A stretch of 64,000 bases of DNA from assembly GCA_018821785.1 (NCBI GenBank), contig JAHJLI010000192.1:1-64000 (forward strand). Direction: 5' to 3'. Under the pieces are notes generated by a model. That model was given only the letters and a program-made list of their open reading frames with translations, was not told where the DNA came from and searched no databases. Positions 1-64,000 of the stretch are shown here, in pieces; position 1 is the stretch's first letter; each line of letters starts with the position of its first letter. A program made the position numbers and the translations under genes. This DNA is from Pseudomonadota bacterium (GTDB taxonomy: Bacteria; Desulfobacterota; Desulfobulbia; Desulfobulbales; Desulfocapsaceae).

Positions 1-1684
1 ACTCGGTAAAGGCGCGCCCCTGTTCGCTGTCCAGCTGCTGCCAATCGAACCAGCTGATCTCATTGTCCTGGCAACAGGCGTTGTTGTTGCCCTGCTGGCT
101 GCGGCCGAATTCGTCGCCGGCGGCGATCATTGGCACCCCCTGGGACAGGAGCAGCAAGACAACGAAGGTTTTCATGCGCCTCTGGCGCAAGCGTATAATT
201 TCTTCCTGGTCGCAAGCGCCTTCATAGCCGCTGTTCCAGCTCAGGTTATGCTTTTCGCCATCTCTGTCGTTCTCGCCGTTGGCAAGATTGCTTTTCCGGT
301 CATAGCTCACCAGGTCGGAGAGAGTAAATCCGTCGTGGCTGGTGATAAAATTAATTGAGCATAAAGGGCCTCTACCACTGTGCTCATACAAGTCGGAGCT
401 GCCGGCGATACGGGTGGCAAGATGGGTTACCGTGTTGTCATCGCCGATCATAAAGGCCCGGACATCGTCCCGGAAGCGCCCGTTCCATTCAGCCCAGCGT
501 GAATCGGTGGAGAAAGACCCCACCTGGTAGAGACCGGCAGCATCCCAGGCTTCGGCGATCATCTTGGTGTTGCGGAGAACAGGATCCTCGCCTATTACCT
601 CGATCATCGGTGGATTGGCGAGGACATTACCTTGTTGGTCGCGGCCGAGGATGGAGGCTAGATCGAAGCGAAAACCGTCGACATGCATCTCGGTCACCCA
701 ATAGCGCAACGATTCCAGGATCAATTCGCGAACCACTGGATGATTGCAGTTCATGGTGTTGCCACAGCCGGAAAAATTCAGGTATTGCTGCTCGGAGTCG
801 AGAAGATAATAGATCGGATTGTCGATGCCGCGAAAACTACTGGTGGTGCCCTTATAGCCGCCTTCTCCGGTATGGTTGAAGACCATGTCGAGATAGACTT
901 CGATGCCCGCTTGGTGCAGAGCTCGGACCATTTCCTTGAATTCAAGAGCAGCACGGGATGGATCATCGGCGTAACCGGAATGGAGGGCAAAAAAAGATAC
1001 CGGATTATAGCCCCAGAAATTTTTCAACCGTTCGCCGGTCTCTGGATTACTGAAAACGGCGTCGTTTTCATCGAATTCGGTTACCGGCATGAGTTCGACG
1101 GCGGTTATCCCAAGTTCTTTCAGGTAGGGAATTTTCTCTATGATGCCTCGGTAAGTACCGGGGGCCTGAACATCCGAGTTCGAATCCTTAGTAAAGCCTC
1201 GGACATGGAGTTCATAGATAATGGTCTCTGCCAGTGGAGTTTTCAGCGGACGGTCATCCTGCCAGTCGAAGTCATGACTGTTTACCATGCAGCAGGGGCC
1301 GGCACCATAAAAGGGCGGTTCTCCCCATTGCCGGGGAGTAAGCATGCTGCAGCAGGGGTCGATGAGAATCTCGTTGTAATCATATACAAGACCCAGGCCA
1401 TCGTTGCCTTTGGGGCCGTCAAACCGGTAGCCGTAGCGGAAATTTCGTTGATGGGTGAGAAGGAGGATATGCCACATGTCGCCGGTGCGATTTTCATCAG
1501 GGTCGAGGACAAATTCATGGCGTATTGATTTTGTGCTACCCTCCGGCAGATGATCGATGACCAGAGTGGCCTTGGTGGCGTGACGGGCAAAAATTGAAAA
1601 ATTCATACCCTCCTTGAGGATGGTAACTCCTGCTGGCAGGGGGTAGCCTCTTTTCTGGATGCGCTGTTTTTTTTTGTCGGCCAT
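1..1684 (-). CDS. glgX: Glycogen debranching enzyme GlgX (isoamylase family), C-terminus beyond the window
   Basis: This is an uninterrupted minus-strand frame that starts at 1684 and runs off the left edge, so about 561 residues are visible. GlgX hydrolyses alpha-1,6 branch linkages of limit dextrins during glycogen breakdown in the cytoplasm. The N-terminal carbohydrate-binding region is followed by a GH13 barrel. It contains the conserved VFNHTGEGG segment, GFRFDLAS with the nucleophile Asp near residue 341, AEAWDAAG with the acid/base Glu near residue 378, and the ITSHDGFTL segment. The GlgX-typical NGENDRDG and SWNSGYEG stretches follow, then GVPMIAAGDEFGRSQQGNNN near the edge. An in-frame ATG at 1696 is an alternative start; neither has a strong ribosome-binding site. 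The long plus-strand open frames here are shadows. Confidence 0.95.
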   Translation of the reverse strand, partial: MADKKKQRIQKRGYPLPAGVTILKEGMNFSIFARHATKATLVIDHLPEGSTKSIRHEFVLDPDENRTGDMWHILLLTHQRNFRYGYRFDGPKGNDGLGLVYDYNEILIDPCCSMLTPRQWGEPPFYGAGPCCMVNSHDFDWQDDRPLKTPLAETIIYELHVRGFTKDSNSDVQAPGTYRGIIEKIPYLKELGITAVELMPVTEFDENDAVFSNPETGERLKNFWGYNPVSFFALHSGYADDPSRAALEFKEMVRALHQAGIEVYLDMVFNHTGEGGYKGTTSSFRGIDNPIYYLLDSEQQYLNFSGCGNTMNCNHPVVRELILESLRYWVTEMHVDGFRFDLASILGRDQQGNVLANPPMIEVIGEDPVLRNTKMIAEAWDAAGLYQVGSFSTDSRWAEWNGRFRDDVRAFMIGDDNTVTHLATRIAGSSDLYEHSGRGPLCSINFITSHDGFTLSDLVSYDRKSNLANGENDRDGEKHNLSWNSGYEGACDQEEIIRLRQRRMKTFVVLLLLSQGVPMIAAGDEFGRSQQGNNNACCQDNEISWFDWQQLDSEQGRAFTE

Positions 1685-1865
1685 GTTGATAACCATTGTT
1701 AATGGTTTACAGTGATAGAGGGAGAAGTAACAGAAGCTTTATATAGTGTATGATACTCGAACATACAAATCTAGTATCTTAGAAATTTTCTTCTTCATAT
1801 TATTTATGAGCCGTTGCCAAATAAGTTGGATAAAGCAGAGCTTTACCCGCAACCTGGAGGTAACC

Positions 1866-2810
1866 ATGGGGATGTATCACAAGGTGAAAGTGGGCGACTT
1901 GACTATAAGTCCTATCGATTGGGAGATGAATCCGGATAGTTCCTTCGGGACTTTTGAATCCTGGGGAGGGCGAGAACGGGTTCGCAACAACAAGGAATGC
2001 GTTTACTATTTTTTCATCGATAACTGGGGCGATGAACCGAAGCTTTGTCTCATGGAGAGAGCGGTGAAACACGCCAGGATTATGGCGGAGATAAAGGCGC
2101 CGCTGGAGATGGTCAAAAAATGCGTCGAGGGACAGGGGAAATCGTCAATTTTTGAGAAGAGCTATGCCATCAATGAGCAGATCAAAGAGTGGCTGGTCGC
2201 CAATGTTCTTGATGACCAGGGTGATTCACGCCTGATCGTGCCAAAACTTGAGGTAGTACGCAAAGAAGATATGGGGCCGCTTCTGCCGCTTGCCGCAGAC
2301 AACCCGTTTGCTGGGGAAACTGTCAGGCTGCCGCATGAGCAGGCGATAATCAATGATGATCAGATCGGCGGTCTACTGAAACAATGGAACTTTTTTGAAG
2401 CGGAGTTGAACCCGTCCGGCAGGTTTATTAATTCTTTGGTGGATGTGGCCATTCCCGGGGTTATTGTCGATCAGCGCACGGGACTGATGTGGCAAAGCGG
2501 CGGCATCGATATCGGCTCCATCCGCCATATTCAAAGGGGTGTTGAGGAGATGAACGGTGAGAAATTCGCAGGCTTTGCCGATTGGCGCTTGCCGACCATG
2601 GAAGAGGCCATGTCCCTCATGGAACCGGAAAGAAACAGCAAAGGCATTTACCTGCATCCAGGATTTTCCAAAGAACAGCCGTTTATTTTCGTTGCCGCAC
2701 AACGTAAACCCGGCGGCTACTGGTTTGTCGATTTCAAGCAGGGCCGGGCCTTCTGGTCGTCGGGAACCATCCCCGGCGGCTTTGGGCGGCTGGTGCGGTC
2801 GCAGACCTGA
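1866..2810 (+). CDS. DUF1566 (Lcl-type C-type-lectin-fold) domain protein
   Basis: The product has 314 residues. The start at 1866 is preferred because TGGAGG lies just upstream; an upstream in-frame start at 1746 has no support. The C-terminal third is a DUF1566/Lcl domain. It begins at DQRTGLMWQSGG, continues through FADWRLPTMEEAMSLM and ends with YWFVDFKQGRAFWSSG and GRLVRSQT, the usual pattern of this C-type-lectin-like fold. The N-terminal two thirds is soluble and not recognised. There is no signal peptide, so it is probably cytoplasmic. The next gene also carries a C-type-lectin-fold domain (SUMF1), and both families are common targets of diversity-generating retroelements. Function is unknown. 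Confidence 0.7.
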   Translation: MGMYHKVKVGDLTISPIDWEMNPDSSFGTFESWGGRERVRNNKECVYYFFIDNWGDEPKLCLMERAVKHARIMAEIKAPLEMVKKCVEGQGKSSIFEKSYAINEQIKEWLVANVLDDQGDSRLIVPKLEVVRKEDMGPLLPLAADNPFAGETVRLPHEQAIINDDQIGGLLKQWNFFEAELNPSGRFINSLVDVAIPGVIVDQRTGLMWQSGGIDIGSIRHIQRGVEEMNGEKFAGFADWRLPTMEEAMSLMEPERNSKGIYLHPGFSKEQPFIFVAAQRKPGGYWFVDFKQGRAFWSSGTIPGGFGRLVRSQT

Positions 2811-2841
2811 GAGGATAGATCAAGTTTCCGGAACGAAAAAA

Positions 2842-2880
2842 GCTGCCATCAGTTGGAAATGTTATCCACCTGATGGCAGC
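2842..2880 (-). terminator. Hairpin with U-tract on the minus strand, downstream of the DUF1566 gene
   Basis: The arms GCTGCCATCAG and CTGATGGCAGC form an 11-bp stem with a 17-nt loop. Six A residues precede the left arm on the plus strand, so the U-tract is on the minus-strand transcript. It could still end the DUF1566 transcript as a plain stem. The rest of 2811-3146 holds no recognisable gene. Confidence 0.55.
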
Positions 2881-3146
2881 AGCCAGTCAACATTGCATAT
2901 CCTCTGCTATCCTTTTTCCTTTCATTCCAGGCTGCACTGCCTGAAAAATATCGTCAGCATCTCATCAGCGCCTATAAATAACAAACAACCTTTTACTAAT
3001 CGACAATTCCTGTTCAGAAAACGGTTCTACAGTTGTTGTGCCCTCCTTTTCGTTTTGCCAATATTTTTAGGGTATGGTAGTCAATAACACTTACCTGCAC
3101 CGACTGAAAACGATAGCCAAACAGGCAAAACCGAGGTCAACCGAAG

Positions 3147-4673
3147 ATGAATGGAAGGCGCATTATTGTCACCCTCTTGTCAGTCATGATCGCCACGGCG
3201 GTAACCGGAAATCTTCAAGCTTTCGCAGTGGAGAAGAAAGCAAAAGAGCGGCTTGCGGTGCTCGATCTTGAAGCGAAACACGGCGTTGAAAAGAGCCTCG
3301 CCGAGGCGCTGTCGGTCATTGTCCGCGATAAACTCCATGGCTTTGGCGAATACGAGGTGATGAGCAAAGGGGATATCCAGGCGGTGGCGAGCCGGGAACA
3401 ACTGAAGCAGGCGCTCGGTTGCGATGAAGACGGCAGCCAGTGTCTGGTTGACTTCGGCCGGGCGATCGGTACGCGCTTTATGGTGGCGGGGGATATCTCG
3501 AAACTCGGCGCAACCTATATCGTAAGCCTTCGGATGCTCGATACCAAAGGCGAGGGTGCCAGCGTTAAGAATAGGGTGAGTGAAAGCTGCAAATGCGACG
3601 AGGATGCCTTGATCGGCACAGTGCAGGATGTGGCGGCCAAGCTGCTGGGTAAGCCGACTGCAAACGCTGCAAAAAAAATCGAAAACGAGGCCAAAAAGCT
3701 TGCTGAAGAAAAAAGTAACGAGGTAGCAGTTGAGCAAAAAAGGCTGGTCGAGGAGCGGCGCAAAACGAATGAGGAAAAGCACCGCCTGGCCGGTGAGGTT
3801 GAGAAGCTGAGAAAAAAGAAAGAACAGGCCACCCTTGTGGCGGCACAAAAGCGGGTTACAGCTGAAAGCAAACCCGCACTGGACTCTTCCTTGGTAAAAT
3901 CGTCCGCCGCAACCGGCAAAACCCATACCGATTCGACCACCGGAATGGAATTCGTTTTGGTTCCCGGCGGCTGTTTTCAGATGGGTGATACCTTCGGCGA
4001 TGGCAGTGACGAAGAGAAGCCTGTGCACGAGGTTTGTGTCGATGGTTTTTATATGGGCAAATATGAGGTGACGCAAGGTCAGTATCAGGTGGTGACTGGC
4101 AATAATCCATCGAACTTCAAACAAGGAAATAACTATCCGGTAGAGAAGGTGAACTGGAATGACGCTCAGAGTTTTATCCGTTTGCTGAACGGCAAGGGAA
4201 GCGGCAAGTACCGGTTGCCGACCGAGGCGGAATGGGAGTTTGCTGCCCGTGAAGGGGGCAAGAGGGTACGGTTTGGCACCGGTAAGGATACTATAGGACC
4301 GGACGAGGCAAATTTTGATGGGAGTGTGAGGTACAAAAAAACATACTCACGAACCGGAAACTATCGGGCGAAAACCGTTGCTGTGGGGAGCTTTCAACCG
4401 AACAGTCTTGGCCTGTACGATATGTCCGGAAATGTTTGGGAATGGTGCGGGGATTGGTTTGACAGCGGCTATTATGGTAAAAGCCCCCGGAATAACCCGG
4501 AAGGGGCACCATCGGGCTCGTACCGAGTGAATCGTGGCGGCAGTTGTTCCAGCAACCCGTGGTATGTGCGGACGGCCTACCGTCTCAAGTACTTGCCTGA
4601 TTACGCTAACAACTTCCTTGGTTTCCGGCTGGTCCTCCCAGTTCATCAATCGGACCCCCCGTTTGGTCGCTGA
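3147..4673 (+). CDS. Secreted CsgG/TolB-like domain fused to a formylglycine-generating-enzyme (SUMF1) domain
   Basis: The product has 508 residues. A signal peptide spans about residues 1-28 (ending LQAFA), which supports this start. Residues 32-170 resemble the CsgG/DUF4384-type 'integrated sensor' fold, with RLAVLDLEA and a conserved Cys pair near GCDEDGSQC. Residues 170-240 are a charged coiled coil rich in EEK and KRL. Residues 265-500 form a SUMF1/FGE-sulfatase domain: TGMEFVLVPGG, GSDEEKPVHEV, GKYEVTQGQY, YRLPTEAEWEFAAREGG, DMSGNVWEW and RVNRGGS, ending LGFRLVLP. SUMF1 domains have the C-type lectin fold and often bind ligands rather than act as enzymes. The last 35 residues of the fold look like a diversified region, and a perfect inverted repeat covers the stop codon. 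True formylglycine synthase activity is not implied. Confidence 0.8.
   Translation: MNGRRIIVTLLSVMIATAVTGNLQAFAVEKKAKERLAVLDLEAKHGVEKSLAEALSVIVRDKLHGFGEYEVMSKGDIQAVASREQLKQALGCDEDGSQCLVDFGRAIGTRFMVAGDISKLGATYIVSLRMLDTKGEGASVKNRVSESCKCDEDALIGTVQDVAAKLLGKPTANAAKKIENEAKKLAEEKSNEVAVEQKRLVEERRKTNEEKHRLAGEVEKLRKKKEQATLVAAQKRVTAESKPALDSSLVKSSAATGKTHTDSTTGMEFVLVPGGCFQMGDTFGDGSDEEKPVHEVCVDGFYMGKYEVTQGQYQVVTGNNPSNFKQGNNYPVEKVNWNDAQSFIRLLNGKGSGKYRLPTEAEWEFAAREGGKRVRFGTGKDTIGPDEANFDGSVRYKKTYSRTGNYRAKTVAVGSFQPNSLGLYDMSGNVWEWCGDWFDSGYYGKSPRNNPEGAPSGSYRVNRGGSCSSNPWYVRTAYRLKYLPDYANNFLGFRLVLPVHQSDPPFGR
4530..4630 (+). other. Candidate diversity-generating-retroelement variable region at the 3' end of the SUMF1 gene
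   Basis: In known retroelement targets of the SUMF1 family this segment reads as runs of Asn (AAC) in the template and as mixed residues in the diversified copy. Here the expected Asn positions carry TCC, AGC, AAC, TAT, TAC, CTC, AAG, TAC, TAC, AAC, AAC and TTC, as expected if adenines of AAC/AAT codons had been replaced. The framework residues RGGS, R.AYR, PD and LGFRLV are kept. No reverse transcriptase or template repeat was seen in the window, so this would be a remote or fossil target. Ordinary divergence of the family is the alternative. Confidence 0.4.
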
Positions 4674-4690
4674 ACTGGGAGGACCAGCCG
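4626..4690. repeat. Perfect 20-bp inverted repeat across the stop codon of the SUMF1 gene
   Basis: The left arm is 4626-4645 and the right arm 4671-4690, with 25 nt between them; the arms are exact reverse complements. The left arm encodes part of RLVLPVHQ and the right arm begins with the TGA stop. No U-tract follows, so it is not a standard terminator. Inverted repeats just after the variable region are needed by some retroelements. The remaining intergenic sequence to 5107 holds no recognisable gene. Confidence 0.8.
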
Positions 4691-5107
4691 ATTCCTTGCG
4701 CTCAGACAGGGGACAAAAACAGCAACACCCCACTTGGGCCGGTAATTTTGGCTGGATGGTCAGGACCATGGTGCCGGTGGGAATTCATTTATTGGAGTGG
4801 TTTAGGGGAAGAGCCCATACCCCGTATCCATCGACAAAGACCATTATTGCAACCGGGCTGTTATAATCAATTGTCCAGAGTAATGTTTTGATTGTTGCCG
4901 ACAAATTTGGTTAATATGCAACAAAACAAGTAGCTTTTCTTCTACAGTCGGGAATAGTGAGTGAAAAACAGTTCAAACACGCTGATCAAATATGCCGAAC
5001 GTTTGCATCGTCTACTCATCTTCTCTATGTTCTTAGGGAAATGGGCAATCTCGCCGAACCGAAGAGTGTTTCTGAAGCTACAGCCATCCTGGCCGGATAA
5101 TCGACAA

Positions 5108-6973
5108 ATGAAACTTTATATCTATTCACTTTTGTTCTTACTACTGTTTGGTTCTGCCGCCAGGGCCCAACAAGTAATTCTGCCTATGACCCTTGATCAT
5201 AAGCTTCTCACCTCACTGATCGTGCGGGAGGCTTTTCCCGGCAAAAATAACAGTGCGGCCATCGTTGGGCGGCAAGGCGAATGTACCTATTTAGGTATTT
5301 CCGAGCCAAAGTTTTCTTCGGCGGGCAAGAATGTTCGGCTTGATATGCGCTTGGTCATTCGACTTGGTACCGAGCTGGCAGGGGAGTGTCTCGTGCCGGT
5401 TGAATGGCAGGGGTATCTTTCCCTCATACAACAGCCGGTCTTTGACAGCCGAACTTTTACCCTCTCCTTCCGGACAATCGATTCAAGTCTTTCGACTCTT
5501 TCCCGTCAACCTGCACAAATCGCCAACTTTCTTTGGGAATTTGCCAAGCCCAGAGTTTCTGAGCACCTTAGTCGGGTGCGGCTGAATCTGGCCCCGCCGG
5601 TTCGAGACATGCGGGACTTCCTGGCACCTCTTTTTCATGAACAATCTCGAAAGGCTACCCAGGCCATGCTCGACAGTCTGCATGGGGGGCGGATTGCCGT
5701 GACAAAGGATGGTGTCGAGGTCGAGTTGCTGGCTGAGGTGGAGGAGATTTACGCCCCCGTCGACAGTGAACTGTACAGTACAATAAGTCCGGCTGAGCAT
5801 AAGCGGTTGATTCAGCTGTGGGAAACCTGGGATGTTTTTCTTGTTCGCCTGATTTCCCTGCTGGCCTCGGAACCCCTCACCCCGGAAGACCGGTTGCTCC
5901 TTGCCGATGTCCTGCTTGATACCCGCCATGCATTTGCGGCGGCTCTGGAGGCGAACAATCTGGAAAAGGATTTTGTCAGGCAACAGTTTATCCGGGTCTG
6001 GCGTAACCTGGCACCGATGTTTAGAAGACAGCTGTATGCCAAACCATCTGAAAACACTCTCGGTTATCTGGCCTTTTTCACTGCCGCCGACGCCCTCTTG
6101 GTCCTTGACCAGATGGGGCCGACGTTCGGCATAGAGATCAGTGAACAGGGTTTGTTGCGCCTTGCCGCTATGTTGACTGGCCGGGAGACACCGCTGCCCT
6201 ACAATTTGGAAGTCGATCCGATATTGAGAAAATTATTGCAGTTGCCATCGGTCGAGATCCTGAGCCCGGATGGTGGTGATGACGAAATACTGGAAATTGA
6301 CTTGCCGGGCGCGAAAGATGATATTGATCCTTTTACGAGAATCTCTAATTTTATTTTTACCTCCGCCTATGCCGCCGACACCCCGCAGCTTGCAGACCTT
6401 CTCGAATGGAGGGTGCCGGAGGATGGTGTTGTCGAGTATGCCGCGAGGGTCAGGGGCGTACTGGCCGAGGCAACGTCAGTCGTTCTGGCCAAGCAGCAGC
6501 AGCCGGAAAACCTGCATGGGCTGTTCAGGACGATGATAGTCGCCATTGCCTGGCAGGAAAGCTGCTTTCGCCAATTTGTCGAAAGAGGGAAAAAACTCAC
6601 CTTTTTGTTGTCGTACAACCAGACCTCGGTGGGAGTAATGCAGATCAATGAACGGGTGTGGCGCGGCGTGTACGACCGCAATAAACTGCGTTGGGATATT
6701 CGTTACAATGCCTTGGCCGGATGTGAGATCGCCGACCTTTACCTGCGTCGCCATGCCCTTCAAGGCAAGGCCCTGGCGCCGGGAGTTAAAGCCGAGCTCC
6801 TGCCGGCGATTGTTTATGCCATGTACAATGGTGGTCCAGGGCAATACGAAAAATTCTTGGCAAGACAGAAGAGTGGTAAGACCTTCCCGAGTGATAAACT
6901 CTTTGCGGAGAAGTTGAAATGGGTGGAGAAAAGGGACTGGGAGCGGATTGAAGAGTGTTTGGGTGGGGGTTGA
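5108..6973 (+). CDS. Secreted lytic transglycosylase (SLT domain)
   Basis: The start at 5108 is chosen because it gives a clean signal peptide (MKLYIYSLLFLLLFGSAARA) and 621 residues; the frame extends upstream to 4961 but that part is unconvincing. The long N-terminal region, about residues 20-440, is not a recognised domain. The C-terminal 170 residues are a goose-lysozyme-like SLT fold. IAWQESCFRQF holds the catalytic Glu at residue 484, followed by TSVGVMQINERVW, NALAGCEIADLYLRR and YAMYNGGPGQYEKFL. These enzymes cleave the MurNAc-GlcNAc bond of peptidoglycan in the periplasm, forming anhydro-MurNAc. The gene is convergent with the EAL-HDOD gene. Confidence 0.85.
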   Translation: MKLYIYSLLFLLLFGSAARAQQVILPMTLDHKLLTSLIVREAFPGKNNSAAIVGRQGECTYLGISEPKFSSAGKNVRLDMRLVIRLGTELAGECLVPVEWQGYLSLIQQPVFDSRTFTLSFRTIDSSLSTLSRQPAQIANFLWEFAKPRVSEHLSRVRLNLAPPVRDMRDFLAPLFHEQSRKATQAMLDSLHGGRIAVTKDGVEVELLAEVEEIYAPVDSELYSTISPAEHKRLIQLWETWDVFLVRLISLLASEPLTPEDRLLLADVLLDTRHAFAAALEANNLEKDFVRQQFIRVWRNLAPMFRRQLYAKPSENTLGYLAFFTAADALLVLDQMGPTFGIEISEQGLLRLAAMLTGRETPLPYNLEVDPILRKLLQLPSVEILSPDGGDDEILEIDLPGAKDDIDPFTRISNFIFTSAYAADTPQLADLLEWRVPEDGVVEYAARVRGVLAEATSVVLAKQQQPENLHGLFRTMIVAIAWQESCFRQFVERGKKLTFLLSYNQTSVGVMQINERVWRGVYDRNKLRWDIRYNALAGCEIADLYLRRHALQGKALAPGVKAELLPAIVYAMYNGGPGQYEKFLARQKSGKTFPSDKLFAEKLKWVEKRDWERIEECLGGG

Positions 6974-6987
6974 AAGGATAATCGCTC

Positions 6988-8241
6988 TCAGGTTAAGGCG
7001 GAGGCAACCTGCAGGAGCCACTCTCCAGCCTTGAGGGACGCTTCGGCGACACTGTTTTTCGGCAGGTTGAGGAGGGTGCAGAAACGGGCGAATTCTTCAA
7101 TATCACCAAGTTCTATTGCTTTTGCCAGGTGAATGTAGCCGGCTATAGGCGAATCGGCATTCGTGTACCCTTCTTTTAAGCTGTCGGATATCGGCAGTTT
7201 GTCGAGGATTTTCACAAACGGCATATCGAGCATGACATCAATGAGTGAGAGCATGCCGAAGAGAAACATCTTCTCGTGTGGGATTGTCGGGCATTTGCCG
7301 GCCAGAGCCAGTTCCTCAAAAAAACGGCCGCGGCTGAGAGCCAGAAGCAGGAGCTCCTGCGGTTTTCCGGGGGCCACCAGATCGGAAAGGACGATCATCC
7401 GCAACCAGTAGCGCATACGGTTATTGCCGAGCAGGGTCACCGCATGGCGGATGGAATCAATCTTCATCGAAAATCCGAAGGCCGCCGAATTGAGCAGCCG
7501 GAGCAGGCGGTAGGTGATAGCCGGATCGACTTTGACGGTCTCAATGATTTTCTCGGTATCCAGATCGGGGTCGTTGAGGGCCGTCAGAATGCGCATGCGT
7601 GAGGTCTGGAAGGAGTGCAGGGTCTTGCCGGAGAGATTTTCCGGTTTCGCGAAGAAGTAGCCTTGAAAAAAATCAAAACCGAGCTGCAAGAGAAAATTGT
7701 AGGTCTTGCGATTCTCCACCTTTTCTGCGACTTTCAGGGCTTTTTTGGCTTTGATGGTGTGGAAGATCTCTTCTATTTCTGAAAAGCTTCTGGTCAGCAC
7801 ATCGACCTTGATGATATCGGCAAGGTCGAGCAGTTCTTCCTGGTCGGTGTGACCGGTATAATCGTCGATGGCGATGAAATAGCCATCCTGCTTCAAGCGA
7901 ATGATCTCCGCCATCACTGCCGGTATCGGAAGGGTATCCTCGAGGACCTCGACGACCGTCACCGATGGCGGCAGGGCCCTGGGAGCACCTTCAAGGATCA
8001 ACCGTTCGGTGAAATTGACGAAGATCCGTTTTGACTGATCGGTGGATTCCTGGGCCTTGATAAAACCGGAGGTGGCCATCCGCATGGTGGCAAAATCGCC
8101 GTCATCAAACACTGCCTTTTCCTTGTCGGCTTCCGAACGGAAGAGCAGTTCGTAGCCGTAGGTGTTGCCGCGTCGATCAAAAATTGGCTGTTTGGCCAGG
8201 TAATAATAGAAATATTCAGTGAAACCGGGGGGCGTGGTCAT
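6988..8241 (-). CDS. EAL-HDOD signalling protein (YuxH-like), EAL motif degenerate
   Basis: The start at 8241 (MTTPPGF) is preferred to the longer GTG start at 8295 because AAGGA lies 5 nt upstream; it gives 417 residues. The N-terminal half is an EAL-like domain (AKQPIFDRRGNTYGYELLFR, VTVVEVLEDT, FIAIDDYTG, IIKVDVL). The signature reads YELLFR in place of EALLR, and the usual metal ligands are only partly kept, so c-di-GMP hydrolysis is doubtful. The C-terminal half is a HDOD domain (ALNDPDLDTEKIIETVKVDP, LLRLLNSAAFGF, AVTLLGNNRMRYW). This arrangement is common in Desulfobacterota and Geobacter-like bacteria as a non-catalytic signalling module. It is divergent from lexA. Confidence 0.85.
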   Translation of the reverse strand: MTTPPGFTEYFYYYLAKQPIFDRRGNTYGYELLFRSEADKEKAVFDDGDFATMRMATSGFIKAQESTDQSKRIFVNFTERLILEGAPRALPPSVTVVEVLEDTLPIPAVMAEIIRLKQDGYFIAIDDYTGHTDQEELLDLADIIKVDVLTRSFSEIEEIFHTIKAKKALKVAEKVENRKTYNFLLQLGFDFFQGYFFAKPENLSGKTLHSFQTSRMRILTALNDPDLDTEKIIETVKVDPAITYRLLRLLNSAAFGFSMKIDSIRHAVTLLGNNRMRYWLRMIVLSDLVAPGKPQELLLLALSRGRFFEELALAGKCPTIPHEKMFLFGMLSLIDVMLDMPFVKILDKLPISDSLKEGYTNADSPIAGYIHLAKAIELGDIEEFARFCTLLNLPKNSVAEASLKAGEWLLQVASALT

Positions 8242-8431
8242 ATTTTCCTTATCTGTACAATTGCCTGCCGAGGATTCCTGGTCGCCATTGATCATGGTCG
8301 GTAATGAAAGGTTCCTGGTACAGTATGCTCCCTCCGGTGCTGAAAGTCAAAAGGAGTTTTTTGGCTTTCAGCTTCCCTCTCCCTGATGTAGTTAATCGGT
8401 ACGGTAATAGCGCGGTAGGCCGGAAAGTGTA

Positions 8432-8459
8432 TTGACATCGACGAATGTACATGTATAAT
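8432..8459 (+). promoter_or_regulatory. Sigma-70 promoter of the lexA-imuB-dnaE2 operon
   Basis: TTGACA at 8432-8437 and TATAAT at 8454-8459 are separated by 16 bp, a near-consensus promoter. An ATGTACAT palindrome (8445-8452) lies in the spacer. Confidence 0.8.
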
Positions 8460-8487
8460 TGCCATAAGTATGAATGTAAATGTACAT
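8445..8487. promoter_or_regulatory. Candidate LexA operators: two ATGTACAT boxes
   Basis: The 8-bp palindrome occurs at 8445-8452, between -35 and -10, and again at 8480-8487, just downstream of the expected transcription start. The first is flanked by GTATAAT and the second by TGTAA. Because lexA autoregulates in most bacteria, these are the natural operator candidates. The motif is not the Escherichia coli, Geobacter or Myxococcus SOS box that I can recall. Confidence 0.5.
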
Positions 8488-8499
8488 ATGGAGACAGCG

Positions 8500-9141
8500 A
8501 TGGAACTTACCGAGAAACAGCGGCAGTTTTTGGACTATCTGACCGAACGGCTGGAGAGTGACGGGCGGGTTCCGACTCTGCGCCAGGCCGCCGCCGATCA
8601 GGGAGTCAGCCATACGGCGGTGGCGCAACTGATGAATCAGCTGGAAAAAAAGGGGGTTATCGAGCGGCAGGGGCGTTATGGCCGGACTATCCGTCTTTGC
8701 CGGGACTCCGGGGAGCAGCGCAGCTCGCGGAGAGGTCGCGAGCTGCCGATTATCGGCCAGGTTACCGCCGGTCTGCCGATGTATGCCCAGCAGGAATGGG
8801 CGGGAACGGTGCTGGTTGATCCGGCGATATTTGCCGGAGATACCCTCTTTTGTCTCTGCATCAAGGGGCAGTCGATGCAAGGCGCCGGGATTCTCGACGG
8901 TGATCTGGTGGTCTGTGAGCCGCGCCAGTACGCGGAAAACGGAGAGATCGTCGCGGTTCTCATCAAGGGCGAGGAGGCAACGGTGAAACGGTTCTTTCTT
9001 TATGCCGATCATATTGAACTCCGGCCGGCCAACGAGGCTTTTCCGATCATGTGCTATCCGTTTAGTGAGGTATTGGTGCAGGGCAAGGTGGTCGGGGTTA
9101 TTCGAGGCAAACATGCTGAGTTCGACGGCAAGCGCGAGTAG
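8500..9141 (+). CDS. lexA: LexA-type SOS repressor
   Basis: Start 8500 (MELTEKQRQ) has GGAG at 8490; an upstream in-frame ATG at 8470 lies in the operator. The product has 213 residues. The N-terminal winged helix (VPTLRQAAADQGVSHTAV) binds operator DNA. The C-terminal S24 peptidase domain has the Ala90-Gly91 self-cleavage bond (VTAGLP), the nucleophile Ser125 (GQSMQGAG) and Lys163 (ATVKRF), so RecA-stimulated autocleavage should work. The promoter carries paired ATGTACAT boxes. It heads an operon with DUF72, imuB-like and dnaE2 genes, so it is probably the local controller of this mutagenesis cassette. Whether the genome has another lexA cannot be told. Confidence 0.93.
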   Translation: MELTEKQRQFLDYLTERLESDGRVPTLRQAAADQGVSHTAVAQLMNQLEKKGVIERQGRYGRTIRLCRDSGEQRSSRRGRELPIIGQVTAGLPMYAQQEWAGTVLVDPAIFAGDTLFCLCIKGQSMQGAGILDGDLVVCEPRQYAENGEIVAVLIKGEEATVKRFFLYADHIELRPANEAFPIMCYPFSEVLVQGKVVGVIRGKHAEFDGKRE

Positions 9142-10003
9142 CACCGGGGATCCTGGCCGGGTGGAGATCGCTCGCCCGGAGACCGCCTGCGGCCCGGGGA
9201 AGGTGTGCCCCGTCTGCGTCGGGACCTGCGGCTATTCCTATACCGAATGGGTGGACAGCGGCTTTTACCCGGAAGGGACCAAGAGTGCGGCGATGCTCGG
9301 CCTCTACGGCCGCTGTTTCTCGGTGGTCGAACTGAATTACACCTGGTATCAGATGGCTCGGGCCGAACCCTTGACCCGCATGGTCGAAAACGCCCCGCCG
9401 CATCTGTTGTTTACCGCCAAACTGACCAGGACCATGACCCATGAGCGCGACCCGAACTGGCGTGAGCAGCTGGCATTGTACCGACAGGGCATCGAGCCGC
9501 TCAGGAAACGTCTGGTCGCCGTGCTTATCCAGCTGCCGCCGGACTTTGACCGCAGTCTTGCCAATCGCAACTATCTGGCGGCCCTTCTTGACGGCCTTAG
9601 CGAGTTGCCGCTGGCGGTGGAATTCCGCCATCATTCCTGGGCGGTCGATTCGGTTTTTGCCGAACTTTCCAGGCGGCGGGTGACTCTGGTGACGGTTGAT
9701 GTTCCGGCCCTGCCGGGACTTTTTCCAGCCCTTGATGTGGTGACCAACCCCGATCTCTTTTACGGCCGTTTTCACGGTCGCAATCGCGAGGGCTGGCGGT
9801 CGGGCAATATGCAGAAAAAGTTCAATTACGATTATTCAGTCGAGGAACTGCGCGCCTGGTGCGTCGGCTATCTGCCGACCATTGCCGCCAGGGCCGACCG
9901 GGGCATACTGCTCTTTAACAACCATGTTCGGGCGCAGGCGCCGCGCAATGCTGCCAAACTGGCGACCATTCTCGCTGAATTCGGCAGTGGGGAGCGGATA
10001 TGA
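9113..10003 (+). CDS. DUF72 family protein
   Basis: The start at 9113 overlaps the end of lexA by 29 bp and has GAGG upstream; it gives 296 residues. The DUF72 TIM-barrel signature is present: VCVGTCGYSYTEWV, FYPEGTK, FSVVELNYTWYQ, FTAKLTRTMTH, LPLAVEFRHHSW and YGRFHGRN, ending LFNNHVRAQAPRNA. The biochemical role of DUF72 is not established. It overlaps the imuB-like gene by ATGA (10000-10003), so it is translationally coupled inside the SOS operon. It sits where imuA is found in classical imuA-imuB-dnaE2 cassettes, but it is not related to RecA-like ImuA. The first 30 residues are low-complexity and may be partly untranslated. Confidence 0.85.
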   Translation: MLSSTASASSTGDPGRVEIARPETACGPGKVCPVCVGTCGYSYTEWVDSGFYPEGTKSAAMLGLYGRCFSVVELNYTWYQMARAEPLTRMVENAPPHLLFTAKLTRTMTHERDPNWREQLALYRQGIEPLRKRLVAVLIQLPPDFDRSLANRNYLAALLDGLSELPLAVEFRHHSWAVDSVFAELSRRRVTLVTVDVPALPGLFPALDVVTNPDLFYGRFHGRNREGWRSGNMQKKFNYDYSVEELRAWCVGYLPTIAARADRGILLFNNHVRAQAPRNAAKLATILAEFGSGERI

Positions 10004-11208
10004 GTCAGGGTTTCAGGGCGCGGGAACGAACCGTCCTGCATTTCAATGTCGCCGATTTTGCCGTTGCAGTTGAACGGGTGGAGGATTGCCGTCTGCGTCA
10101 GAGGCCGCTCCTCATTGCCCCGCTGCAGGCGGCGCGTGCGGTGGTCTACGACATGAGTGAGGAGGCTTACCGGGAAGGGGTGCGAAAAGGCATGCCGCTG
10201 CGCCAGGCGACCAGGATTTGCCGGGGAGCCGTGGTTCTGCCACCCCGAGCAGGCCTGTATCACAAGGCGATGCTGGCATTTTTCAAAGAATTGCAAGGCT
10301 ATTCGCCGCTCATTGAATGCGGGCAGGCAGACGGCCATTTTTTTGCCGATGTCACCGGCACCCACCGATTGTACGGGCCGGCGCCGGATATCGGCTGGCG
10401 GGTTCGCCGTCAGGCCCGCACCGGCCTCGGCATCAATCCGATCTGGACCCTCGGCACCAGCAAGCTGGTGGCGAAGGTCGCCTCCAGGCTGGTCAAGCCG
10501 GTGGGTGAATATATCGTCACTGCGGGGGAGGAGGAGGCCTTCCTCGCCCCGCTGCCGGTGGCTGTCCTGCCCGGTCTTTCCGTCAGGGAGCTCGAACAAC
10601 TGCGGCATTTCCAACTGACCACCATAGGTGCTCTGGCCGGCCTTTCGCGCCACCAACTCATGGTGCCTTTCGGCAGCCGCTGCGATTATCTCCATGATAT
10701 CAGCCGGGGCATTGACGACACCGCCGTCTGCCGACCGAGTACGGCAACTGCGACCGTCGACTACGAACACATCTTTGCCGATGACAGCAACGATCAGGAG
10801 GAGGTCGAAGGGGTTGTTGCCGCCCTGGTCAGCCGGGCAGGCAGCAGTTTGCGCGGCAGGCAGCAGGTTGCCCGGCGGATCGGCATCTGGCTGCGGTATT
10901 CGGACGGCGGCCCTGTGATCCGCCAGGCTTCCTGCAAAAACGGCACTTCCGGGGATTTTCTTCTCAACACCATGGCTCTCGCAGCCCTGCAGCGGGCCTG
11001 GACACGGCGGACGAGAATCCGCAGCTGTCGTCTGGTTTGCGATCGTCTGCAACGCCAGTCGCCTCAGCTGCGCCTCTTTCCCGAACAGGAAGGTCGGGAG
11101 CTGCGGGAAAAAAAGGTGCTGACCGCCATGGATGCGTTGCGCAGCCGTTTCGGCCACGAAGTGATAGGGATCGGACGGCGGATCGCGAAAGGCGGGCGGC
11201 AGGAGTGA
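10000..11208 (+). CDS. imuB: ImuB-like, catalytically inactive Y-family DNA polymerase
   Basis: The product has 402 residues with Y-family palm, fingers and little-finger architecture (AVVYDMSEEAYREGVRKGM, ADVTGTHRLYG, GTSKLVAKVASR, VAVLPGLS). The metal-binding carboxylates are missing. The first Asp of the canonical H-x-D motif is Asn16 in LHFNVADFAVAVE, and the DE pair of SIDEAYLD is Gly112-His113. A beta-clamp-binding pentapeptide QLRLF lies at residues 356-360. Loss of catalysis together with a clamp-binding tail is the hallmark of ImuB, which recruits DnaE2 to lesions. The gene lies 94 bp upstream of dnaE2. A plain inactive DinB remnant is less likely given the intact operon. Confidence 0.85.
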   Translation: MSQGFRARERTVLHFNVADFAVAVERVEDCRLRQRPLLIAPLQAARAVVYDMSEEAYREGVRKGMPLRQATRICRGAVVLPPRAGLYHKAMLAFFKELQGYSPLIECGQADGHFFADVTGTHRLYGPAPDIGWRVRRQARTGLGINPIWTLGTSKLVAKVASRLVKPVGEYIVTAGEEEAFLAPLPVAVLPGLSVRELEQLRHFQLTTIGALAGLSRHQLMVPFGSRCDYLHDISRGIDDTAVCRPSTATATVDYEHIFADDSNDQEEVEGVVAALVSRAGSSLRGRQQVARRIGIWLRYSDGGPVIRQASCKNGTSGDFLLNTMALAALQRAWTRRTRIRSCRLVCDRLQRQSPQLRLFPEQEGRELREKKVLTAMDALRSRFGHEVIGIGRRIAKGGRQE

Positions 11209-11302
11209 GAGGCGAGGTGGGAGGAAGGGGGAGAGACCCGCACCCGCACCCAGCGACACCTGTCAACTTGAGAACCCATGGGGATTACAAGGATGGTAGG
11301 TA

Positions 11303-14299
11303 ATGTTTCCGCTTCGCGTCAGGTCGTATTACTCACTGCTTCGCGGTACTGCTTCGCCGCAGGCGCTTTGCCGCCGGGCGAAGGAGCTGGGCTATTCCGG
11401 CCTAGCCCTCACCGATCGGGATAATCTCTACGGGCTTTGGCACTTTTTAAAAGGCTGTACACGTGAAGGCTTGCGGCCGATCATCGGGGCGGAGGTCTCC
11501 GAACCCGGGTCCGGCCTGGTGGTCACCTGTCTGGTGCGAAACTCAGAAGGGTATGCCAACCTGTGCCGGCTGCTGAGCAGGCGGCATATCGCAGAGTCGT
11601 TTACACTCAGAGAAGACCTGCCTTTTTTTGCCTCGGGTCTTCTTGTACTTTGTCGTGATATCAAGCTGTTGGCCGGATACCGGCGGTTGGGCATTGCCGC
11701 CGCGGCCGATCTTGGTGCCTATCCAGACGCCGCAGCCCGTTCCCTTCGACTTTTTGCCCGGGAACATACAATGGTCTCCGTAGTGTCTCCGGACAGCGAT
11801 ATGGCGGATGCCGGGGACCGCGAGTTGTACTGCCTGCTCCAGGCAGTACGCACCGGTAGCACGGTCAGTCGGACCATGCAGGAAAAGACGCTCCAGGATA
11901 TTCACCCCCTCCTAGGTCCGGAAGAGTACCAGAAAAGATTTGCCATCTGGCCGGAAGCGGTGGCGGCTACCGAACATCTGGCGGCTACCTGCACCTTTGC
12001 CGGCCCGGATTTTGGTGTCATCATGCCGCCGTGGCTTGGTGCGGATGGCCGGGACGCGGCTGCGGTGCTGCGGGAAAAGGCCTATCTCGGGGCGCAGGGC
12101 AGGTACGGTAACGACCTTGGTGAGCCGGTGGTCGAACGCCTTGAGCATGAACTGCGGGTCATCGAAACTATGGGTTTTTCCTCCTATTTTCTCGTGGTTC
12201 GCGACATCGTCCACCGCAAGGGACCGGACGGTAAGCGAAAAAAACGGCGGATCTGCGGCCGTGGTTCGGGGGCCGCCTCGCTGGTTGCATATTGTCTTGA
12301 TATCACCAATGTCTGCCCAATCAAATACAATCTCTATTTCGAACGTTTTCTCAATCCAGGGCGCACCGATCCCCCCGATATCGATATCGATTTTTCCTGG
12401 GATGAGCGCGACGATGTGCTCCGCGATGTTCTGGGCGATTTCGAGGGCCATGCCGCCATGGTCTGTAATCATGTATTCTTTCAACCACGCATGGCTATCC
12501 GCGAAACCGCCAAGGCTTATGGCCTGCCGGGTTACGAGATCTCGCAACTCACCAAACGCATTCCCTGGTTGCACGGCAGCGGCGCCGATTCGCTGGAAGA
12601 GAGCCTGGCAGGTCTGCCGTCTCTGAAAGATCAGGATCTGTCTCCGCCCTGGCCGGAGGTGCTGGCCCTTGCCGAAAAACTGATCGGCCTGCCGCGGTAT
12701 CTCTCGGTGCACCCGGGCGGGGTGGTCATCACTCCGGGGTCTATCACCGACTATGTGCCGGTGCAGCGTGCCACAAAAGGTGTGCCGATCATCCAGTGGG
12801 AAAAGGACGGTGCCGAGGAGGCGGGCCTGGTGAAGATCGATCTCCTTGGCAACAGGAGTCTCGGGGTGATTCGTGACTGTATCGCCGCGGTGCATGCCGG
12901 GGGTGGACATCTTGACGAAACCACCTGGCAGCCGGAAGACGATGCGGCAACCAAGATGGCGGTGGCTGAGGGGGCGACCATGGGCTGTTTCTATATTGAG
13001 AGCCCGGCCATGCGGCTGCTTGAGAAAAAGGCCGGGACCGGAGATTTTGAGCAGCTGGTGATCCAGTCGTCGATCATCCGTCCGGCGGCTAATGAGTTTG
13101 TCCGCGAATATGTCCGGCGTCTGCATGGCGGTGCCTGGCAGCCCTTTTGTCCGGAACAGGGCGATGTCCTTGACGAGACCTTCGGCCTTATGGTGTACCA
13201 GGAAGATGTGTCGAAGATCGCCGTTGCTCTCGCCGGTTTCAGCCATGCTGACGGCGATGGCCTGCGCAAGGTCATGGCGAAAAAGGACAAGGCCTTGAAA
13301 CTTGCAAATTACCGGGCGATGTTTTTTGCAGGGTGTGCCGCCAGGGGTGTCGCGCCTGCGGCAGTGGCCGAGATGTGGCGGATGATAGAGAGTTTTGACG
13401 GCTATTCCTTCTGCAAGCCGCACTCCGCTTCCTATGCCCGGGTATCGTTTCAGGCAGCTTTTCTTAAAAAACACTACCCGGCGGAATTCATGGCGGCGGT
13501 GATCTCCAACCAAGGCGGCTACTACTCCACCTTCGCCTATGTCTCCGAGGCCAAAAGGCTTGGCTTGCAGATCCTTCCTCCGGATGTGCAGAAAAGTCTG
13601 TTTTCCTGGTTCGGCCGGGGGCGACAGGTTCGGGTCGGGCTGCAGTCGGTGCATGGTTTGTCAGGTGATTTTCTCGGCAGGCTCTTTGCGGCGCGGCAGA
13701 AGGAAAACTTTCAGGGTGTCGGTGATTTTTTTCAGCGCACCCGTCCGGCCGACAATGAGGCCGAGGCGCTTATTCACAGCGGCGCCCTAGACTGTCTTGC
13801 GCCCAACTGCAACCGCACGGTGCTCCTGTGGCAATGGGCGAGTTTTCAGCGGGCCATGCAGGACAGTCGTTGTCTTTCCCTGTTTGGAGTGCGGTTGCCA
13901 CCGGCTCCGCCACTTCCTGGTCCGGACCGGCGGAGCTGTGCGCGTAAGGAATTCGCTTCCCTCGGTTTTCTCTGCGACGACCATCCGTTGCGGTTTCTCA
14001 AACCTCCGGCCGGGGTTTCGGCAAAGGTTTCCGATCTACCAAGGCTGGTGGGGCGGCGGGTGCTCCTGGCCGCTTGGTTGTTGACCGGCAAACTGGTGTC
14101 GACGAAGAGCGGCGAAGTAATGGAATTTCTCACCTTCGAAGATGAAACCGGGCAAGTGGAGACGACGTTTTTTCCGAAAATTTATCGGACTTATGCTCAC
14201 ACACTACGAAGCGGTCGTGGTTACATTCTAGAGGGACTGGTCGAGGTGGATTATGGTGCCTTGACATTCACTGTCGATCGGCTGACGGCGATGCGCTAG
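11303..14299 (+). CDS. dnaE2: Error-prone DNA polymerase III alpha subunit DnaE2 (ImuC)
   Basis: At 998 residues it is a little shorter than typical DnaE2. The N-terminal PHP domain starts LRVRSYYSLLRGTASP; in replicative DnaE this position is HVHS with metal-binding His, so metal binding is probably lost. The C-family polymerase core has CGRGSGAASLVAYCLDIT, PDIDIDFSWDERDDV with the catalytic Asp-x-Asp, and SVHPGGVVI. The HhH and OB-fold regions follow, ending with EFLTFEDETGQVETTFFPK. No beta-clamp motif was recognised at the C-terminus, as expected if the clamp is reached through the ImuB-like partner. In the lexA operon it should carry out SOS-induced mutagenic bypass. A large antisense open frame at 11912-13654 is a shadow. 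Confidence 0.9.
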   Translation: MFPLRVRSYYSLLRGTASPQALCRRAKELGYSGLALTDRDNLYGLWHFLKGCTREGLRPIIGAEVSEPGSGLVVTCLVRNSEGYANLCRLLSRRHIAESFTLREDLPFFASGLLVLCRDIKLLAGYRRLGIAAAADLGAYPDAAARSLRLFAREHTMVSVVSPDSDMADAGDRELYCLLQAVRTGSTVSRTMQEKTLQDIHPLLGPEEYQKRFAIWPEAVAATEHLAATCTFAGPDFGVIMPPWLGADGRDAAAVLREKAYLGAQGRYGNDLGEPVVERLEHELRVIETMGFSSYFLVVRDIVHRKGPDGKRKKRRICGRGSGAASLVAYCLDITNVCPIKYNLYFERFLNPGRTDPPDIDIDFSWDERDDVLRDVLGDFEGHAAMVCNHVFFQPRMAIRETAKAYGLPGYEISQLTKRIPWLHGSGADSLEESLAGLPSLKDQDLSPPWPEVLALAEKLIGLPRYLSVHPGGVVITPGSITDYVPVQRATKGVPIIQWEKDGAEEAGLVKIDLLGNRSLGVIRDCIAAVHAGGGHLDETTWQPEDDAATKMAVAEGATMGCFYIESPAMRLLEKKAGTGDFEQLVIQSSIIRPAANEFVREYVRRLHGGAWQPFCPEQGDVLDETFGLMVYQEDVSKIAVALAGFSHADGDGLRKVMAKKDKALKLANYRAMFFAGCAARGVAPAAVAEMWRMIESFDGYSFCKPHSASYARVSFQAAFLKKHYPAEFMAAVISNQGGYYSTFAYVSEAKRLGLQILPPDVQKSLFSWFGRGRQVRVGLQSVHGLSGDFLGRLFAARQKENFQGVGDFFQRTRPADNEAEALIHSGALDCLAPNCNRTVLLWQWASFQRAMQDSRCLSLFGVRLPPAPPLPGPDRRSCARKEFASLGFLCDDHPLRFLKPPAGVSAKVSDLPRLVGRRVLLAAWLLTGKLVSTKSGEVMEFLTFEDETGQVETTFFPKIYRTYAHTLRSGRGYILEGLVEVDYGALTFTVDRLTAMR

Positions 14300-14310
14300 A
14301 GAAATATTGC

Positions 14311-14338
14311 TTGAAAATGTCACAAAGTAGCGTATAAA
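14311..14338 (+). promoter_or_regulatory. Putative sigma-70 promoter of the response regulator gene
   Basis: TTGAAA (14311-14316) and TATAAA (14333-14338) are separated by 16 bp, 38 bp upstream of the start codon. Confidence 0.55.
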
Positions 14339-14376
14339 GACAGGATGTTGGCTTCTGAAAAAGGCAAAATGATAAA

Positions 14377-14775
14377 ATGAAAATAGAAAAGCGTATCCTT
14401 GTAATAGATGATGAGGCGACAGCCTTGGATCTTCTGAAGAAGATTCTCGAAGGCGAGGGCTACGAAGTTTCCGTGGCGGTTAACGGCCAGGAAGGTTTGG
14501 AAATATTTCGTCGACAGCCTTGCGATCTGGTAATAACCGACATGGTTATGCCGGTCAAAGACGGCCTGCAGACCATCCTTGAGCTGCGCAAGGAGGCACC
14601 TGATCTTCCGGTCATTGCAATATCAGGTGGCGGGACTATTTCCAAGGAACGGTACCTCACCGTTGCCGGATATCTGGAGAGGGTAATCACCCTAGCAAAA
14701 CCGTTTTCCGTTGAGGCTGTTGTCAATGCCGTGGCGGGGCTTCTGCAGGATCAGAAACCTGCCGTCGAGGATTAA
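14377..14775 (+). CDS. Single-domain response regulator (CheY-like receiver)
   Basis: The 132 residues form one receiver domain. Acidic pocket DDE is at residues 11-13, phospho-acceptor Asp55 lies in LVITDMVMP, switch Ser in AISGG, and Lys in TLAKPF. There is no output domain, so it must act by protein contact. It has its own promoter and precedes the acyl-CoA synthetase by 90 bp; no dedicated kinase lies next to it. Confidence 0.9.
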   Translation: MKIEKRILVIDDEATALDLLKKILEGEGYEVSVAVNGQEGLEIFRRQPCDLVITDMVMPVKDGLQTILELRKEAPDLPVIAISGGGTISKERYLTVAGYLERVITLAKPFSVEAVVNAVAGLLQDQKPAVED

Positions 14776-14865
14776 ATCCAGCAGGCTTTTTTAAACGAAT
14801 ATCGTTAAGGTACTTATCCACTCCCTTGTGGGGGTAGTAGCAGCTCCTAATCACAGAGGTGCAAA

Positions 14866-16563
14866 ATGAATGAGGTGGCAAAGGTCGGAATGACCCTCAA
14901 CTATGTGCTCGATTCCAGCTGTTCAAAATATCGAGACACGCCGGCAATCGGCATGGCAATGGAAGATCCGCTCACCTATGGCGCCTTTCATGAGCGGATC
15001 ATCGCTCTTGCCGCACGGTTTCTTCGCGAGGGGGTAAAAAAAGGGGATCATATCGCTATCTTGGCGGAAAATTCCCACAACTGGGCGATCGCCTATATGG
15101 CCATTGTCCGCCTGGGTGCCATAGCCGTGCCCATCCTACCCGACCTGCCGGAGAGCGATGTTCACCACATCCTGGGCGAGATGCAGGTAAGCGCCCTGTT
15201 CACCACCCAAAAACAGATCGAAAAGATCTATGAACTGCGCACGGTGATGACCTGTCCGGTTATTACCTTGGACGATTATGCCGCAGAGATTGGTGTCCTC
15301 CCTGTCATCACCATCTCCGGCTATTTGCGTGAGGCCTTGACGGTGCTGCGGGACAGTCCCGAGCCACCGGTCTTTCCGGAGGTGGTGGAGGACGATCTGG
15401 CGTCCATCCTCTACACCTCGGGCACTTCCGGTTATTCCAAGGCAGTTATGCTGAGTCATAAAAATCTGACAGCTAATGCCTATGCGGCCGCAGGTCTGAA
15501 GGCGATCCCGCCGGGTTCAGTCTGGCTGTCGATCCTGCCGATGTCCCACACCTATGAATTTACCTGTGGCTTTATTCTTCCGGTATTGTGCGGTGGCCGT
15601 ATAGCCTACGCCGGGAAATCACCGACTCCGGCGATTCTCCAGAAGCTTTGCCAACACGAAAAACCTTACGCCATTTTCGCAGTCCCCCTTGTTCTTGAAA
15701 AGATCTACAAGAAGAGGGTGTTGCCGCAGATAGAGAAGAGTCCGGTGCTTGGTTTGCTTTGCAAAATCGGCCTGACGAGAAGGCTGATTTATCGTAAAAT
15801 CGGCGCAAAATTGTGTGCTTTCTTTGGTGGCAATCTCCAACTGATGGGGGTAGGCGGGGCGGCGCTTAACCCGGAAGTTGAAATGTTTCTCCATGAGTCC
15901 AGGTTCCCCTATCTGGTCGGCTATGGGATGACCGAGTCGGCACCGCTCATTGCCGGCGGGCCGGCAGGAGATACGACAATCACGGTTGGCTCGACCGGCA
16001 AACCTATTCCCGGGGTTCAGGTGAAAATAGTCGGCCCTGATCCGGCGACCGGGGTCGGCGAGATCACCGTCTGCGGACCCAGTGTCATGCGCGGCTACTA
16101 CAATGATACCGAGGCGACCCAGGCTGTCTTGACCACCGATGGCTGGCTTTCCACTGGGGATCTTGGTGTTTTTGACAAGGAGGGTAACCTGCACGTCCGC
16201 GGTCGCTCAAAAAACGTTATTGTTCTGGCCAGCGGCGAAAATGTCTACCCAGAGGCCATCGAGCACAAGATCAACACCTACACCTGGGTTGTCGAAAGCC
16301 TGGTCCTTGAGAATAACGGCCAGGTCGAAGCCTGGATCTATCCCGATTACGAGTTCATCGATGAGCAGACCTCCGGCGAATCCCGTATCGATCGCCGTGC
16401 TTATATAGAAAACCTCCTTGATACCATGAGGGTCGAATTAAACGAAAAGCTTTCCAAATCCTCACGGCTGGCCAAGGTCTTTGAGCGCCGCGAGCCCTTC
16501 ATCAAAACCGCCACCCATAAGATCAAACGCTATCTGTATAACGGTACCGCCATGGTGGGTTGA
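14866..16563 (+). CDS. AMP-dependent acyl-CoA synthetase (FadD-like)
   Basis: The product has 565 residues. ANL-superfamily motifs in order: P-loop-like YTSGTSGYSKAVMLSHKNL, SILPMSHTYEFTCGF, LMGVGGAALNPEVEMF, YGMTESAPLIAGG, GWLSTGDLGVFDKEGNL and RGRSKNVIVLASGENVYPEAIE, with a C-terminal KRYLYNG segment. It should adenylate a carboxylic acid, probably a long-chain fatty acid, and transfer it to CoA in the cytoplasm. The substrate cannot be read from the sequence. The start at 14866 has GAGG upstream. Its stop overlaps the TTG start of the molybdoenzyme gene by 4 bp, so the two are co-translated. Confidence 0.88.
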   Translation: MNEVAKVGMTLNYVLDSSCSKYRDTPAIGMAMEDPLTYGAFHERIIALAARFLREGVKKGDHIAILAENSHNWAIAYMAIVRLGAIAVPILPDLPESDVHHILGEMQVSALFTTQKQIEKIYELRTVMTCPVITLDDYAAEIGVLPVITISGYLREALTVLRDSPEPPVFPEVVEDDLASILYTSGTSGYSKAVMLSHKNLTANAYAAAGLKAIPPGSVWLSILPMSHTYEFTCGFILPVLCGGRIAYAGKSPTPAILQKLCQHEKPYAIFAVPLVLEKIYKKRVLPQIEKSPVLGLLCKIGLTRRLIYRKIGAKLCAFFGGNLQLMGVGGAALNPEVEMFLHESRFPYLVGYGMTESAPLIAGGPAGDTTITVGSTGKPIPGVQVKIVGPDPATGVGEITVCGPSVMRGYYNDTEATQAVLTTDGWLSTGDLGVFDKEGNLHVRGRSKNVIVLASGENVYPEAIEHKINTYTWVVESLVLENNGQVEAWIYPDYEFIDEQTSGESRIDRRAYIENLLDTMRVELNEKLSKSSRLAKVFERREPFIKTATHKIKRYLYNGTAMVG

Positions 16564-18587
16564 AGCGCCACAATATGCAAAGGGGGAAAAAAACCATTTG
16601 TCCACTGGACTGTCCCGACAGCTGCGGAATGATTGCCTCAGTGGCTGACGGACGGGTGAAAGGCCTTGCCGGTGATAAAGACCATCCTCATACCAACGGA
16701 TTCATCTGCCGCAAGATGCGCCGTTATCCGGAACGATTGTATGGGGAGAGCCGAGTGCTCTATCCCCAGCTGCGAGCTGGCAAAAAAGGTGAGGGAAAGT
16801 TTCGCCGTATTGGATGGGATGAGGCCCTGGATATTGTTGCCGACCGTTTAGCCGAGACTCGTAGTCGCTTTGGCGGCGAAGCCATTCTACCTTATTCCTA
16901 TGCCGGCAACATGGGGGCGGTGAACAGGTTCGCAGGCTATCCCCTGTTTCACCGGCTGGGCGCTTCGCAGCTCGACCAGACCATCTGCTCCGCTGCTGCC
17001 GGAGCTGGGTGGTCGCACCAATGTGGCGATACACCCGGATGTCCCCCGGAAAACGCCGCCGATGCCGAGTTGATTGTCGCCTGGGGTATCAACATCAAGG
17101 TCACCAATATCCATTTCTGGCAATATGTTGCCGCCGCCAGAAAAAAAGGTGGCCGCCTGCTGGTGATCGATCCCTATCGCAACGAGACGGCAAAAGCCGC
17201 GGATATGCACCTTGCGGTGTTACCCGGCGGCGATCCGGCTCTGGCCCTTGGGGTGTTGAAGGCCCTCATTGAAGGCGATCTCATTGACAAAACTTTCATA
17301 GCCCGGGAAACCGAAGGCTTTGACCTTTTGGCAGAAAGTCTCAAAAGTCAGGATTGGTCTGACCTGATCCGGGAAAGTGGCATGTCGCGGCAGGATATGG
17401 CAGAGCTTGCGACCTTACTTGCCGGGTCGACAAAAACCTTTATCCGCATCGGTATCGGTCTTTCCCGTCACAGCCGGGGCGGCATGGCGGTGCGGTCGAT
17501 TACATCCCTGGCCGCAGCCCTCGGTCTTTTCGCAGGTGGCCCGGGCCGGGGTGTCCTCCTTTCGGCCGGAGCCTTTCGCGGCGATAAAGCTAAACTGACC
17601 TGGCCTTCCCTGGCCCCTGAAAAAACCAGGGTCGTCAATATGATCCATCTGGGCCATGCCCTCACTGCCCTGCAGCCGCCGGTCCATGCCCTTTTTGTCT
17701 ATAACGCTAATCCGGCGAGCGTCAATCCCGATGGGGCGTTGGTTCGCCAGGGGCTGGCCAGGGAGGACCTGTTTACCGTTGTGCACGAACAGGTGATGAC
17801 GCCGACGGCGCGCTATGCAGATCTCCTTTTGCCTGCTACCACCTTTCTTGAAAACCGCGACATCTATACCGCCTACGGTCATTTTTATCTCGGGGTGACG
17901 GACCCGGTCATTGAACCGGTCGCCGAGGCGAGAGGTAATTTCGATTTGTTCCAGAACCTGGCGTTGAAAATGGGCTTTACCGACAGGGCTTTTTTTCAGA
18001 CCTGTGATGAGCGCATTGCCGACTATCTGCAAGATATGCAAGGGTTACCGCAAAGCTGCGACATCAAAGAGGTGATGGCCGGCAGGCTGGTCCAATCCGT
18101 CAACAGCTGCAGCGACGGCCGGGTGCTGGTGGGTCGGAATCACAGATTTTCTTTTACCAGTGCAGCTGTGGGGCCTGAACCCCAGGTGCCACGTCTTAGC
18201 AGGGCCGGTGAGTTTGACGACCCTGACCTTTTGGCCAGGTTTCCCTTGCGTTTGATTGTTCCGCCGCATGCTGATCTTTTAAACAGCACTTTCGGAGAAA
18301 GATATTCGGGGAGGCTCGGCGAGGTACTCGTTCATCCTGCCGATGCGGCAAGATGGGATGTCCGGGACGGTGAAAAGGTGATCCTTAAGAATCATCGGGG
18401 AAAGGTCGCCAGGATTGCCCGACTGACCACCGATACCAGGCAAGGTGTGCTCGTGGCCGAAGGAATTTTTTGGCCGGTGGACGAGGATGACTCCGGCATT
18501 AACGACCTTACCTCGCAAAAATTGTCAGATATGGGTGGGGGTGCGACATTTCATGAGACATTGGTTGCAATCGAACAAGCACCTTGA
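16560..18587 (+). CDS. Molybdopterin-dependent oxidoreductase (bis-MGD family)
   Basis: Translation probably starts at TTG 16560, overlapping the synthetase stop, or at ATG 16575; length is 670-675 residues. The N-terminal [4Fe-4S] motif is CPLDCPDSCG followed by the fourth Cys in GFICRKMRR. The family's molybdopterin-binding regions follow (GDTPGCPPENAADAELIVAWG, LLVIDPYRNETAKAADM, LPGGDPALALGVLKAL, FVYNANPASVNPD). The C-terminal dinucleotide-binding domain ends with VHPADAARWDVRDGEKV. There is no Tat signal, so it is cytoplasmic. It resembles the formate dehydrogenase/thiosulfate reductase group but the substrate is unknown. fdhD and mobB elsewhere in the window serve this enzyme class. Confidence 0.85.
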   Translation: MKRHNMQRGKKTICPLDCPDSCGMIASVADGRVKGLAGDKDHPHTNGFICRKMRRYPERLYGESRVLYPQLRAGKKGEGKFRRIGWDEALDIVADRLAETRSRFGGEAILPYSYAGNMGAVNRFAGYPLFHRLGASQLDQTICSAAAGAGWSHQCGDTPGCPPENAADAELIVAWGINIKVTNIHFWQYVAAARKKGGRLLVIDPYRNETAKAADMHLAVLPGGDPALALGVLKALIEGDLIDKTFIARETEGFDLLAESLKSQDWSDLIRESGMSRQDMAELATLLAGSTKTFIRIGIGLSRHSRGGMAVRSITSLAAALGLFAGGPGRGVLLSAGAFRGDKAKLTWPSLAPEKTRVVNMIHLGHALTALQPPVHALFVYNANPASVNPDGALVRQGLAREDLFTVVHEQVMTPTARYADLLLPATTFLENRDIYTAYGHFYLGVTDPVIEPVAEARGNFDLFQNLALKMGFTDRAFFQTCDERIADYLQDMQGLPQSCDIKEVMAGRLVQSVNSCSDGRVLVGRNHRFSFTSAAVGPEPQVPRLSRAGEFDDPDLLARFPLRLIVPPHADLLNSTFGERYSGRLGEVLVHPADAARWDVRDGEKVILKNHRGKVARIARLTTDTRQGVLVAEGIFWPVDEDDSGINDLTSQKLSDMGGGATFHETLVAIEQAP

Positions 18588-18738
18588 TGATTGTTAAATG
18601 TTCCTGCTTGATAGGATCAGCATTAATTAGGGCCATCCATGATAAGTGTTTATTTGACTCTGACACCATTTAGTCGTCACAAAGCAAAAAGGCAGAGCCA
18701 ATTCTGACACTGCCCCAGCATTCCGGACAATAGGAGCT

Positions 18739-19446
18739 TCACTTTTTCTTTCGTCTGGTAACTCCAGCGAGTCCTGCTAAGCCTGTGCCAAAAAGGAGCA
18801 TGGTTGTAGGTTCGGGGACTGGATTATTATTTGATGTGGTACCTCTAAGCTCAAAAGCAACGTTCGAGGCCGAAGTAGAATTGAATACACCGTTATCAGA
18901 AGTCACTGGTTTTTGCCCTAAATTATTAGAAACCAATTGCCATCCAAAAGACAAATTTCCCAAATAGTAGACGGAGATCCAGTAATACGTGTCGGATTGA
19001 GCCTGGAAAGTGGTGCTGAGGGTTAAGTCATACCGAAATATGCTGGAATATGTATTGTTATCATCAGGAAAATTATTTTCAAGATTGGTCGTATTGGCCG
19101 AGGAAGGAGTGAAAGTGTATGTTGCCAGCAGATTTTCAACTTCACGTAGTCCAATCTGGGGATTTGTACTGCTCCAGATTTCGACCGAAAAATTATTTGG
19201 GAGATAGGTGTTTTCATATGGATATGAATTCCCGAGTCCTGTAAATGAAATTTCATTTATATTCACATCTGTCCCGAACCAGAAATCATCATAAGTTTTA
19301 TAATTCCCATAAGACGGTGGGCCACCTCGATAAAGACCTCCGATAGATTGATCTTGTAAGTAGTCCATCTGCGTCCAAAGGACATCGGCATTGGAAGGTG
19401 AGGTCCAAAGTAGAAAAAATAACAAAGTTATGGCAAATGTTTTCAT
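18739..19446 (-). CDS. PEP-CTERM sorted exported protein
   Basis: The product has 235 residues. A signal peptide spans about 1-20 (ending SPSNA). The mature part is rich in Asn, Tyr and Thr, with no known enzyme domain. The C-terminus is a textbook PEP-CTERM tail: VPEPTTMLLFGTGLAGLAGV, then a basic TRRKKK end. Such proteins are recognised by exosortase EpsH and released or anchored with exopolysaccharide; no exosortase is in the window. GGAGG sits just upstream of the start, and a sigma-54-type promoter about 165 bp upstream. The base composition is more AT-rich than its neighbours. Confidence 0.85.
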   Translation of the reverse strand: MKTFAITLLFFLLWTSPSNADVLWTQMDYLQDQSIGGLYRGGPPSYGNYKTYDDFWFGTDVNINEISFTGLGNSYPYENTYLPNNFSVEIWSSTNPQIGLREVENLLATYTFTPSSANTTNLENNFPDDNNTYSSIFRYDLTLSTTFQAQSDTYYWISVYYLGNLSFGWQLVSNNLGQKPVTSDNGVFNSTSASNVAFELRGTTSNNNPVPEPTTMLLFGTGLAGLAGVTRRKKK

Positions 19447-19610
19447 TGTTACCTCCTTGAAATATTTCTATCTGTAGATTGAGAAAACGTTACGGAAAAA
19501 CCATTTTTCAAAAATAGTTACACACACATAATTCTTTATCGATCTACGCTGTGTACTGATAGACAATGGTCTTAAAATGATAGCAATATTTTCTGACTGG
19601 TTGCCAGCCG

Positions 19611-19626
19611 TGCAAATTTTGTACCA
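19611..19626 (-). promoter_or_regulatory. Sigma-54 (-24/-12) promoter element upstream of the PEP-CTERM gene
   Basis: On the minus strand the sequence reads TGGTACAAAATTTGCA, which matches TGG-N8-TTGC with the right YRYR pattern. The leader to the start codon would be about 150 nt. The rest of the gap 19447-20493 holds no gene I can support. Confidence 0.6.
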
Positions 19627-20493
19627 TTGTAGCGTCAGGGAAAATCTAATAAATCACAGCAGATTAGCTGTATAGCAAAGTTCATTGGTTGTTCAATATT
19701 TTGTGTTTGCGGAAATGTTTTCCGACAATACGGAGAGATAGTAAACAAATTTCATTTCGTTTTTTCCTTGTGCATGGATCTCCAGCAGACAAAACAAGAC
19801 TACAGACACAAAATAATGGTCCCTCTTCTCTATATTGGGTAAAACTATACTGGATGGAAAATATGACGTTACGGTTCTACTTCGAAGCACAATGTGGAAA
19901 ATTATTGATAATTCCTGAGAATCAATAAAGCTAATTGTATCATTTTTGCCGAAGTCGATTTTCGATAGTACTTTCATATCGGGCGTTGAGGTGGGCAGGG
20001 TGAACCTCATGAAAATTGTCCGTTAGCTAAGGTTTAACTCCTGTATCTGGAAACAAGAAGTCATCTCCATTGCCTGGCAACAAAAAATGCAATCCTGACC
20101 TTTTGGAATGCAAGATTTTCTTGGTATGAAAAGGACATTCTAAATTCCAGATTTTTCCTGACAGGCAATATTTTATGATGCTAAATAAGTATCTTTGACT
20201 CCATGTTGTCAAAAAGACCCTTGTTGCTCCTAATTTAAAATAGGTGCTGGTCTGAAAATCGCGGGTTAGTAGTTAGCTTTCGTTAAAATTGGTAACGAAA
20301 TATCGATAGTTGCTGGAAACTTGCCCTGATCAGTCAGTCCAATGCCGTCTATGGGCATACGCATTTTAATAATTGCGAAAGCCCGCCTGGAAGGGTAGTT
20401 TGAAACCATGGATTCGATGGTTCTTGGTCGGCAAGCGGCTTCCCCGGAATGCCGAAAAAGGTAAGAATTTCTCCCCCCACCCACCACCATACC

Positions 20494-22191
20494 ATGCAAA
20501 AAGCTTTTATCATTCTCCTTTGCTGTATTGCCCTTTTCTTTTCTTCCCTCTTCTCCAGGGCTGAGTCCTCAGAGCCTGAAAAATTAAGTGGCGCAGAGCG
20601 TGCATTGGTCGAGAAACCAAGCGGGCCGGTGGAAATGCTTGCTTCCCTCCTAGAACTGCAGAAGAATCTAAAAGAGCAGATACAGCTGTCACAGAAAAAG
20701 CTGAAAGCCAGCACGTCCGAAGCAGAAAAGGCTGCACTTGAGAAGGAGATCAGCGGGCTTGATAAGCAGCTGTCAGAATCCAAAAACGATTTTGAGCGTA
20801 TTGCCACGGGAGTTGAGCCGACATTGTTTGCCGAGAAAAAGCCGCAGACCTTCAGCTGGAAGGAGGAGATGGCAAGTCTGCTTGAGCCGGCAATCAAGGA
20901 GCTGAAACGGTTTACCATGAAGGCTAGGCAGAAAACGGATTTGAAGGATAAGATAACCGAGCTTGAACTGCTGTCGGCTACAGCCGGTCAGGCTGTTAGC
21001 CATCTGCAGAAAACCATTGAGGAGACTGCGGAAAAACAGGTGCAGGCCCAGGTTAAAGCACTGCAGCCGGAATGGATTAACGTCGAAAAGCGGTTACGCA
21101 ACAAGCTTGAACTTTCAAAGAGTGAACTGAGGCAGCTTGAGAGTCAGGAGGTCTCCTTTGTTGAGAGCTCAAAAGATTCTTTACGGACGTTTTTCAGAGA
21201 CCGAGGGTTCTATCTCATACTTGCGGTGCTCACCTTTGTTGCAATTCTTCTTACATTCAGACTGTTGTATCGTGTGGCTACGGCCCTCTCTATCAGATTT
21301 ACTAAGCAGCCGGAAGAACGATCATTACAGATGCGTCTGCTGTACATCATCTTTCAGGTGCTTTCGGTAATATTTGCGGTAGTTGGCCTGTTTTTTGTCC
21401 TTTATCTTGCGGAAGACTGGTTTTTGTTGAGCATGGCAATCATTTTCTTTCTTGGACTTGCCTGGACGATTCGCCAAGGTCTGCCGCGATTGTGGCAGCA
21501 GGGGCGGTTGATGTTGAATATCGGCTCGGTCCGGGAAAATGAGCGACTTATCCTGCACGGGGTGCCGTGGAAGGTCGCATCCATCAATGTATTCTGTAAG
21601 CTGGTCAATCCGTCTCTTGATGCCGAACTTCGGGTTCCCATCGAAAACCTGATTGGTCTTGTGTCGCGTCCCTGGCATCCGGAAGAACCATGGTTCCCGT
21701 GTAAGAAAGGAGACTGGGTCGTGGTAGGTGGCAATGCACGGGGCAAGGTTGTAAGTCTGTCACATGAGCAGGTGGAACTGATTGAACGTGGAGGAAGGAG
21801 GATCTTCTATACGACTGAAGCATTCCTCGGTGCCTGTCCGGCCAACCTTTCCCGCAACTTCCGGCTGCGGGTAATTTTTGGCATCAGTTATAATCTGCAG
21901 GAGAAGGCCACCGCTGAAATTCCTGCAATGCTGAAAGACTACCTCAACCTGAGAATGGAGGAGGAGGATTATCTGGATAAATGCCTGAGTCTACAGGTTG
22001 AATTCATGCAGGCCAGTGCCTCATCGCTTGACCTGCTTATCCTGGGTGATTTCGACGGCAGAGTCGCCGATATCAGCAAGCGCATTGAGCGGGCCATTCA
22101 AAAATGGTGTGTCGAATGCTGCACAAAGAATAACTGGGAGATTCCTTTTCCGCAGCTCACTGTTCACCGACCGGCAGGCGGGCAGGGGTAA
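20494..22191 (+). CDS. MscS-family mechanosensitive channel-like membrane protein with periplasmic coiled coil
   Basis: The start at 20494 gives a signal-like N-terminus (MQKAFIILLCCIALFFSSLF) and 565 residues; an in-frame ATG at 20449 would add 15 residues. Residues 30-220 are strongly charged and coiled-coil-like, probably periplasmic. Two or three membrane segments follow (YLILAVLTFVAILLTF, LLYIIFQVLSVIFAVVGLFF, FLLSMAIIFFLGLAW). A C-terminal cytoplasmic region resembles the MscS beta domain and alpha/beta cage (VPWKVASINVF, KGDWVVVGGNARGKVVSLS, ILGDFDG). The fit to MscS is loose, so gating by tension is inferred. No neighbour suggests a partner. Confidence 0.6.
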   Translation: MQKAFIILLCCIALFFSSLFSRAESSEPEKLSGAERALVEKPSGPVEMLASLLELQKNLKEQIQLSQKKLKASTSEAEKAALEKEISGLDKQLSESKNDFERIATGVEPTLFAEKKPQTFSWKEEMASLLEPAIKELKRFTMKARQKTDLKDKITELELLSATAGQAVSHLQKTIEETAEKQVQAQVKALQPEWINVEKRLRNKLELSKSELRQLESQEVSFVESSKDSLRTFFRDRGFYLILAVLTFVAILLTFRLLYRVATALSIRFTKQPEERSLQMRLLYIIFQVLSVIFAVVGLFFVLYLAEDWFLLSMAIIFFLGLAWTIRQGLPRLWQQGRLMLNIGSVRENERLILHGVPWKVASINVFCKLVNPSLDAELRVPIENLIGLVSRPWHPEEPWFPCKKGDWVVVGGNARGKVVSLSHEQVELIERGGRRIFYTTEAFLGACPANLSRNFRLRVIFGISYNLQEKATAEIPAMLKDYLNLRMEEEDYLDKCLSLQVEFMQASASSLDLLILGDFDGRVADISKRIERAIQKWCVECCTKNNWEIPFPQLTVHRPAGGQG

Positions 22192-22464
22192 CAACCCAAG
22201 ACTAGCCTACAGATAAACAGTCAGGATTATTTGCAATCCGGTTTTTTGCAGCAATAACCAATTAACAGGATGATTGCTGGAGCTTGCCTGTTGTCCTAGC
22301 CATGTGTCAGCCATCTTCAAAAGAGATTCTCAGGAAGGTAAACGTGCGAGTGGCTCTTTTCAATAGTGGAATGCCATGACAAATCTAAATCTGATGAATT
22401 GGTGTGGTCGCAATTTCCATTTAAATATCCTAACATTCCAACTCACTCATACTTCAGATACAAC

Positions 22465-22809
22465 TCAGCAATTCGCCCTTATCTTTCCCATTAATATCTC
22501 TTTCGTGTTTCCGTTTGCTTTAACGCTTACAAAAAGGAGATAGGGGGCGAGTACCATTGTCCCACCAACGGCGCCCAGTAAACCCAACAATAGCCCGCCA
22601 ACGGAGAAATGATGTCGCCATGCGAGCCATAGCCCGGAAAATGTCAGTAAGCACGTGAAGTCAAGATTGAACTGTCCAGACCAGGTCATAGCCGCAATAT
22701 CACCAAAGAATACTGGAAACAGGTTCCAGCCATGATTAATACCTACAATGCTCGTGTAACCGAGAATGCCTGAAATCATAATTACTAAAAGAATTCGAAA
22801 TGCTATCAT
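22465..22809 (-). CDS. Small multi-pass membrane protein
   Basis: The product has 114 residues with about three hydrophobic segments (ILLVIMISGILGYTSIVG, FTCLLTFSGLWLAW, LLGLLGAVGGTMVLAPYLLF). I recognise the pattern INHGWNLFPVFFGDIAAM as that of a widespread uncharacterised family, but no function is known. The start lies 14 bp downstream of the preceding minus-strand gene, which encodes another small membrane protein. The pair is probably one transcript controlled by the divergent TetR gene. Confidence 0.65.
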   Translation of the reverse strand: MIAFRILLVIMISGILGYTSIVGINHGWNLFPVFFGDIAAMTWSGQFNLDFTCLLTFSGLWLAWRHHFSVGGLLLGLLGAVGGTMVLAPYLLFVSVKANGNTKEILMGKIRANC

Positions 22810-22822
22810 AGTTTTCCTTCCC

Positions 22823-23242
22823 TTAGAGTGACGACGGCATGGCTTGTGCCTGTCGCTCAGAATTCTCTTTCAAGTAAAGCAATCGCGAAACCATTGCCAG
22901 AAACCCAATACAGCCTGTGCATATAACAAAAACCAGCCAGGGCAGCGGGCGCATTCCGTATTCCTTGGATTGCGGTACAACAAGGAACCATCCAATAGCA
23001 ATCGCGAACAACAGATCCAACCAAATCTGATTACCCCATGGGGTACGCACATGCTCAGTCCAGAAACCAAATAGTCCTTCTGAGGCAATGACATGAATTG
23101 AGAATGCTAAAAACAGCGCCGAAAGAATTGCAGGAAGAATCCACAACCTCTTTTCCAGAAATCGAATGTCAAACGCTACGCAGCCGGTATAGAAAATGAA
23201 TGCCAGCGCGGCCACCGCTGGCAGTATTAAGTTTATTGTCAC
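22823..23242 (-). CDS. Small multi-pass membrane protein under TetR-type control
   Basis: Translation is assigned to GTG at 23242, with GGAG 6 nt upstream, giving 139 residues. The longer frame to 23449 runs through the operator and overlaps tetR, so it is rejected. Four hydrophobic segments are visible (ILPAVAALAFIFYTGCVAF, WILPAILSALFLAFSIHVI, IWLDLLFAIAIGWFLVV, LPWLVFVICTGCIGFLAMV). The family is not known to me. It forms an apparent operon with the gene at 22465. Confidence 0.65.
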   Translation of the reverse strand: MTINLILPAVAALAFIFYTGCVAFDIRFLEKRLWILPAILSALFLAFSIHVIASEGLFGFWTEHVRTPWGNQIWLDLLFAIAIGWFLVVPQSKEYGMRPLPWLVFVICTGCIGFLAMVSRLLYLKENSERQAQAMPSSL

Positions 23243-23304
23243 ATAATCTCCTTGAGTTGGTGTGGGTTGATAGACAAGATCAATTTTCCGTATTAATGTA
23301 ATGG

Positions 23305-23348
23305 TCGCTACATAAATTACTATGCAACTTGTGTAGCGATCGCTACAT
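23305..23348. promoter_or_regulatory. TetR-family operator: perfect 16-bp palindrome plus upstream half-site
   Basis: TGTAGCGATCGCTACA at 23332-23347 is a perfect palindrome, 27 bp before the tetR start. The half TCGCTACAT is repeated at 23305-23313, exactly 35 bp from the copy at 23340-23348. Both lie in the divergent promoter region between tetR and the membrane-protein pair. Confidence 0.75.
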
Positions 23349-23374
23349 AAAAAGTCAACAAAAAAATTGCCGAA

Positions 23375-23914
23375 ATGGACAAAACTGAAGCCAAGAGACA
23401 AATTATTATAGAGAAGATAGCCGAGTTTTTGCTTAAAAATGGTTTGCAAAGAGCTAGTCTCCGCCCGTTGGCAGCAGCAGCCGGAACGAGTGATCGCATG
23501 CTCTTACATTATTTTTTGGACAAAGAAGAATTGCTGACTGCCACACTGATCCTAATAGCAAAACGTCTTGTAGAGATACTGGAAAGTGTTCGATCAGAGC
23601 AAATGCCGTTCGATACTCTTCTTCCCCTTCTTGCAGGAATGATGAAGGATCCCGAAATCCGGCCATACTTGAGACTCTGGCTAGAACTGGCTGCCTTTGC
23701 GGGTGGGGGAGAAGTATTTTATCGTATCATTGCTCGACAAATCTACGACGATTTTTTAAACTGGATTGCTTCGGCTCTGAAAGTGGAACGAGAAGAAGAG
23801 CGTATGCCCATGGCATCGCTGGCATTGGCTACAGTGGAAGGGTTTGTTCTATTGGATGCAATCGGCTATGAATCACAAATCGCTAACGCGCTGAAAGGCA
23901 TTGTAATACGGTAA
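23375..23914 (+). CDS. TetR/AcrR family transcriptional regulator
   Basis: The product has 179 residues. The N-terminal helix-turn-helix is clear: KRQIIIEKIAEFLLKNG, then LRPLAAAAGTSDRMLLHYFLDKEELL. The C-terminal ligand-binding region is helical and unassigned. It is transcribed away from the two small membrane-protein genes. The perfect palindrome between them is the likely operator for both directions. The ligand is unknown. Confidence 0.9.
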   Translation: MDKTEAKRQIIIEKIAEFLLKNGLQRASLRPLAAAAGTSDRMLLHYFLDKEELLTATLILIAKRLVEILESVRSEQMPFDTLLPLLAGMMKDPEIRPYLRLWLELAAFAGGGEVFYRIIARQIYDDFLNWIASALKVEREEERMPMASLALATVEGFVLLDAIGYESQIANALKGIVIR

Positions 23915-24010
23915 GCTTTCTACTAGTACGACGTTTAAGCGGCGGTCAGGAATAGTCTCAACCCGTTTGTTTATGTGCCTGGATTATATTGGTGTCCGAA
24001 AATATTTTAA

Positions 24011-24832
24011 TTACTGCTGATAGTCTTGAAGGGTGTTGAGTGACGATCTGACCATGTGGGAAAAACAGGCATTCCCCATAGTGAATAGTTTGACCGACAG
24101 ATCATTTTTTACTCGCAGTTGCTTAATGATCTCTTTCTCTTTCATTCCTTTTTTATGAAGTTCGAGAACTTGCTGGTTAAAGCTTACGAGATAATCGAGT
24201 TTTCGTTGTATGAGGGTATGGCCGTCTTTCATACTGGGGCGGTGGGAACAAAAAAGCATGTCAAAATCCAATTCTGCAATTTTCTTTAAAGAGTCTATCT
24301 GCTGATCAATCCTTTCATCAATCCTGAAGAATTGTATTTTTTCACCGACATAGAGATCTCCAGAGAAGAGCCAACCCTCTTTCTCTGCATAGTAAACAGT
24401 ATGATCTTTACTATGCCCCGGGGTGTGCACGGCCTTGAGGATGATATTCTCAGTTTCGATTATTTCGGGACAGGTTTCTGCTTGAACCCGTGGAGCTTTG
24501 CCGAACAGGATGTGCTGATAAGGGAGTATATTGAATCCGTTTGATAACTTTGATACCCCATAAGGATGCAGGTATACCGGCACACTGTATTGATCTTTCA
24601 GGAGCCCGGCGTTGCCGCTATGATCCTCATGGTGGTGTGTCAGCAGGATGGTGGTGATATTGTCGTAGTCGATCATCGAACTGACTTTTTTGCGGAGGTG
24701 GTGGGGGCCGGTGTCTATCAGGATGGAGTCTATATGATAAAGATAAACTGACTTTATTGGCTTTCCCATAGGTGCAATACCTACCTCAAAGCCTTTTACG
24801 GGTCCATAGGTATGCTGTCTTGCAAATATCAT
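24011..24832 (-). CDS. MBL-fold metallo-hydrolase
   Basis: The product has 273 residues. The beta-lactamase-fold motif THHHEDHSGN (HxHxDH) follows DSILIDTGPHHLRKK. Later metal ligands lie in HTPGHSKDHTVYY and SGDLYVG, with a final His in FCSHRPS. The C-terminal 70 residues form a helical part (LDYLVSFNQQVLELHKKG) like the small C-terminal domain of the LACTB2/GloB-like group. A thioester or phosphoester hydrolase is likely, substrate unknown. It is a single gene convergent with tetR. Confidence 0.85.
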   Translation of the reverse strand: MIFARQHTYGPVKGFEVGIAPMGKPIKSVYLYHIDSILIDTGPHHLRKKVSSMIDYDNITTILLTHHHEDHSGNAGLLKDQYSVPVYLHPYGVSKLSNGFNILPYQHILFGKAPRVQAETCPEIIETENIILKAVHTPGHSKDHTVYYAEKEGWLFSGDLYVGEKIQFFRIDERIDQQIDSLKKIAELDFDMLFCSHRPSMKDGHTLIQRKLDYLVSFNQQVLELHKKGMKEKEIIKQLRVKNDLSVKLFTMGNACFSHMVRSSLNTLQDYQQ

Positions 24833-25363
24833 CGGTGGGTGATCTTCTATTTACAGAGGTGACAGTGGCAGCCAGAACCACCCTTCATGTTCTTTTCAGT
24901 TCAAAGGTAGAGGCGTTAATGGGACGTCAGTCTACATCTAACACCTACCTCCTTGCAATATCTGATAATTACCAAAACTCAGCCTGATCTTCCAGAAGAG
25001 CATCAGGAAGTAGGCCTAACTTACATGTATTATCTTATGATTATGATTACCAGAACCTATATTCAAGAAATATTAATTTGGTAACTGATTAATATAACAT
25101 CATAAATAGCAATTTGGATATATTTTTAGGGGCATTTCTCCCTCTTCATAATCAAACGAATTTGAATTTCCGGTTTATTGAAAAAGCATTCTCTTTTCTG
25201 GAATTATGGAGCGAATTTATATAATTGGTGTGGTTTTGGAATGGTTGGGCGAAATAGTTGTTTTTAATAGATAGCATCTAGTTAACTGGAATTATATATA
25301 ATAATTTTTATTGTTTTGGGATTGAGATATAGATTTTTTTTGCAGTTAAGATCATTTCTGTCC

Positions 25364-25379
25364 TGGCGCAATAATTGCA
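25364..25379 (+). promoter_or_regulatory. Sigma-54 (-24/-12) promoter element
   Basis: TGGCGCAATAATTGCA matches TGG-N8-TTGC closely and lies about 60 bp before the start codon at 25438. The rest of the AT-rich gap 24833-25437 shows nothing I can name. Confidence 0.65.
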
Positions 25380-25437
25380 AATCAATATAGAACTGATACT
25401 TGCAGGGTAGAAATTAAAACAATTAGGGGGAGATCTG

Positions 25438-26169
25438 ATGAAAAAGATATTCCTGTTTCTGGCTGTGATTACTGTTTGCGCCATAGCTTATTTCAATATG
25501 GGACCAGAAGAGAAACAATACATGGATGAAAGTGACGTCCAGGCTTATTCCAACAAAAACTTATTGGAAGATATTGACATCCCTATAAACAAAAAATACA
25601 TGGATGAAAGTGACATCCCGATAAATAAAAAAATCTATCATGCTGTGAAAAATTACAAGCCGCGGGAAAGCACGCTGGGGTATAGTATAACTCCTCCCCC
25701 TGGTGTTAATTGGTATGAAAAATTGGAGGACGATTCTTTATATTATCTCAAGATTAATAAATCACATAGGCAATATTCTATTCTTACTAAGGCGCGTGAA
25801 GTTCGCCTGAGTAAAGATTTGGAAAATTCAAAAGAGCTTGAGAGCTATGTGAAAAATGAAAAAGAAAAGTCTTTAGTCTCTTCTTATTTTAAAAATCCAA
25901 ATGTAACTGTTCAAATTGAAGCATCTTCTCCAAAAAAATGCGTACGATACAGTCAATCCTATCAAGATCATGGGATAAAAGGATTGCGCGAAGGGCACTA
26001 TGTGAATGTTGATACCCAAGGTCTTTTCTGTCTGCACCCCGATAATGCCAGAGTAGGCGTCGATATGAGTTATGTCGAGAAGTCTCTCTCAAATACAATG
26101 GCGACATCCTACAGCGAGGAAGGTGAGAAGTTTCTCACCAGCCTCACTTTCCAACGACTCAATAGATAG
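25438..26169 (+). CDS. Unknown exported protein with internal repeat
   Basis: The product has 243 residues. GGGGGAG lies 8 nt before the start. The N-terminus is a signal peptide or anchor (MKKIFLFLAVITVCAIAYF). Residues 29-65 contain a duplicated segment: YMDESDV and later KKYMDESDIPINKK, with DIDIPINKK between. The remainder has many Lys, Glu and Ser residues, two Cys (KKCVRYS, LFCLHPD) and no recognisable domain. It is AT-rich relative to the flanking housekeeping genes and has a good sigma-54-type promoter. An anchored periplasmic protein is plausible. Confidence 0.65.
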   Translation: MKKIFLFLAVITVCAIAYFNMGPEEKQYMDESDVQAYSNKNLLEDIDIPINKKYMDESDIPINKKIYHAVKNYKPRESTLGYSITPPPGVNWYEKLEDDSLYYLKINKSHRQYSILTKAREVRLSKDLENSKELESYVKNEKEKSLVSSYFKNPNVTVQIEASSPKKCVRYSQSYQDHGIKGLREGHYVNVDTQGLFCLHPDNARVGVDMSYVEKSLSNTMATSYSEEGEKFLTSLTFQRLNR

Positions 26170-26293
26170 TAGTCTCCTGGACCTTTCGAGAAAAGGGCCA
26201 TTCTCTTTCTCTGCCAGCGGCGACCTGAAAATGTAGCTGGGCAGGCGGTTTGAAAATACTTATTTCTTCTTCTTATTTTTCTTTACCATTCCA

Positions 26294-26748
26294 GGAATCA
26301 AAGCAGCTTTTGTTCATCCCGACCAAACAGAAGTCATCCCGGTATTTCCGGAGATGATAACCAATGGCGTCGGCACGAGAAAGCAGGATTGCGAACGAAA
26401 TGCTGCCCACCGTTTCTTCGAAGAATTTCGTTGAGAACATCCTCATATGAAAGTCATTGTCGTTGAACACAGGACCTCTTGGTCAATTTTCTCCAATATT
26501 GGCAAATCGACAACAAGAAGGGCAAGACCACCTGTTTCAGTTGGGTAACCGATCTGGAAATTACCGAAGACAATGTCTACGACATCATGAGAGCCGGGCG
26601 TGCCCCTTTGTGTATCGAAAATGAGACCTTTAATATCCTGAAAAATCAAGGATATAATCTTGGACACAATTATGGATTGGGTAAAAAGAATCGAGCGATT
26701 GGCCTTGGACATGAACGGCGACAACTCACGGAGGTGTTGCAGATATAG
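26294..26748 (+). pseudogene. Degraded transposase remnant
   Basis: Two pieces of one transposase are readable in different frames. 26294-26470 reads AFVHPDQTEVIPVFPEMITN, then KQDCERNAAHRFFEEFR, an in-frame TGA at 26432, and EHPHMKVIVVE. 26482-26748 reads VNFLQYWQ, then CFSWVTDLEITEDNVYDIMR and IENETFNILKNQGYN, and loses frame after GKKN. The central part between VVE and VNFLQYW is deleted. I recognise the DDE-transposase pattern (WVTDxxxT, IENETFNxLKNQGYN). No terminal inverted repeats were found. The following sequence to 27112 holds nothing identifiable. Confidence 0.7.
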
Positions 26749-27112
26749 CCTTTACTCTGCATTCATATTGTCAAAGATCAATCCCTGGTCTTGTTACTCG
26801 AACAGGGTTAAGGAGTAGTACGCCTAAATGATGCTAAAAAACGTAAATATTTAGTTAAAATTCAAACCATTGCCTTAAGTTTAGACAGTCGATATAAAGA
26901 GCAATGGGGTTTACTGCATAATGATGATAGTCATCGGCCGTTCACGAGTGTGAATTGTTCATAACGGGAGTGGCTGTAATAGTGTTAAAAACGATGTCGA
27001 CGCTGGCCCTTGAAAACACTATCTGCTACGTCCAGAACCTTTGCAAAAATGTTTTCAAATCTCGCGAAGCGTAACAGCAATTGATAGGAAAGCTTTTATC
27101 GGCACTTCCTGG

Positions 27113-27745
27113 CTATGACAGCAAGAGATGGTTAACGAATCTGATGATCGGCAGAATTACCTTGGAAAGCACTCCGCTGAAGGCCAGGACCAGGATGATG
27201 ATAAAGCCGTACCGTTCTATCTGTCGGTAGGATTCGGCCAGCCGGTCGGGTAAGACGCCGGCAAGAATGCGGCCGCCATCGAGGGGCGGAATGGGGAGAA
27301 AGTTGAAGATGGCGAGCACCAGATTTATCCACACGCTCGCTACCAGCATTGCACTGAGCGGCAGGAAAATGGCCTCCATTGCACTCGAATAGGGGAGAAA
27401 GCCGGCAAAAAGCCAGATCGCTTTGGCGAGGATGGCACTGATGATCGCCAGCCCGAGATTGGCGACCGGGCCGGCCAGAGCAACCCAGAGCATGTCTTGT
27501 TTCGGATTGCGAAAATACCCGGCGTTGACCGGAACCGGTTTGGCCCAACCGAACTTGATTAAAAAGAAGGCGATTGTTCCGATTGGATCCAGGTGTTTGA
27601 GTGGATTGAGGGTCAGGCGCCCGGCCATTTTAGCGGTTGGGTCCCCGAGTCGATAGGCGATGAAGCCATGGGCAAACTCATGCAAGGTGAGAGCAAAAAG
27701 CAGCGGTGGGGCAAGAATGATCAGTTCGGTTATAAATTCTGTCAT
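27113..27745 (-). CDS. Site-2 protease family protein (peptidase M50)
   Basis: The product has 210 residues and about five membrane segments. The zinc motif HEFAH lies in ALTLHEFAHGFIAYRLGD, and the third ligand motif in LPIPPLDGGRIL, as in YwhC/FtsH-independent small M50 proteases. It cleaves peptide bonds within or near the membrane; the substrate is unknown. It is the last gene of the run xer - nucleotidyltransferase - M50, 81 bp after the preceding gene. Confidence 0.88.
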   Translation of the reverse strand: MTEFITELIILAPPLLFALTLHEFAHGFIAYRLGDPTAKMAGRLTLNPLKHLDPIGTIAFFLIKFGWAKPVPVNAGYFRNPKQDMLWVALAGPVANLGLAIISAILAKAIWLFAGFLPYSSAMEAIFLPLSAMLVASVWINLVLAIFNFLPIPPLDGGRILAGVLPDRLAESYRQIERYGFIIILVLAFSGVLSKVILPIIRFVNHLLLS

Positions 27746-27826
27746 GGGAGGTGTTGTCGCCTGGGGTGAATGAGGTTTTTTTCTTGTGTGCCGGCTGCAA
27801 GATAATATGGCATGTCGCAGATGCGA

Positions 27827-30499
27827 TCAAGTCGTTGCGAGCGGAAAATTCCTGTGCAGGAGTTCCACCTCTTCCTTTTTATCACACACCAGATTATCGA
27901 GACGGGCTTTTTTTAAAGAGGCGAGGATCTTTTTGAACTGCGGCCCGGGTTGGTATCCCATCTTGATCAGATCGTTGCCGGTAAGAGTCGGTTCAACCTT
28001 CTGCAGCGTCGTGACATACAGGGAAACGGCTTTTTTCACATGATTCTTCCTGGCAATGGCCATGATATACAGTAGACCCTCGATACTCACTTCCTCAAAC
28101 AGCTTGACAATCCTGCTGTTTTTAAGATGTGACTCGCGGGCCAGCTGATGGGCTGCCTGTTCTGCACGTTTTTTCTGGTCGAGCAGGTATTCGGTGATCT
28201 TGGCGGTTTCCTCAAATCTCCGGCAGAAGGCCTCCAGTTCACTCATGCTTGATCTTGACATGATTGCCAGCAGATAGACGATCCAGTTCTGGCAGGGCTC
28301 CTCAAGATACAGCAGTCTGAACCAGGATATGGCCAGCTGGGTCTGGGTGAGGACGTGCATGAAGCGCCGGTCGACCATATAGTGGGGTTTGAGATCCGGC
28401 CAGAGATACTTGAAAAGATCGAATTCGCCGAGGCGTTGAATGGCTGGGAGGGGGTTCTCCTCCGACAGGATAATTTTCAGCTCCGCGAGAAAGCGTGAAT
28501 CGTTGGTTTTGCCGAACAGTTTCATGTTGACTGCGTTGACGATCAGCCGTTTGGTGTGCGGGGCAATCTCAAACTCCATACGTTTTTCAAAGCGAATCGC
28601 ACGGAAAATTCGACTGGGGTCTTCGACAAAGCTGAGGTTATGCAAGACCTTGATGGCCTTCTGTTTGAGATCGTTCTGGCTATTGAAAAAATCGATCAAG
28701 GTACCGAAGTGCTCCGGGTTGAGATGGAGAGCCATGGCGTTGATAGTGAAATCGCGGCGTGACAGGTCGAGTTTGATCGATGACAACTCGACCGTCGGCA
28801 TGGCCGCCGGATATTCATAGTATTCCAGGCGAGCTGTGGCGATATCGATTTTGAAGCCACTGGGCAGCAGTACCATGGCGGTTTTGAAGCGCTCATGGGT
28901 TATATACCTGCCTCCTAAATGCTGGGCGAGGATCTTAGCAAAGTCAACACCATCTCCCTCGATGACAATATCAAGATCGAGGTTGGGCTTTTTTAACAGG
29001 AGGTCTCGGACGAAGCCACCAACGGCAAAGGCGTTGTACCCGAGTTTTTTAGCGACTTCGCCTATAGATTGAAGGAGCAGGATTACCTCCCGGCTGAGGC
29101 ACTCAACCAACAGGGTGTTGAGATTGCGCCTTCTGGCGAGAGACGGGTGCTCCGCTTCGTGCAGCAAATCCTTGGGCAGATGGGCCGGATCGTTGACCAG
29201 TCGATTAAGCAGATCGGTCCGGGTAATTACCCCCATGAGCGCACGATTCTGGACTATCGGAATGAGTCGCTGGCGGTTTTCGATAATCAACTCCTGGATG
29301 TCGGCAAGTGTTGCATTCAACGGCAGGGTCTGCACATCGGTAGTCATATATTCACTGACCGGCAGACCGCTCAAGTTGTGATGCGCCGCCTTCTCGAGAA
29401 TTTGCCGGGTGATTATTCCTAAAATTAAATGGCCGGTTTCCCGGGCGATGCGAATGTCCTCCCGGACTGGTGCCGCGGTAATGTTGTAGCGGGTGAGGAG
29501 CGCTTTTGCCTCGGCAATAGTGGCGTCCGGCAGCAGGGTAATGGCTGGTTTCGACATCATTTCGCTGGCAATGGGCTGGGGGCGGATGTGGCGGTGCAGG
29601 GTCAGGATGAGCTTTTCTTCTGCCTCTATGAGGGTAAGGTCTTTCAGCGTGGCTGAGGCGGCGGTGGCATGGCCGCCGCCGTCGAGGTCGCGTGCGATCG
29701 TGCCGACATTGACGTCGGCTATGCGGCTGCGGGCAATGAGATATATGCGACCTGCCATGGAGATGAGGGCAAAAAGCACATTGAGGTTTTCCATGGTCAT
29801 GAAGCGCCGGACGATAAGAGCGAACTCATCGACATATTCCGGTAGGGAGTGTGTTACTACAACAACGGGAATATCCTGGATGTTGTATTGTTTGGCACTC
29901 TTCATCACCTCATGCAGGAGGCCGATCTGAGCCGAAGTCAGTTCATGGGTGAGGAACTGCGCCACCTGGTCGAGCTTGGCGCCTTTCTGCAGGAGCCATG
30001 CCGCAGTCATGAGATCTTCCGGGGTGGTGGTCAGGTGGGTGAGAGAACCGGTGTCTTCATAGATTCCCAAGGCAAAAATGGTTGCTTCATTGGCACTGAT
30101 GTCGATCAGTTTCTCCTGGAGGATATTCATAAGGATGGTAGTGGTCGAACCAAAATCCCTTATTACCTCGACCTGGCCCTTGAGATCGCCAGGATTGTGC
30201 AGGTGATGATCGTAAAGATGCAGGGCAATGCCCGGATTGTTCAGGCATTCGGCGAAAGGGCCGATCCTCTCAGAGGAGCGGGTATCGACGAGGATGAGGG
30301 TGTCAACCGCCTGAAGGTCGATATCCTTGATTTTGCGAAAGTCATAATTGTACAAGAGGCTTTGCGAGGTGAACTCACGGACATTGCGCTCCTGTGAGCC
30401 GGAAAAGGCCATGACCGCATCGGGGTAGATTTTTTGGGCGGCGATCATTGCCGCCAAGCCGTCAAAGTCGGCATTCAGGTGGGTGGTAATTACACGCAT
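27827..30499 (-). CDS. DHH-CBS-tRNA nucleotidyltransferase fusion (CCA/A-adding enzyme type)
   Basis: The product has 890 residues. Residues 1-310 are a DHH/DHHA1 phosphoesterase (THLNADFDGLAAM, LVDTRSS, LYDHHLHN, DGGGHATAAS). Residues 315-440 are two CBS domains (LLPDATIAEAKALL, TLPLNATLADIQELI). From about residue 465 comes a class II nucleotidyltransferase head (FAVGGFVRDLLLKKPNLDLD with the catalytic DxD, RRDFTINAMAL, EDPSRIFRAIRF) and an RNA-binding body. This fusion is typical of Desulfobacterota and Aquifex-like lineages, where it repairs or adds the tRNA 3' end, often only the terminal A. The DHH part suggests an added nanoRNase or phosphatase function. Confidence 0.9.
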   Translation of the reverse strand: MRVITTHLNADFDGLAAMIAAQKIYPDAVMAFSGSQERNVREFTSQSLLYNYDFRKIKDIDLQAVDTLILVDTRSSERIGPFAECLNNPGIALHLYDHHLHNPGDLKGQVEVIRDFGSTTTILMNILQEKLIDISANEATIFALGIYEDTGSLTHLTTTPEDLMTAAWLLQKGAKLDQVAQFLTHELTSAQIGLLHEVMKSAKQYNIQDIPVVVVTHSLPEYVDEFALIVRRFMTMENLNVLFALISMAGRIYLIARSRIADVNVGTIARDLDGGGHATAASATLKDLTLIEAEEKLILTLHRHIRPQPIASEMMSKPAITLLPDATIAEAKALLTRYNITAAPVREDIRIARETGHLILGIITRQILEKAAHHNLSGLPVSEYMTTDVQTLPLNATLADIQELIIENRQRLIPIVQNRALMGVITRTDLLNRLVNDPAHLPKDLLHEAEHPSLARRRNLNTLLVECLSREVILLLQSIGEVAKKLGYNAFAVGGFVRDLLLKKPNLDLDIVIEGDGVDFAKILAQHLGGRYITHERFKTAMVLLPSGFKIDIATARLEYYEYPAAMPTVELSSIKLDLSRRDFTINAMALHLNPEHFGTLIDFFNSQNDLKQKAIKVLHNLSFVEDPSRIFRAIRFEKRMEFEIAPHTKRLIVNAVNMKLFGKTNDSRFLAELKIILSEENPLPAIQRLGEFDLFKYLWPDLKPHYMVDRRFMHVLTQTQLAISWFRLLYLEEPCQNWIVYLLAIMSRSSMSELEAFCRRFEETAKITEYLLDQKKRAEQAAHQLARESHLKNSRIVKLFEEVSIEGLLYIMAIARKNHVKKAVSLYVTTLQKVEPTLTGNDLIKMGYQPGPQFKKILASLKKARLDNLVCDKKEEVELLHRNFPLATT

Positions 30500-30629
30500 C
30501 GGTCAGTTTTCCTCTCGGTTCAGGGAGTTGAAAGAGAGTTCATTGTAGGCGATCTTGAAGGATATTTCCACAACACTTGTTTGATCGTACCGGGTTAATG
30601 GAAACCCTGGGGCGAGACAAGAAATCTGT

Positions 30630-31466
30630 TTAGCCCCGGGGATGGAACTTCTTGTGGATGCTCTTCAGTCGTTCCTGGTCGATATGGGTATAGATCTGGG
30701 TTGTGGCAATATCCGCATGGCCGAGCATCATCTGCACCGACCTCAGGTCGGCACCGTGGCTGAGAAGGTGGGTGGCAAACGAATGGCGGATCATGTGCGG
30801 TGAAATCTCTTTCTGTATACCTGCCGCAAGGGCGATTTTGCGGATTATCTGCCAAAATCGCAGGCGGGTCATGCAGGTGCCTCGCCGGGTGACAAAGAGG
30901 TAGTTGCTCCGTTTGTTTTTGAGAATGAACGGCCTGGCTGTTTTCAGGTAGGCATCTATTCTTTCCCGAGCCTGGTCGCCAAAAGGAATCAGGCGCTCTT
31001 TATTGCCCTTGCCGAGAACACGGACAAACCCGGCGTTCAGGTTGCATGCCGAAAGCGGCAGGCCAACGAGTTCCGAGACCCGGAGGCCGGTTGCATATAG
31101 GACAAAAAGCATGGCATGATCCCTTTTGCCGATGGGTGTATCGATGTTTGGGGGGGCGAGCAGGCTCAAAACCTCTTTTTGCGACAAGGCTTTGGGGAGA
31201 CTCTTGCCGCTGCGCGGCAGATCGACTGCAAGAAAGGGGTTATGCTCAGTCAGGTTTTCGCGGACGAGAAAGTTAAAAAAAGATTTCAGCGCCGAAATAC
31301 GCCTGGCGTTGGTGCGCTTGGAGATTTTCTGCAGTCCCTGCGCCTCAAGAAAATTCTGGATAGTCGGAAGATCGACTCCGTGCAGGGTATATTTTTTGCA
31401 GTTGGTAAGGAAATTGAGAAAAAGGCTGATATCCGCGGTGTAGGCCGCAATACTGTTCTCGGCCAA
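30630..31466 (-). CDS. Tyrosine recombinase XerC/XerD-like
   Basis: From the TTG at 31466 the product has 278 residues. The catalytic residues are present: Arg in ATGLRVSELVGL, Lys in GKGNKERLIPFG, HMIRHSFATHLLSHGADL with His and Arg, LGHADIATTQIYTHI with His and Tyr. The N-terminal SAM-like domain appears to start earlier: the frame upstream of 31466 continues as FTAAYDLFLHYLISERRLAE, which matches Xer proteins. The only upstream initiators are CTG codons or ATC at 31544, with GAGG 4 nt before the latter. It should resolve chromosome dimers at dif with a partner recombinase; no dif site was sought outside the window. Confidence 0.9.
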   Translation of the reverse strand: MAENSIAAYTADISLFLNFLTNCKKYTLHGVDLPTIQNFLEAQGLQKISKRTNARRISALKSFFNFLVRENLTEHNPFLAVDLPRSGKSLPKALSQKEVLSLLAPPNIDTPIGKRDHAMLFVLYATGLRVSELVGLPLSACNLNAGFVRVLGKGNKERLIPFGDQARERIDAYLKTARPFILKNKRSNYLFVTRRGTCMTRLRFWQIIRKIALAAGIQKEISPHMIRHSFATHLLSHGADLRSVQMMLGHADIATTQIYTHIDQERLKSIHKKFHPRG

Positions 31467-31590
31467 GCGCCTTTCGGAGATCAGATAATGAAGAAACAGA
31501 TCGTAGGCGGCCGTGAATTGGTTGGGAAGATCCGGGATTTCGATGGCGCCTCAGTTTATAAGGTTTAGAAAGGAGTGCCGGCCAGCAGTT

Positions 31591-31620
31591 TTAAAAGTCC
31601 GACGGGCGTCGGACTTTTAA
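31591..31620 (-). terminator. Rho-independent terminator after rpsU (possibly bidirectional)
   Basis: A perfect 13-bp stem (31591-31603 with 31608-31620) has a 4-nt loop and AT-rich arms giving U-runs on both strands. It lies 10 bp after the rpsU stop and between rpsU and the Xer gene. Confidence 0.8.
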
Positions 31621-31630
31621 GCAGTAGCCC

Positions 31631-31825
31631 TTACATCGTTTTTTTCATGCGGTTGAACTTGCGGAGTTTGCGGCGGGCTTCAGCCTGTTTGCGGCGTTTT
31701 TTCACGCTCGGCTTCTCGTAGTACTCACGACGTTTTAATTCTCTTTTAATGCCGTCTATCTGCAGCTTTTTTTTCAGCTGGCGGATTGCGTACTCAAGAT
31801 CTCCTCGGACTTCAACATCAATCAT
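31631..31825 (-). CDS. rpsU: Small-subunit ribosomal protein bS21
   Basis: The 64 residues match S21 from end to end: IDVEVRGDLEYAIRQLKKK, REYYEKPSVKKRRKQAEARRK, then basic tail LRKFNRMKKTM. It joins the 30S subunit near the anti-Shine-Dalgarno region. It stands alone with its own strong promoter, a terminator-like hairpin in the leader and a perfect terminator downstream. Confidence 0.95.
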   Translation of the reverse strand: MIDVEVRGDLEYAIRQLKKKLQIDGIKRELKRREYYEKPSVKKRRKQAEARRKLRKFNRMKKTM

Positions 31826-31861
31826 TTGCGACTCCGTTTAACGAATTAATCAATTTTTTAT

Positions 31862-31890
31862 AAAAAGATCGGGCCGTTGGCCATCTTTTT
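31862..31890 (-). promoter_or_regulatory. Terminator-like hairpin in the rpsU leader (candidate attenuator)
   Basis: On the minus strand AAAAAGAT, an inner GGCC/GGCC stem and ATCTTTTT form a stem-loop followed by U residues, 37 bp before the rpsU start and downstream of its promoter. No other minus-strand gene lies upstream, so it must affect rpsU itself. Confidence 0.5.
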
Positions 31891-31926
31891 AGGAAATGGC
31901 TGTGATTTCGTGACAACAATCTCGTT

Positions 31927-31956
31927 TATATACTAAAGACATGGAACATTTGTCAA
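31927..31956 (-). promoter_or_regulatory. Sigma-70 promoter of rpsU
   Basis: On the minus strand TTGACA (31951-31956) and TATATA (31927-31932) are 18 bp apart. The rest of the gap to 32180 is unremarkable. Confidence 0.7.
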
Positions 31957-32180
31957 TGGATTTTTCTCCGCAGTCGCCGTGAGCACTTCACACCTTTTCG
32001 TGCAGGCCACTCCCTCCTATGGTACAGTGACTGCACTTTGCAAACAGAGCAGTTTTGAGTGAAAAAGAGGGCGACCGCGCACATTGTCGGTCGGTTGGCA
32101 GTGCCTTTGATCGCATTATTGGCGGCGATCCACTGGTCCTGGCAGGCGAAATTGTTTTTGAAATTTTGAGGAAGAAGATC

Positions 32181-33140
32181 ATGCACACACAAAAAATGCA
32201 CATAGCCTTATTGGCTGGCGGGACGTCTGGGGAACGGGAGGTTTCTCTGAATGGTGCCGCCGGTGTTGAAAAGGCACTTGATCCGGCTAAATTCCTGGTG
32301 CGTCGTTATGATCCGGCCACTGATTTGGCTCGTCTAGCTGGTGATGCTCCGGAAATAGATTTTGCCTTTATCCTTCTGCACGGTTTGCACGGAGAGGATG
32401 GCACAATGCAGGGATTTCTTGATCTGCTGGGAGTTCCTTATCAGGGCTCGGGGGTATTGGGCAGCGCTATTGCCATGGATAAGCATCTGGCCAAGGAACT
32501 GTATCGGATGAATGGCTTGCCGGTTGCGGACTGGCAGATAATCAGCGGTGATGATCGGATAAGTGGTGCGGAGTTGATCGAAAGGTTAGGTCTTCCGGTG
32601 GTTATTAAACCGGTTCATGAAGGGTCGAGCCTCGGTCTGACACTTGCCCGGTCGGAAGAGCAGCTTTTGCTCGGCATCGAACGCGCCCTGCGCCATGATA
32701 ATCAGGTAATGGCGGAGAAATATATCAAAGGTCGGGAGTTGACCGTAGGTGTTTTCGGTAACCGCGATCTTACGGCCCTGCCGGTAATCGAGATTGTGCC
32801 GGGTCCGGGATTTGATTTTTTTGATTATGACGCCAAATACAAGGCGGGGGCCACAGAGGAGATTTGTCCGGCCAGGATCAGCGCGGAGATTACCACCCAG
32901 GCCCAGCAGTACGGCCTTGCCGCCCATCGGGCTCTGCGCCTGCGCGGCTATTCCCGCACCGACATGATTCTTGATGCAAACGGAGAACTGTTCCTTCTTG
33001 AGACCAACACCATCCCGGGAATGACCGCCACCAGCCTCATGCCCCAGGCAGCCGCGGTTCATGGCCTGCCCTTTTCGCGATTTCTCGAAAAACTCATCGA
33101 GCTTGGCATGGAAGGGCGGTCGCGGAAACAGGCCGCGTGA
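32181..33140 (+). CDS. ddl: D-alanine--D-alanine ligase
   Basis: Start 32181 has GAGGAAGAAG just upstream, giving 319 residues; the open frame reaches back to 32055 but that part is not Ddl-like. ATP-grasp motifs are complete: LAGGTSGEREVSLNGA, FILLHGLHGEDGTMQGFLD, GSGVLGSAIAMDK, VVIKPVHEGSSLG, AEKYIKGRELTVGVF, SRTDMILDANGELFLLETN and TIPGMTATSLMPQAA. It joins two D-alanines with ATP in the cytoplasm for peptidoglycan synthesis. It is a single gene, not in a mur cluster, and converges with fdhD. Confidence 0.95.
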   Translation: MHTQKMHIALLAGGTSGEREVSLNGAAGVEKALDPAKFLVRRYDPATDLARLAGDAPEIDFAFILLHGLHGEDGTMQGFLDLLGVPYQGSGVLGSAIAMDKHLAKELYRMNGLPVADWQIISGDDRISGAELIERLGLPVVIKPVHEGSSLGLTLARSEEQLLLGIERALRHDNQVMAEKYIKGRELTVGVFGNRDLTALPVIEIVPGPGFDFFDYDAKYKAGATEEICPARISAEITTQAQQYGLAAHRALRLRGYSRTDMILDANGELFLLETNTIPGMTATSLMPQAAAVHGLPFSRFLEKLIELGMEGRSRKQAA

Positions 33141-33149
33141 GGACTATCA

Positions 33150-33935
33150 TTAATAGATGATGCGCTCGGGAGCATTGAAGACATTTAAACGATCCGGTCT
33201 GGCATAGGCGATGAGCGTTGCCCCCGCCCGCCGGGCTATGGCCAGGCCGAGAGAGGAGGGGGCCGTTCGCGACATGATGATTGGAATGCCGATACGGGCG
33301 CATTTCAGTACCATATCTGAGGTCAGCCGACCGGTGGTGTAAATGGCCGACTTCGAGGAGGCTCTGTGCAGGAGAATGGCTCCCAGCACCTTGTCGACGG
33401 CGTTGTGTCGACCGACATCTTCGAAGAAAACCTGGAGCCGGCCATCCTGCCATAAACCGCAGCCATGGACGCAGTGGGTCTGCGGTCCGAGGGGCGAACT
33501 CTGCAATGCCTGGCGGATAAAGGCACCGATCTCCGGGAAGGTAATGGTGCATTCTTGCAAGGGTTCGAAGGCTCCCTCCAACATCTCCTTGGAAATTTTA
33601 CCGGTTCCACCGCAGCCGGAAGTGATGATTACCTCCTTGGGTTCGGTGTTTTCAACATCGGCGTAGACGGCTATTCGGCCTTCCGGACAGACGATGATTT
33701 CCTTGATCTCCTCCGGCGTCTTGATATACCCTTGGCCAAACAGAAAACCGGCACCGAACTCTTCAAGACCAATTGGCAAAACCATTGAGGAGCCTATGGT
33801 TTCATCATTGAGAGCGATACTGTAAGGGGTTTCAATGGCGAGGATTTCTTCCTGTTCACTTGCCCCGTCGGGGGTAATGATTGTTGTTGACTGGCTGAGG
33901 GTCAGTTGGCTGCTTAGCGGATGTGAAGTGGTCAT
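33150..33935 (-). CDS. fdhD: Formate dehydrogenase accessory sulfurtransferase FdhD
   Basis: The product has 261 residues. FdhD motifs: EEFGAGFLFGQGYI, the Cys loop in ITSGCGGTGK, THCVHGCGLWQDG, FFEDVGRHNAVDKVLGA, YTTGRLTSDMVLKCARIGIP and MSRTAPSSLGLAIARRAG. It passes sulfur to the molybdenum cofactor of formate dehydrogenase. The loop has CxxT rather than the CxxC of the Escherichia coli protein; only the first Cys is kept. A molybdoenzyme lies at 16.6 kb and mobB at 39.2 kb, but no formate dehydrogenase adjoins it. Confidence 0.93.
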   Translation of the reverse strand: MTTSHPLSSQLTLSQSTTIITPDGASEQEEILAIETPYSIALNDETIGSSMVLPIGLEEFGAGFLFGQGYIKTPEEIKEIIVCPEGRIAVYADVENTEPKEVIITSGCGGTGKISKEMLEGAFEPLQECTITFPEIGAFIRQALQSSPLGPQTHCVHGCGLWQDGRLQVFFEDVGRHNAVDKVLGAILLHRASSKSAIYTTGRLTSDMVLKCARIGIPIIMSRTAPSSLGLAIARRAGATLIAYARPDRLNVFNAPERIIY

Positions 33936-34201
33936 GAATATCTTTTATTATGGGCTGTGGTCCAAGCATATGGGAAAGTCTGAGCAGAGATTTATTAGTC
34001 CCTAAGAAATAATATGTAAACGTTTTTTTGCAAATAGTATTTCCAAGAGACCTGCACCCTCGATTCAAGGGGGAACTGAACAAAGTCCTTTTTTACCAGA
34101 GGCCGGGAGTCATATCAGGTTCGTCATTGGTGCTCAACAGGTAACATGGCTTGATCAAAAAGATATGGTCATCAAGGCCGCAATACGATAATAAGGAATG
34201 T

Positions 34202-34351
34202 ATGTTGGCTATCCGTTCTCGACTACTCTCTCCAATCAAGACTTTTGTCTCGCCGATGATGATCATCCTTATTCTGCAAGTTCACGCCTGCCGTCCAGAT
34301 GATTACGATTTCACCATCGTTTGGGGTGCCCACTACCGCGAGTTTCTATGA
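34202..34351 (+). CDS. Possible small membrane-anchored peptide upstream of the binding-protein gene
   Basis: A 49-residue frame begins at ATG 34202 with AAGGA just upstream and ends in an ATGA overlap with the next gene. It has a hydrophobic stretch MMIILILQVHAC followed by a polar tail. The overlap suggests translational coupling. It matches nothing I know and could be chance. The rest of the gap from 33936 shows no gene. Confidence 0.3.
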   Translation: MLAIRSRLLSPIKTFVSPMMIILILQVHACRPDDYDFTIVWGAHYREFL

Positions 34352-35499
34352 TTATAAGAATATCTCTGGTGCTGTGCACTTTTCTTGCTTCATGGGTGCA
34401 AATCACTGCGGCAATGGCCACCGAGAGTTCCAGGCCACTGGTTCTAGGCCAGTCGGCCGCCCTCAGTGGCCCGGCCCAAAATCTCGGTTTGGAGATGCGA
34501 GCCGGGCTTCTGGCAGCATTTTCTCTCATCAATGATCATGGTGGCATTAAAGGCCGGGAGGTGGTCCTGCTCAGCCGAGATGATGGCTATGAACCGGATA
34601 TCGCGGTCAGAAACACCAGGGCTTTTATTGCCGATGACCAGGTCTTTGCCCTCATCGGGGCGGTCGGTACGCCAACCGCCAAGGCAGTGGTGCCCATCAT
34701 CAATGAGGCGCGGATCCCCTTTTTCGGACCTTTCACCGGTGCTGAAATACTTCGCTCGCCCTTTCAACCCTATATCATTAATGTTCGGGCGAGCTATTAT
34801 GAGGAGTTGGAAAAGTTGGCGTCTTACCTGGTAGACAACAAAAAGTTTCGGCGCATTGCCTGCTTTTACCAGAACGACAGCTACGGTTATGATGGATTGC
34901 GCGGTATTGAAATTGCTCTTGCCAAAAGGGGTATGACCTTGGTGTCGCAAGGCAGCTACGAAAGAAACACGGTAGCCGTCATGGGTGCCTTGCAGGATAT
35001 CTACGAGGACAGGCCGGAGGTGGTAGTCCTTGTCGGCGCCTACGCCGCCTGTGCCGAATTTATCAAGCTTAGTAAAAATAAGGTTGGTGGGAACATTACG
35101 TTCTGTAATATCTCCTTTGTCGGCACCGAGAGCCTGAGAGAGGTGCTGGGCGGCTATGGCCTGGATGTTGTGGTTTCCCAAGTTGTTCCCTACCCAAACG
35201 ATTCCGATATCGAACTTACCCGCGAGTACAAGCGGGCCATGGCCAAGTATCAGCATGACTCGGTGATAAGTTTTACTTCCCTGGAGGGGTATATCGGCGG
35301 CAAACTCTTCGGAGAGATTGCTCGGGCGGTTGAAGGTGAACTGACCAGGGAGAAATTTATCGCCACGATGGAAGCGGTAGGCAAATTTGACCTTGGCGGC
35401 CTGATTCTCCAGTTTGGTCCCAAGGACCACCAGGGCATGGATGCAATCTATCTGACCAGGATTTATCCCGCAGTGCGTAGGCTCGAGAACGGGGAATGA
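34348..35499 (+). CDS. Periplasmic ligand-binding protein (branched-chain amino-acid type)
   Basis: The start at 34348 gives a signal peptide (MIIRISLVLCTFLASWVQIT, then AAMA) and 383 residues. The Peripla_BP_6 fold is clear: LVLGQSAALSGPAQNLGLEMRAG, INDHGGIKGREV, RDDGYEPDIAVRNTRAFI, ALIGAVGTPTAKAVVPI, IPFFGPFTGAEILR and YQNDSYGYDGLRGIE. No ABC permease or ATPase follows. Instead it sits 25 bp upstream of a sensor kinase with an extracellular domain, so it probably delivers a signal to that kinase. The ligand is unknown. Confidence 0.85.
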   Translation: MIIRISLVLCTFLASWVQITAAMATESSRPLVLGQSAALSGPAQNLGLEMRAGLLAAFSLINDHGGIKGREVVLLSRDDGYEPDIAVRNTRAFIADDQVFALIGAVGTPTAKAVVPIINEARIPFFGPFTGAEILRSPFQPYIINVRASYYEELEKLASYLVDNKKFRRIACFYQNDSYGYDGLRGIEIALAKRGMTLVSQGSYERNTVAVMGALQDIYEDRPEVVVLVGAYAACAEFIKLSKNKVGGNITFCNISFVGTESLREVLGGYGLDVVVSQVVPYPNDSDIELTREYKRAMAKYQHDSVISFTSLEGYIGGKLFGEIARAVEGELTREKFIATMEAVGKFDLGGLILQFGPKDHQGMDAIYLTRIYPAVRRLENGE

Positions 35500-35524
35500 A
35501 CTCCAAAACTGTTTTCAATGCATC

Positions 35525-37636
35525 ATGAGGCGCATGTTCAGCATTTTTAATAAGATAACCCTCTCTTCGGCGCCCTTCTATGCGTCGCTTGTGGTAATCA
35601 CCTCCCTCGCCACTTTTATCGGCAGTTTCTGGGCTGTCAATGAATATCAGGCATACCAGGAAAGTGTTGAAATAATAAAATATAATTATAAATACCAATA
35701 CGAGAGCCGCTTGAAAGAAGAGCTGGACAAGGTTGTTGAGCTGATCAAGCATCTTCAGTTGCAAAACGATCAACGGGTTGAGCATGATATCCGGGAAAGA
35801 GTGCAGGCGGCATACACTATTGCTTCCCATAATTATCGTCTCTATAAGGATGAAAAAAGCCCGGATGAATTGCGGTCCATGGTTATCGAACTGCTGCGAC
35901 CGATGCGCTGGAATAACGGCCGTGGATACTATTTTCTCGGCAGAGTCAATGACGGGATTATCGACCTTTTTGCTGACGAACCTTTCTTCGAAGGAAAGTC
36001 GGCGGCCGAGTTTAAAGAGCTGATAGGCCAAGATGTAGTCGGTAATATAATTTCCATCGTTCGGGATAAAGAGGCCGGGCTGTTTCGCTACAATCTGACA
36101 AAACCCATGTTTGCCAAGGATAAACTGTCAAAGATTTCTTTTGTTAAATATTTTCAACCTCTTGACTGGTTTATTGGGGCAGGTATCTATAATAACGATC
36201 TGGAAGAGCTTCTCCAGCGTGAGGTCTTGGCAAGAATCCAGAATATTCGTTTCGGCGCGGACGGCGAGGTCTTTTGCCTGCGCGCCGACGGCACCATTAT
36301 CAGCAATCAAGAAGAACGGCTCATTGGTCGCTCGGTACGCGATCTAGTCGATCGTAATGGCCTGGAATACGGCAAGGCATTTCTCGCGGCCGGGCTGAAA
36401 AATGAGTCGACGGATTACGTCCATTATTCAGTGGCTGACAGTTCCGGCGGTGTTGTCCATCAAAAACTCGCCTACGTTTCCGGCTATGAGAAGTGGGGCT
36501 GGGTTGTCGGAACCTCAATGTTCATGGACGGCATGGAGCATGCGATAGCCATCGAAACCGCGACCTATCAAAGAATCGCTTTTAAAAATGTTTTGACCTT
36601 TATCGTGCTCTTTGCCATTGCCGTTGTTTTTCTCTTGGCAAGCACTTTTTACTTTTCTTTCAAGATTAAACAAGGCATCAGCCTTTTCACCACTTTTTTT
36701 CAGAAAGCCGCTGATTCAAATGTGAAAATCGACAATAAAAATCTTACCTTTCGTGAGTTTGAAGATTTGGGGCGGCTGGCCAATAGGATGGTGGAATACC
36801 GCATTAATAATGAGATTCTCCTGCACCGCGATGAGTTGCGTCTTGACTCCCTGCTGCAACTGGGGATCCTTGAACAGCAATCGTTGCAGGACAAATATCA
36901 CTTTATTCTGCAGCGGATTGTCCAGATCACCAGAAGCGAAGAAGGCTGCTTGATGCTGGTCGACCCGGCACAGAGACATATATCTCTCTGCGCCCATGTC
37001 GATAATAGCGATAAGAATGAGCAGCGTAAAGCAGTCCCGGATTTACCCGTCCCTGTCGAACAGGCAGGCTTGCCGGGGAAGGTGGTTGTGGGCAAGACGG
37101 CAACCATTGACAACGACTTCATTAATGCCGGTGACCACAACATTTGTCCTTGTCGGAATGTGGTTAGCCGGCACCTTCATGTCCCTATCTTCAACGACGG
37201 CAAGATTGTTGTGGTAGCCGGGGTGTGTAATGGCCGGGAAAACTATGACAATTCAGATATCCGCCAGGTAACCATGCTTCTTGAAGGCTTGTGGCTGCAT
37301 GTTTTGAAAAAATCGGCCGAAGAGGAGCTTGCCCGGTTGGAGCGGCAGATCATCGCTGTCAGCGAGGAGGAACGAAGCAAGATCGGTCGAGACCTTCACG
37401 ATGACCTCGGTTCCCATCTCACCGGGGTGGAACTGCTCAGTAAGGCGCTGCAGCAGCATCTTCGGGAGGAAGTGCCGGAAAGGGCTGAGCAACTGGGGAC
37501 GATCCGTAACCTGATCCTTGATGCCATCGAAAAGACCCGTCGTCTGTCCCAGGGGTTGTATCCGGTGCATGTGGTTGAATACGGTTTGGAGGCTGCTATT
37601 GAAGAATTGGTCGTCGAGGTTAAAAAAAATGTTTAA
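35525..37636 (+). CDS. Sensor histidine kinase, Cache-GAF-HisKA_3 part, ending at an A8 tract before the ATPase domain
   Basis: The product has 703 residues. A first membrane helix spans about residues 16-40. A double-Cache periplasmic region follows (GRGYYFLGRVNDGIIDLF, FRYNLTKPMFAKDKLSKIS, YFQPLDWFIGAGIYNNDLEE, then a second repeat ending GWVVGTSMFMDGME). A second helix lies about 355-380 (VLTFIVLFAIAVVFLLAS). A GAF-like domain precedes the NarL-type dimerisation helix SEEERSKIGRDLHDDLGSHL, with phospho-acceptor His625. The frame stops at 37634 just after eight A residues. The ATPase domain continues in the +1 frame as a separate frame from ATG 37629. The upstream binding protein and downstream LuxR-type regulator complete the system. 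Confidence 0.85.
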   Translation: MRRMFSIFNKITLSSAPFYASLVVITSLATFIGSFWAVNEYQAYQESVEIIKYNYKYQYESRLKEELDKVVELIKHLQLQNDQRVEHDIRERVQAAYTIASHNYRLYKDEKSPDELRSMVIELLRPMRWNNGRGYYFLGRVNDGIIDLFADEPFFEGKSAAEFKELIGQDVVGNIISIVRDKEAGLFRYNLTKPMFAKDKLSKISFVKYFQPLDWFIGAGIYNNDLEELLQREVLARIQNIRFGADGEVFCLRADGTIISNQEERLIGRSVRDLVDRNGLEYGKAFLAAGLKNESTDYVHYSVADSSGGVVHQKLAYVSGYEKWGWVVGTSMFMDGMEHAIAIETATYQRIAFKNVLTFIVLFAIAVVFLLASTFYFSFKIKQGISLFTTFFQKAADSNVKIDNKNLTFREFEDLGRLANRMVEYRINNEILLHRDELRLDSLLQLGILEQQSLQDKYHFILQRIVQITRSEEGCLMLVDPAQRHISLCAHVDNSDKNEQRKAVPDLPVPVEQAGLPGKVVVGKTATIDNDFINAGDHNICPCRNVVSRHLHVPIFNDGKIVVVAGVCNGRENYDNSDIRQVTMLLEGLWLHVLKKSAEEELARLERQIIAVSEEERSKIGRDLHDDLGSHLTGVELLSKALQQHLREEVPERAEQLGTIRNLILDAIEKTRRLSQGLYPVHVVEYGLEAAIEELVVEVKKNV

Positions 37637-37967
37637 AGTGAACTTCGATTTGTCCTGGCATGGTGGCGGGCATGTGCTTGGCAAGAACACCGCCACCCAC
37701 CTGCACTACATCATCCGGGAAGCGGTTTTTAATGCGGCGCGGCATGGAAAACCCAGCAATATCGGAGTGTATATGCGGCAGGATGATAACGGTTTTTCGG
37801 TAAAAATCGTCGACGACGGCAAAGGCTTTGCCGGGACTCCGGCGGCAACAGGAATGGGGTTTCACACCATGAAGTATCGGGCCAAGGCCATAGGTGCAAC
37901 GTTAGTCATCGATTCCGGTGAAAAGAGCGGGACTATTATTTCGGTCTCCGGCGAGGGTCTGGAATGA
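37629..37967 (+). CDS. Histidine kinase ATPase (HATPase_c) domain, separated from its kinase by a frame shift
   Basis: The product has 112 residues. Motifs: N-box YIIREAVFNAARHGKPSNIG, G1 KIVDDGKGF and G2 GMGFHTMKYRAKAIGATL, ending TIISVSGEGLE. ATG 37629 lies inside the A-tract of the upstream gene, with GAGG 9 nt before it, so independent initiation is possible. Removing one A would fuse the two frames into an ordinary NarL-type kinase. It overlaps the response regulator by ATGA. It is either a naturally split kinase, one expressed by slippage on the A8 tract, or a mutation or base-calling error. Confidence 0.8.
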   Translation: MFKVNFDLSWHGGGHVLGKNTATHLHYIIREAVFNAARHGKPSNIGVYMRQDDNGFSVKIVDDGKGFAGTPAATGMGFHTMKYRAKAIGATLVIDSGEKSGTIISVSGEGLE

Positions 37968-38641
37968 AAGCAAAGGTAATAATTGTCGATGATCATCCCA
38001 TATTTCGGATGGGTATGGCCGAACTGCTCAACCAGGAAGACGATTTTATCGTCTGCGGCCTGGCCGAAGATATCGCTGGAGCCCGGAAGATTATTAAGCA
38101 GCATGTTCCGGATCTCGCTATTATTGATATCACCCTGGCCGGGGAAAATGGACTCGATCTGGTCAAAGAGCTTACCGGCGACAAGAACCCTCTGCCGATT
38201 CTCGTCCTTTCCATGCATGATGAGCAGGTCTGGGCTGAAAGGGCGATCCGCGCTGGAGCACGCGGCTACATCATGAAAAAAGAGGCGAGCGAAAAGGTGA
38301 TTTTCGCTCTTCGTAATATTCTCGGCGGGAAGATCCATGTCAGCTCCAGTATCATGGAGCGGCTGCTGGACCGTTTCCAGATGAACCCGGAGGTGTCCAG
38401 CGGGCCGACAGTAGATCTGCTCACTGATCGGGAACTCGAGGTGTTCAGGCTGATAGGGGCCGGCCTTTCCACCAGGGAGATTGCTGAGCGGATGAATCTA
38501 GGTGTTAAAACCATTGGAACCTATCGCGACCGGGTTAAGCAGAAACTCGGCATCAAAACTGCGGTGGAGCTTATTCGCCGGGCGGTACTCTGGACTGAGC
38601 AGGAATTTTTCGATACTGATGGGCATCAAGATGTAGGCTGA
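37964..38641 (+). CDS. LuxR/NarL-family response regulator
   Basis: The product has 225 residues. The receiver domain has VDDHPIFRMGM, phospho-acceptor Asp55 in LAIIDITLAGENG, and the GARGYIMKKEASEKV switch end. The C-terminal GerE helix-turn-helix reads LTDRELEVFRLIGAGLSTRE, then MNLGVKTIGTYRDRVKQKLG. It is translationally coupled to the ATPase fragment and should be the DNA-binding output of the binding-protein/kinase system. Its targets are not visible. Confidence 0.93.
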   Translation: MKAKVIIVDDHPIFRMGMAELLNQEDDFIVCGLAEDIAGARKIIKQHVPDLAIIDITLAGENGLDLVKELTGDKNPLPILVLSMHDEQVWAERAIRAGARGYIMKKEASEKVIFALRNILGGKIHVSSSIMERLLDRFQMNPEVSSGPTVDLLTDRELEVFRLIGAGLSTREIAERMNLGVKTIGTYRDRVKQKLGIKTAVELIRRAVLWTEQEFFDTDGHQDVG

Positions 38642-38890
38642 TGCCTTACGTTTTTTGTTGGCTTTAACCTACACAACAAAAGGGGCTCGGCTGATTTTCT
38701 TCCCAACTGTATTCTTATATACTGCTGTCACTTAGTCCCTTGAATAAATGTTGGTGGCAGGAGTGAATTCGAACATGCTGTATGTTCAGAGTTGGATTTT
38801 AATGGATTTTTTTACCACATGTCTGCAAGCCCCACAGAGGTGAAAGGTGCATCGTCTGCTTGGGTTTTAAAGAACTGAGGTCAACCTCCT

Positions 38891-38942
38891 CCTCGGCTCC
38901 TGTTTTTCCCTTGATCAAGGAAAGACTACTTTATAGCCGAGG
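38891..38942 (+). promoter_or_regulatory. Nested stem structure in the long gap upstream of mobB
   Basis: Arms CCTCGGCT (38891-38898) and AGCCGAGG (38935-38942) enclose an inner palindrome CCTTGATCAAGG (38909-38920). It lies about 270 nt before mobB. A structured leader or small RNA is possible. The rest of 38642-39211 shows no gene. Confidence 0.35.
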
Positions 38943-39211
38943 CTTGTCCTCAAAATCATCGGAAAGTGGATTCCTCCTGTCATCAACGCTTTTTCATCTT
39001 CAACGAAATCACCTTGAAGATCCCATGTAAAATTTGGTGGCTATACCCTGAAACGGCTCAGTCTGACTGGTAATATTCGGAAAAACTGGGGTGCCACCAG
39101 ACAATTCTATGTGCAACAGTTTGCGGGTATGCTACTTTGATGGCGGCGGCTGACCGGACCGACCGATTCTGGCCTGTTTATCCTGTTTTTCTTGATCTTC
39201 CAGGGGAATGT

Positions 39212-39865
39212 ATGGCATCAATTATTACCTTCATCGGGTGGCATGACAGCGGTAAGACTACTCTTGCCACGCAGGTTGTTACTGAACTGACGAAACTTGG
39301 TTACCGAGTTGCTGTTATCAAATCGACCAGCGATGAGGGGATTGCTTTCGATACCCCCGGAACGGACACATACAAGCACAAGGCTGCCGGAGCGGACAGC
39401 GTCATGCTTGTGGCTCCGGATCAGATGGTGCTGCAGACCAAAAACACTGACCTATCCCTCCGAACCCTGGCGCATCGATACTTTCCCGATGTTGACCTGG
39501 TCATTGGCGAAGGGTTCAAAACGGCAAGAAGGATACCAAAGATAGAGGTCTTCAGAAACCTCGATCAAAAATTACGCGAGGAAGTACACGGGGTAGTTGC
39601 AGTTGCCACAGACCTTGAGGGCGTTACTGGGGAGTATGTTTTTCGTCTCGATGCGGCCAGGGATATCGCCCTGTTCATTGAGAAGCGCTATCTGCGTATC
39701 AAAGGGAGGAGGGAGACTGTAACCCTCTTGGTCAACGGTGAAAAGATACCGTTGAAGGATTTCATTCAGGAAGCTCTTGCCGGGACCGTCCACGGGTTCA
39801 TTAAAACCCTGAAATTGAATAAAGATATGAAAGAGATTGAGCTAAGAATACAACTCGAAGGGTGA
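39212..39865 (+). CDS. mobB: Molybdopterin-guanine dinucleotide biosynthesis protein MobB
   Basis: The start at 39212 follows AGGGGAATGT and gives 217 residues; the upstream extension to 39137 is not MobB-like. The P-loop reads FIGWHDSGKTTLATQV, followed by GYRVAVIKSTSDEG, DTPGTDTYKHKAAGADSVML and DLVIGEGFKTARRIPKIEVFR, all typical of MobB. It is a GTPase thought to assist MobA in forming the guanine dinucleotide cofactor. The C-terminal 50 residues (TLLVNGEKIPLKDFIQEALA) are an extra segment seen in some anaerobes. It stands alone, with a strong terminator after it. Confidence 0.92.
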   Translation: MASIITFIGWHDSGKTTLATQVVTELTKLGYRVAVIKSTSDEGIAFDTPGTDTYKHKAAGADSVMLVAPDQMVLQTKNTDLSLRTLAHRYFPDVDLVIGEGFKTARRIPKIEVFRNLDQKLREEVHGVVAVATDLEGVTGEYVFRLDAARDIALFIEKRYLRIKGRRETVTLLVNGEKIPLKDFIQEALAGTVHGFIKTLKLNKDMKEIELRIQLEG

Positions 39866-39924
39866 GGGGAAGCGTGCGGGCGAAAAGCTCGGCTACCACC
39901 CCATGATACTTACAGATTAAGGGA

Positions 39925-39961
39925 CCGGACAAAGTGTTTTCGGGAAGTGCACTTTGTCCGG
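39925..39961. terminator. Hairpin between convergent mobB and Cache-sensor genes
   Basis: A perfect 12-bp stem (39925-39936 with 39950-39961) has a 13-nt loop. A T-rich stretch follows about 15 bp later on the plus strand. It can serve both converging transcripts. Confidence 0.6.
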
Positions 39962-39975
39962 CGGTGTCAGGAAAA

Positions 39976-40878
39976 TTATTTTTTCGTTCGCCGTAAAGCG
40001 ATGACCATACTCAGCCTGAGCCGTTCGAGCGCCTTCTGCATCTCCCCAAATTCATCCTCATTGGTGACCTTGATTTCTTCCTCAAGTTTTTTGCCGTTGG
40101 CCACATCATTAGCAAGATTTGACAGGGTCTTGATTGGCGTCAGAAAATGGTTAACGATAATAAAGATCAACACCAGGGAGAGAATCAGGATTGTCGCCAT
40201 GATCCCGAACAGGGTGAGCTTGAGTTCATTTTTTGCTGTATCGATTGCTTCTAGCGAAAGTCCGATCCTGAAACCACCCCAATGTTTGCCTTTTACAAAA
40301 ATGGGCGATGATACATCCCACATGGTCACTCCGGTATCCCTTTTATACACCTGCAGGAGGCCTTTGGTGGTGTTCTTGGCGGCTTGTATTCCCACCGGGT
40401 CATTAAAGATCCGTTTTGTTCTATTTCCTACCTTGTCCTTTGCCGCATCACCGGTGATCGGTTGCTGATACCGAGTGTTGTGTGTAGGTAGATAGCCATT
40501 CTCATCCACAGCTACTGCAAAAACGAGACTTTCATCTAACAAAAATTCATCCTCAAGGCTGAGGATAGCCTTGTCCAGATAAGAATCGTACTTGGTGTGA
40601 AATTTGGGTGGATCAAAATTACCTATCTGTTCGTAATTTTTATCAAAGGCATCGGCAACCGAAAAGACTCCGTTATCAATGGCTTCTTCAATGATTTGTC
40701 CGATCATCTTGGCACCGATGATGGACTGAATTTGCCCTCTGCTCAAAAGTTCTGCTTCAAGCTTTGCGCTTTGCCTCGACATCAGCACGTAGGTCCCGGC
40801 TGATATTATCAGAAAAATAAATACGTTAACTATCACTGAGACCTTAATTCCAATCTTTTTCGTAATGAAGTTTGCCAT
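39976..40878 (-). CDS. Membrane Cache-like sensor with HAMP domain
   Basis: The product has 300 residues. Membrane helix 1 is at about 11-33 (VSVIVNVFIFLIISAGTYVL). An extracytoplasmic domain at about 35-225 carries AVDENGYLPTHNTRYQQP, KRIFNDPVGIQAAKNT, VYKRDTGVTMWDVSSPIFV and KGKHWGGFRIGLS, the pattern of the DUF3365/Cache-like sensor group. Helix 2 is at about 228-250 and a HAMP domain follows (HFLTPIKTLSNLANDVANG). The protein ends soon after HAMP, with no kinase, cyclase or chemoreceptor output. It may be a sensor subunit acting on another protein. The next minus-strand gene upstream is a soluble paralogue of its sensor domain. Confidence 0.8.
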   Translation of the reverse strand: MANFITKKIGIKVSVIVNVFIFLIISAGTYVLMSRQSAKLEAELLSRGQIQSIIGAKMIGQIIEEAIDNGVFSVADAFDKNYEQIGNFDPPKFHTKYDSYLDKAILSLEDEFLLDESLVFAVAVDENGYLPTHNTRYQQPITGDAAKDKVGNRTKRIFNDPVGIQAAKNTTKGLLQVYKRDTGVTMWDVSSPIFVKGKHWGGFRIGLSLEAIDTAKNELKLTLFGIMATILILSLVLIFIIVNHFLTPIKTLSNLANDVANGKKLEEEIKVTNEDEFGEMQKALERLRLSMVIALRRTKK

Positions 40879-40943
40879 AGGGTTCCTCTCCCAAAAAAAG
40901 TTGATGATCTTCTGTCGACCAGCTTACGACCTGTTTTCAAAGG

Positions 40944-41546
40944 CTATTTTTTGTAGCCGATACGGACAGCTCCCCAATGCTTGTCATTAATAAATATTGG
41001 AACAGACAAATCGAATAATTCTTCGCCGGTATCTCTGCTGTACTTCTGCAGGAGAAATGGTTGGGTGTTTTTTGCTGCAGCCAATCCGGTCCTGTCATTG
41101 AACAGCCTTTTTCCTCGACTGTATTTGGCATTGTAGTCGGGATCGCTGGTTGGCGGCAGGGAATACTTTGAGTTATGGGTAGGTAAATAGCCGTTTTTAT
41201 CGATAGTGACGACAAACAGCAACCGATTGTCTTTGGCGAGGTATTTATCGAGAAGGCCTGTTAATATCGGATCAGTGATTTTATCATATTGTGTGGAGAA
41301 CTTTTGGGGGGTGGTGTCGGCAATGGGAATGTAAAAGGTGTCAAAGAGTTGTGCAATAGTGAGCCTTTTAGCGGCAAGAAGAGTTTGGAACTCCTGTATT
41401 ACCTCATCTCGACAGGCAAAGGCAATCTCTTTGACTTTGAGGTCAAAATCGGCAGAGCTTTCTTTTTCGGCGGCCACCGCGCTGGTATGCAGGAGGAGTG
41501 TGGCGAAACACAGAAACAGCAGAAATTTGATATTGCTCTTGATCAC
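40944..41546 (-). CDS. Secreted Cache-like sensor domain, paralogue of the neighbouring HAMP protein
   Basis: The product has 200 residues. A signal peptide spans about 1-26 (ending TSAVAA). The rest is a single sensor domain sharing IDKNGYLPTHNSKYS, KRLFNDRTGLAAAKNT, YSRDTGEELFDLSVPIFIN and KHWGAVRIGY with the adjacent gene. It has no second membrane helix, so it should be free in the periplasm. The two genes are 65 bp apart on the same strand and probably arose by tandem duplication. Ligand and partner are unknown. Confidence 0.8.
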   Translation of the reverse strand: MIKSNIKFLLFLCFATLLLHTSAVAAEKESSADFDLKVKEIAFACRDEVIQEFQTLLAAKRLTIAQLFDTFYIPIADTTPQKFSTQYDKITDPILTGLLDKYLAKDNRLLFVVTIDKNGYLPTHNSKYSLPPTSDPDYNAKYSRGKRLFNDRTGLAAAKNTQPFLLQKYSRDTGEELFDLSVPIFINDKHWGAVRIGYKK

Positions 41547-41610
41547 TTACGGCCTCCACAGGTTAAATTTTTGAAACCTTGGCTGCATATTATGATTTTG
41601 CTATAACTCC

Positions 41611-42888
41611 TTAAAAACGGTTTTGAAAATAGGCCTCAAGTACAGCCGGCAGGGCTATGGAACCGTCTTCCTGTTGGTAATTCTCGAGAATAGCCAGCAG
41701 TGTTCTGCCGACCGCCAGGCCTGAGCCGTTCAAAGTGTGTACCAGTTTGCTCTTTTTCTGACCCTCGGGGCGATACCTGATGCCGCCACGCCGTGCCTGG
41801 AAATCAAGGAAATTGGAGCAGGAGGATATCTCCCGGTAGGTATTCTGGCCAGGCAACCAGACCTCTATGTCATAGGTCTTGGTGGCGGAAAAGCCCAGAT
41901 CACCGGTACAGAGCGCGACAACCCGGTAGTGCAGGCCGAGGAGTTGGAGAACCGTCTCGGCATCGGCAAGCAAAGCCTCAAGTTCCTGATCGGAGGTCTC
42001 AGGAGTGGTGAATTTCACCAGCTCGACCTTGTCGAATTGGTGCTGTCTGATCAGTCCACGGGTGTCCCGGCCATGACTTCCCGCTTCCGATCTGAAACAG
42101 GGGGTGTATGCGGTATATTTGATCGGCAGGTCCGACTCGCTGAGGGTTTCGTCGCGGTGAATATTGGTCACCGGTACTTCAGCGGTAGGGATGAGGAAGA
42201 GATCCCAGCCCTCTATCTTAAAGAGATCATCTGCAAACTTGGGTAATTGTCCGGTGGCCGTCATGGTCGGGGTGTTGACCAGAAAAGGCGGCAGTATTTC
42301 TGTGTAGCCGTGTCGCTGGGTGTGCAGGTCGAGCATGAAAGAAATGAGTGCCCGTTCCAGTCTGGAGGCAAAGCCTTTTAAGAGGGCAAAGCGTGCGCCT
42401 GAGAGTTTGGCGGCCCTCTCGAAATCAATGATGTCCAGAGCTTCACCAAGTTCCCAATGGGTCTTTGCCGGAAAGGGGAAAGTAGGTTTTTCTCCCCATT
42501 TTCTGACTTCCAGGTTGTCCGTATCGTTCAATCCAACCGGGACACTGTCGTGGCAGAGGTTAGGGATATTCATGACGATTTTTTGTAGATCTTCTTCGAC
42601 CTGGGTCAATTCACCATCGAGTTCCTTGATGCGCTGGTTGGCGTCGCGCATTTCCAGGATCAGCGGCTCGGCTTTGTGTTGGTCGTCTGCGGGCCCTTTT
42701 TTCAACAGGGCAATTTTCTCCGAGACCGTGTTGCGTTTGTTTTTCAGACCTTCTACTTCTGAGAGAATGACCAGTCTCTGCTTGTCGATGGCGGCAAATT
42801 CGTCGAGCAGGGTTGCCGCCATGCCACGGCGGATCGATTTTTCTTTCACCAGATCGAGGTTTTCACGTATGAATCGCAGTTCCAGCAT
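41611..42888 (-). CDS. serS: Seryl-tRNA synthetase
   Basis: The start at 42888 ([17 protein letters not shown]) gives the usual 425 residues; the in-frame extension to 42963 is not conserved. The N-terminal coiled-coil arm (residues 30-105) binds tRNA-Ser. Class II motifs follow: motif 2 in [19 protein letters not shown] and [11 protein letters not shown], and motif 3 in [20 protein letters not shown]. It charges tRNA-Ser, and tRNA-Sec if present, with serine in the cytoplasm. It is followed 64 bp downstream by the secreted sensor gene. Confidence 0.96.
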
Positions 42889-43186
42889 AATATTTTTATC
42901 TGTTTGATTTGAGTGGTTAAAAGTGTCTGTCTCATGTTTATCATGGCTGATTGGGGAAAGCAACTGCTATCAAATTGCTTTTTTATAAGGCTTCTGCTAC
43001 CTTGTCGGGCAGACTCAAACCGGACAAACGATACCATGCAACCGCCGGTTCGGCGATGTCCGGGTGTGACTTAAAAAACCGTTATATTTCAGCATGTTTT
43101 GTGATCAGTGACGGCGGATTGTGAGGCTTGCACTGCTGTTTGATTTTTTTCAAGGCGGCTTATCCCTGTCGCCCGGAATTTCTCCC

Positions 43187-43903
43187 ATGGCCAACCATAC
43201 TAAAATCGTCTCTTTTGTTATCGAGTTGCGGAAATCCATTCGCAATCTTGGGCTTTGTCTTGCTCTGACTACTTTAACGATTTTTTTTCTGGCTCCACAC
43301 CTGCTGCAGTTTATACAGCATCATCTTGACACCAAGCTCTATTTCTTTACTGTTGCCGGGCCCTTTCTCGCTCATGTGACACTGGCTTTTTTTTCCGCTC
43401 TCTTTGGGCTTATGCCATGGTTTACCATGGTTTTCTGGCGGGCTTTAGGCAAACCCTTTGGCGTTTCAGGCGGACAATTGTTTTTCTTTATCTTTTTCAC
43501 CTGCCTGTTGTTTTATGCCGGAACGTCCTTCTGTTATTTTATCACCTTGCCATTTGGAATCCAATTTCTTCTTGGTTTCAGCTCCGAGGAGTTGAAACCG
43601 GTCATTTCCGTCAGCCAGTTTGTCAATTTTATAACAATCTTCATATTTGCTTTCGGCTTGATCTTCGAATTGCCTATATTTATGGTGTTTCTTGCCAAGG
43701 TAGGGGTGTTTAAACGGCGTTTTTATGAAAAAAACCGTCGTTATGCTCTGTTGATAATCGCTATCATTTCAGCGATGTTGACACCCACTCCGGATATAGT
43801 CAATATGGCCCTTATGGGTGTGCCGTTGTATCTCTTGTACGAATCGGGGATTGTCATCCTTTGGGTGCTGGGGATTGGCAAAGAACAGGGAACGACAGGC
43901 TAG
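43187..43903 (+). CDS. tatC: Sec-independent protein translocase TatC
   Basis: The start at 43187 (MANHTKIVSFVIELRKSIRN) gives 238 residues and fits TatC length; an in-frame GTG at 43121 would add 22 residues. Six hydrophobic segments are visible. Conserved features include IELRKSI near the N-terminus, FTVAGPFLAHVTLAFFSAL, FGLIFELPIFMVFL with the functional Glu, and AMLTPTPDIVNMALMGVPLYLLYE. TatC binds twin-arginine signal peptides and builds the Tat translocon with TatA/B, which are not in the window. It overlaps the convergent DUF523 gene by 4 bp. Confidence 0.9.
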   Translation: MANHTKIVSFVIELRKSIRNLGLCLALTTLTIFFLAPHLLQFIQHHLDTKLYFFTVAGPFLAHVTLAFFSALFGLMPWFTMVFWRALGKPFGVSGGQLFFFIFFTCLLFYAGTSFCYFITLPFGIQFLLGFSSEELKPVISVSQFVNFITIFIFAFGLIFELPIFMVFLAKVGVFKRRFYEKNRRYALLIIAIISAMLTPTPDIVNMALMGVPLYLLYESGIVILWVLGIGKEQGTTG

Positions 43904-44322
43904 AATTCGGTTACTTGAAAACCGGCGGCCTGGAGCAGTGCTGCGGTAACGCCGATCTTGCCGCTTACTGCGCAGGATGGGCTTCGCGCCTTGAGAAAGA
44001 TGGCATGAACATTCTGCGAGCGGGCGAGGTGGAGTACCTGCTGTGCGCCGCGGATGAATTCAGCTGTGAGATCGGCGCCTGATTTACTAAGCACCCTGGC
44101 TGTTCCGGCCAGGACAGCGGTGCCGTCGCCTCCGGAAATGTCGGCTGCCTCTCTTGGGGTTGGTAGACCACCGAGTTGTTCCGGACAGACGGGGATCCAA
44201 AACGACTTTTCAAGTCTTGCCAGGCAATCGGGATTTTCGATGGTTTTGCCGTCATAGCGAGTACAAAGGCCTACCAGACAAGCGCTGACCAGATAGATGG
44301 GAAGTGAGTTTGGCATCGTCAA
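43900..44322 (-). CDS. DUF523 family protein
   Basis: The product has 140 residues, the usual length of DUF523. The N-terminal Cys motif SACLVGLCTRYDG, then CPEQLGGLPTPREAADI, KARSPSC with GKIGVTAALL near the end, are the family signature. The conserved Cys suggest metal or sulfur chemistry; the function is not established. It overlaps tatC at the 3' end and is divergent from ftsB. Confidence 0.88.
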   Translation of the reverse strand: MTMPNSLPIYLVSACLVGLCTRYDGKTIENPDCLARLEKSFWIPVCPEQLGGLPTPREAADISGGDGTAVLAGTARVLSKSGADLTAEFIRGAQQVLHLARSQNVHAIFLKARSPSCAVSGKIGVTAALLQAAGFQVTEF

Positions 44323-44334
44323 TAAAGGAAAGGT

Positions 44335-44682
44335 ATGTTGTTTACAAAAAAAAGACCACGGCCGAAACAGAAGCTTTCTCCCATCCAGGAAAACCGATAC
44401 TTCAAAATCGTTATATCTCTGGTGGTGTTGGCCTTGTTATGGGTCATACTGTCTCCCGGATCGGGACTTTTAGCTGTTTGGAGGAAACGGTCCGAACAAA
44501 AAACTCTACAGCAACAGAATATTCAGCTTGAAGAGGAGAATAGTCGGCTGCAAAAAGAAATTGATAAACTGCAAAATGATCCTGGATATCTTGAGGAGAT
44601 TGCCAGACGTGAGCACAACCTTCTCAAGAAAAACGAACGAGTATTTGAGTTTGCACCAAAAAAATCGGCCAAGGAAAAGTGA
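44335..44682 (+). CDS. FtsB/DivIC-like septum formation protein
   Basis: The product has 115 residues. A short basic cytoplasmic N-terminus, one membrane helix (YFKIVISLVVLALLWVIL) and a coiled coil (LQQQNIQLEEENSRLQKEID) lead to DPGYLEEIARREHNLLKKNE, the family signature. It should sit in the FtsQLB complex that activates septal peptidoglycan synthesis. The C-terminus is Lys-rich. The gene stands between divergent DUF523 and convergent fmdB-like genes. Confidence 0.85.
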   Translation: MLFTKKRPRPKQKLSPIQENRYFKIVISLVVLALLWVILSPGSGLLAVWRKRSEQKTLQQQNIQLEEENSRLQKEIDKLQNDPGYLEEIARREHNLLKKNERVFEFAPKKSAKEK

Positions 44683-44724
44683 CCTGCTGCTGTGGGCTCA
44701 GACCGAACCCGGTATTTAGGCAGC

Positions 44725-44937
44725 TCAGGAAAAACCGGATTTCTTGCCGCAACCTGTCGGTGCGGCGACCGGTGACGGGCCGCCAGAACCACGTCTGAAG
44801 CTTCCGACCGAAAGAATCTTGCCCACATCGTTGCTTTGGCATTTTCGGCACTGTACTTCTGTTTCCTTGTTGCTGGAGGTGTTGAGGATTTCAAAAATGT
44901 GCCCACAAGCTGCGCATTTATATTCGTAAATCGGCAT
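44725..44937 (-). CDS. FmdB-type zinc-ribbon protein
   Basis: The product has 70 residues. The FmdB ribbon begins MPIYEYKCAACGHIFE and continues VQCRKCQSNDVGKILS, with Cys8, Cys11, Cys30 and Cys33 as the metal site. The tail is Gly/Ser/Pro-rich. The family was named as a regulator of formamide genes but its general role is unknown. Confidence 0.9.
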   Translation of the reverse strand: MPIYEYKCAACGHIFEILNTSSNKETEVQCRKCQSNDVGKILSVGSFRRGSGGPSPVAAPTGCGKKSGFS

Positions 44938-45000
44938 TGATAATTCTCCTGGGTGTCATCCCGTGGCTTTTGAACCGGAAGGGATGGTGGTTGTGTAAAT

Positions 45001-45256
45001 GAAGACCCCGACTGCGTGGCTTCCGCCGTCTTCGCCAGGGTCGGTTAATTTCAGTAAGGATGAGAAAATGTTGCAGTCCTTACAGATGTTTGGTTTTTCT
45101 TTATGGCAGGAATCCTTGGTATAATACCATAAGGTTCCGCACGGGAACCAGCACAGATAGCCCAGCCATAGCTAAAGTTAATAAGCATAGGTTGCAAAAT
45201 TACCAGATCCTGGCAGGATCACGGCTGTGATTTTCCTCCTTGGGCGGGGGAAAATC
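45001..45256. other. Structure-rich intergenic region with several hairpins
   Basis: No gene is visible in 44938-45348, but inverted repeats are dense. GAAGAC/GTCTTC and CCGAC/GTCGG are alternative pairings at 45001-45044. TGGTATAATACCA is at 45117-45129, GGTTCC/GGAACC at 45133-45149, GATCCT/AGGATC at 45206-45220, and GATTTTCC/GGAAAATC at 45229-45256. A small RNA or structured leader of the lipoprotein gene is plausible. Confidence 0.4.
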
Positions 45257-45348
45257 TGTTCAATTGTGCAATTCATGGTTATTATAAAAAATCCCGTTTA
45301 TCGGGCTTAGGTGATAGCGAAGATCATTTGACCTGGAGGTTACACACT

Positions 45349-45864
45349 ATGATAATACATAAGGCGGCTGTACGGACGTGCACCATAATGATGTGTCTGG
45401 GACTCATGGTTTTGTCCGGGTGCGCTTATAATCTGAAGCCGGAGGCGGGCGCTGTCGCCTGGAAAGATGCCCGTATCGCTCTGGCCGATGCGATACCTGA
45501 CGGAATTTATGAAACCGGGGATGTACGTGTCACCTATTCTCTCGCACAAAAAGGCGAAATATGTACTCTTACCGGCAAGCTGGTGTTTGACCGGAGTTTG
45601 AGTGATTCATTTCCGGTTATTACCAGGTTCTTATTTTACATGAGCTATCTTGATGATGCAGGGAAAGTTATTGAAACAGTCGATATCTCTCCGGTAATTC
45701 ATGCTTTTAGCGCCATTCCTGACAGCTTGCCGCTCAATTTTTCCGGCGTTCGACCTGCCGGCAGCAAGGCTTTCGCCTTCCACTATTATGGCGGGTTCCA
45801 TGCCACTCCGCTGAAAGAAGGTGGGCAGTGGGATATTTACCACTTCCCGTTTAGGGACCGTTAA
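45349..45864 (+). CDS. Putative outer-membrane lipoprotein of unknown function
   Basis: The start at 45349 follows TGGAGG by 7 nt and gives 171 residues. A lipobox LSGC at the end of MMCLGLMVLSGCAYN predicts lipid attachment at Cys. The mature part contains VTYSLAQKGEICTLTGKLVF, FLFYMSYLDDAGKVIE and AFAFHYYGGFHATP, without a named domain. Ala after Cys points to the outer membrane. The leader region upstream is rich in hairpins. Confidence 0.7.
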   Translation: MIIHKAAVRTCTIMMCLGLMVLSGCAYNLKPEAGAVAWKDARIALADAIPDGIYETGDVRVTYSLAQKGEICTLTGKLVFDRSLSDSFPVITRFLFYMSYLDDAGKVIETVDISPVIHAFSAIPDSLPLNFSGVRPAGSKAFAFHYYGGFHATPLKEGGQWDIYHFPFRDR

Positions 45865-45987
45865 GAAATAACTACTTCCATTAACTCCATTTCTTTACGG
45901 CCCCTTATGCCGTTTATGGTATGGAAATGGATTGCTTATTATTTGAACGACGGCGTAATTGAATAATGGCAATAATCGCCAAAACCA

Positions 45988-46779
45988 ATGACCATCGATA
46001 AAAATCAATTTCTCACCGGTTTGAAATCCCTGCTCCGCTATCACCAGGCAAGCGGGATTGACAGCTATCCAAAAGGTGCCGACAGTGAGGCATTTCTTGG
46101 TTTTCAGCCGGTGCCTTCTTTATCGTCCAGGTCGGTGGTTGAGGCAGGTAAGGTGAATCGCCGGCAGGAAAAGGATGGGCGAAGTAGTGGCACATCGCCT
46201 GAAAAATCGCCGCTGAGGCTTACCGATATTGCCGACGAGATAGCTGCCTGTCACGCCTGCGATCTCCACAAACAGCGACTCTATCCGGTGGCTGGCCGCG
46301 GTCCTGAAAAGGTTCGCCTGCTCCTTGTTGGAGACTGGCTGGCGAGCGATGAGCAGGGACAGCTGCCGCATGGCCAACTTTTTGGTGTAGAGCAGGATCT
46401 GATGCTTGCCAGGATGCTTGCCGCCATTCAGCTTCCGGTAGGTTCTGTGTTCATCACCAATGTCATCAAATGCGCCGTTCCCGCCAACTGCCAGCCCCAG
46501 GCCAATCATGTGGAGAGCTGCGTCTCGTTTTTGCGCCGACAGATTACCGTACTGCTTCCTGAAATCATTTGCACTATGGGGATGGTTGCTGCTCGTGCGG
46601 TGCTCGAAAAATCTCTTCCTTTATCGCGTCTTCGCGGCAGATTCCATGAATACCAGGTGAGCGGGGATGTGAAAATTCCGGTTGTCACCACCTATCATCC
46701 CACCTATTTGCTGCAAAATTCAGAAATGAAAGCGGCAACCTGGGCTGATCTACAGCTGCTTGCCAAAGAACTTCAATAA
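45988..46779 (+). CDS. Family-4-like uracil-DNA glycosylase (iron-sulfur)
   Basis: The product has 263 residues. An unstructured N-terminal 85 residues precede the domain. The [4Fe-4S] cysteines are CHAC and CAVPANC-x9-C. Downstream, TNVIKCAVP and TTYHPTYLL match the family. The active-site motif is unusual: the canonical GExPGxxE...PFVG block reads GDWLASDEQGQLPHGQLFG, so the usual acidic/FVG residues are altered. It may act on a different damaged base or have weak activity. A ribosome-binding site is not obvious. It overlaps the convergent phosphatase fragment by 7 bp. Confidence 0.75.
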   Translation: MTIDKNQFLTGLKSLLRYHQASGIDSYPKGADSEAFLGFQPVPSLSSRSVVEAGKVNRRQEKDGRSSGTSPEKSPLRLTDIADEIAACHACDLHKQRLYPVAGRGPEKVRLLLVGDWLASDEQGQLPHGQLFGVEQDLMLARMLAAIQLPVGSVFITNVIKCAVPANCQPQANHVESCVSFLRRQITVLLPEIICTMGMVAARAVLEKSLPLSRLRGRFHEYQVSGDVKIPVVTTYHPTYLLQNSEMKAATWADLQLLAKELQ

Positions 46780-47180
46780 AGGGTGGCGATGACCCTCTCC
46801 TTCACCGCCTGCCTGGCCTCGCCACCGAGCGCGGAAAAATGCCAGCCCATGTCCATCCGTCGGGCAAGCTCTTCTTTAAAGTTTTCCTTGATTTCCGGGA
46901 TAGTCAGTCCTTCCCACTGGCTCCAGCTCTGTTCTCTTAGCCGGGCATCAAATGTGATGGGTAGCTGCAGTTCTTGATTGAGGATGGCAACGGTTTCCTG
47001 CACTCGACCCAGGTCGCTGGCAATAATGCGGTCCCAGACCCACCTTTTTAAGGTTGGCAACCACAGGCCGGTCTGTTCACGTCCTTTCTCGGTCAGTGGC
47101 GAATCGCCGAAGCCTTGGATTCTTTTCTGGGTATTCCAGATTGTTTGTCCATGCCTGAGCAAGCCGAAAGTGGTGTTCAA
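46773..47180 (-). CDS. Truncated histidine phosphatase (phosphoglycerate-mutase-like)
   Basis: The product has 135 residues against about 200 for the family. The N-terminal RHG motif is intact (FGLLRHGQTIWNTQKRIQG, with His10), followed by DSPLTEKGREQ, IIASDLGRVQETVAIL and REQSWSQWEGLT. The frame stops at GGEARQAVKERVIATLY, just before the segment that normally carries the second catalytic His (VSHGG type). The missing part is replaced by the end of the convergent glycosylase gene. It is probably inactive, or a pseudogene produced by deletion. Confidence 0.75.
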   Translation of the reverse strand: MNTTFGLLRHGQTIWNTQKRIQGFGDSPLTEKGREQTGLWLPTLKRWVWDRIIASDLGRVQETVAILNQELQLPITFDARLREQSWSQWEGLTIPEIKENFKEELARRMDMGWHFSALGGEARQAVKERVIATLY

Positions 47181-47231
47181 AATGGCTGGAGGGTGGTGAA
47201 AGGAGAAAAAATTGTCAAAAGAGGGTGTCGC

Positions 47232-47783
47232 CTAGAAACTCATAGTCAACTGGTTGCTGATCATGATAATACTTTCCACGTTGGTATAGCTGCTTCGGTC
47301 GTTAAAAAGTGTGCCGGTATCCATGTAGCCGAAATGCAACTCGTATGAAAGGTTTCTGACCAGCTTGTAAATTACTCCGAGGTTTGCTTCCCAGCTTGAT
47401 TCATTTTCGTAGTTGAGCGAGTCAGGGGCCCACAGATTACGAGTAACACCGAAGGTTCCTTGGATGGAAATCTTCTGAGTGGCATCGAAGGTGGCACCTA
47501 CAGCGATGCCGTTGGCATTAGAGGTGGGGGAAATGGCTTCACCTACAAAAACCTTTCCAACATGCTCACTGTTGAGGATGTCGGAGACAGCGTTGGTAAT
47601 GAGGAGCGGTTGGAAATCAGCAAAATATCGGGACCTTCCGCTGCCCTGGTTATCTGTAATGGCACCGAGATTATATGAAGTCACCTTGTAGGCACTATGG
47701 GTGGCCTTCCCCTCGGCATAGGACAGGGAACTCTGGCAGAAAAACAGTGAGGCAGCCAGTATGGATAGGGTGAGTTTCTTCAT
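47232..47783 (-). CDS. Exported outer-membrane-barrel-like protein of unknown function
   Basis: The product has 183 residues. A signal peptide spans about 1-23 (ending LSYA). The rest alternates polar and hydrophobic residues and ends in aromatic MSF, as in small outer-membrane beta-barrels; repeating patterns such as KISIQGTFGVTRN, WEANLGVIYKL and LSYELHFGYMDTG look like strands. No family is recognised. The gap 47784-48146 upstream shows no gene. Confidence 0.6.
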   Translation of the reverse strand: MKKLTLSILAASLFFCQSSLSYAEGKATHSAYKVTSYNLGAITDNQGSGRSRYFADFQPLLITNAVSDILNSEHVGKVFVGEAISPTSNANGIAVGATFDATQKISIQGTFGVTRNLWAPDSLNYENESSWEANLGVIYKLVRNLSYELHFGYMDTGTLFNDRSSYTNVESIIMISNQLTMSF

Positions 47784-48146
47784 TTTATAATCAGATGAAC
47801 AGTGTGTTTGTGAACCATGCAGTGTTTGAAGTCTCCTTTGGAGGAGGTAAAGTTCAAAAAACTGTACTTATATAATTCATCGCAAGCGACAAAAAGTCAA
47901 GAGGAAAGTGCGTGTCAGAAAAAAATTACTGGCTGGTGACATCCTGTTCGGCACCCGGAAATGCTGGAGCAGCGATTGTACTGAGACGTGCGAGGAGTAA
48001 AGCAATACCGGGCAGGCAATGTGAGTCAATTTACAGATATCCGCCATACTGAGACTTGCCTTGCTTGTGCCGAAGATTTGCGATATAGATAGTTTTTTGA
48101 AAACAAAAAAAATATCTTGCTGTAAGCAATAAAATTGGGAGATGTC

Positions 48147-49892
48147 ATGCGGACAAAAGAGATGATGTTGGCTTTTCTTTGCTTTTTTATATTTGGTTCG
48201 ACAGTGGTGTATGGCAAGGACACCAATGAAAAATATCGAATCGTATTTTCAGCCTTTGATATAAGCTCGGTCGGTAGCTACGCTTACCTGAGCAACGGAA
48301 TCCAGAGCATGCTGGCCAGTCGCCTGGCAGCCAGGGACCGGGTGGTAGTGCTGGATCGCACCTTCAGTGAAAGGGAACTGATCTCTTTAAAAAACAAACA
48401 AACCGCTGTTGCGAAAGGCTCCGAAACGACGGTGGCTGATTACCTCGTGAGCGGATCGCTGTATGGGCTTAAAACCGGTTTAAGTATTCAAGTTGTTCTC
48501 TATCCTTTCGCAGCAGACAAAGAAACCTTGCGTTTTGAGGCACTCGTCAAGAATTCGGAAAACATGATAACCGATGTTGATAAGCTTTCGCTTGAAATTG
48601 CCCAGTCCGTCTTCGGTTACAAAACGGTTGATGATCCAGTGGCGTTGAAGGCCGGAGTCGAAGGGGAAGGTGTTTCCGGCTTTATTACTGCCCATCCTGA
48701 GGCTGCCTACAAAAAAAGTGTAAATACCGGAGTGGTTGTCGGTGCAGCCGGGAGTACTGTGCAGGTAACAGCCAGAGAAGGGAAAAGAAGCGTAACGCTC
48801 TCCAGTGAAATACGCGCTCTTGCAACTGGTGATATAGATGGCGACGGTGCCGACGAAATTGTTGTTTTAGTCGGCAACACTCTTGAACTTTATAGACAGG
48901 ATGGCAAGAAGATCAGCAAGGTTGCGGTGGCAAACCTGCCACCGGCCCTGGCATGCCATGCCATTAATATGGCTGATCTTGATAAAAATGGTCGGGTGGA
49001 AATCTATGTCAGCAGTACCGATGGGTTAAATATATCCTCCCTCATTGTCGGTTGGGACAAGGAAAAGGGCTTTCGCATCGTGACTGAAAATATTCCCTGG
49101 TACATCCGGCCACTCCTCGTCCCGGGCAAGGGTTGGCGACTGGCCGGGCAAAAAAGAGGGGTGGGGAAAACTGAGCTGGTGAAGGCGGGCATTTATCTGC
49201 TCGACCTGGATGCGACAAATACCGCCACACAAGGAGAGCAGCTCCCTCTGCCGTCGGGGGTAAACCTTTTTGACTTCGTTTTTGCCGATCTCGATGGCGA
49301 TGGAGCACCTGAGACCGTTGCCATAGACAAGAAGGAGCGAATAAAGGTCTTTAACCGGGCCAATGAACTTTTATGGGTGAGCAAAAGGACGTTTGGTGGA
49401 AGTCAGATCTATCTCGGTCCGAGTCGAGGGGGGGCGGTAAGTGTGCAAGATCGAAGAAATTTCACATTGGAAGAGGACATCGATCGGGAACTGATATTTG
49501 TGCCGGGCAGGCTTGTTGTCGCCGATGTAGATAATAACGGCCGCCAGGAAATAGTCGTTAATGAAAACACTCTGTCCGCCATGAGCATTTTGGAAAAGAT
49601 GCGGATATATAACGACGGGATAATTGTAGGGCTGGCCTGGGATGGAGCCGCCTTGAACGAGGCATGGCGAACCGGAACCTTTAAAGGATATATTGCTGGT
49701 TTTGGTTTCTCGGTGCTGAGTAAACCTGGGGATACCGGACAGATCACCAACGCGGAAGACAAGAAAACCCTTGTTAGCCTGCATGTCGGGCATCTTCCCA
49801 GAAGTGGCACTTTGGTCGGCCTTTTACCGGGAACCGGAGAAACCCAAATTACGGCCTATGATTTGGAGTTTTCCGTCGGAAAAACGAAGTGA
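48147..49892 (+). CDS. Exported FG-GAP/VCBS-type repeat protein with CsgG/TolB-like N-terminus
   Basis: The start at 48147 follows GGGAGA and gives 581 residues; the TTG at 48135 is less likely. The signal peptide is MRTKEMMLAFLCFFIFGSTV and the next few residues. Residues 30-170 resemble the N-terminal domain of outer-membrane CsgG/LpoB-like proteins (SVGSYAYLSNGIQSMLASRL, DRTFSERELISLK, LVSGSLYGLKTGLSI). From about residue 215, beta-propeller repeats with Asp-rich loops appear (TGDIDGDGADEIVVL, MADLDKNGRVEIYV, FADLDGDGAPETVAI, VADVDNNGRQEIVV), typical calcium-binding FG-GAP blades. A periplasmic or surface binding role is likely; the partner is unknown. Confidence 0.75.
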   Translation: MRTKEMMLAFLCFFIFGSTVVYGKDTNEKYRIVFSAFDISSVGSYAYLSNGIQSMLASRLAARDRVVVLDRTFSERELISLKNKQTAVAKGSETTVADYLVSGSLYGLKTGLSIQVVLYPFAADKETLRFEALVKNSENMITDVDKLSLEIAQSVFGYKTVDDPVALKAGVEGEGVSGFITAHPEAAYKKSVNTGVVVGAAGSTVQVTAREGKRSVTLSSEIRALATGDIDGDGADEIVVLVGNTLELYRQDGKKISKVAVANLPPALACHAINMADLDKNGRVEIYVSSTDGLNISSLIVGWDKEKGFRIVTENIPWYIRPLLVPGKGWRLAGQKRGVGKTELVKAGIYLLDLDATNTATQGEQLPLPSGVNLFDFVFADLDGDGAPETVAIDKKERIKVFNRANELLWVSKRTFGGSQIYLGPSRGGAVSVQDRRNFTLEEDIDRELIFVPGRLVVADVDNNGRQEIVVNENTLSAMSILEKMRIYNDGIIVGLAWDGAALNEAWRTGTFKGYIAGFGFSVLSKPGDTGQITNAEDKKTLVSLHVGHLPRSGTLVGLLPGTGETQITAYDLEFSVGKTK

Positions 49893-49946
49893 TAAAAACT
49901 CATTTTTTTGGCAGTATAAAAAATTATACCCATAAGTAAAAAAATC

Positions 49947-49973
49947 TTGACATAGGGAGTTCCCAAGTATAAC
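49947..49973 (+). promoter_or_regulatory. Putative sigma-70 promoter of the porin gene
   Basis: TTGACA (49947-49952) and TATAAC (49968-49973) are 15 bp apart, about 140 bp before the porin start. Confidence 0.5.
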
Positions 49974-50028
49974 GTAGGGCATAGCTAAGTGTCTTTGCCG
50001 GTTTTCTTTCGGAGAATATGGGAGGTTG

Positions 50029-50085
50029 AGCTGGTGGTCAGCTTGATGAGCCGGGTAAAGGGAAAGTGGCCCCTTGAAAAAGGGG
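50029..50085 (+). promoter_or_regulatory. Structured leader of the porin mRNA
   Basis: AGCTG/CAGCT (50029-50043) and CCCCTT-GAAA-AAGGGG (50070-50085) form two stem-loops between the promoter and the AGGAG site. A stabilising or small-RNA-targeted leader is possible. Confidence 0.4.
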
Positions 50086-50113
50086 TGTAAAACCTAATCA
50101 GGAGAGATAAAAA

Positions 50114-51271
50114 ATGAAGAAAATAATTGCTTCAGCTGTAGGTCTCATGCTCGCTGGCGGAATTGCTACTACCGCTTCCGCTGCACTTGAGAGTCAGTTT
50201 GGTGGTTACTGGCGTAATCGTTTGTTTATTCAGGATAATTTTGATGGCGTGGATTCTCCGAGCTACTATCGTGCTGATCAGCGAACCCGTTTGTATTATA
50301 CCGCCAAGTTTAGCGATGACTTCAAATTCGTCAATAAATTTGAGTTCAACTCAATCTGGGGTGATAAAGTCGGTGGTGACATCGGTGCTGACGGTAATAT
50401 CTGGGTTGTCAAAAATTCTTACGCCGATTTCAACATGGGCAAAATGCTCAACGTCAAGCTTGGTATCCAGCCAGCTGTAGTTGCCCGCGGCTTCATCTTT
50501 GATGATGACTTCTCAGGAGCGATAGCCACCCTTAAATTCGGTAATGTCTCTGTTCCTTTGGTGTACATGTCCGCAAGAAGCGAAGATGCTGGTGCACAAA
50601 CTGCCGATGAGGACATTTTTGCAGCCTTGGCAGCAGTTAAAATCAGTGATGCAATATCTGTAACTCCGTATTTTGTCTTACACACCATCAGTGGCGAAGA
50701 CACCGACAACTGGTATGCTGGTGTTGATGCCGACATGAAGTTTGGTTCTGTTTCAGTTTGGGGTACAGGTATCTACAATGGTGGTAAAATTGCTGGTGTA
50801 GATAACGTTGCCTTCTTGGGTGCTTTCGGTGTTGATGCAGGCGTTGCCCATGGCCAGTTCTTGTATGGCAGTGGCGATGATGGCACGGATGCAACCGAGA
50901 ACAATGCCTTCGTCCAGGCCCCTGGTTCCATATATTATGGATCAGAGATTTTGGGACTCGGTGTATTTGATAACCAGACAATAACCGCCAAAGGTTATGG
51001 TACTGTGTCCAATAATATGGCTGCCAATGTTGGTGCCACCATCAAGCCGATGGACAAACTGACCCTTAATGCCGATGTTTGGTATTACGCTCTTGCAGAG
51101 GAAAATGCTGCCGGTGATACCGAACTTGGTATCGAATTTGACGGCAAAGTAGCTTACAATATCTATGACAACCTGACCGCTGAGTATGTATTCGCCTATC
51201 TCGTTGCTGGTGATGCTGTCGGTGATGAAGACATTATCGAGACTGGTGTACGTTTCTCCCTCAAGTTCTAA
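50114..51271 (+). CDS. Outer-membrane porin-like beta-barrel protein
   Basis: The product has 385 residues. The signal peptide is MKKIIASAVGLMLAGGIATT plus ASA. The mature protein alternates strands and Asp-rich loops (YWRNRLFIQDNFDG, TRLYYTAKFSDDFKFVNKF, LNVKLGIQPAVVARGFIFD, LTLNADVWYYALAEE). It ends GVRFSLKF, with the terminal Phe needed for barrel assembly. It is likely an abundant general or substrate-specific porin. Strong ribosome-binding site (AGGAG), structured leader and an efficient terminator suggest high expression. Confidence 0.85.
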   Translation: MKKIIASAVGLMLAGGIATTASAALESQFGGYWRNRLFIQDNFDGVDSPSYYRADQRTRLYYTAKFSDDFKFVNKFEFNSIWGDKVGGDIGADGNIWVVKNSYADFNMGKMLNVKLGIQPAVVARGFIFDDDFSGAIATLKFGNVSVPLVYMSARSEDAGAQTADEDIFAALAAVKISDAISVTPYFVLHTISGEDTDNWYAGVDADMKFGSVSVWGTGIYNGGKIAGVDNVAFLGAFGVDAGVAHGQFLYGSGDDGTDATENNAFVQAPGSIYYGSEILGLGVFDNQTITAKGYGTVSNNMAANVGATIKPMDKLTLNADVWYYALAEENAAGDTELGIEFDGKVAYNIYDNLTAEYVFAYLVAGDAVGDEDIIETGVRFSLKF

Positions 51272-51310
51272 TTTGAGGTTCTGCACGAGTTAGTTCGTAG
51301 TAAGGCATAA

Positions 51311-51347
51311 AAGCCCGGTGGAGGAAACTCCACCGGGCTTTTTTTTT
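51311..51347 (+). terminator. Rho-independent terminator after the porin gene
   Basis: A perfect 13-bp GC-rich stem (51311-51323 with 51328-51340) closed by a GAAA tetraloop is followed by a run of T residues. Confidence 0.95.
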
Positions 51348-51374
51348 CTTTTTCATGAGGGTAGCAAAAGAACC

Positions 51375-52781
51375 ATGCAAAGTAATACCGGGCGTTGGCT
51401 GGTTCTGGTCATGGTGATGACAGGAGTTTTCCTTTCCACCATGGACAGCGGCATGATCAATGTCGCTCTGCCGACAATCATGCGTTCTTTGGGGCTCAGC
51501 CTTGAGTACGCTGAATTTATAGTAACCTTTTATCTGCTGACGATCACGGTTACGCTGGTTTTTTGGGGTGGTTTTGCTGACAGGCTGGGGCGGGGGAATA
51601 TCTATCTGACCGGCATGCTGGTGTTTTCTGTTGGTTCTCTTGCCTGCTATTTTTCATCCAGTTACCAAAGTTTGCTGGCGAGCCGCTTTCTTCAGGCCCT
51701 GGGGGCATCGATGATGATGTCTTCCGGCCCGGTCCTAATAAAAATGGTTTTCCCTGCCGACCACCTGGGTCGCAGCCTTGGTCTTGTCGGTATCGCCACC
51801 GCCTCTGGTCTCCTCGCCGGGCCGTTTATCAGCGGGTTATTGCTCAGTATGTTTTCCTGGCGGGAAATTTTCCTGGTCAGCTTGCCGGTCAGTATTATGG
51901 TCTTGTTTGTTGGCCGGTTCTTCATTCTTCCGCGACTGTCGCAACCAGATGCCAAACAGCCCATGCGGCCTTTTGTCTTTGATTGGCGGGGCAGTTGCTG
52001 CTGGGTGGCGATGGTTGTTCTTGGTATGGTGATTTTCCACCGCCTGGATCGGTTCCTGAGTTTTGCAAATATACTGAGCCTTGTTCTTTTCGCGGGCCTG
52101 GTCGTCGCCTTTATCCGCATCGAGAAAAATGCAGAGAGCCCGATTCTGCCGATCGGCCTGTTAAGAAAAAGATTCTATTGGGTGGCAGTGCTCACTGCAG
52201 CCATTTCCTTTGCCACTCTGTTTACCGTATTGGTGCTGGTGCCTTTCTACCTTGGATATGTGATCCAGTTGCCGGTTGCGCAAATTGGACGAGTTATGAT
52301 GGCGGTACCGGCAACGCTTATTCTTCTTTCACCGCTTTCTGGTTGGCTGTACGACAAGATCGGGGCAAGGTTTTTAACTACAGCCGGTTTAGGTCTCTGT
52401 TGTCTCGCACTCATCGGCCTGGCCGCTCTTTCAGCCGACAGCTCAATAGCAGAGATAACAGTCAAACTCGCCCTGCTTGGCGCTGGGCAATCAGTGTTTC
52501 TCACGCCGAATAGCGCTTCGGTCCTTTCGCAAGTTGGTGAGGAGCACGCGGGAATCACTGCTGGAATACTGGCGACCGCCAGAAATTTTGGTATGGTTGC
52601 CGGGGCTACACTTGCAGCCGCCCTGTTCTCGTGGTGGTTCACCTTCTATAGCGGCGGCGGCCATTTGGCCGATTATACCCAGAATGACCGCAACGCCTTC
52701 ATCCTTGCTTTAAAAACCACCTTTCTCATATCAGCATGTTTTGCGCTATTGGGAGGTATTTTTTCAGCTCGTCGGGGATGA
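51375..52781 (+). CDS. MFS transporter, DHA2 (EmrB/QacA-like) drug efflux type
   Basis: The start at 51375, after the porin terminator, gives 468 residues and 12-14 hydrophobic segments. MFS motifs: FLSTMDSGMINVALPTIMRS in the first helix (the DHA2-typical D-x(4)-NVALP pattern), GGFADRLGRGNIYL for loop 2-3, and LGLVGIATASGLLAGPFISG for the antiporter motif C. It should export hydrophobic compounds by proton antiport. No membrane-fusion partner is adjacent. Its 3' end overlaps the convergent kinase gene by 18 bp. Confidence 0.85.
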   Translation: MQSNTGRWLVLVMVMTGVFLSTMDSGMINVALPTIMRSLGLSLEYAEFIVTFYLLTITVTLVFWGGFADRLGRGNIYLTGMLVFSVGSLACYFSSSYQSLLASRFLQALGASMMMSSGPVLIKMVFPADHLGRSLGLVGIATASGLLAGPFISGLLLSMFSWREIFLVSLPVSIMVLFVGRFFILPRLSQPDAKQPMRPFVFDWRGSCCWVAMVVLGMVIFHRLDRFLSFANILSLVLFAGLVVAFIRIEKNAESPILPIGLLRKRFYWVAVLTAAISFATLFTVLVLVPFYLGYVIQLPVAQIGRVMMAVPATLILLSPLSGWLYDKIGARFLTTAGLGLCCLALIGLAALSADSSIAEITVKLALLGAGQSVFLTPNSASVLSQVGEEHAGITAGILATARNFGMVAGATLAAALFSWWFTFYSGGGHLADYTQNDRNAFILALKTTFLISACFALLGGIFSARRG

Positions 52782-54635
52782 AGTAGTCTTCGGCAGAGAA
52801 ACTGTTGCCACTGTGCCGCCGGCAGTGCCATCCTGGATAATGAAGCGGCCGCCATGTCCCTGGATAATTTGATCAACCAGGGCAAGACCCAAACCGTTGC
52901 CGTAGGTCTTGGTTGTGAAGAAGGGATCCTTGACATGGGGGAGGGCATCTGCCGGAATACCTGGCCCAGAATCGATCACTGAAATTGTGACAAAGGCATC
53001 TTCTTCTTGAGCGGTTATTTGAAGAGTACCGCCGTTTGGCATTGCTTCGACGCTGTTTTTAATAAGGTGGAGAAATGCTTGGCGGATTTTATTTTCATTT
53101 ACCGGAAGTGATGGGCCGGGACCATCAAGATCCAAAGTGTACTCGATATTGTTTTGTTTCATTGCCATGTAAAAGATCATCATACTTTTACGAATGATGG
53201 AGAAGATTGACTGATTCTCCAGGGTGAATTCTTTCTCCTCGACATAACTGAACAGATCTTCGAGTATAGTTTCAATTTTATTGGTTTCTTGGGTAATTAC
53301 GTTGAGAAAATTACATACATATTGATCGGTTACCCTCTTGGCAAGAAGGCGTGAAGTGCCGCCGATTGAGGTGAGGGGGTTTCTGATGCCATGCAGCAGT
53401 TGTGCCGACATATGGCCGACCGCTGCAGTGCGCTCCGCTTCTATCAACAAATCTTTATTTTTTTCAAGCTCCTGGGTAACCATCTCCAGAGCAGCTATTT
53501 TCTCGGCCATTGTTTCGTAGAGTCGACTGTGCTCAATAGCCAGGCTGGCCTGACTGGCAAATATTTTAAGACTGCTGATATCCTCCACGGTTATCGGTTT
53601 TCCGGTAATGTAATTGTCGACAATCATTACCCCCAGAGCTTTTCCCGGCGCATACAACGGCACCACAACAAAGGAAGATTCCCCGAGGATACGAATCAGA
53701 TCCTCGGGTACCCTGCAATTTTCGGCTATGCCATTTTGCACATGGATCGATTCATTGGTGCGACTGGCATGGATGAGCACGTGATCTTGTTCTTCTTGTG
53801 AGACTCGCAGGGACTTAACGATTTGGTTGACCCCTATATCGTCATTGATCGCTCTTTCATGTATGTCTTCAAGGATATCGTCAAGTTGCAAGCCTTTCTC
53901 CTTGATGGAACTCCACACTCGCCCGGCTTCTTCCCTTGAGGATGGGCCAATTGCTAACTTTCCTTCGAGATAACCGTTAGTTGTGTTAAAAAGGGCAAGG
54001 AAAGCCCGATTGAATCGTAAGCCATCCTCAGAGGTAATACCTACCAAAATCGCCTGCAGGATGCCGCGCAGTTCCACGGTATTCAGGTAGGCTGTGTTCA
54101 TCTTCAGATTCAGATGGTGTAAAAAACGCATCCGAGCGTTGGCATTTTGCAGCTCTTGCTGGAATAAACGGCTGTTAATGGTCAGTCGTCTTTTCTGCAA
54201 AGTGCTCTGGACGGTATGGCTGAACTGCTTTATATTGACAGGTTTGGTCAAATAGTCATCAGCACCATGGCGCAAACAGCTGAGAGCGACCTGTATATCG
54301 GTTGTGCCGGTAACCATAATTACCGCGAGGTCGGGATGATTCGGGGCAATATCTTTTAGGATCTCATTGCCATTCTGATCAGGTAATTCGATGTCGAGGA
54401 GAACCAGAGCGATCTTCCGGGTATTCAGGAGTTGATAGAATTCATGAGCATTTCCAGCGCGTACGACCGCAAGACCTTGGCTGGTAAGGTAGTGGGACAG
54501 GAGCAGGACAATCTCCGGTGAGTCGTCAACAACTGCTACAACTTCCTCAGGGCCAAGAAGGTCAGGGGCCGATAGCGACGTTACGGTATGCAGAGGAAGG
54601 AGAATTTCATCCATAAGTGTTCCCGGAAAATTCAA
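52764..54635 (-). CDS. Receiver-GAF-histidine kinase hybrid
   Basis: The product has 623 residues; ATG 54614 is an alternative start. The N-terminal receiver has VVDDSPEIVLLL and phospho-acceptor Asp81 in LVLLDIELPDQNGNEIL. A helical linker is followed by a GAF domain (about 220-380). The kinase core has AAVGHMSAQLLHGIRNPLTS with the phospho-His, N-box AFLHLIKNSVEAMPNGG, VIDSGPGIP and FFTTKTYGNGLGLALVDQII. There is no membrane segment, so it is cytoplasmic. An upstream kinase may phosphorylate the receiver. No partner regulator is adjacent. Confidence 0.88.
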   Translation of the reverse strand: MNFPGTLMDEILLPLHTVTSLSAPDLLGPEEVVAVVDDSPEIVLLLSHYLTSQGLAVVRAGNAHEFYQLLNTRKIALVLLDIELPDQNGNEILKDIAPNHPDLAVIMVTGTTDIQVALSCLRHGADDYLTKPVNIKQFSHTVQSTLQKRRLTINSRLFQQELQNANARMRFLHHLNLKMNTAYLNTVELRGILQAILVGITSEDGLRFNRAFLALFNTTNGYLEGKLAIGPSSREEAGRVWSSIKEKGLQLDDILEDIHERAINDDIGVNQIVKSLRVSQEEQDHVLIHASRTNESIHVQNGIAENCRVPEDLIRILGESSFVVVPLYAPGKALGVMIVDNYITGKPITVEDISSLKIFASQASLAIEHSRLYETMAEKIAALEMVTQELEKNKDLLIEAERTAAVGHMSAQLLHGIRNPLTSIGGTSRLLAKRVTDQYVCNFLNVITQETNKIETILEDLFSYVEEKEFTLENQSIFSIIRKSMMIFYMAMKQNNIEYTLDLDGPGPSLPVNENKIRQAFLHLIKNSVEAMPNGGTLQITAQEEDAFVTISVIDSGPGIPADALPHVKDPFFTTKTYGNGLGLALVDQIIQGHGGRFIIQDGTAGGTVATVSLPKTTSSPTS

Positions 54636-54943
54636 AAGTATATTCGCTTAAGGCCGATACACGAAATTCGTTATCTTACACCTTGAAGTCAGGCGATTAA
54701 AGAAACTGTCGCATGATTTGTTTTAGCAAAAATTACTACCTTCTGCAAAAGTATTCACTCAGATTCGCGTCAAGTAACGCCTGGCTCATTAATGTGCCTC
54801 CTTTTCTGATGCCGGTGCATAAATGAACAGGCGATGCAAACAACTTGGAGGCATTTCGTCGGAAATGGTGAGAATCACATTACCCTGTTTGGGATTCTGT
54901 TGTATAGTGCGCCTCTGAATTCGCAAAGTGGGAAAGACTGACA

Positions 54944-56929
54944 ATGATGGATCTTCATGACATTTTTAAAGCGGGTGGGGCACTGTCCGAGGGCTTGGCG
55001 AATTTTGAGCCCCGGGCGGGACAGCGGGGCATGGCTGAAGCAGTTGCCGCCGTCTTAAGACCCGCTGCGACCAGTGAGGAATACACCGAGGGGGCGGCGC
55101 AAGTACTCGTTGTCGAAGCCGAGACCGGTATCGGCAAGACCCTGGCGTATCTTATCCCGGCTGTCTTGTCAGGCAAAAGAGTGGTGGTGTCCACGGCAAC
55201 TTTGAATCTCCAGGATCAGATAATCGAAAAGGATATTCCACTGGTTGCTCGCATTCTCGGGCAGGATGTTCCTGCCCTTTGCCTTAAAGGCAGGCAAAAT
55301 TATCTGTGCCTATATCGCTGGTATCAATTTCGGAGTAACCCGCAACTGTCGCTTTTTGCCGAGCCGTGGGTTGCAAAAATCGACACGTGGTTGCAGCATA
55401 CCGCCACTGGTGATCGGGCCGAACTTGATTGGCTTGGCGAAAAATCGGGGCTCTGGCCTAAGGTATCCTGCCACAGCAATCAGTGTCTCGGTGGGGATTG
55501 CCCTGAATCGACGGGGTGTTTTATCAATCAATTACGCAAACAGGCAGGATCTTGCCGGTTGATTGTTGTCAATCACCACCTGTTTTTTTCTGATCTTGCC
55601 CTCAGGAAGGCTGGTTTTGGTGAAGTGCTACCGCGTTATGAAGCGGTGATTTTTGATGAGGCGCATCATCTCGAAAATGTTGCCTCGGCATTTTTCGGCA
55701 AGAGTTTCAGCCACTATCAGTTGATCGATCTGCTTGGTGATATCGAACTTCAGGCCAAGGCTGATCTTCTTCCTGCTTTGGCTGAACGGTTGCTGCCGCT
55801 GCAGAGCGGCCTGAAGCAGCGGGCAGATGCTTTTATGCAAATCTTTCCCCTCCATGTCGGCAGATTTCATCTTGAGCCGCTGATTCAGGAGATGTCAAGA
55901 GACCACTGGGCTGAAGAGATTGACCTGCTCTCTGCCGGGATTGCAAGGCTTATCGACTGTCTCAAGGGCATGGATGGGCAGGGGGAGGGTTGGCTGCATC
56001 TTGCCGGCAGGGCGCATGAACTGAACTGTGCTTTGCGCGAGATTGCCCTTTTTGACGGCAATAACAATCAAGATCATGTTTACTGGTATGAAAAAAGAGA
56101 ACGCTCGATTGCTCTTTCTGCAACTCCGATAAAGGTCGCCGAAGAACTGCGTCAACATCTGTATGCCTCGGTGAATGCATGTGTTTTGACTTCAGCCACC
56201 CTCTCCTCCGGCGGTTCGTTTGCCTACATCAAAGAGCGGTTGGGGGTGGAAGATGCGGTTGAGTGTTTGAAGTACCGGTCACCTTTTGATTATGCTGGCC
56301 GGACGCTGCTGTATATCCCCGAGGCTGGGTTTCCTGAACCGGCGGCAGAGGAATTTTCAAAAAGTGTTTGTGCTCGCATTCTCGACATCTTACGATTGAG
56401 CGAGGGGCGAGCCCTCATTCTTTGTACCAGTTATAAAGGTATGGACACCTTGGCGGCATTTCTCGATATGCGGCTGGATTACCCTATTCTTGTTCAGGGA
56501 ACTGCGTCTCGGAATTCATTACTCAAAAGTTTTCGCGAAGAAACCCACTCGGTCTTGCTGGCGACCGCAAGTTTTTGGGAAGGTGTTGATGTCGTAGGTG
56601 AGGCGCTCAGTTGCGTTATAATAGACAAACTGCCCTTTGAGGTGCCCAGTGATCCGGTGATTCAGGCCCGGATTGCTCGCATCAAGGATGAAGGTGGAAA
56701 CCCCTTTTATGATTTTCAGGTGCCACGAGCGATACTGGCCCTGCGTCAGGGTGTCGGCCGCTTGATACGTTCATCGGCCGACCGAGGGCTTATTGCCATC
56801 ATGGATGTTCGCCTTTTCACCAAGGGCTATGGGCGAGCTTTTCTGAAAAGTCTGCCGGCATCGCCGGTAACAAGAGACCTGGAAGATATCACAGCATTTT
56901 TTCAAACAGTCGATACCCTTGCCAGGTGA
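54944..56929 (+). CDS. DinG-like iron-sulfur DNA helicase (XPD/Rad3 family)
   Basis: The product has 661 residues. Walker A lies in VEAETGIGKTLAYLIPA and the DEAH box in AVIFDEAHHLENVA. The iron-sulfur cysteines are in GRQNYLC and CHSNQCLGGDC plus GCF. C-terminal helicase motifs include VLTSATLSSGGSFAYIKERL, LATASFWEGVDVVGEAL and LRQGVGRLIRSSADRG. It is a 5'-3' ATP-dependent helicase that resolves R-loops or repair intermediates. Translation may start at 54944 or 54947. The stop overlaps the GTG start of the prenyl synthase, so the genes form an operon. The gap 54636-54943 shows nothing notable. Confidence 0.9.
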   Translation: MMDLHDIFKAGGALSEGLANFEPRAGQRGMAEAVAAVLRPAATSEEYTEGAAQVLVVEAETGIGKTLAYLIPAVLSGKRVVVSTATLNLQDQIIEKDIPLVARILGQDVPALCLKGRQNYLCLYRWYQFRSNPQLSLFAEPWVAKIDTWLQHTATGDRAELDWLGEKSGLWPKVSCHSNQCLGGDCPESTGCFINQLRKQAGSCRLIVVNHHLFFSDLALRKAGFGEVLPRYEAVIFDEAHHLENVASAFFGKSFSHYQLIDLLGDIELQAKADLLPALAERLLPLQSGLKQRADAFMQIFPLHVGRFHLEPLIQEMSRDHWAEEIDLLSAGIARLIDCLKGMDGQGEGWLHLAGRAHELNCALREIALFDGNNNQDHVYWYEKRERSIALSATPIKVAEELRQHLYASVNACVLTSATLSSGGSFAYIKERLGVEDAVECLKYRSPFDYAGRTLLYIPEAGFPEPAAEEFSKSVCARILDILRLSEGRALILCTSYKGMDTLAAFLDMRLDYPILVQGTASRNSLLKSFREETHSVLLATASFWEGVDVVGEALSCVIIDKLPFEVPSDPVIQARIARIKDEGGNPFYDFQVPRAILALRQGVGRLIRSSADRGLIAIMDVRLFTKGYGRAFLKSLPASPVTRDLEDITAFFQTVDTLAR

Positions 56930-57951
56930 GATTACAAGAGAAGAGAAACTTTATGGTTCAGGTTGAAACGTTCATTGCCGCTGTCAGATCGGAGGCAGCG
57001 AAAATTGATGAATATATGCGGGCCGATCTTGCCCGCCTGGAACCGGCAACCGACAAGTTGCTGCTTGAGGTTCTTGACTACGGGCTCTTTAACGGTGGAA
57101 AACGTATTCGCCCACTCCTGGTGGTTTTTTCCTCAAGGCTATGCGGCAACGGGGATGACGATGTGTACCGCCTGGGCAGTGCCTTCGAGTATCTGCATGC
57201 CGCCACCTTGTTCCATGACGATATAATTGACAACTCGGAAACTCGTCGTGGCAAGAAGTCGGTGCACACACAATTCGGCACTGTCGCCGCCATTCTGGCC
57301 GGGGACTTTCTCCACGCTCTGGCCATGTCGACGGTCGGCAGATTTGCAGGGAGCAAAGGGCTGGAGATCTTCTGCAATGCCACCACCGGCATGGTTGACG
57401 GTGAATTCATGCAGCTCCGCAATGCCACCAAGCATAACCTTTCCGAACCGGAATATTATGATGCGATCATGATGAAGACCGGCCTGCTTATTGCCGCAGC
57501 ATGCGAGATAGGGGCAATCTATGGTGGCGGGACGTCTGAACAGGTCAAGGCACTGCGAGACTACGGCGTAAATTTAGGCTGCGCCTTCCAGATCATCGAC
57601 GACCTTCTTGACTATCTGGGTGACCCGAATAAAACCGGCAAGGCGGTAGGCAATGATCTGATTGAAGGCAAGGTTACCCTGCCGCTCATCCTCGCCCTCA
57701 ACGGCGCGGCAGAAAAGGACAGGGAGAGGTTGTTGACAATTCTTGCCACCAGGGAAGAAAGAGCAGTGGGTGTTCAGGAGGTGTCGGCAATTATTGAGGG
57801 CGTTGGCGGTTTTACCGCAGCCAGAAAAAAAGCAGTTGCCGCCGTTGCAAATGCCATAACCGTTTTGCAGGTCTTCTCGGAACCTGCCAACCATTATGAA
57901 AGAAATGTCTTGGAAGGCCTTGCCCGTTATGTTCTGACAAGAGATAAGTAA
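56926..57951 (+). CDS. ispB: Polyprenyl diphosphate synthase (octaprenyl type)
   Basis: The product has 341 residues from GTG 56926, which overlaps the dinG stop; ATG 56953 is an alternative start. The two Asp-rich motifs are FHDDIIDNSETRRG and FQIIDDLLDYLGD. NGGKRIRPLLVVFSSRL and VDGEFMQLRNATK are also typical. It condenses isopentenyl diphosphate onto allylic primers to make the quinone side chain. Chain length cannot be read by eye, so the name ispB is by similarity. Confidence 0.88.
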   Translation: MRLQEKRNFMVQVETFIAAVRSEAAKIDEYMRADLARLEPATDKLLLEVLDYGLFNGGKRIRPLLVVFSSRLCGNGDDDVYRLGSAFEYLHAATLFHDDIIDNSETRRGKKSVHTQFGTVAAILAGDFLHALAMSTVGRFAGSKGLEIFCNATTGMVDGEFMQLRNATKHNLSEPEYYDAIMMKTGLLIAAACEIGAIYGGGTSEQVKALRDYGVNLGCAFQIIDDLLDYLGDPNKTGKAVGNDLIEGKVTLPLILALNGAAEKDRERLLTILATREERAVGVQEVSAIIEGVGGFTAARKKAVAAVANAITVLQVFSEPANHYERNVLEGLARYVLTRDK

Positions 57952-58026
57952 GCACAGTCACCCATTTTTCTTCAAATAAATTTTCTCTTCGACGAACTCT
58001 CTCGGCAGAGTAAAAAAGCACGGTAA

Positions 58027-58986
58027 ATGAATCCTCCCAAGAAAAAACGAACCCCCAAGAAGGCCAGGAACCGCAAAAAATCCAGTTCCTTCAACCTCAC
58101 AAGGTTTTTGTCTTATATCCTTTTGCTGCTGCTATTGACCTTTTCCGTCTGTGCCGTCGGCTATGTGATCTTTTTCCGGACGGTTGTAGCCCAGGAAATA
58201 CCCCCAGCCCTTGGCGCCGCCATAATCTTTGAGGAACCAGATCCACCAGTTCGTAAGGAAGAACTGAAAGTTCAGCAGATAGAAAAAAAGCTCGAAGCGC
58301 CCGAAGAGAAAGCCGCCAGGCTAAAGGCGGAATTGCCAAAGGTGGCCATCATATTCGATGATATGGGCTATAGTGAGGCCATAGGCGAACAATTGCTTAA
58401 GTTCCCCCTTGAGGTAACCTACTCATTCTTGCCCTTTGCCCCACATACCAGAAAACTCGAGAGACTTGCCCACCGCGCTGGGAAAACCGTGTTCCTTCAC
58501 CTGCCCCTTGAACCCAAAGACAGTGCATTCAACCCTGGGCCGGGTGCCATTTTTCTCAAGGATTCTCCTGAGGCGCAGCGAGAAAAAATTGCACAATGCC
58601 TGCAGGAAGTACCACACGCCATTGGCATAAATAACCATATGGGGTCGGCTTTCACCGAGGACAGACCGGCCATGACCAATATTATCCAAGAATTGAAGGA
58701 ACGCTCCTTGATGTTTGTCGATAGCTATACAACACCTGGAACCGTCGGCCTGCAGGTCGCTCGTCAAACGGCGGTGAAAAGCTTCCGCAGAAGCGTTTTC
58801 CTCGACAATGTCCTTGATGAGGAAAAAATTTGCAACAAACTCGAACAACTGGTTATAATATCGGAGAAACATGGCAGGGCGATAGGGATCGCCCATCCTC
58901 ATCGAGAAACTATGAGCGCGATTACGCGGTGCGGAGAGAAATATTTGGCTCGGGTGCAGTATGTCGGGGTGCGGGATGTGCTCTAG
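58027..58986 (+). CDS. Divergent polysaccharide deacetylase (YibQ-like)
   Basis: The product has 319 residues. A basic N-terminus and one membrane helix (FLSYILLLLLLTFSVCAVGYV) anchor a periplasmic domain. It starts LPKVAIIFDDMGYSEAIGEQLL and continues VTYSFLPFAPHTRKLERLA, VFLHLPLEPKDSAFNPG and GINNHMGSAFTEDR, ending GIAHPHRETMSAI. These are the motifs of the divergent deacetylase family (Polysacc_deac_2), with metal-ligand Asp and His retained. The substrate is unknown. A truncated transposase begins immediately at its 3' end. Confidence 0.88.
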   Translation: MNPPKKKRTPKKARNRKKSSSFNLTRFLSYILLLLLLTFSVCAVGYVIFFRTVVAQEIPPALGAAIIFEEPDPPVRKEELKVQQIEKKLEAPEEKAARLKAELPKVAIIFDDMGYSEAIGEQLLKFPLEVTYSFLPFAPHTRKLERLAHRAGKTVFLHLPLEPKDSAFNPGPGAIFLKDSPEAQREKIAQCLQEVPHAIGINNHMGSAFTEDRPAMTNIIQELKERSLMFVDSYTTPGTVGLQVARQTAVKSFRRSVFLDNVLDEEKICNKLEQLVIISEKHGRAIGIAHPHRETMSAITRCGEKYLARVQYVGVRDVL

Positions 58987-59428
58987 CAATCTGAAAATCT
59001 GTGGAGAAGCCCACAGACTGTATACCAGAAGAGTAAATTTTCGTGAAAAAGCGAGAGGCTATTTATTCCAGGGGCGTTTTTTTTCTTGTCCCCTTGATCA
59101 TGGTCACCTTTATTCGGCTGTTCGTTATGTTGAAAGAAATCCGGTACGAGCCAAGATTGCAAGAAACGCCTGGGATCACAAGTGGTCGAGCGCTGCCTAT
59201 CATGCTGGCTTGGTATCAAGCGATATTTTGGTGATCGACACTGATTTATTAAATGAGATTAATGATTGGAAAAATTATCTGTCAGAGGGCGATAGCGAAG
59301 TTGAGAATATCAGGTTAACAACTCGTACAGGTCGCCCATTGGGGTCGCAAACCTTTTTAAAAATTGCAGAGAAGACAACTCAAAGAGAGTTGCAACCCGG
59401 TAAATCCGGTCGGCCGAGAAAGAATTAG
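58961..59428 (+). pseudogene. 5'-truncated REP-associated tyrosine transposase (RAYT)
   Basis: The frame overlaps the deacetylase end; transposase homology begins at about 59010 with EAHRLYTRRVNFREKARGYL. It continues FQGRFFSCPLDHGHL, AVRYVERNPVRAK with the catalytic Tyr, and WSSAAYHAG, and ends TGRPLGSQTFLKI and GKSGRPRKN, the normal C-terminus. The N-terminal 80-90 residues, including the HUH motif, are missing, so it cannot be active. Its last 170 bp are repeated at 60317 and its last 124 bp at 62205, behind two toxin-antitoxin modules. Confidence 0.85.
59259..59428 (+). repeat. RAYT tail, copy 1 (in frame with the transposase fragment)
   Basis: This is the 3' end of the RAYT frame, up to its TAG. 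Copy 2 matches it over the whole length with, by eye, five substitutions and one deleted A. Copy 3 matches the last 124 bp with about five substitutions. Confidence 0.95.
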
Positions 59429-59466
59429 CATTGTGTTCCTATATTGTTCATAAGGCCTCAGAGACA

Positions 59467-59883
59467 GTGAATACAGCAAATCTAAATATTATCAAACAAT
59501 ACCTGAGGGACAACGGGGTTATCAAATTTGCCTACCTGTTCGGCTCGTGTGTAAGAAATGAGGATGGGCCTTTAAGCGATATTGATTTGGCGGTTTATCT
59601 TGATAATCGGGTTGATTTTTTTTCGACACGGTTGCTTTTTTTCGAAGAAATCAACCGATTGTTAAAAGGCCATCCTGTAGATCTTGTGGTTTTGAACAAT
59701 ACCTCATTAGTTTTGCAGTATGAGGCCATTAGGGATAGTATCATATTGAAAGAAGACAAAAAAAGACGCATCCTCTTTGAGACTGGTGTTCTTCGCGAGT
59801 ATCTCGATACAGAACCAATAAGAGCAGTTCATAGGCAGAAGTTGAAAAAGAGCTTTATCAAGGAGCATAGCCTTGGTCAATAA
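59467..59883 (+). CDS. mntA: MntA-type antitoxin nucleotidyltransferase
   Basis: GTG 59467 gives 138 residues; a TTG at 59431 is also possible. The minimal nucleotidyltransferase motif is complete: LFGSCVRNEDGPLSDIDLAV (GS-x10-DxD). In the MntA-HepT pairs studied, this enzyme attaches AMP residues to a Tyr of the HEPN toxin and so blocks it. The C-terminal helical part (RILFETGVLREYLD) is typical. It overlaps hepT by 11 bp and starts 38 bp after RAYT tail copy 1. Confidence 0.88.
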   Translation: MNTANLNIIKQYLRDNGVIKFAYLFGSCVRNEDGPLSDIDLAVYLDNRVDFFSTRLLFFEEINRLLKGHPVDLVVLNNTSLVLQYEAIRDSIILKEDKKRRILFETGVLREYLDTEPIRAVHRQKLKKSFIKEHSLGQ

Positions 59884-60286
59884 AAATGTGCTGACAGCTC
59901 GGCTCGAAAGATTGAGTGACTACCTCAAAATTCTTGAATTAGTCCAAAAATACGATTGCAGCCGTTTTCTAGAAGATCCATTCATTCATGGCACAGCAGA
60001 ACGCAATCTACACCTGGCTATTGAATGTTTACTCGATATTGGCAACCACATTATTGCCGACCGAGGGTATAAAAGACCCGAGAGTTATGCGGATGTCTTT
60101 GACATTCTGCATCAGAACCAGGTTATTGAAGACCAGCTCTTTAAAAACCTTATTGGTTTGGCTGCATTCCGCAATGTACTTGTTCATGATTATATGCATC
60201 TGGATCGATCAAGAGTTTATCAGATATTAAAAAATAAAACACAATATCTCAAACAGTTAGGGGCTCTTTTTGCCAGGATGCTTTAG
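59873..60286 (+). CDS. hepT: HepT-type HEPN toxin (DUF86)
   Basis: Translation starts at TTG 59873, with AAGGAG 7 nt upstream, giving 137 residues. The HEPN motif R-x4-H-x-Y is present as Arg100, His105 and Tyr107 in FRNVLVHDYM. Helical segments LERLSDYLKILELVQKY and AIECLLDIGNHIIA fit the family. It should be an endoribonuclease when free, with Tyr107 the target of MntA. It forms a two-gene operon with mntA, followed 30 bp later by RAYT tail copy 2. Confidence 0.9.
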   Translation: MVNKNVLTARLERLSDYLKILELVQKYDCSRFLEDPFIHGTAERNLHLAIECLLDIGNHIIADRGYKRPESYADVFDILHQNQVIEDQLFKNLIGLAAFRNVLVHDYMHLDRSRVYQILKNKTQYLKQLGALFARML

Positions 60287-60316
60287 CTTGACAACTGTCT
60301 GATCCCAAAATTTGAT

Positions 60317-60485
60317 TTAATGATTGGAAAACTTACCTGTCAGAAGGCGATAACGAAGTTGAGAATATCAGGTTAACAACTCGTACAGGTCTCCCATTGG
60401 GGTCGCAAACCTTTTTAAAATTGCAGAGAAGACAACTCAAAGAGAGTTGCAACCCGGTAAATCCGGTCGGCCGAGAAAGAATTAG
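60317..60485 (+). repeat. RAYT tail, copy 2
   Basis: This is a 169-bp direct repeat of 59259-59428, displaced behind hepT. One A is missing in the A5 run after CCTTTTT, so the frame is broken. Similarity continues weakly past the TAG (TATTGTGTCC). Confidence 0.95.
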
Positions 60486-60513
60486 TATTGTGTCCGTATT
60501 GCTTAAGAAGCAT

Positions 60514-60676
60514 TTTCCCCTCTATAGCGGGAATACCTTGCAGTACAACCTCTAAATCAGGACGAAGTTCGGTTTTTCCTTATATTTCCCCTTTATAGAG
60601 GGAAATATCATTGACAGATCTTTGTTTTACCCTAATATATAACATTGGAGCCATAATTCCCCTCTATAAAGGGTAT
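60514..60676. promoter_or_regulatory. Three phased palindromic operators of the hip module
   Basis: Three sites share TTCCC-N9-GGG(A/T)AT with spacer CTYTATARM: CCC begins at 60517, 60588 and 60659. The spacing is exactly 71 bp each time. The middle site is best, with 9-bp arms ATATTTCCC/GGGAAATAT (60582-60608). HipB is the obvious binder. Confidence 0.8.
60611..60638 (+). promoter_or_regulatory. Sigma-70 promoter of the hip module
   Basis: TTGACA (60611-60616) and TAATAT (60633-60638) are 16 bp apart and lie between operators 2 and 3. Confidence 0.7.
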
Positions 60677-60681
60677 CTAGC

Positions 60682-60921
60682 ATGCAAGACCTGTTGTCAG
60701 AAATAATACGATATCATAGAAAACGCAGCGGTCTCACTCAGATTCAGCTTGCTGAGCTGGCCGATGTTGGCAAGAATCTGGTCTATGAACTGGAGAGTGG
60801 TAAAAAAAGTGTACGGCTGTACAATTTAATTAAAATATTGCAGGTATTGAATATTGACCTCGACTTTAGCAGTCCACTTCGAGACAATTTTATCAGGGAA
60901 TATACAGATGCGAAAAGCTGA
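60682..60921 (+). CDS. hipB: HipB-type antitoxin (XRE family DNA-binding)
   Basis: The product has 79 residues with a Cro/C1-type helix-turn-helix: IIRYHRKRSGLTQIQLAELA, then VGKNLVYELESGKKSVRLYN and ILQVLNIDLDFSSP. It should bind the three palindromes upstream and repress the operon. Its 3' end overlaps hipS by 14 bp. In the known three-gene systems HipB mainly supports DNA binding and complex formation, while HipS does the neutralising. Confidence 0.9.
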   Translation: MQDLLSEIIRYHRKRSGLTQIQLAELADVGKNLVYELESGKKSVRLYNLIKILQVLNIDLDFSSPLRDNFIREYTDAKS

Positions 60922-61237
60922 TGTCTATTACCAGGCAATACTTGCAGGGCAGCTTGTAGAAGTGGAACCCGACAGCAAGTATCGATTTAAGTATGCGGAT
61001 GATTATAACGGCCCACCCATTTCTCTAACGATGCCTTTATCAAATCGCACCATTGATTTTAAGGGCTTTCCTCCTTTTTTCGATGGCCTGCTTCCGGAAG
61101 GATTTCAGCTGGAAGCCCTCATCCGACGAAAAAAAATAGATCGAAATGACAGGCTTGGCCAACTCATTCAGGTTGGTGCCGATACTGTCGGTGCGGTTAC
61201 CATTTTTGAACACCAACCCACTCTAACCCAAAAATGA
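60908..61237 (+). CDS. hipS: HipS-like antitoxin (HipA N-terminal subdomain as a separate protein)
   Basis: The start at 60908 gives 109 residues. The sequence matches the N-subdomain 1 of HipA: YRFKYADDYNGPPISLTMPL, GFPPFFDGLLPEG and RNDRLGQLIQVGADTVGAVT. In ordinary HipA this is fused to the kinase; here it ends at a stop overlapping the kinase start by ATGA. That is the layout of the HipBST systems described in pathogenic Escherichia coli, in which HipS neutralises HipT. The split is clean and in the expected place, so it is not a frameshift artefact. Confidence 0.88.
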   Translation: MRKADVYYQAILAGQLVEVEPDSKYRFKYADDYNGPPISLTMPLSNRTIDFKGFPPFFDGLLPEGFQLEALIRRKKIDRNDRLGQLIQVGADTVGAVTIFEHQPTLTQK

Positions 61238-62160
61238 ACCGCTGCCCCCTGACTTATGCTCCATGCAAAGAAGATTATTCGCCAGAAGGGTTGAAGCGTT
61301 TCTCTCGACGCCTGTCGGGGCTGCATCCCTTACCCTTTTCTGGTGAAGAACTTCGTCTGCAGGCCGCTGCCCGCGCAGAAAAGATGTCCATCCAGGGAGT
61401 TCAGCCCAAAGTTTCAGCTCGGTTGAACATCCAACTGCAGAAATTTGATATCGTCGACAACAGCGGACACTATATCCTCAAACCCCAGCTCGCCGATTAC
61501 CAGGAAGTGCCGGAAAATGAAGATCTCACTATGAAAATGGCAGAGGCCGCGGGAATAGATACACCACTGCATGGTCTGATTTATGGCCGTGATCGTGAAC
61601 TTTGCTATTGTATCAGTCGCTTTGACCGAAGTGGTCGAAACAAGAAACATCATGTCGAAGATTTTGCTCAGCTGGGAGAACATACCCGCGAAACCAAATA
61701 CAGATCAAGCATGGAAAAAGTAGCCACTATTATTGAGACCTACTGTACCTTTCCCGCTGTTGACAAACTGAAACTATTCCGTCTCACTCTCTTCAGTTTC
61801 CTGGTTGGCAATGAAGATATGCACCTCAAGAATTTTTCTATCATCCGTACGGAGGATATTATACGGCTTTCGCCTGCCTATGATCTTCTCAACACTACCA
61901 TAGTGCTTCCCTCGACCACCGAAGAACTGGCGTTGCCTCTTCATGGAAAGAAAAGCAACCTTAACCGCAAGGATTTGATTGATTATTATGCTCTCGACCG
62001 TTTGCAGCTGTCTCGAAGGGTTGTAAAAAATGTTATGGAGCAATTCGAGCAAATGAGAAACCAATGGGAAAAGTTGCTGGCAGAAAGCTTTTTATCAGAA
62101 AGAATGAAGCAAAAGTTCTTGGACATCCTTAATAATCGTTATACTCGACTCTATATCTAA
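61234..62160 (+). CDS. hipT: HipT-like serine/threonine kinase toxin
   Basis: The product has 308 residues, the short HipT type. The Gly-rich loop reads MSIQGVQPKVS, with Ser52 and Gln54 where some HipT proteins have Ser-x-Ser. Kinase motifs follow: GHYILKPQ (ATP-binding Lys), FLVGNEDMHLKNFSI (catalytic Asp) and SPAYDLLNT (metal-binding Asp). The Cys-containing N-terminus CPLTYAPCKEDYSPEGLKR is typical. HipA-family kinases phosphorylate aminoacyl-tRNA synthetases, and the HipT studied targets TrpS. All catalytic residues are present, so it should be active. RAYT tail copy 3 follows 44 bp downstream. Confidence 0.92.
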   Translation: MNRCPLTYAPCKEDYSPEGLKRFSRRLSGLHPLPFSGEELRLQAAARAEKMSIQGVQPKVSARLNIQLQKFDIVDNSGHYILKPQLADYQEVPENEDLTMKMAEAAGIDTPLHGLIYGRDRELCYCISRFDRSGRNKKHHVEDFAQLGEHTRETKYRSSMEKVATIIETYCTFPAVDKLKLFRLTLFSFLVGNEDMHLKNFSIIRTEDIIRLSPAYDLLNTTIVLPSTTEELALPLHGKKSNLNRKDLIDYYALDRLQLSRRVVKNVMEQFEQMRNQWEKLLAESFLSERMKQKFLDILNNRYTRLYI

Positions 62161-62204
62161 TCAATATAGAGACTTGATGATATTGTAGCTTCTTTCTAAA
62201 TAGT

Positions 62205-62328
62205 GAATATCAGGTTAACTACTCGTACAGGTCGCCCATTGGGGTCGCAAACCTTTTTAAAAATTGCGGAGAAGACAACTCAAAGAGAGTTGCAACCTGG
62301 TAAAGCTGGTCGGCCGAGAAAGAATTAG
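62205..62328 (+). repeat. RAYT tail, copy 3
   Basis: This is a 124-bp direct repeat of the end of the RAYT frame, starting at GAATATCAGG and ending at the same TAG. It follows hipT. The sequence between it and 62875 holds no gene I can support. Confidence 0.95.
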
Positions 62329-62875
62329 TATGGATGTCCCCGGATTGAGCGGCGGTGAAAAGCATTGGCAGAAGCGTTTAAAATGGTAATTTTTCCTTCG
62401 AGAGAAGGCGAAGCGATCATCAATCCTGAATTCCGGATTATTTACTCCGGAATTACGGTCGGTAATCGTTTTCTGATTACTGATTTTTTGCTTCCAAACT
62501 CTCCTTGTGAGGTGATGTTGTACTTGACTACTAATAATCCTTGAAAAAAAATCTAGGGCTACTACTTTGGGTAAGTTGTAATTCCTGATGCTTGATGGGG
62601 AAGAATGTCATATGGCAAAATGAAATGAAATTCTCTTTTAAGGGCTTGTAACCTTTGTTTTTTCCAATCAACAATAAGGTATTGTAGCGAATTGTCGGGT
62701 TTCTATGTTCTGTTAAATATGGCGAGACCTTCAGCGGTAGAATCCTAACGGGGGTATGTATTTCGCATGGGAAAGAAGGTACCAGTTAATTAACTAGAGA
62801 CAACTGGTTTCCCAATTCTGTTTTAAGTGTTATCTTCTGAAGAAATAATAGTTAAATATACAAAATCCTTATTCC

Positions 62876-62891
62876 TGGTTCGCAAGTTGCA
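62876..62891 (+). promoter_or_regulatory. Sigma-54 (-24/-12) promoter element upstream of the second PEP-CTERM gene
   Basis: TGGTTCGCAAGTTGCA has TGG and TTGC at the exact 8-bp spacing, 67 bp before the start codon. Confidence 0.5.
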
Positions 62892-62957
62892 TGCATTGTT
62901 TGCATGGTATGTTTATTCGAGGACTCTGTTAAATTGACAAAGTGAATGGGAGAAGAA

Positions 62958-63698
62958 ATGATGAGAAAAATTCAAATGTGCTTTTATGTAGCTATGTTGG
63001 TAGCAGTCAATAATGTTGGGACGAGTTATGCAACAACAGTTGACGTGAGCGAAACCGCTGGTGTAAATCGGGTAACCACTGGAATCTCCGCCTGGAACAC
63101 TAGAGGGGTCGACATGGCTGGCATGGAGGTTATCGTTTATTTTGCAGGTGGTGGTTTTGAAAGTAGTATGTGGGGAGGTGGCGGTGCTTCTGGAACTGAC
63201 TGGTCGTTGACGATGGCCAATATGCTTGGAAGTACGATGAACACACAATGGATCTTTGATGTTTCTAATGCTTCTGCAAATATCTCAAGTATTGTTCTTA
63301 ATGGTGGTGAGAACGTAGTGTTCGATACTTGGTTTTGGGAAAAAAGTATAGGGACGCCAGGATCGCTATACGGGATTGAGTTCACCATAGACAAGGTGTT
63401 ATACAATGGTGTCGATCAGAATTGGCCTGATAATGGAACTAGTGCTAATCTTGGGGAAATAGACGTATTATACTCGGGCAGTGTTTCTTTGAATAGTCCT
63501 ACTGCTATTGGTGATTTGTATCAAACCATGACCATAACTTTTGACGATAGTTTTCTTTTTGGGGAAAGCCATAAACTGGCATTTTGGGCTGATACTGATA
63601 ATCTCAGAAGTCCTGTCCCTGAGCCAGCGACAATGATATTGTTGGGTGCAGGTTTGTTGGGACTTGTTGGGCGTCGTCATTCCAGAAGAAGGAAGTAG
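62958..63698 (+). CDS. PEP-CTERM sorted exported protein
   Basis: The start is 62958 or 62961, after GGGAGAAG, giving about 246 residues. The signal peptide is MMRKIQMCFYVAMLVAVNNV plus GTSYA. The mature part is Gly, Ser and Asn-rich with strands typical of secreted matrix proteins. The C-terminus is PVPEPATMILLGAGLLGLVG followed by RRHSRRRK, a full PEP-CTERM tail. It differs in sequence from the PEP-CTERM protein at 18.7 kb but shares the sigma-54-type upstream element. Confidence 0.88.
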   Translation: MMRKIQMCFYVAMLVAVNNVGTSYATTVDVSETAGVNRVTTGISAWNTRGVDMAGMEVIVYFAGGGFESSMWGGGGASGTDWSLTMANMLGSTMNTQWIFDVSNASANISSIVLNGGENVVFDTWFWEKSIGTPGSLYGIEFTIDKVLYNGVDQNWPDNGTSANLGEIDVLYSGSVSLNSPTAIGDLYQTMTITFDDSFLFGESHKLAFWADTDNLRSPVPEPATMILLGAGLLGLVGRRHSRRRK

Positions 63699-63701
63699 TC
63701 G

Positions 63702-64000
63702 TTAACGTATAAATATCAAAATAAAAACCGAGTTAGTGTTTATTGTTAACTCGGTTTTTATTTTAAGGGTTCTAAATCTACTTTGGCGAGCATGCATGCC
63801 GCCAGAGGCAGTATCAATTGAGGCCTGCCTTTTCCTGCGTCTGACTTCGAGTTGTCTCAACACTTCATCTTCGGCGAGATCCTTTCTCGGAAGAATCGAT
63901 TTCAGCATGGTTGCAACATCGGGACAGTTCAACAGTGTAATGTCGGGCTGGTGTCGTAACCTTTGCTTCAGCATGAACAGAACAGCAAAGCGAGCAGCAC
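63702..64000 (-). CDS. C-terminal part of an unidentified protein, perhaps a transposase, cut by the window edge
   Basis: The minus-strand frame is open to the right edge and reads AARFAVLFMLKQRLRHQPDI, then PDVATMLKSILPRKDLAEDE and LRQLEVRRRKRQASID. The last 30 residues run into the terminator and are probably not conserved. The pattern (LPRKD followed by an Arg-rich helix) reminds me of transposase C-termini, but I cannot assign a family. Confidence 0.4.
   Translation of the reverse strand, partial: AARFAVLFMLKQRLRHQPDITLLNCPDVATMLKSILPRKDLAEDEVLRQLEVRRRKRQASIDTASGGMHARQSRFRTLKIKTELTINTNSVFILIFIR
63718..63764 (+). terminator. Rho-independent terminator after the PEP-CTERM gene, probably bidirectional
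   Basis: Arms 63718-63735 and 63747-63764 pair over 18 bp. The core CCGAGTTA/TAACTCGG is flanked by A- and T-runs, so it can end transcripts from both sides. Confidence 0.85.

Follow-up and report, generated by a model that had tools for sequence, protein, structure and literature searches.

A probable orphan target of a diversity-generating retroelement in a SUMF1-domain gene of the Desulfocapsaceae

In the diversity-generating retroelements (DGRs) of phages, a hairpin made of a GC-rich stem of 7–10 bp and a 4-nt GRNA loop lies behind the variable repeat (VR), and the DGR of Bordetella phage BPP-1, with Mtd as its target, needs this hairpin (PMC3240598). Remote or incomplete DGR loci are known from Thiohalocapsa PB-PSB1, where targets without an adjacent reverse transcriptase (RT) or template of their own are diversified, some of them best explained by activity in trans (PMC10907252). 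The locus described here lies in the window, a 64 000-nt stretch of contig JAHJLI010000192.1 (assembly GCA_018821785.1, Desulfocapsaceae). As in BPP-1, a lectin-fold VR has an inverted repeat at its 3′ end. The 20-bp stem and 25-nt spacer differ from the 8-bp stem and 4-nt GRNA loop of BPP-1, and the repeat includes the VR end instead of lying behind the VR (PMC3240598); it is outside the canonical 7–10-bp GRNA-loop form. The BPP-1 DGR has its RT and template, whereas neither a DGR RT nor a template was found in the assembled genome of the window. The window target resembles those of Thiohalocapsa PB-PSB1 in having no RT or template of its own beside it, but the Thiohalocapsa genome has RTs and templates, and diversification was observed there in natural populations (PMC10907252).

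The target gene (3147–4673, + strand) is an open reading frame of 508 aa. Its product is made up of an N-terminal domain, likely with a signal peptide, a charged coiled-coil-like stretch and a C-terminal SUMF1 (FGE-sulfatase) domain with a C-type-lectin fold (3948–4634, + strand). In a profile search, PF03781 matched aa 268–496 with 190.7 bits, and by sequence match the domain corresponds to the Treponema DGR variable protein TvpA (2y3c, E 6e-23). A C-terminal lectin fold of the SUMF1 type, a feature of DGR targets, is present in this gene. A full-length orthologue with 57% identity over the whole length was found in the same genus (G001:C260). A wider scan of contigs gave no closer orthologue, only relatives from other phyla with at most 49% identity, and the phage proteins that matched were SUMF1 relatives with less than 60% identity. 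Two paralogues in the window's own genome (L054:2722–4416 on C25 and L055:3232–4332 on C123) have the N-terminal domain in common with the window gene, and their C-terminal domain is DUF1566-like, not SUMF1. Judged from these sequences, the three genes appear to combine a common sensor head with C-terminal domains that can be swapped.

A VR-like segment is formed by the 38 codons that lead up to the inner end of the inverted repeat (4533–4645, + strand; RGGSC...GFRLVLPVH), recognized by its pattern at AAC columns, by third-base retention and by the loss of similarity to the G001 orthologue. The preliminary description had noted substitutions concentrated at AAC-type codons, and this was borne out when the segment was compared with the template repeat (TR) of G048, a genome of the same order: changes at position 1 or 2 affected 8 of 9 AAC codons against 9 of 29 others (Fisher p = 0.005), and third-base changes 1 of 9 AAC codons against 16 of 29 others (p = 0.026), adenine specificity being judged here against templates from other genera and none of the genome's own. 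The raw count (13 of 25 A sites versus 26 of 89 non-A sites differing) is weaker (p = 0.055), as would be expected with the G048 template, which is from another family. Non-A changes are also present in the segment; for example, the usual W of RGGSW is a C. At the nine AAC columns, the first starting at 4548 and the last finishing at 4616, all nine window codons end in C or T, as do the variable codons in all RT-linked targets of G014, G075, G189, G129, G167 and G086. Such endings were also counted in 6/9 codons of a conserved ordinary SUMF1 group and in 7/9 of the window genome's own paralogue; the count by itself does not discriminate across phyla, is informative only with same-order controls and was rejected as sole proof of a DGR target.

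These changes might instead have arisen in an ordinary SUMF1 gene, by normal mutation and selection acting on ligand-facing loops and with no retroelement involved. Across many phyla, SUMF1 protein sequences vary in the same loops, and DGR machinery was not found in the assembled genome, as this explanation would have it; nonetheless we judge it distinctly unlikely. Bases 1 and 2 are changed in the window VR and third bases are retained. In the comparison with five targets of G024, the third base was kept in 65% of changed codons within the VR and in 33% upstream, and neither the genome's own paralogue on C35 nor ordinary SUMF1 genes showed an excess of third-base retention, although a few SUMF1 genes of uncertain DGR status likewise kept third bases at changed codons. 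The ordinary orthologues of the family (L033 and L035–L037, from different genomes) hold the segment almost invariant. The DNA alignment to the G001:C260 orthologue covers 3939–4546 and similarity is gone from 4547, at the start of the VR; residues differing from this orthologue number 20/32 in the VR segment versus 57/186 upstream (p = 0.001). Several of these VR tests rest on the same sites and are not independent of each other. Finally, the DNA of the VR end is common to a genuine template: the 3′ end of the window VR (the IMH region), CTGGTCCTCCCAGTTCA, agrees with template and target ends from G048 and G024, with the homology limit at TCA. Together, these patterns suggest past adenine-directed mutagenesis of the window gene.

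The reading of this SUMF1 gene's end as a DGR-type VR is well supported by genuine DGRs of the same order and genus whose VR ends resemble it. Of 258 genomes of the order, 17 encode an RT similar to the G048 DGR enzyme, among them one genome of the same genus (G014), and complete-looking DGRs with SUMF1 targets were found in seven genomes of the order, again with one from the same genus. In ten VR/TR pairs from the seven RT-bearing genomes, mismatches were located at 132 of 263 template adenines and at 5 of 697 other bases. The RT-linked systems of these genomes are genuine DGRs, and their VRs occupy the same SUMF1 segment. In G014 and G048, the RT adjoins an HRDC-domain protein and the template. 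The same-genus DGR (G014:C111) is complete, with HRDC protein, RT, template and two SUMF1 targets. It shares with the window a C-terminal SUMF1 target segment of equal length, the framework RGGSW...GFR, variable codons ending in C or T and a hairpin at the target. It differs in that RT, HRDC partner and template are present and adjacent, in its target end (GFRLARGH; GFRLVLPVH in the window) and in the start of its hairpin, about 37 nt after GFR, while that of the window starts inside the VR end. The G014 template was rejected as the source of the window VR because its 3′ end differs (GFRLARAQ). Template and target ends of the LVLP type, like that of the window, occur in the DGRs of G048 and G189 (GFRLVLP; CTCCCAG.TCA in G048), which belong to other families of the order and, unlike the window, have their machinery present; the G048 template end has a C (GCTCA) at the position of the window's T.

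Other genomes contain targets of the window's VR type, and in three of them (G024, G154 and G001) a DGR RT was likewise undetected. In G024, whose genome is 96% complete, five SUMF1 genes with VR-type ends (L039 and L040, on C32 and C125) form an orphan array larger than that of the window; variation among these five targets falls on 21/25 template-A columns and on 19/89 other columns (p = 1.6e-8), and neither a DGR RT nor a template was detected in the genome. RT fragments of G024 were rejected as DGR RTs, the C64 fragment carrying a group II-like QGGPLSPLLSN motif. G154 encodes caspase-like peptidases fused to SUMF1 with VR-type ends (PVHQQ; L211, minus strand, 3024–1054, and L212, minus strand, 1630–41). 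In a MAG labelled Singulisphaera, 1.7 kb separate a VR-like SUMF1 segment from a copy that resembles a template, RGGNWNNNSNNCRGSQRNNNNPNNANNNIGFR (L143:6541 and 8219); from its sequence, the pair is probably another DGR.

The window's own assembly is a draft of 315 contigs and is 94% complete. The preliminary description had proposed a remote or relic target and a whole-genome search for a near-copy of the segment and a DGR-type RT; neither was found in the assembly. The RVT_1 profile search returned three RTs, all rejected as DGR RTs because they score 305–401 bits against the group II intron family, above its curated cut-off of 300. For comparison, scores of 106–120 bits were obtained with the DGR RTs of G014 and G048. 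A DGR RT query of the 94% complete assembly gave nothing better than these three. DNA and degenerate-pattern searches of the genome for a template repeat matched the window alone, and the HRDC accessory of G014 had no relative there apart from a weak hit (1.5e-4) within a long reading frame. Missing machinery in a 94% complete assembly of 315 contigs falls short of proven absence. The preliminary description had named, as joint counter-evidence, absence of template and RT and a lack of excess variation at the AAC-type codons; the absence holds in the assembly, the lack does not, and an excess of the right kind was seen.

Since no machinery was found in a 94% complete assembly and the VR pattern is present, the window gene is best described as an orphan target, either a relic or served in trans. 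We regard it as probable, with good confidence, that it belongs to the DGR type of this order, with an HRDC-partnered RT and SUMF1 targets. Thus the orphan status proposed earlier stands, while the remote element was sought in the assembled genome and not found. We infer that the gene is at present a relic or is served in trans by DNA that the assembly lacks. A stricter version, in which the unassembled ~6% of the genome, or an unbinned plasmid or phage, carries a matching RT and template that still rewrite the gene in trans, appears rather unlikely. The draft state of the assembly and the trans activity described for Thiohalocapsa PB-PSB1 (PMC10907252) leave room for it, and a mobile helper would explain the three other genomes that hold the window's VR type without a detected RT. 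Nevertheless, template, RT and HRDC accessory were untraced in the assembly, and the VR end pattern had no match in viral contigs.

The inverted repeat consists of two arms of 20 nt (4626–4645 and 4671–4690, + strand) that are 100% complementary and separated by a 25-nt spacer (4646–4670). At distances up to 120, the window has no other perfect inverted repeat of this length. By chance, 5.5e-6 perfect 20-mer inverted repeats at spacers of 0–100 would be expected per window; in 20 simulated windows, none reached 14 nt. Folded as single-stranded DNA, it reaches −30 kcal/mol (z = −7.2 versus shuffles). No further copies of the arms were found in the window's own genome, and a dispersed repeat or mobile-element end was rejected because the arms are unique there. 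The repeat reported in the preliminary description is therefore real, has no second copy in the genome and greatly exceeds chance expectation. It spans the stop as had been described, although it begins inside the end of the lectin fold, at the R codon of GFR, and not behind it. The right arm opens with the stop codon TGA (4671–4673); in relatives, stops come earlier, as TAA or TAG after PVH or PVHQQ. Other perfect inverted repeats of 14–18 bp in the window lie at 51309–51342, which looks like a bidirectional terminator, 63718–63764 and 31591–31620.

The arms could be related to the VR by position. In G014, G075, G044 and G189, VR/TR homology stops directly after G[G/C]TCA, where targets have the G and templates the C, and the inner end of the window's left arm is GTTCA, the equivalent of this limit. 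The left arm is thus the IMH-like 3′ end of the VR, from which the right arm derives as an inverted copy; the DNA end of the left arm is common to the G048 template and the G024 targets. In G075 (C186; L064:3264–3559), the second and third targets stand tail-to-tail and their VR ends form a 61-bp inverted repeat with 55 matched positions, the contig ending within the third target.

Hairpins behind the stop were also compared between targets and templates. Stems of 20–24 matched bp were found at targets of G014, G075 and G167, and of 11–13 at those of G044 and G189; template stems in these DGRs have at most 10 matched bp. In G036 and in three of the five G024 targets, stems of 12–16 were found. 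The loci L108, L064, L229 and L231 (G014, G075, G189 and G167) have stems of 13–24 matched bp behind target repeats, whereas their templates have no such stems; these hairpins exceed in length those described for phage DGRs. Long target hairpins are thus frequent in the order without being universal, the G129 and G086 targets lacking a notable one. The hairpin or cruciform at the window's VR end may have served the homing machinery.

The repeat could, on the other hand, have nothing to do with a DGR. Template switching can create short perfect inverted duplications, and the repeat may be the product of a chance palindromic switch at replication, or an RNA 3′-end stabilizer; the hairpin sits at the stop codon, the usual place of mRNA-protecting hairpins, and the lack of notable hairpins at the RT-linked targets of G129 and G086 agrees with this. 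We consider this reading less likely than not. An unrelated repeat would hardly be expected to have its inner end exactly on the VR/TR homology limit, nor would long stems stand behind many RT-linked targets of the order and not behind templates. Moreover, the inverted repeat at the VR ends of G075 stems from two convergent targets. An intrinsic terminator was rejected, as a T-run is absent on both strands.

The simplest origin of the right arm, by analogy with G075, would be a second, tail-to-tail target of which all but the last 20 bp was lost; alternatively, the arm could come from a cDNA fragment or a template switch. That the arm is a fossil of failed homing, joined 25 nt behind the VR, is highly improbable in our estimate. 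Read on the + strand, the arm (TGAACTGGGAGGACCAGCCG) is nonetheless identical to the initial 20 nt of the cDNA that reverse transcription of the template end would yield, beginning at the VR/TR homology limit. If such a fossil were real, orphan targets would physically record the start site of DGR cDNA and sense-strand priming.

In the mechanism proposed for the orphan target, an error-prone RT would have copied a template repeat rich in AAC codons, with random bases at adenines, and the cDNA would have replaced the last ~113 bp of the window gene. Residues of the variable face of the SUMF1 lectin fold would thereby be shuffled, with framework and third bases retained. A second target would once have stood tail-to-tail with the gene, leaving the right arm.

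Orphan and remote targets escape surveys that start from the RT, so the repertoire of hypermutated proteins is undercounted; an RT-based DGR survey itself concedes missing such targets (PMC8144416). As this locus and its relatives illustrate, targets can be recognized from their own DNA: their variable codons end in C or T, their VR end is conserved and, in this order, many carry a long hairpin. Here the long hairpin marks the target and not the template, and a tail-to-tail pair like that of G075 would explain in a simple way how inverted repeats at VR ends arise.
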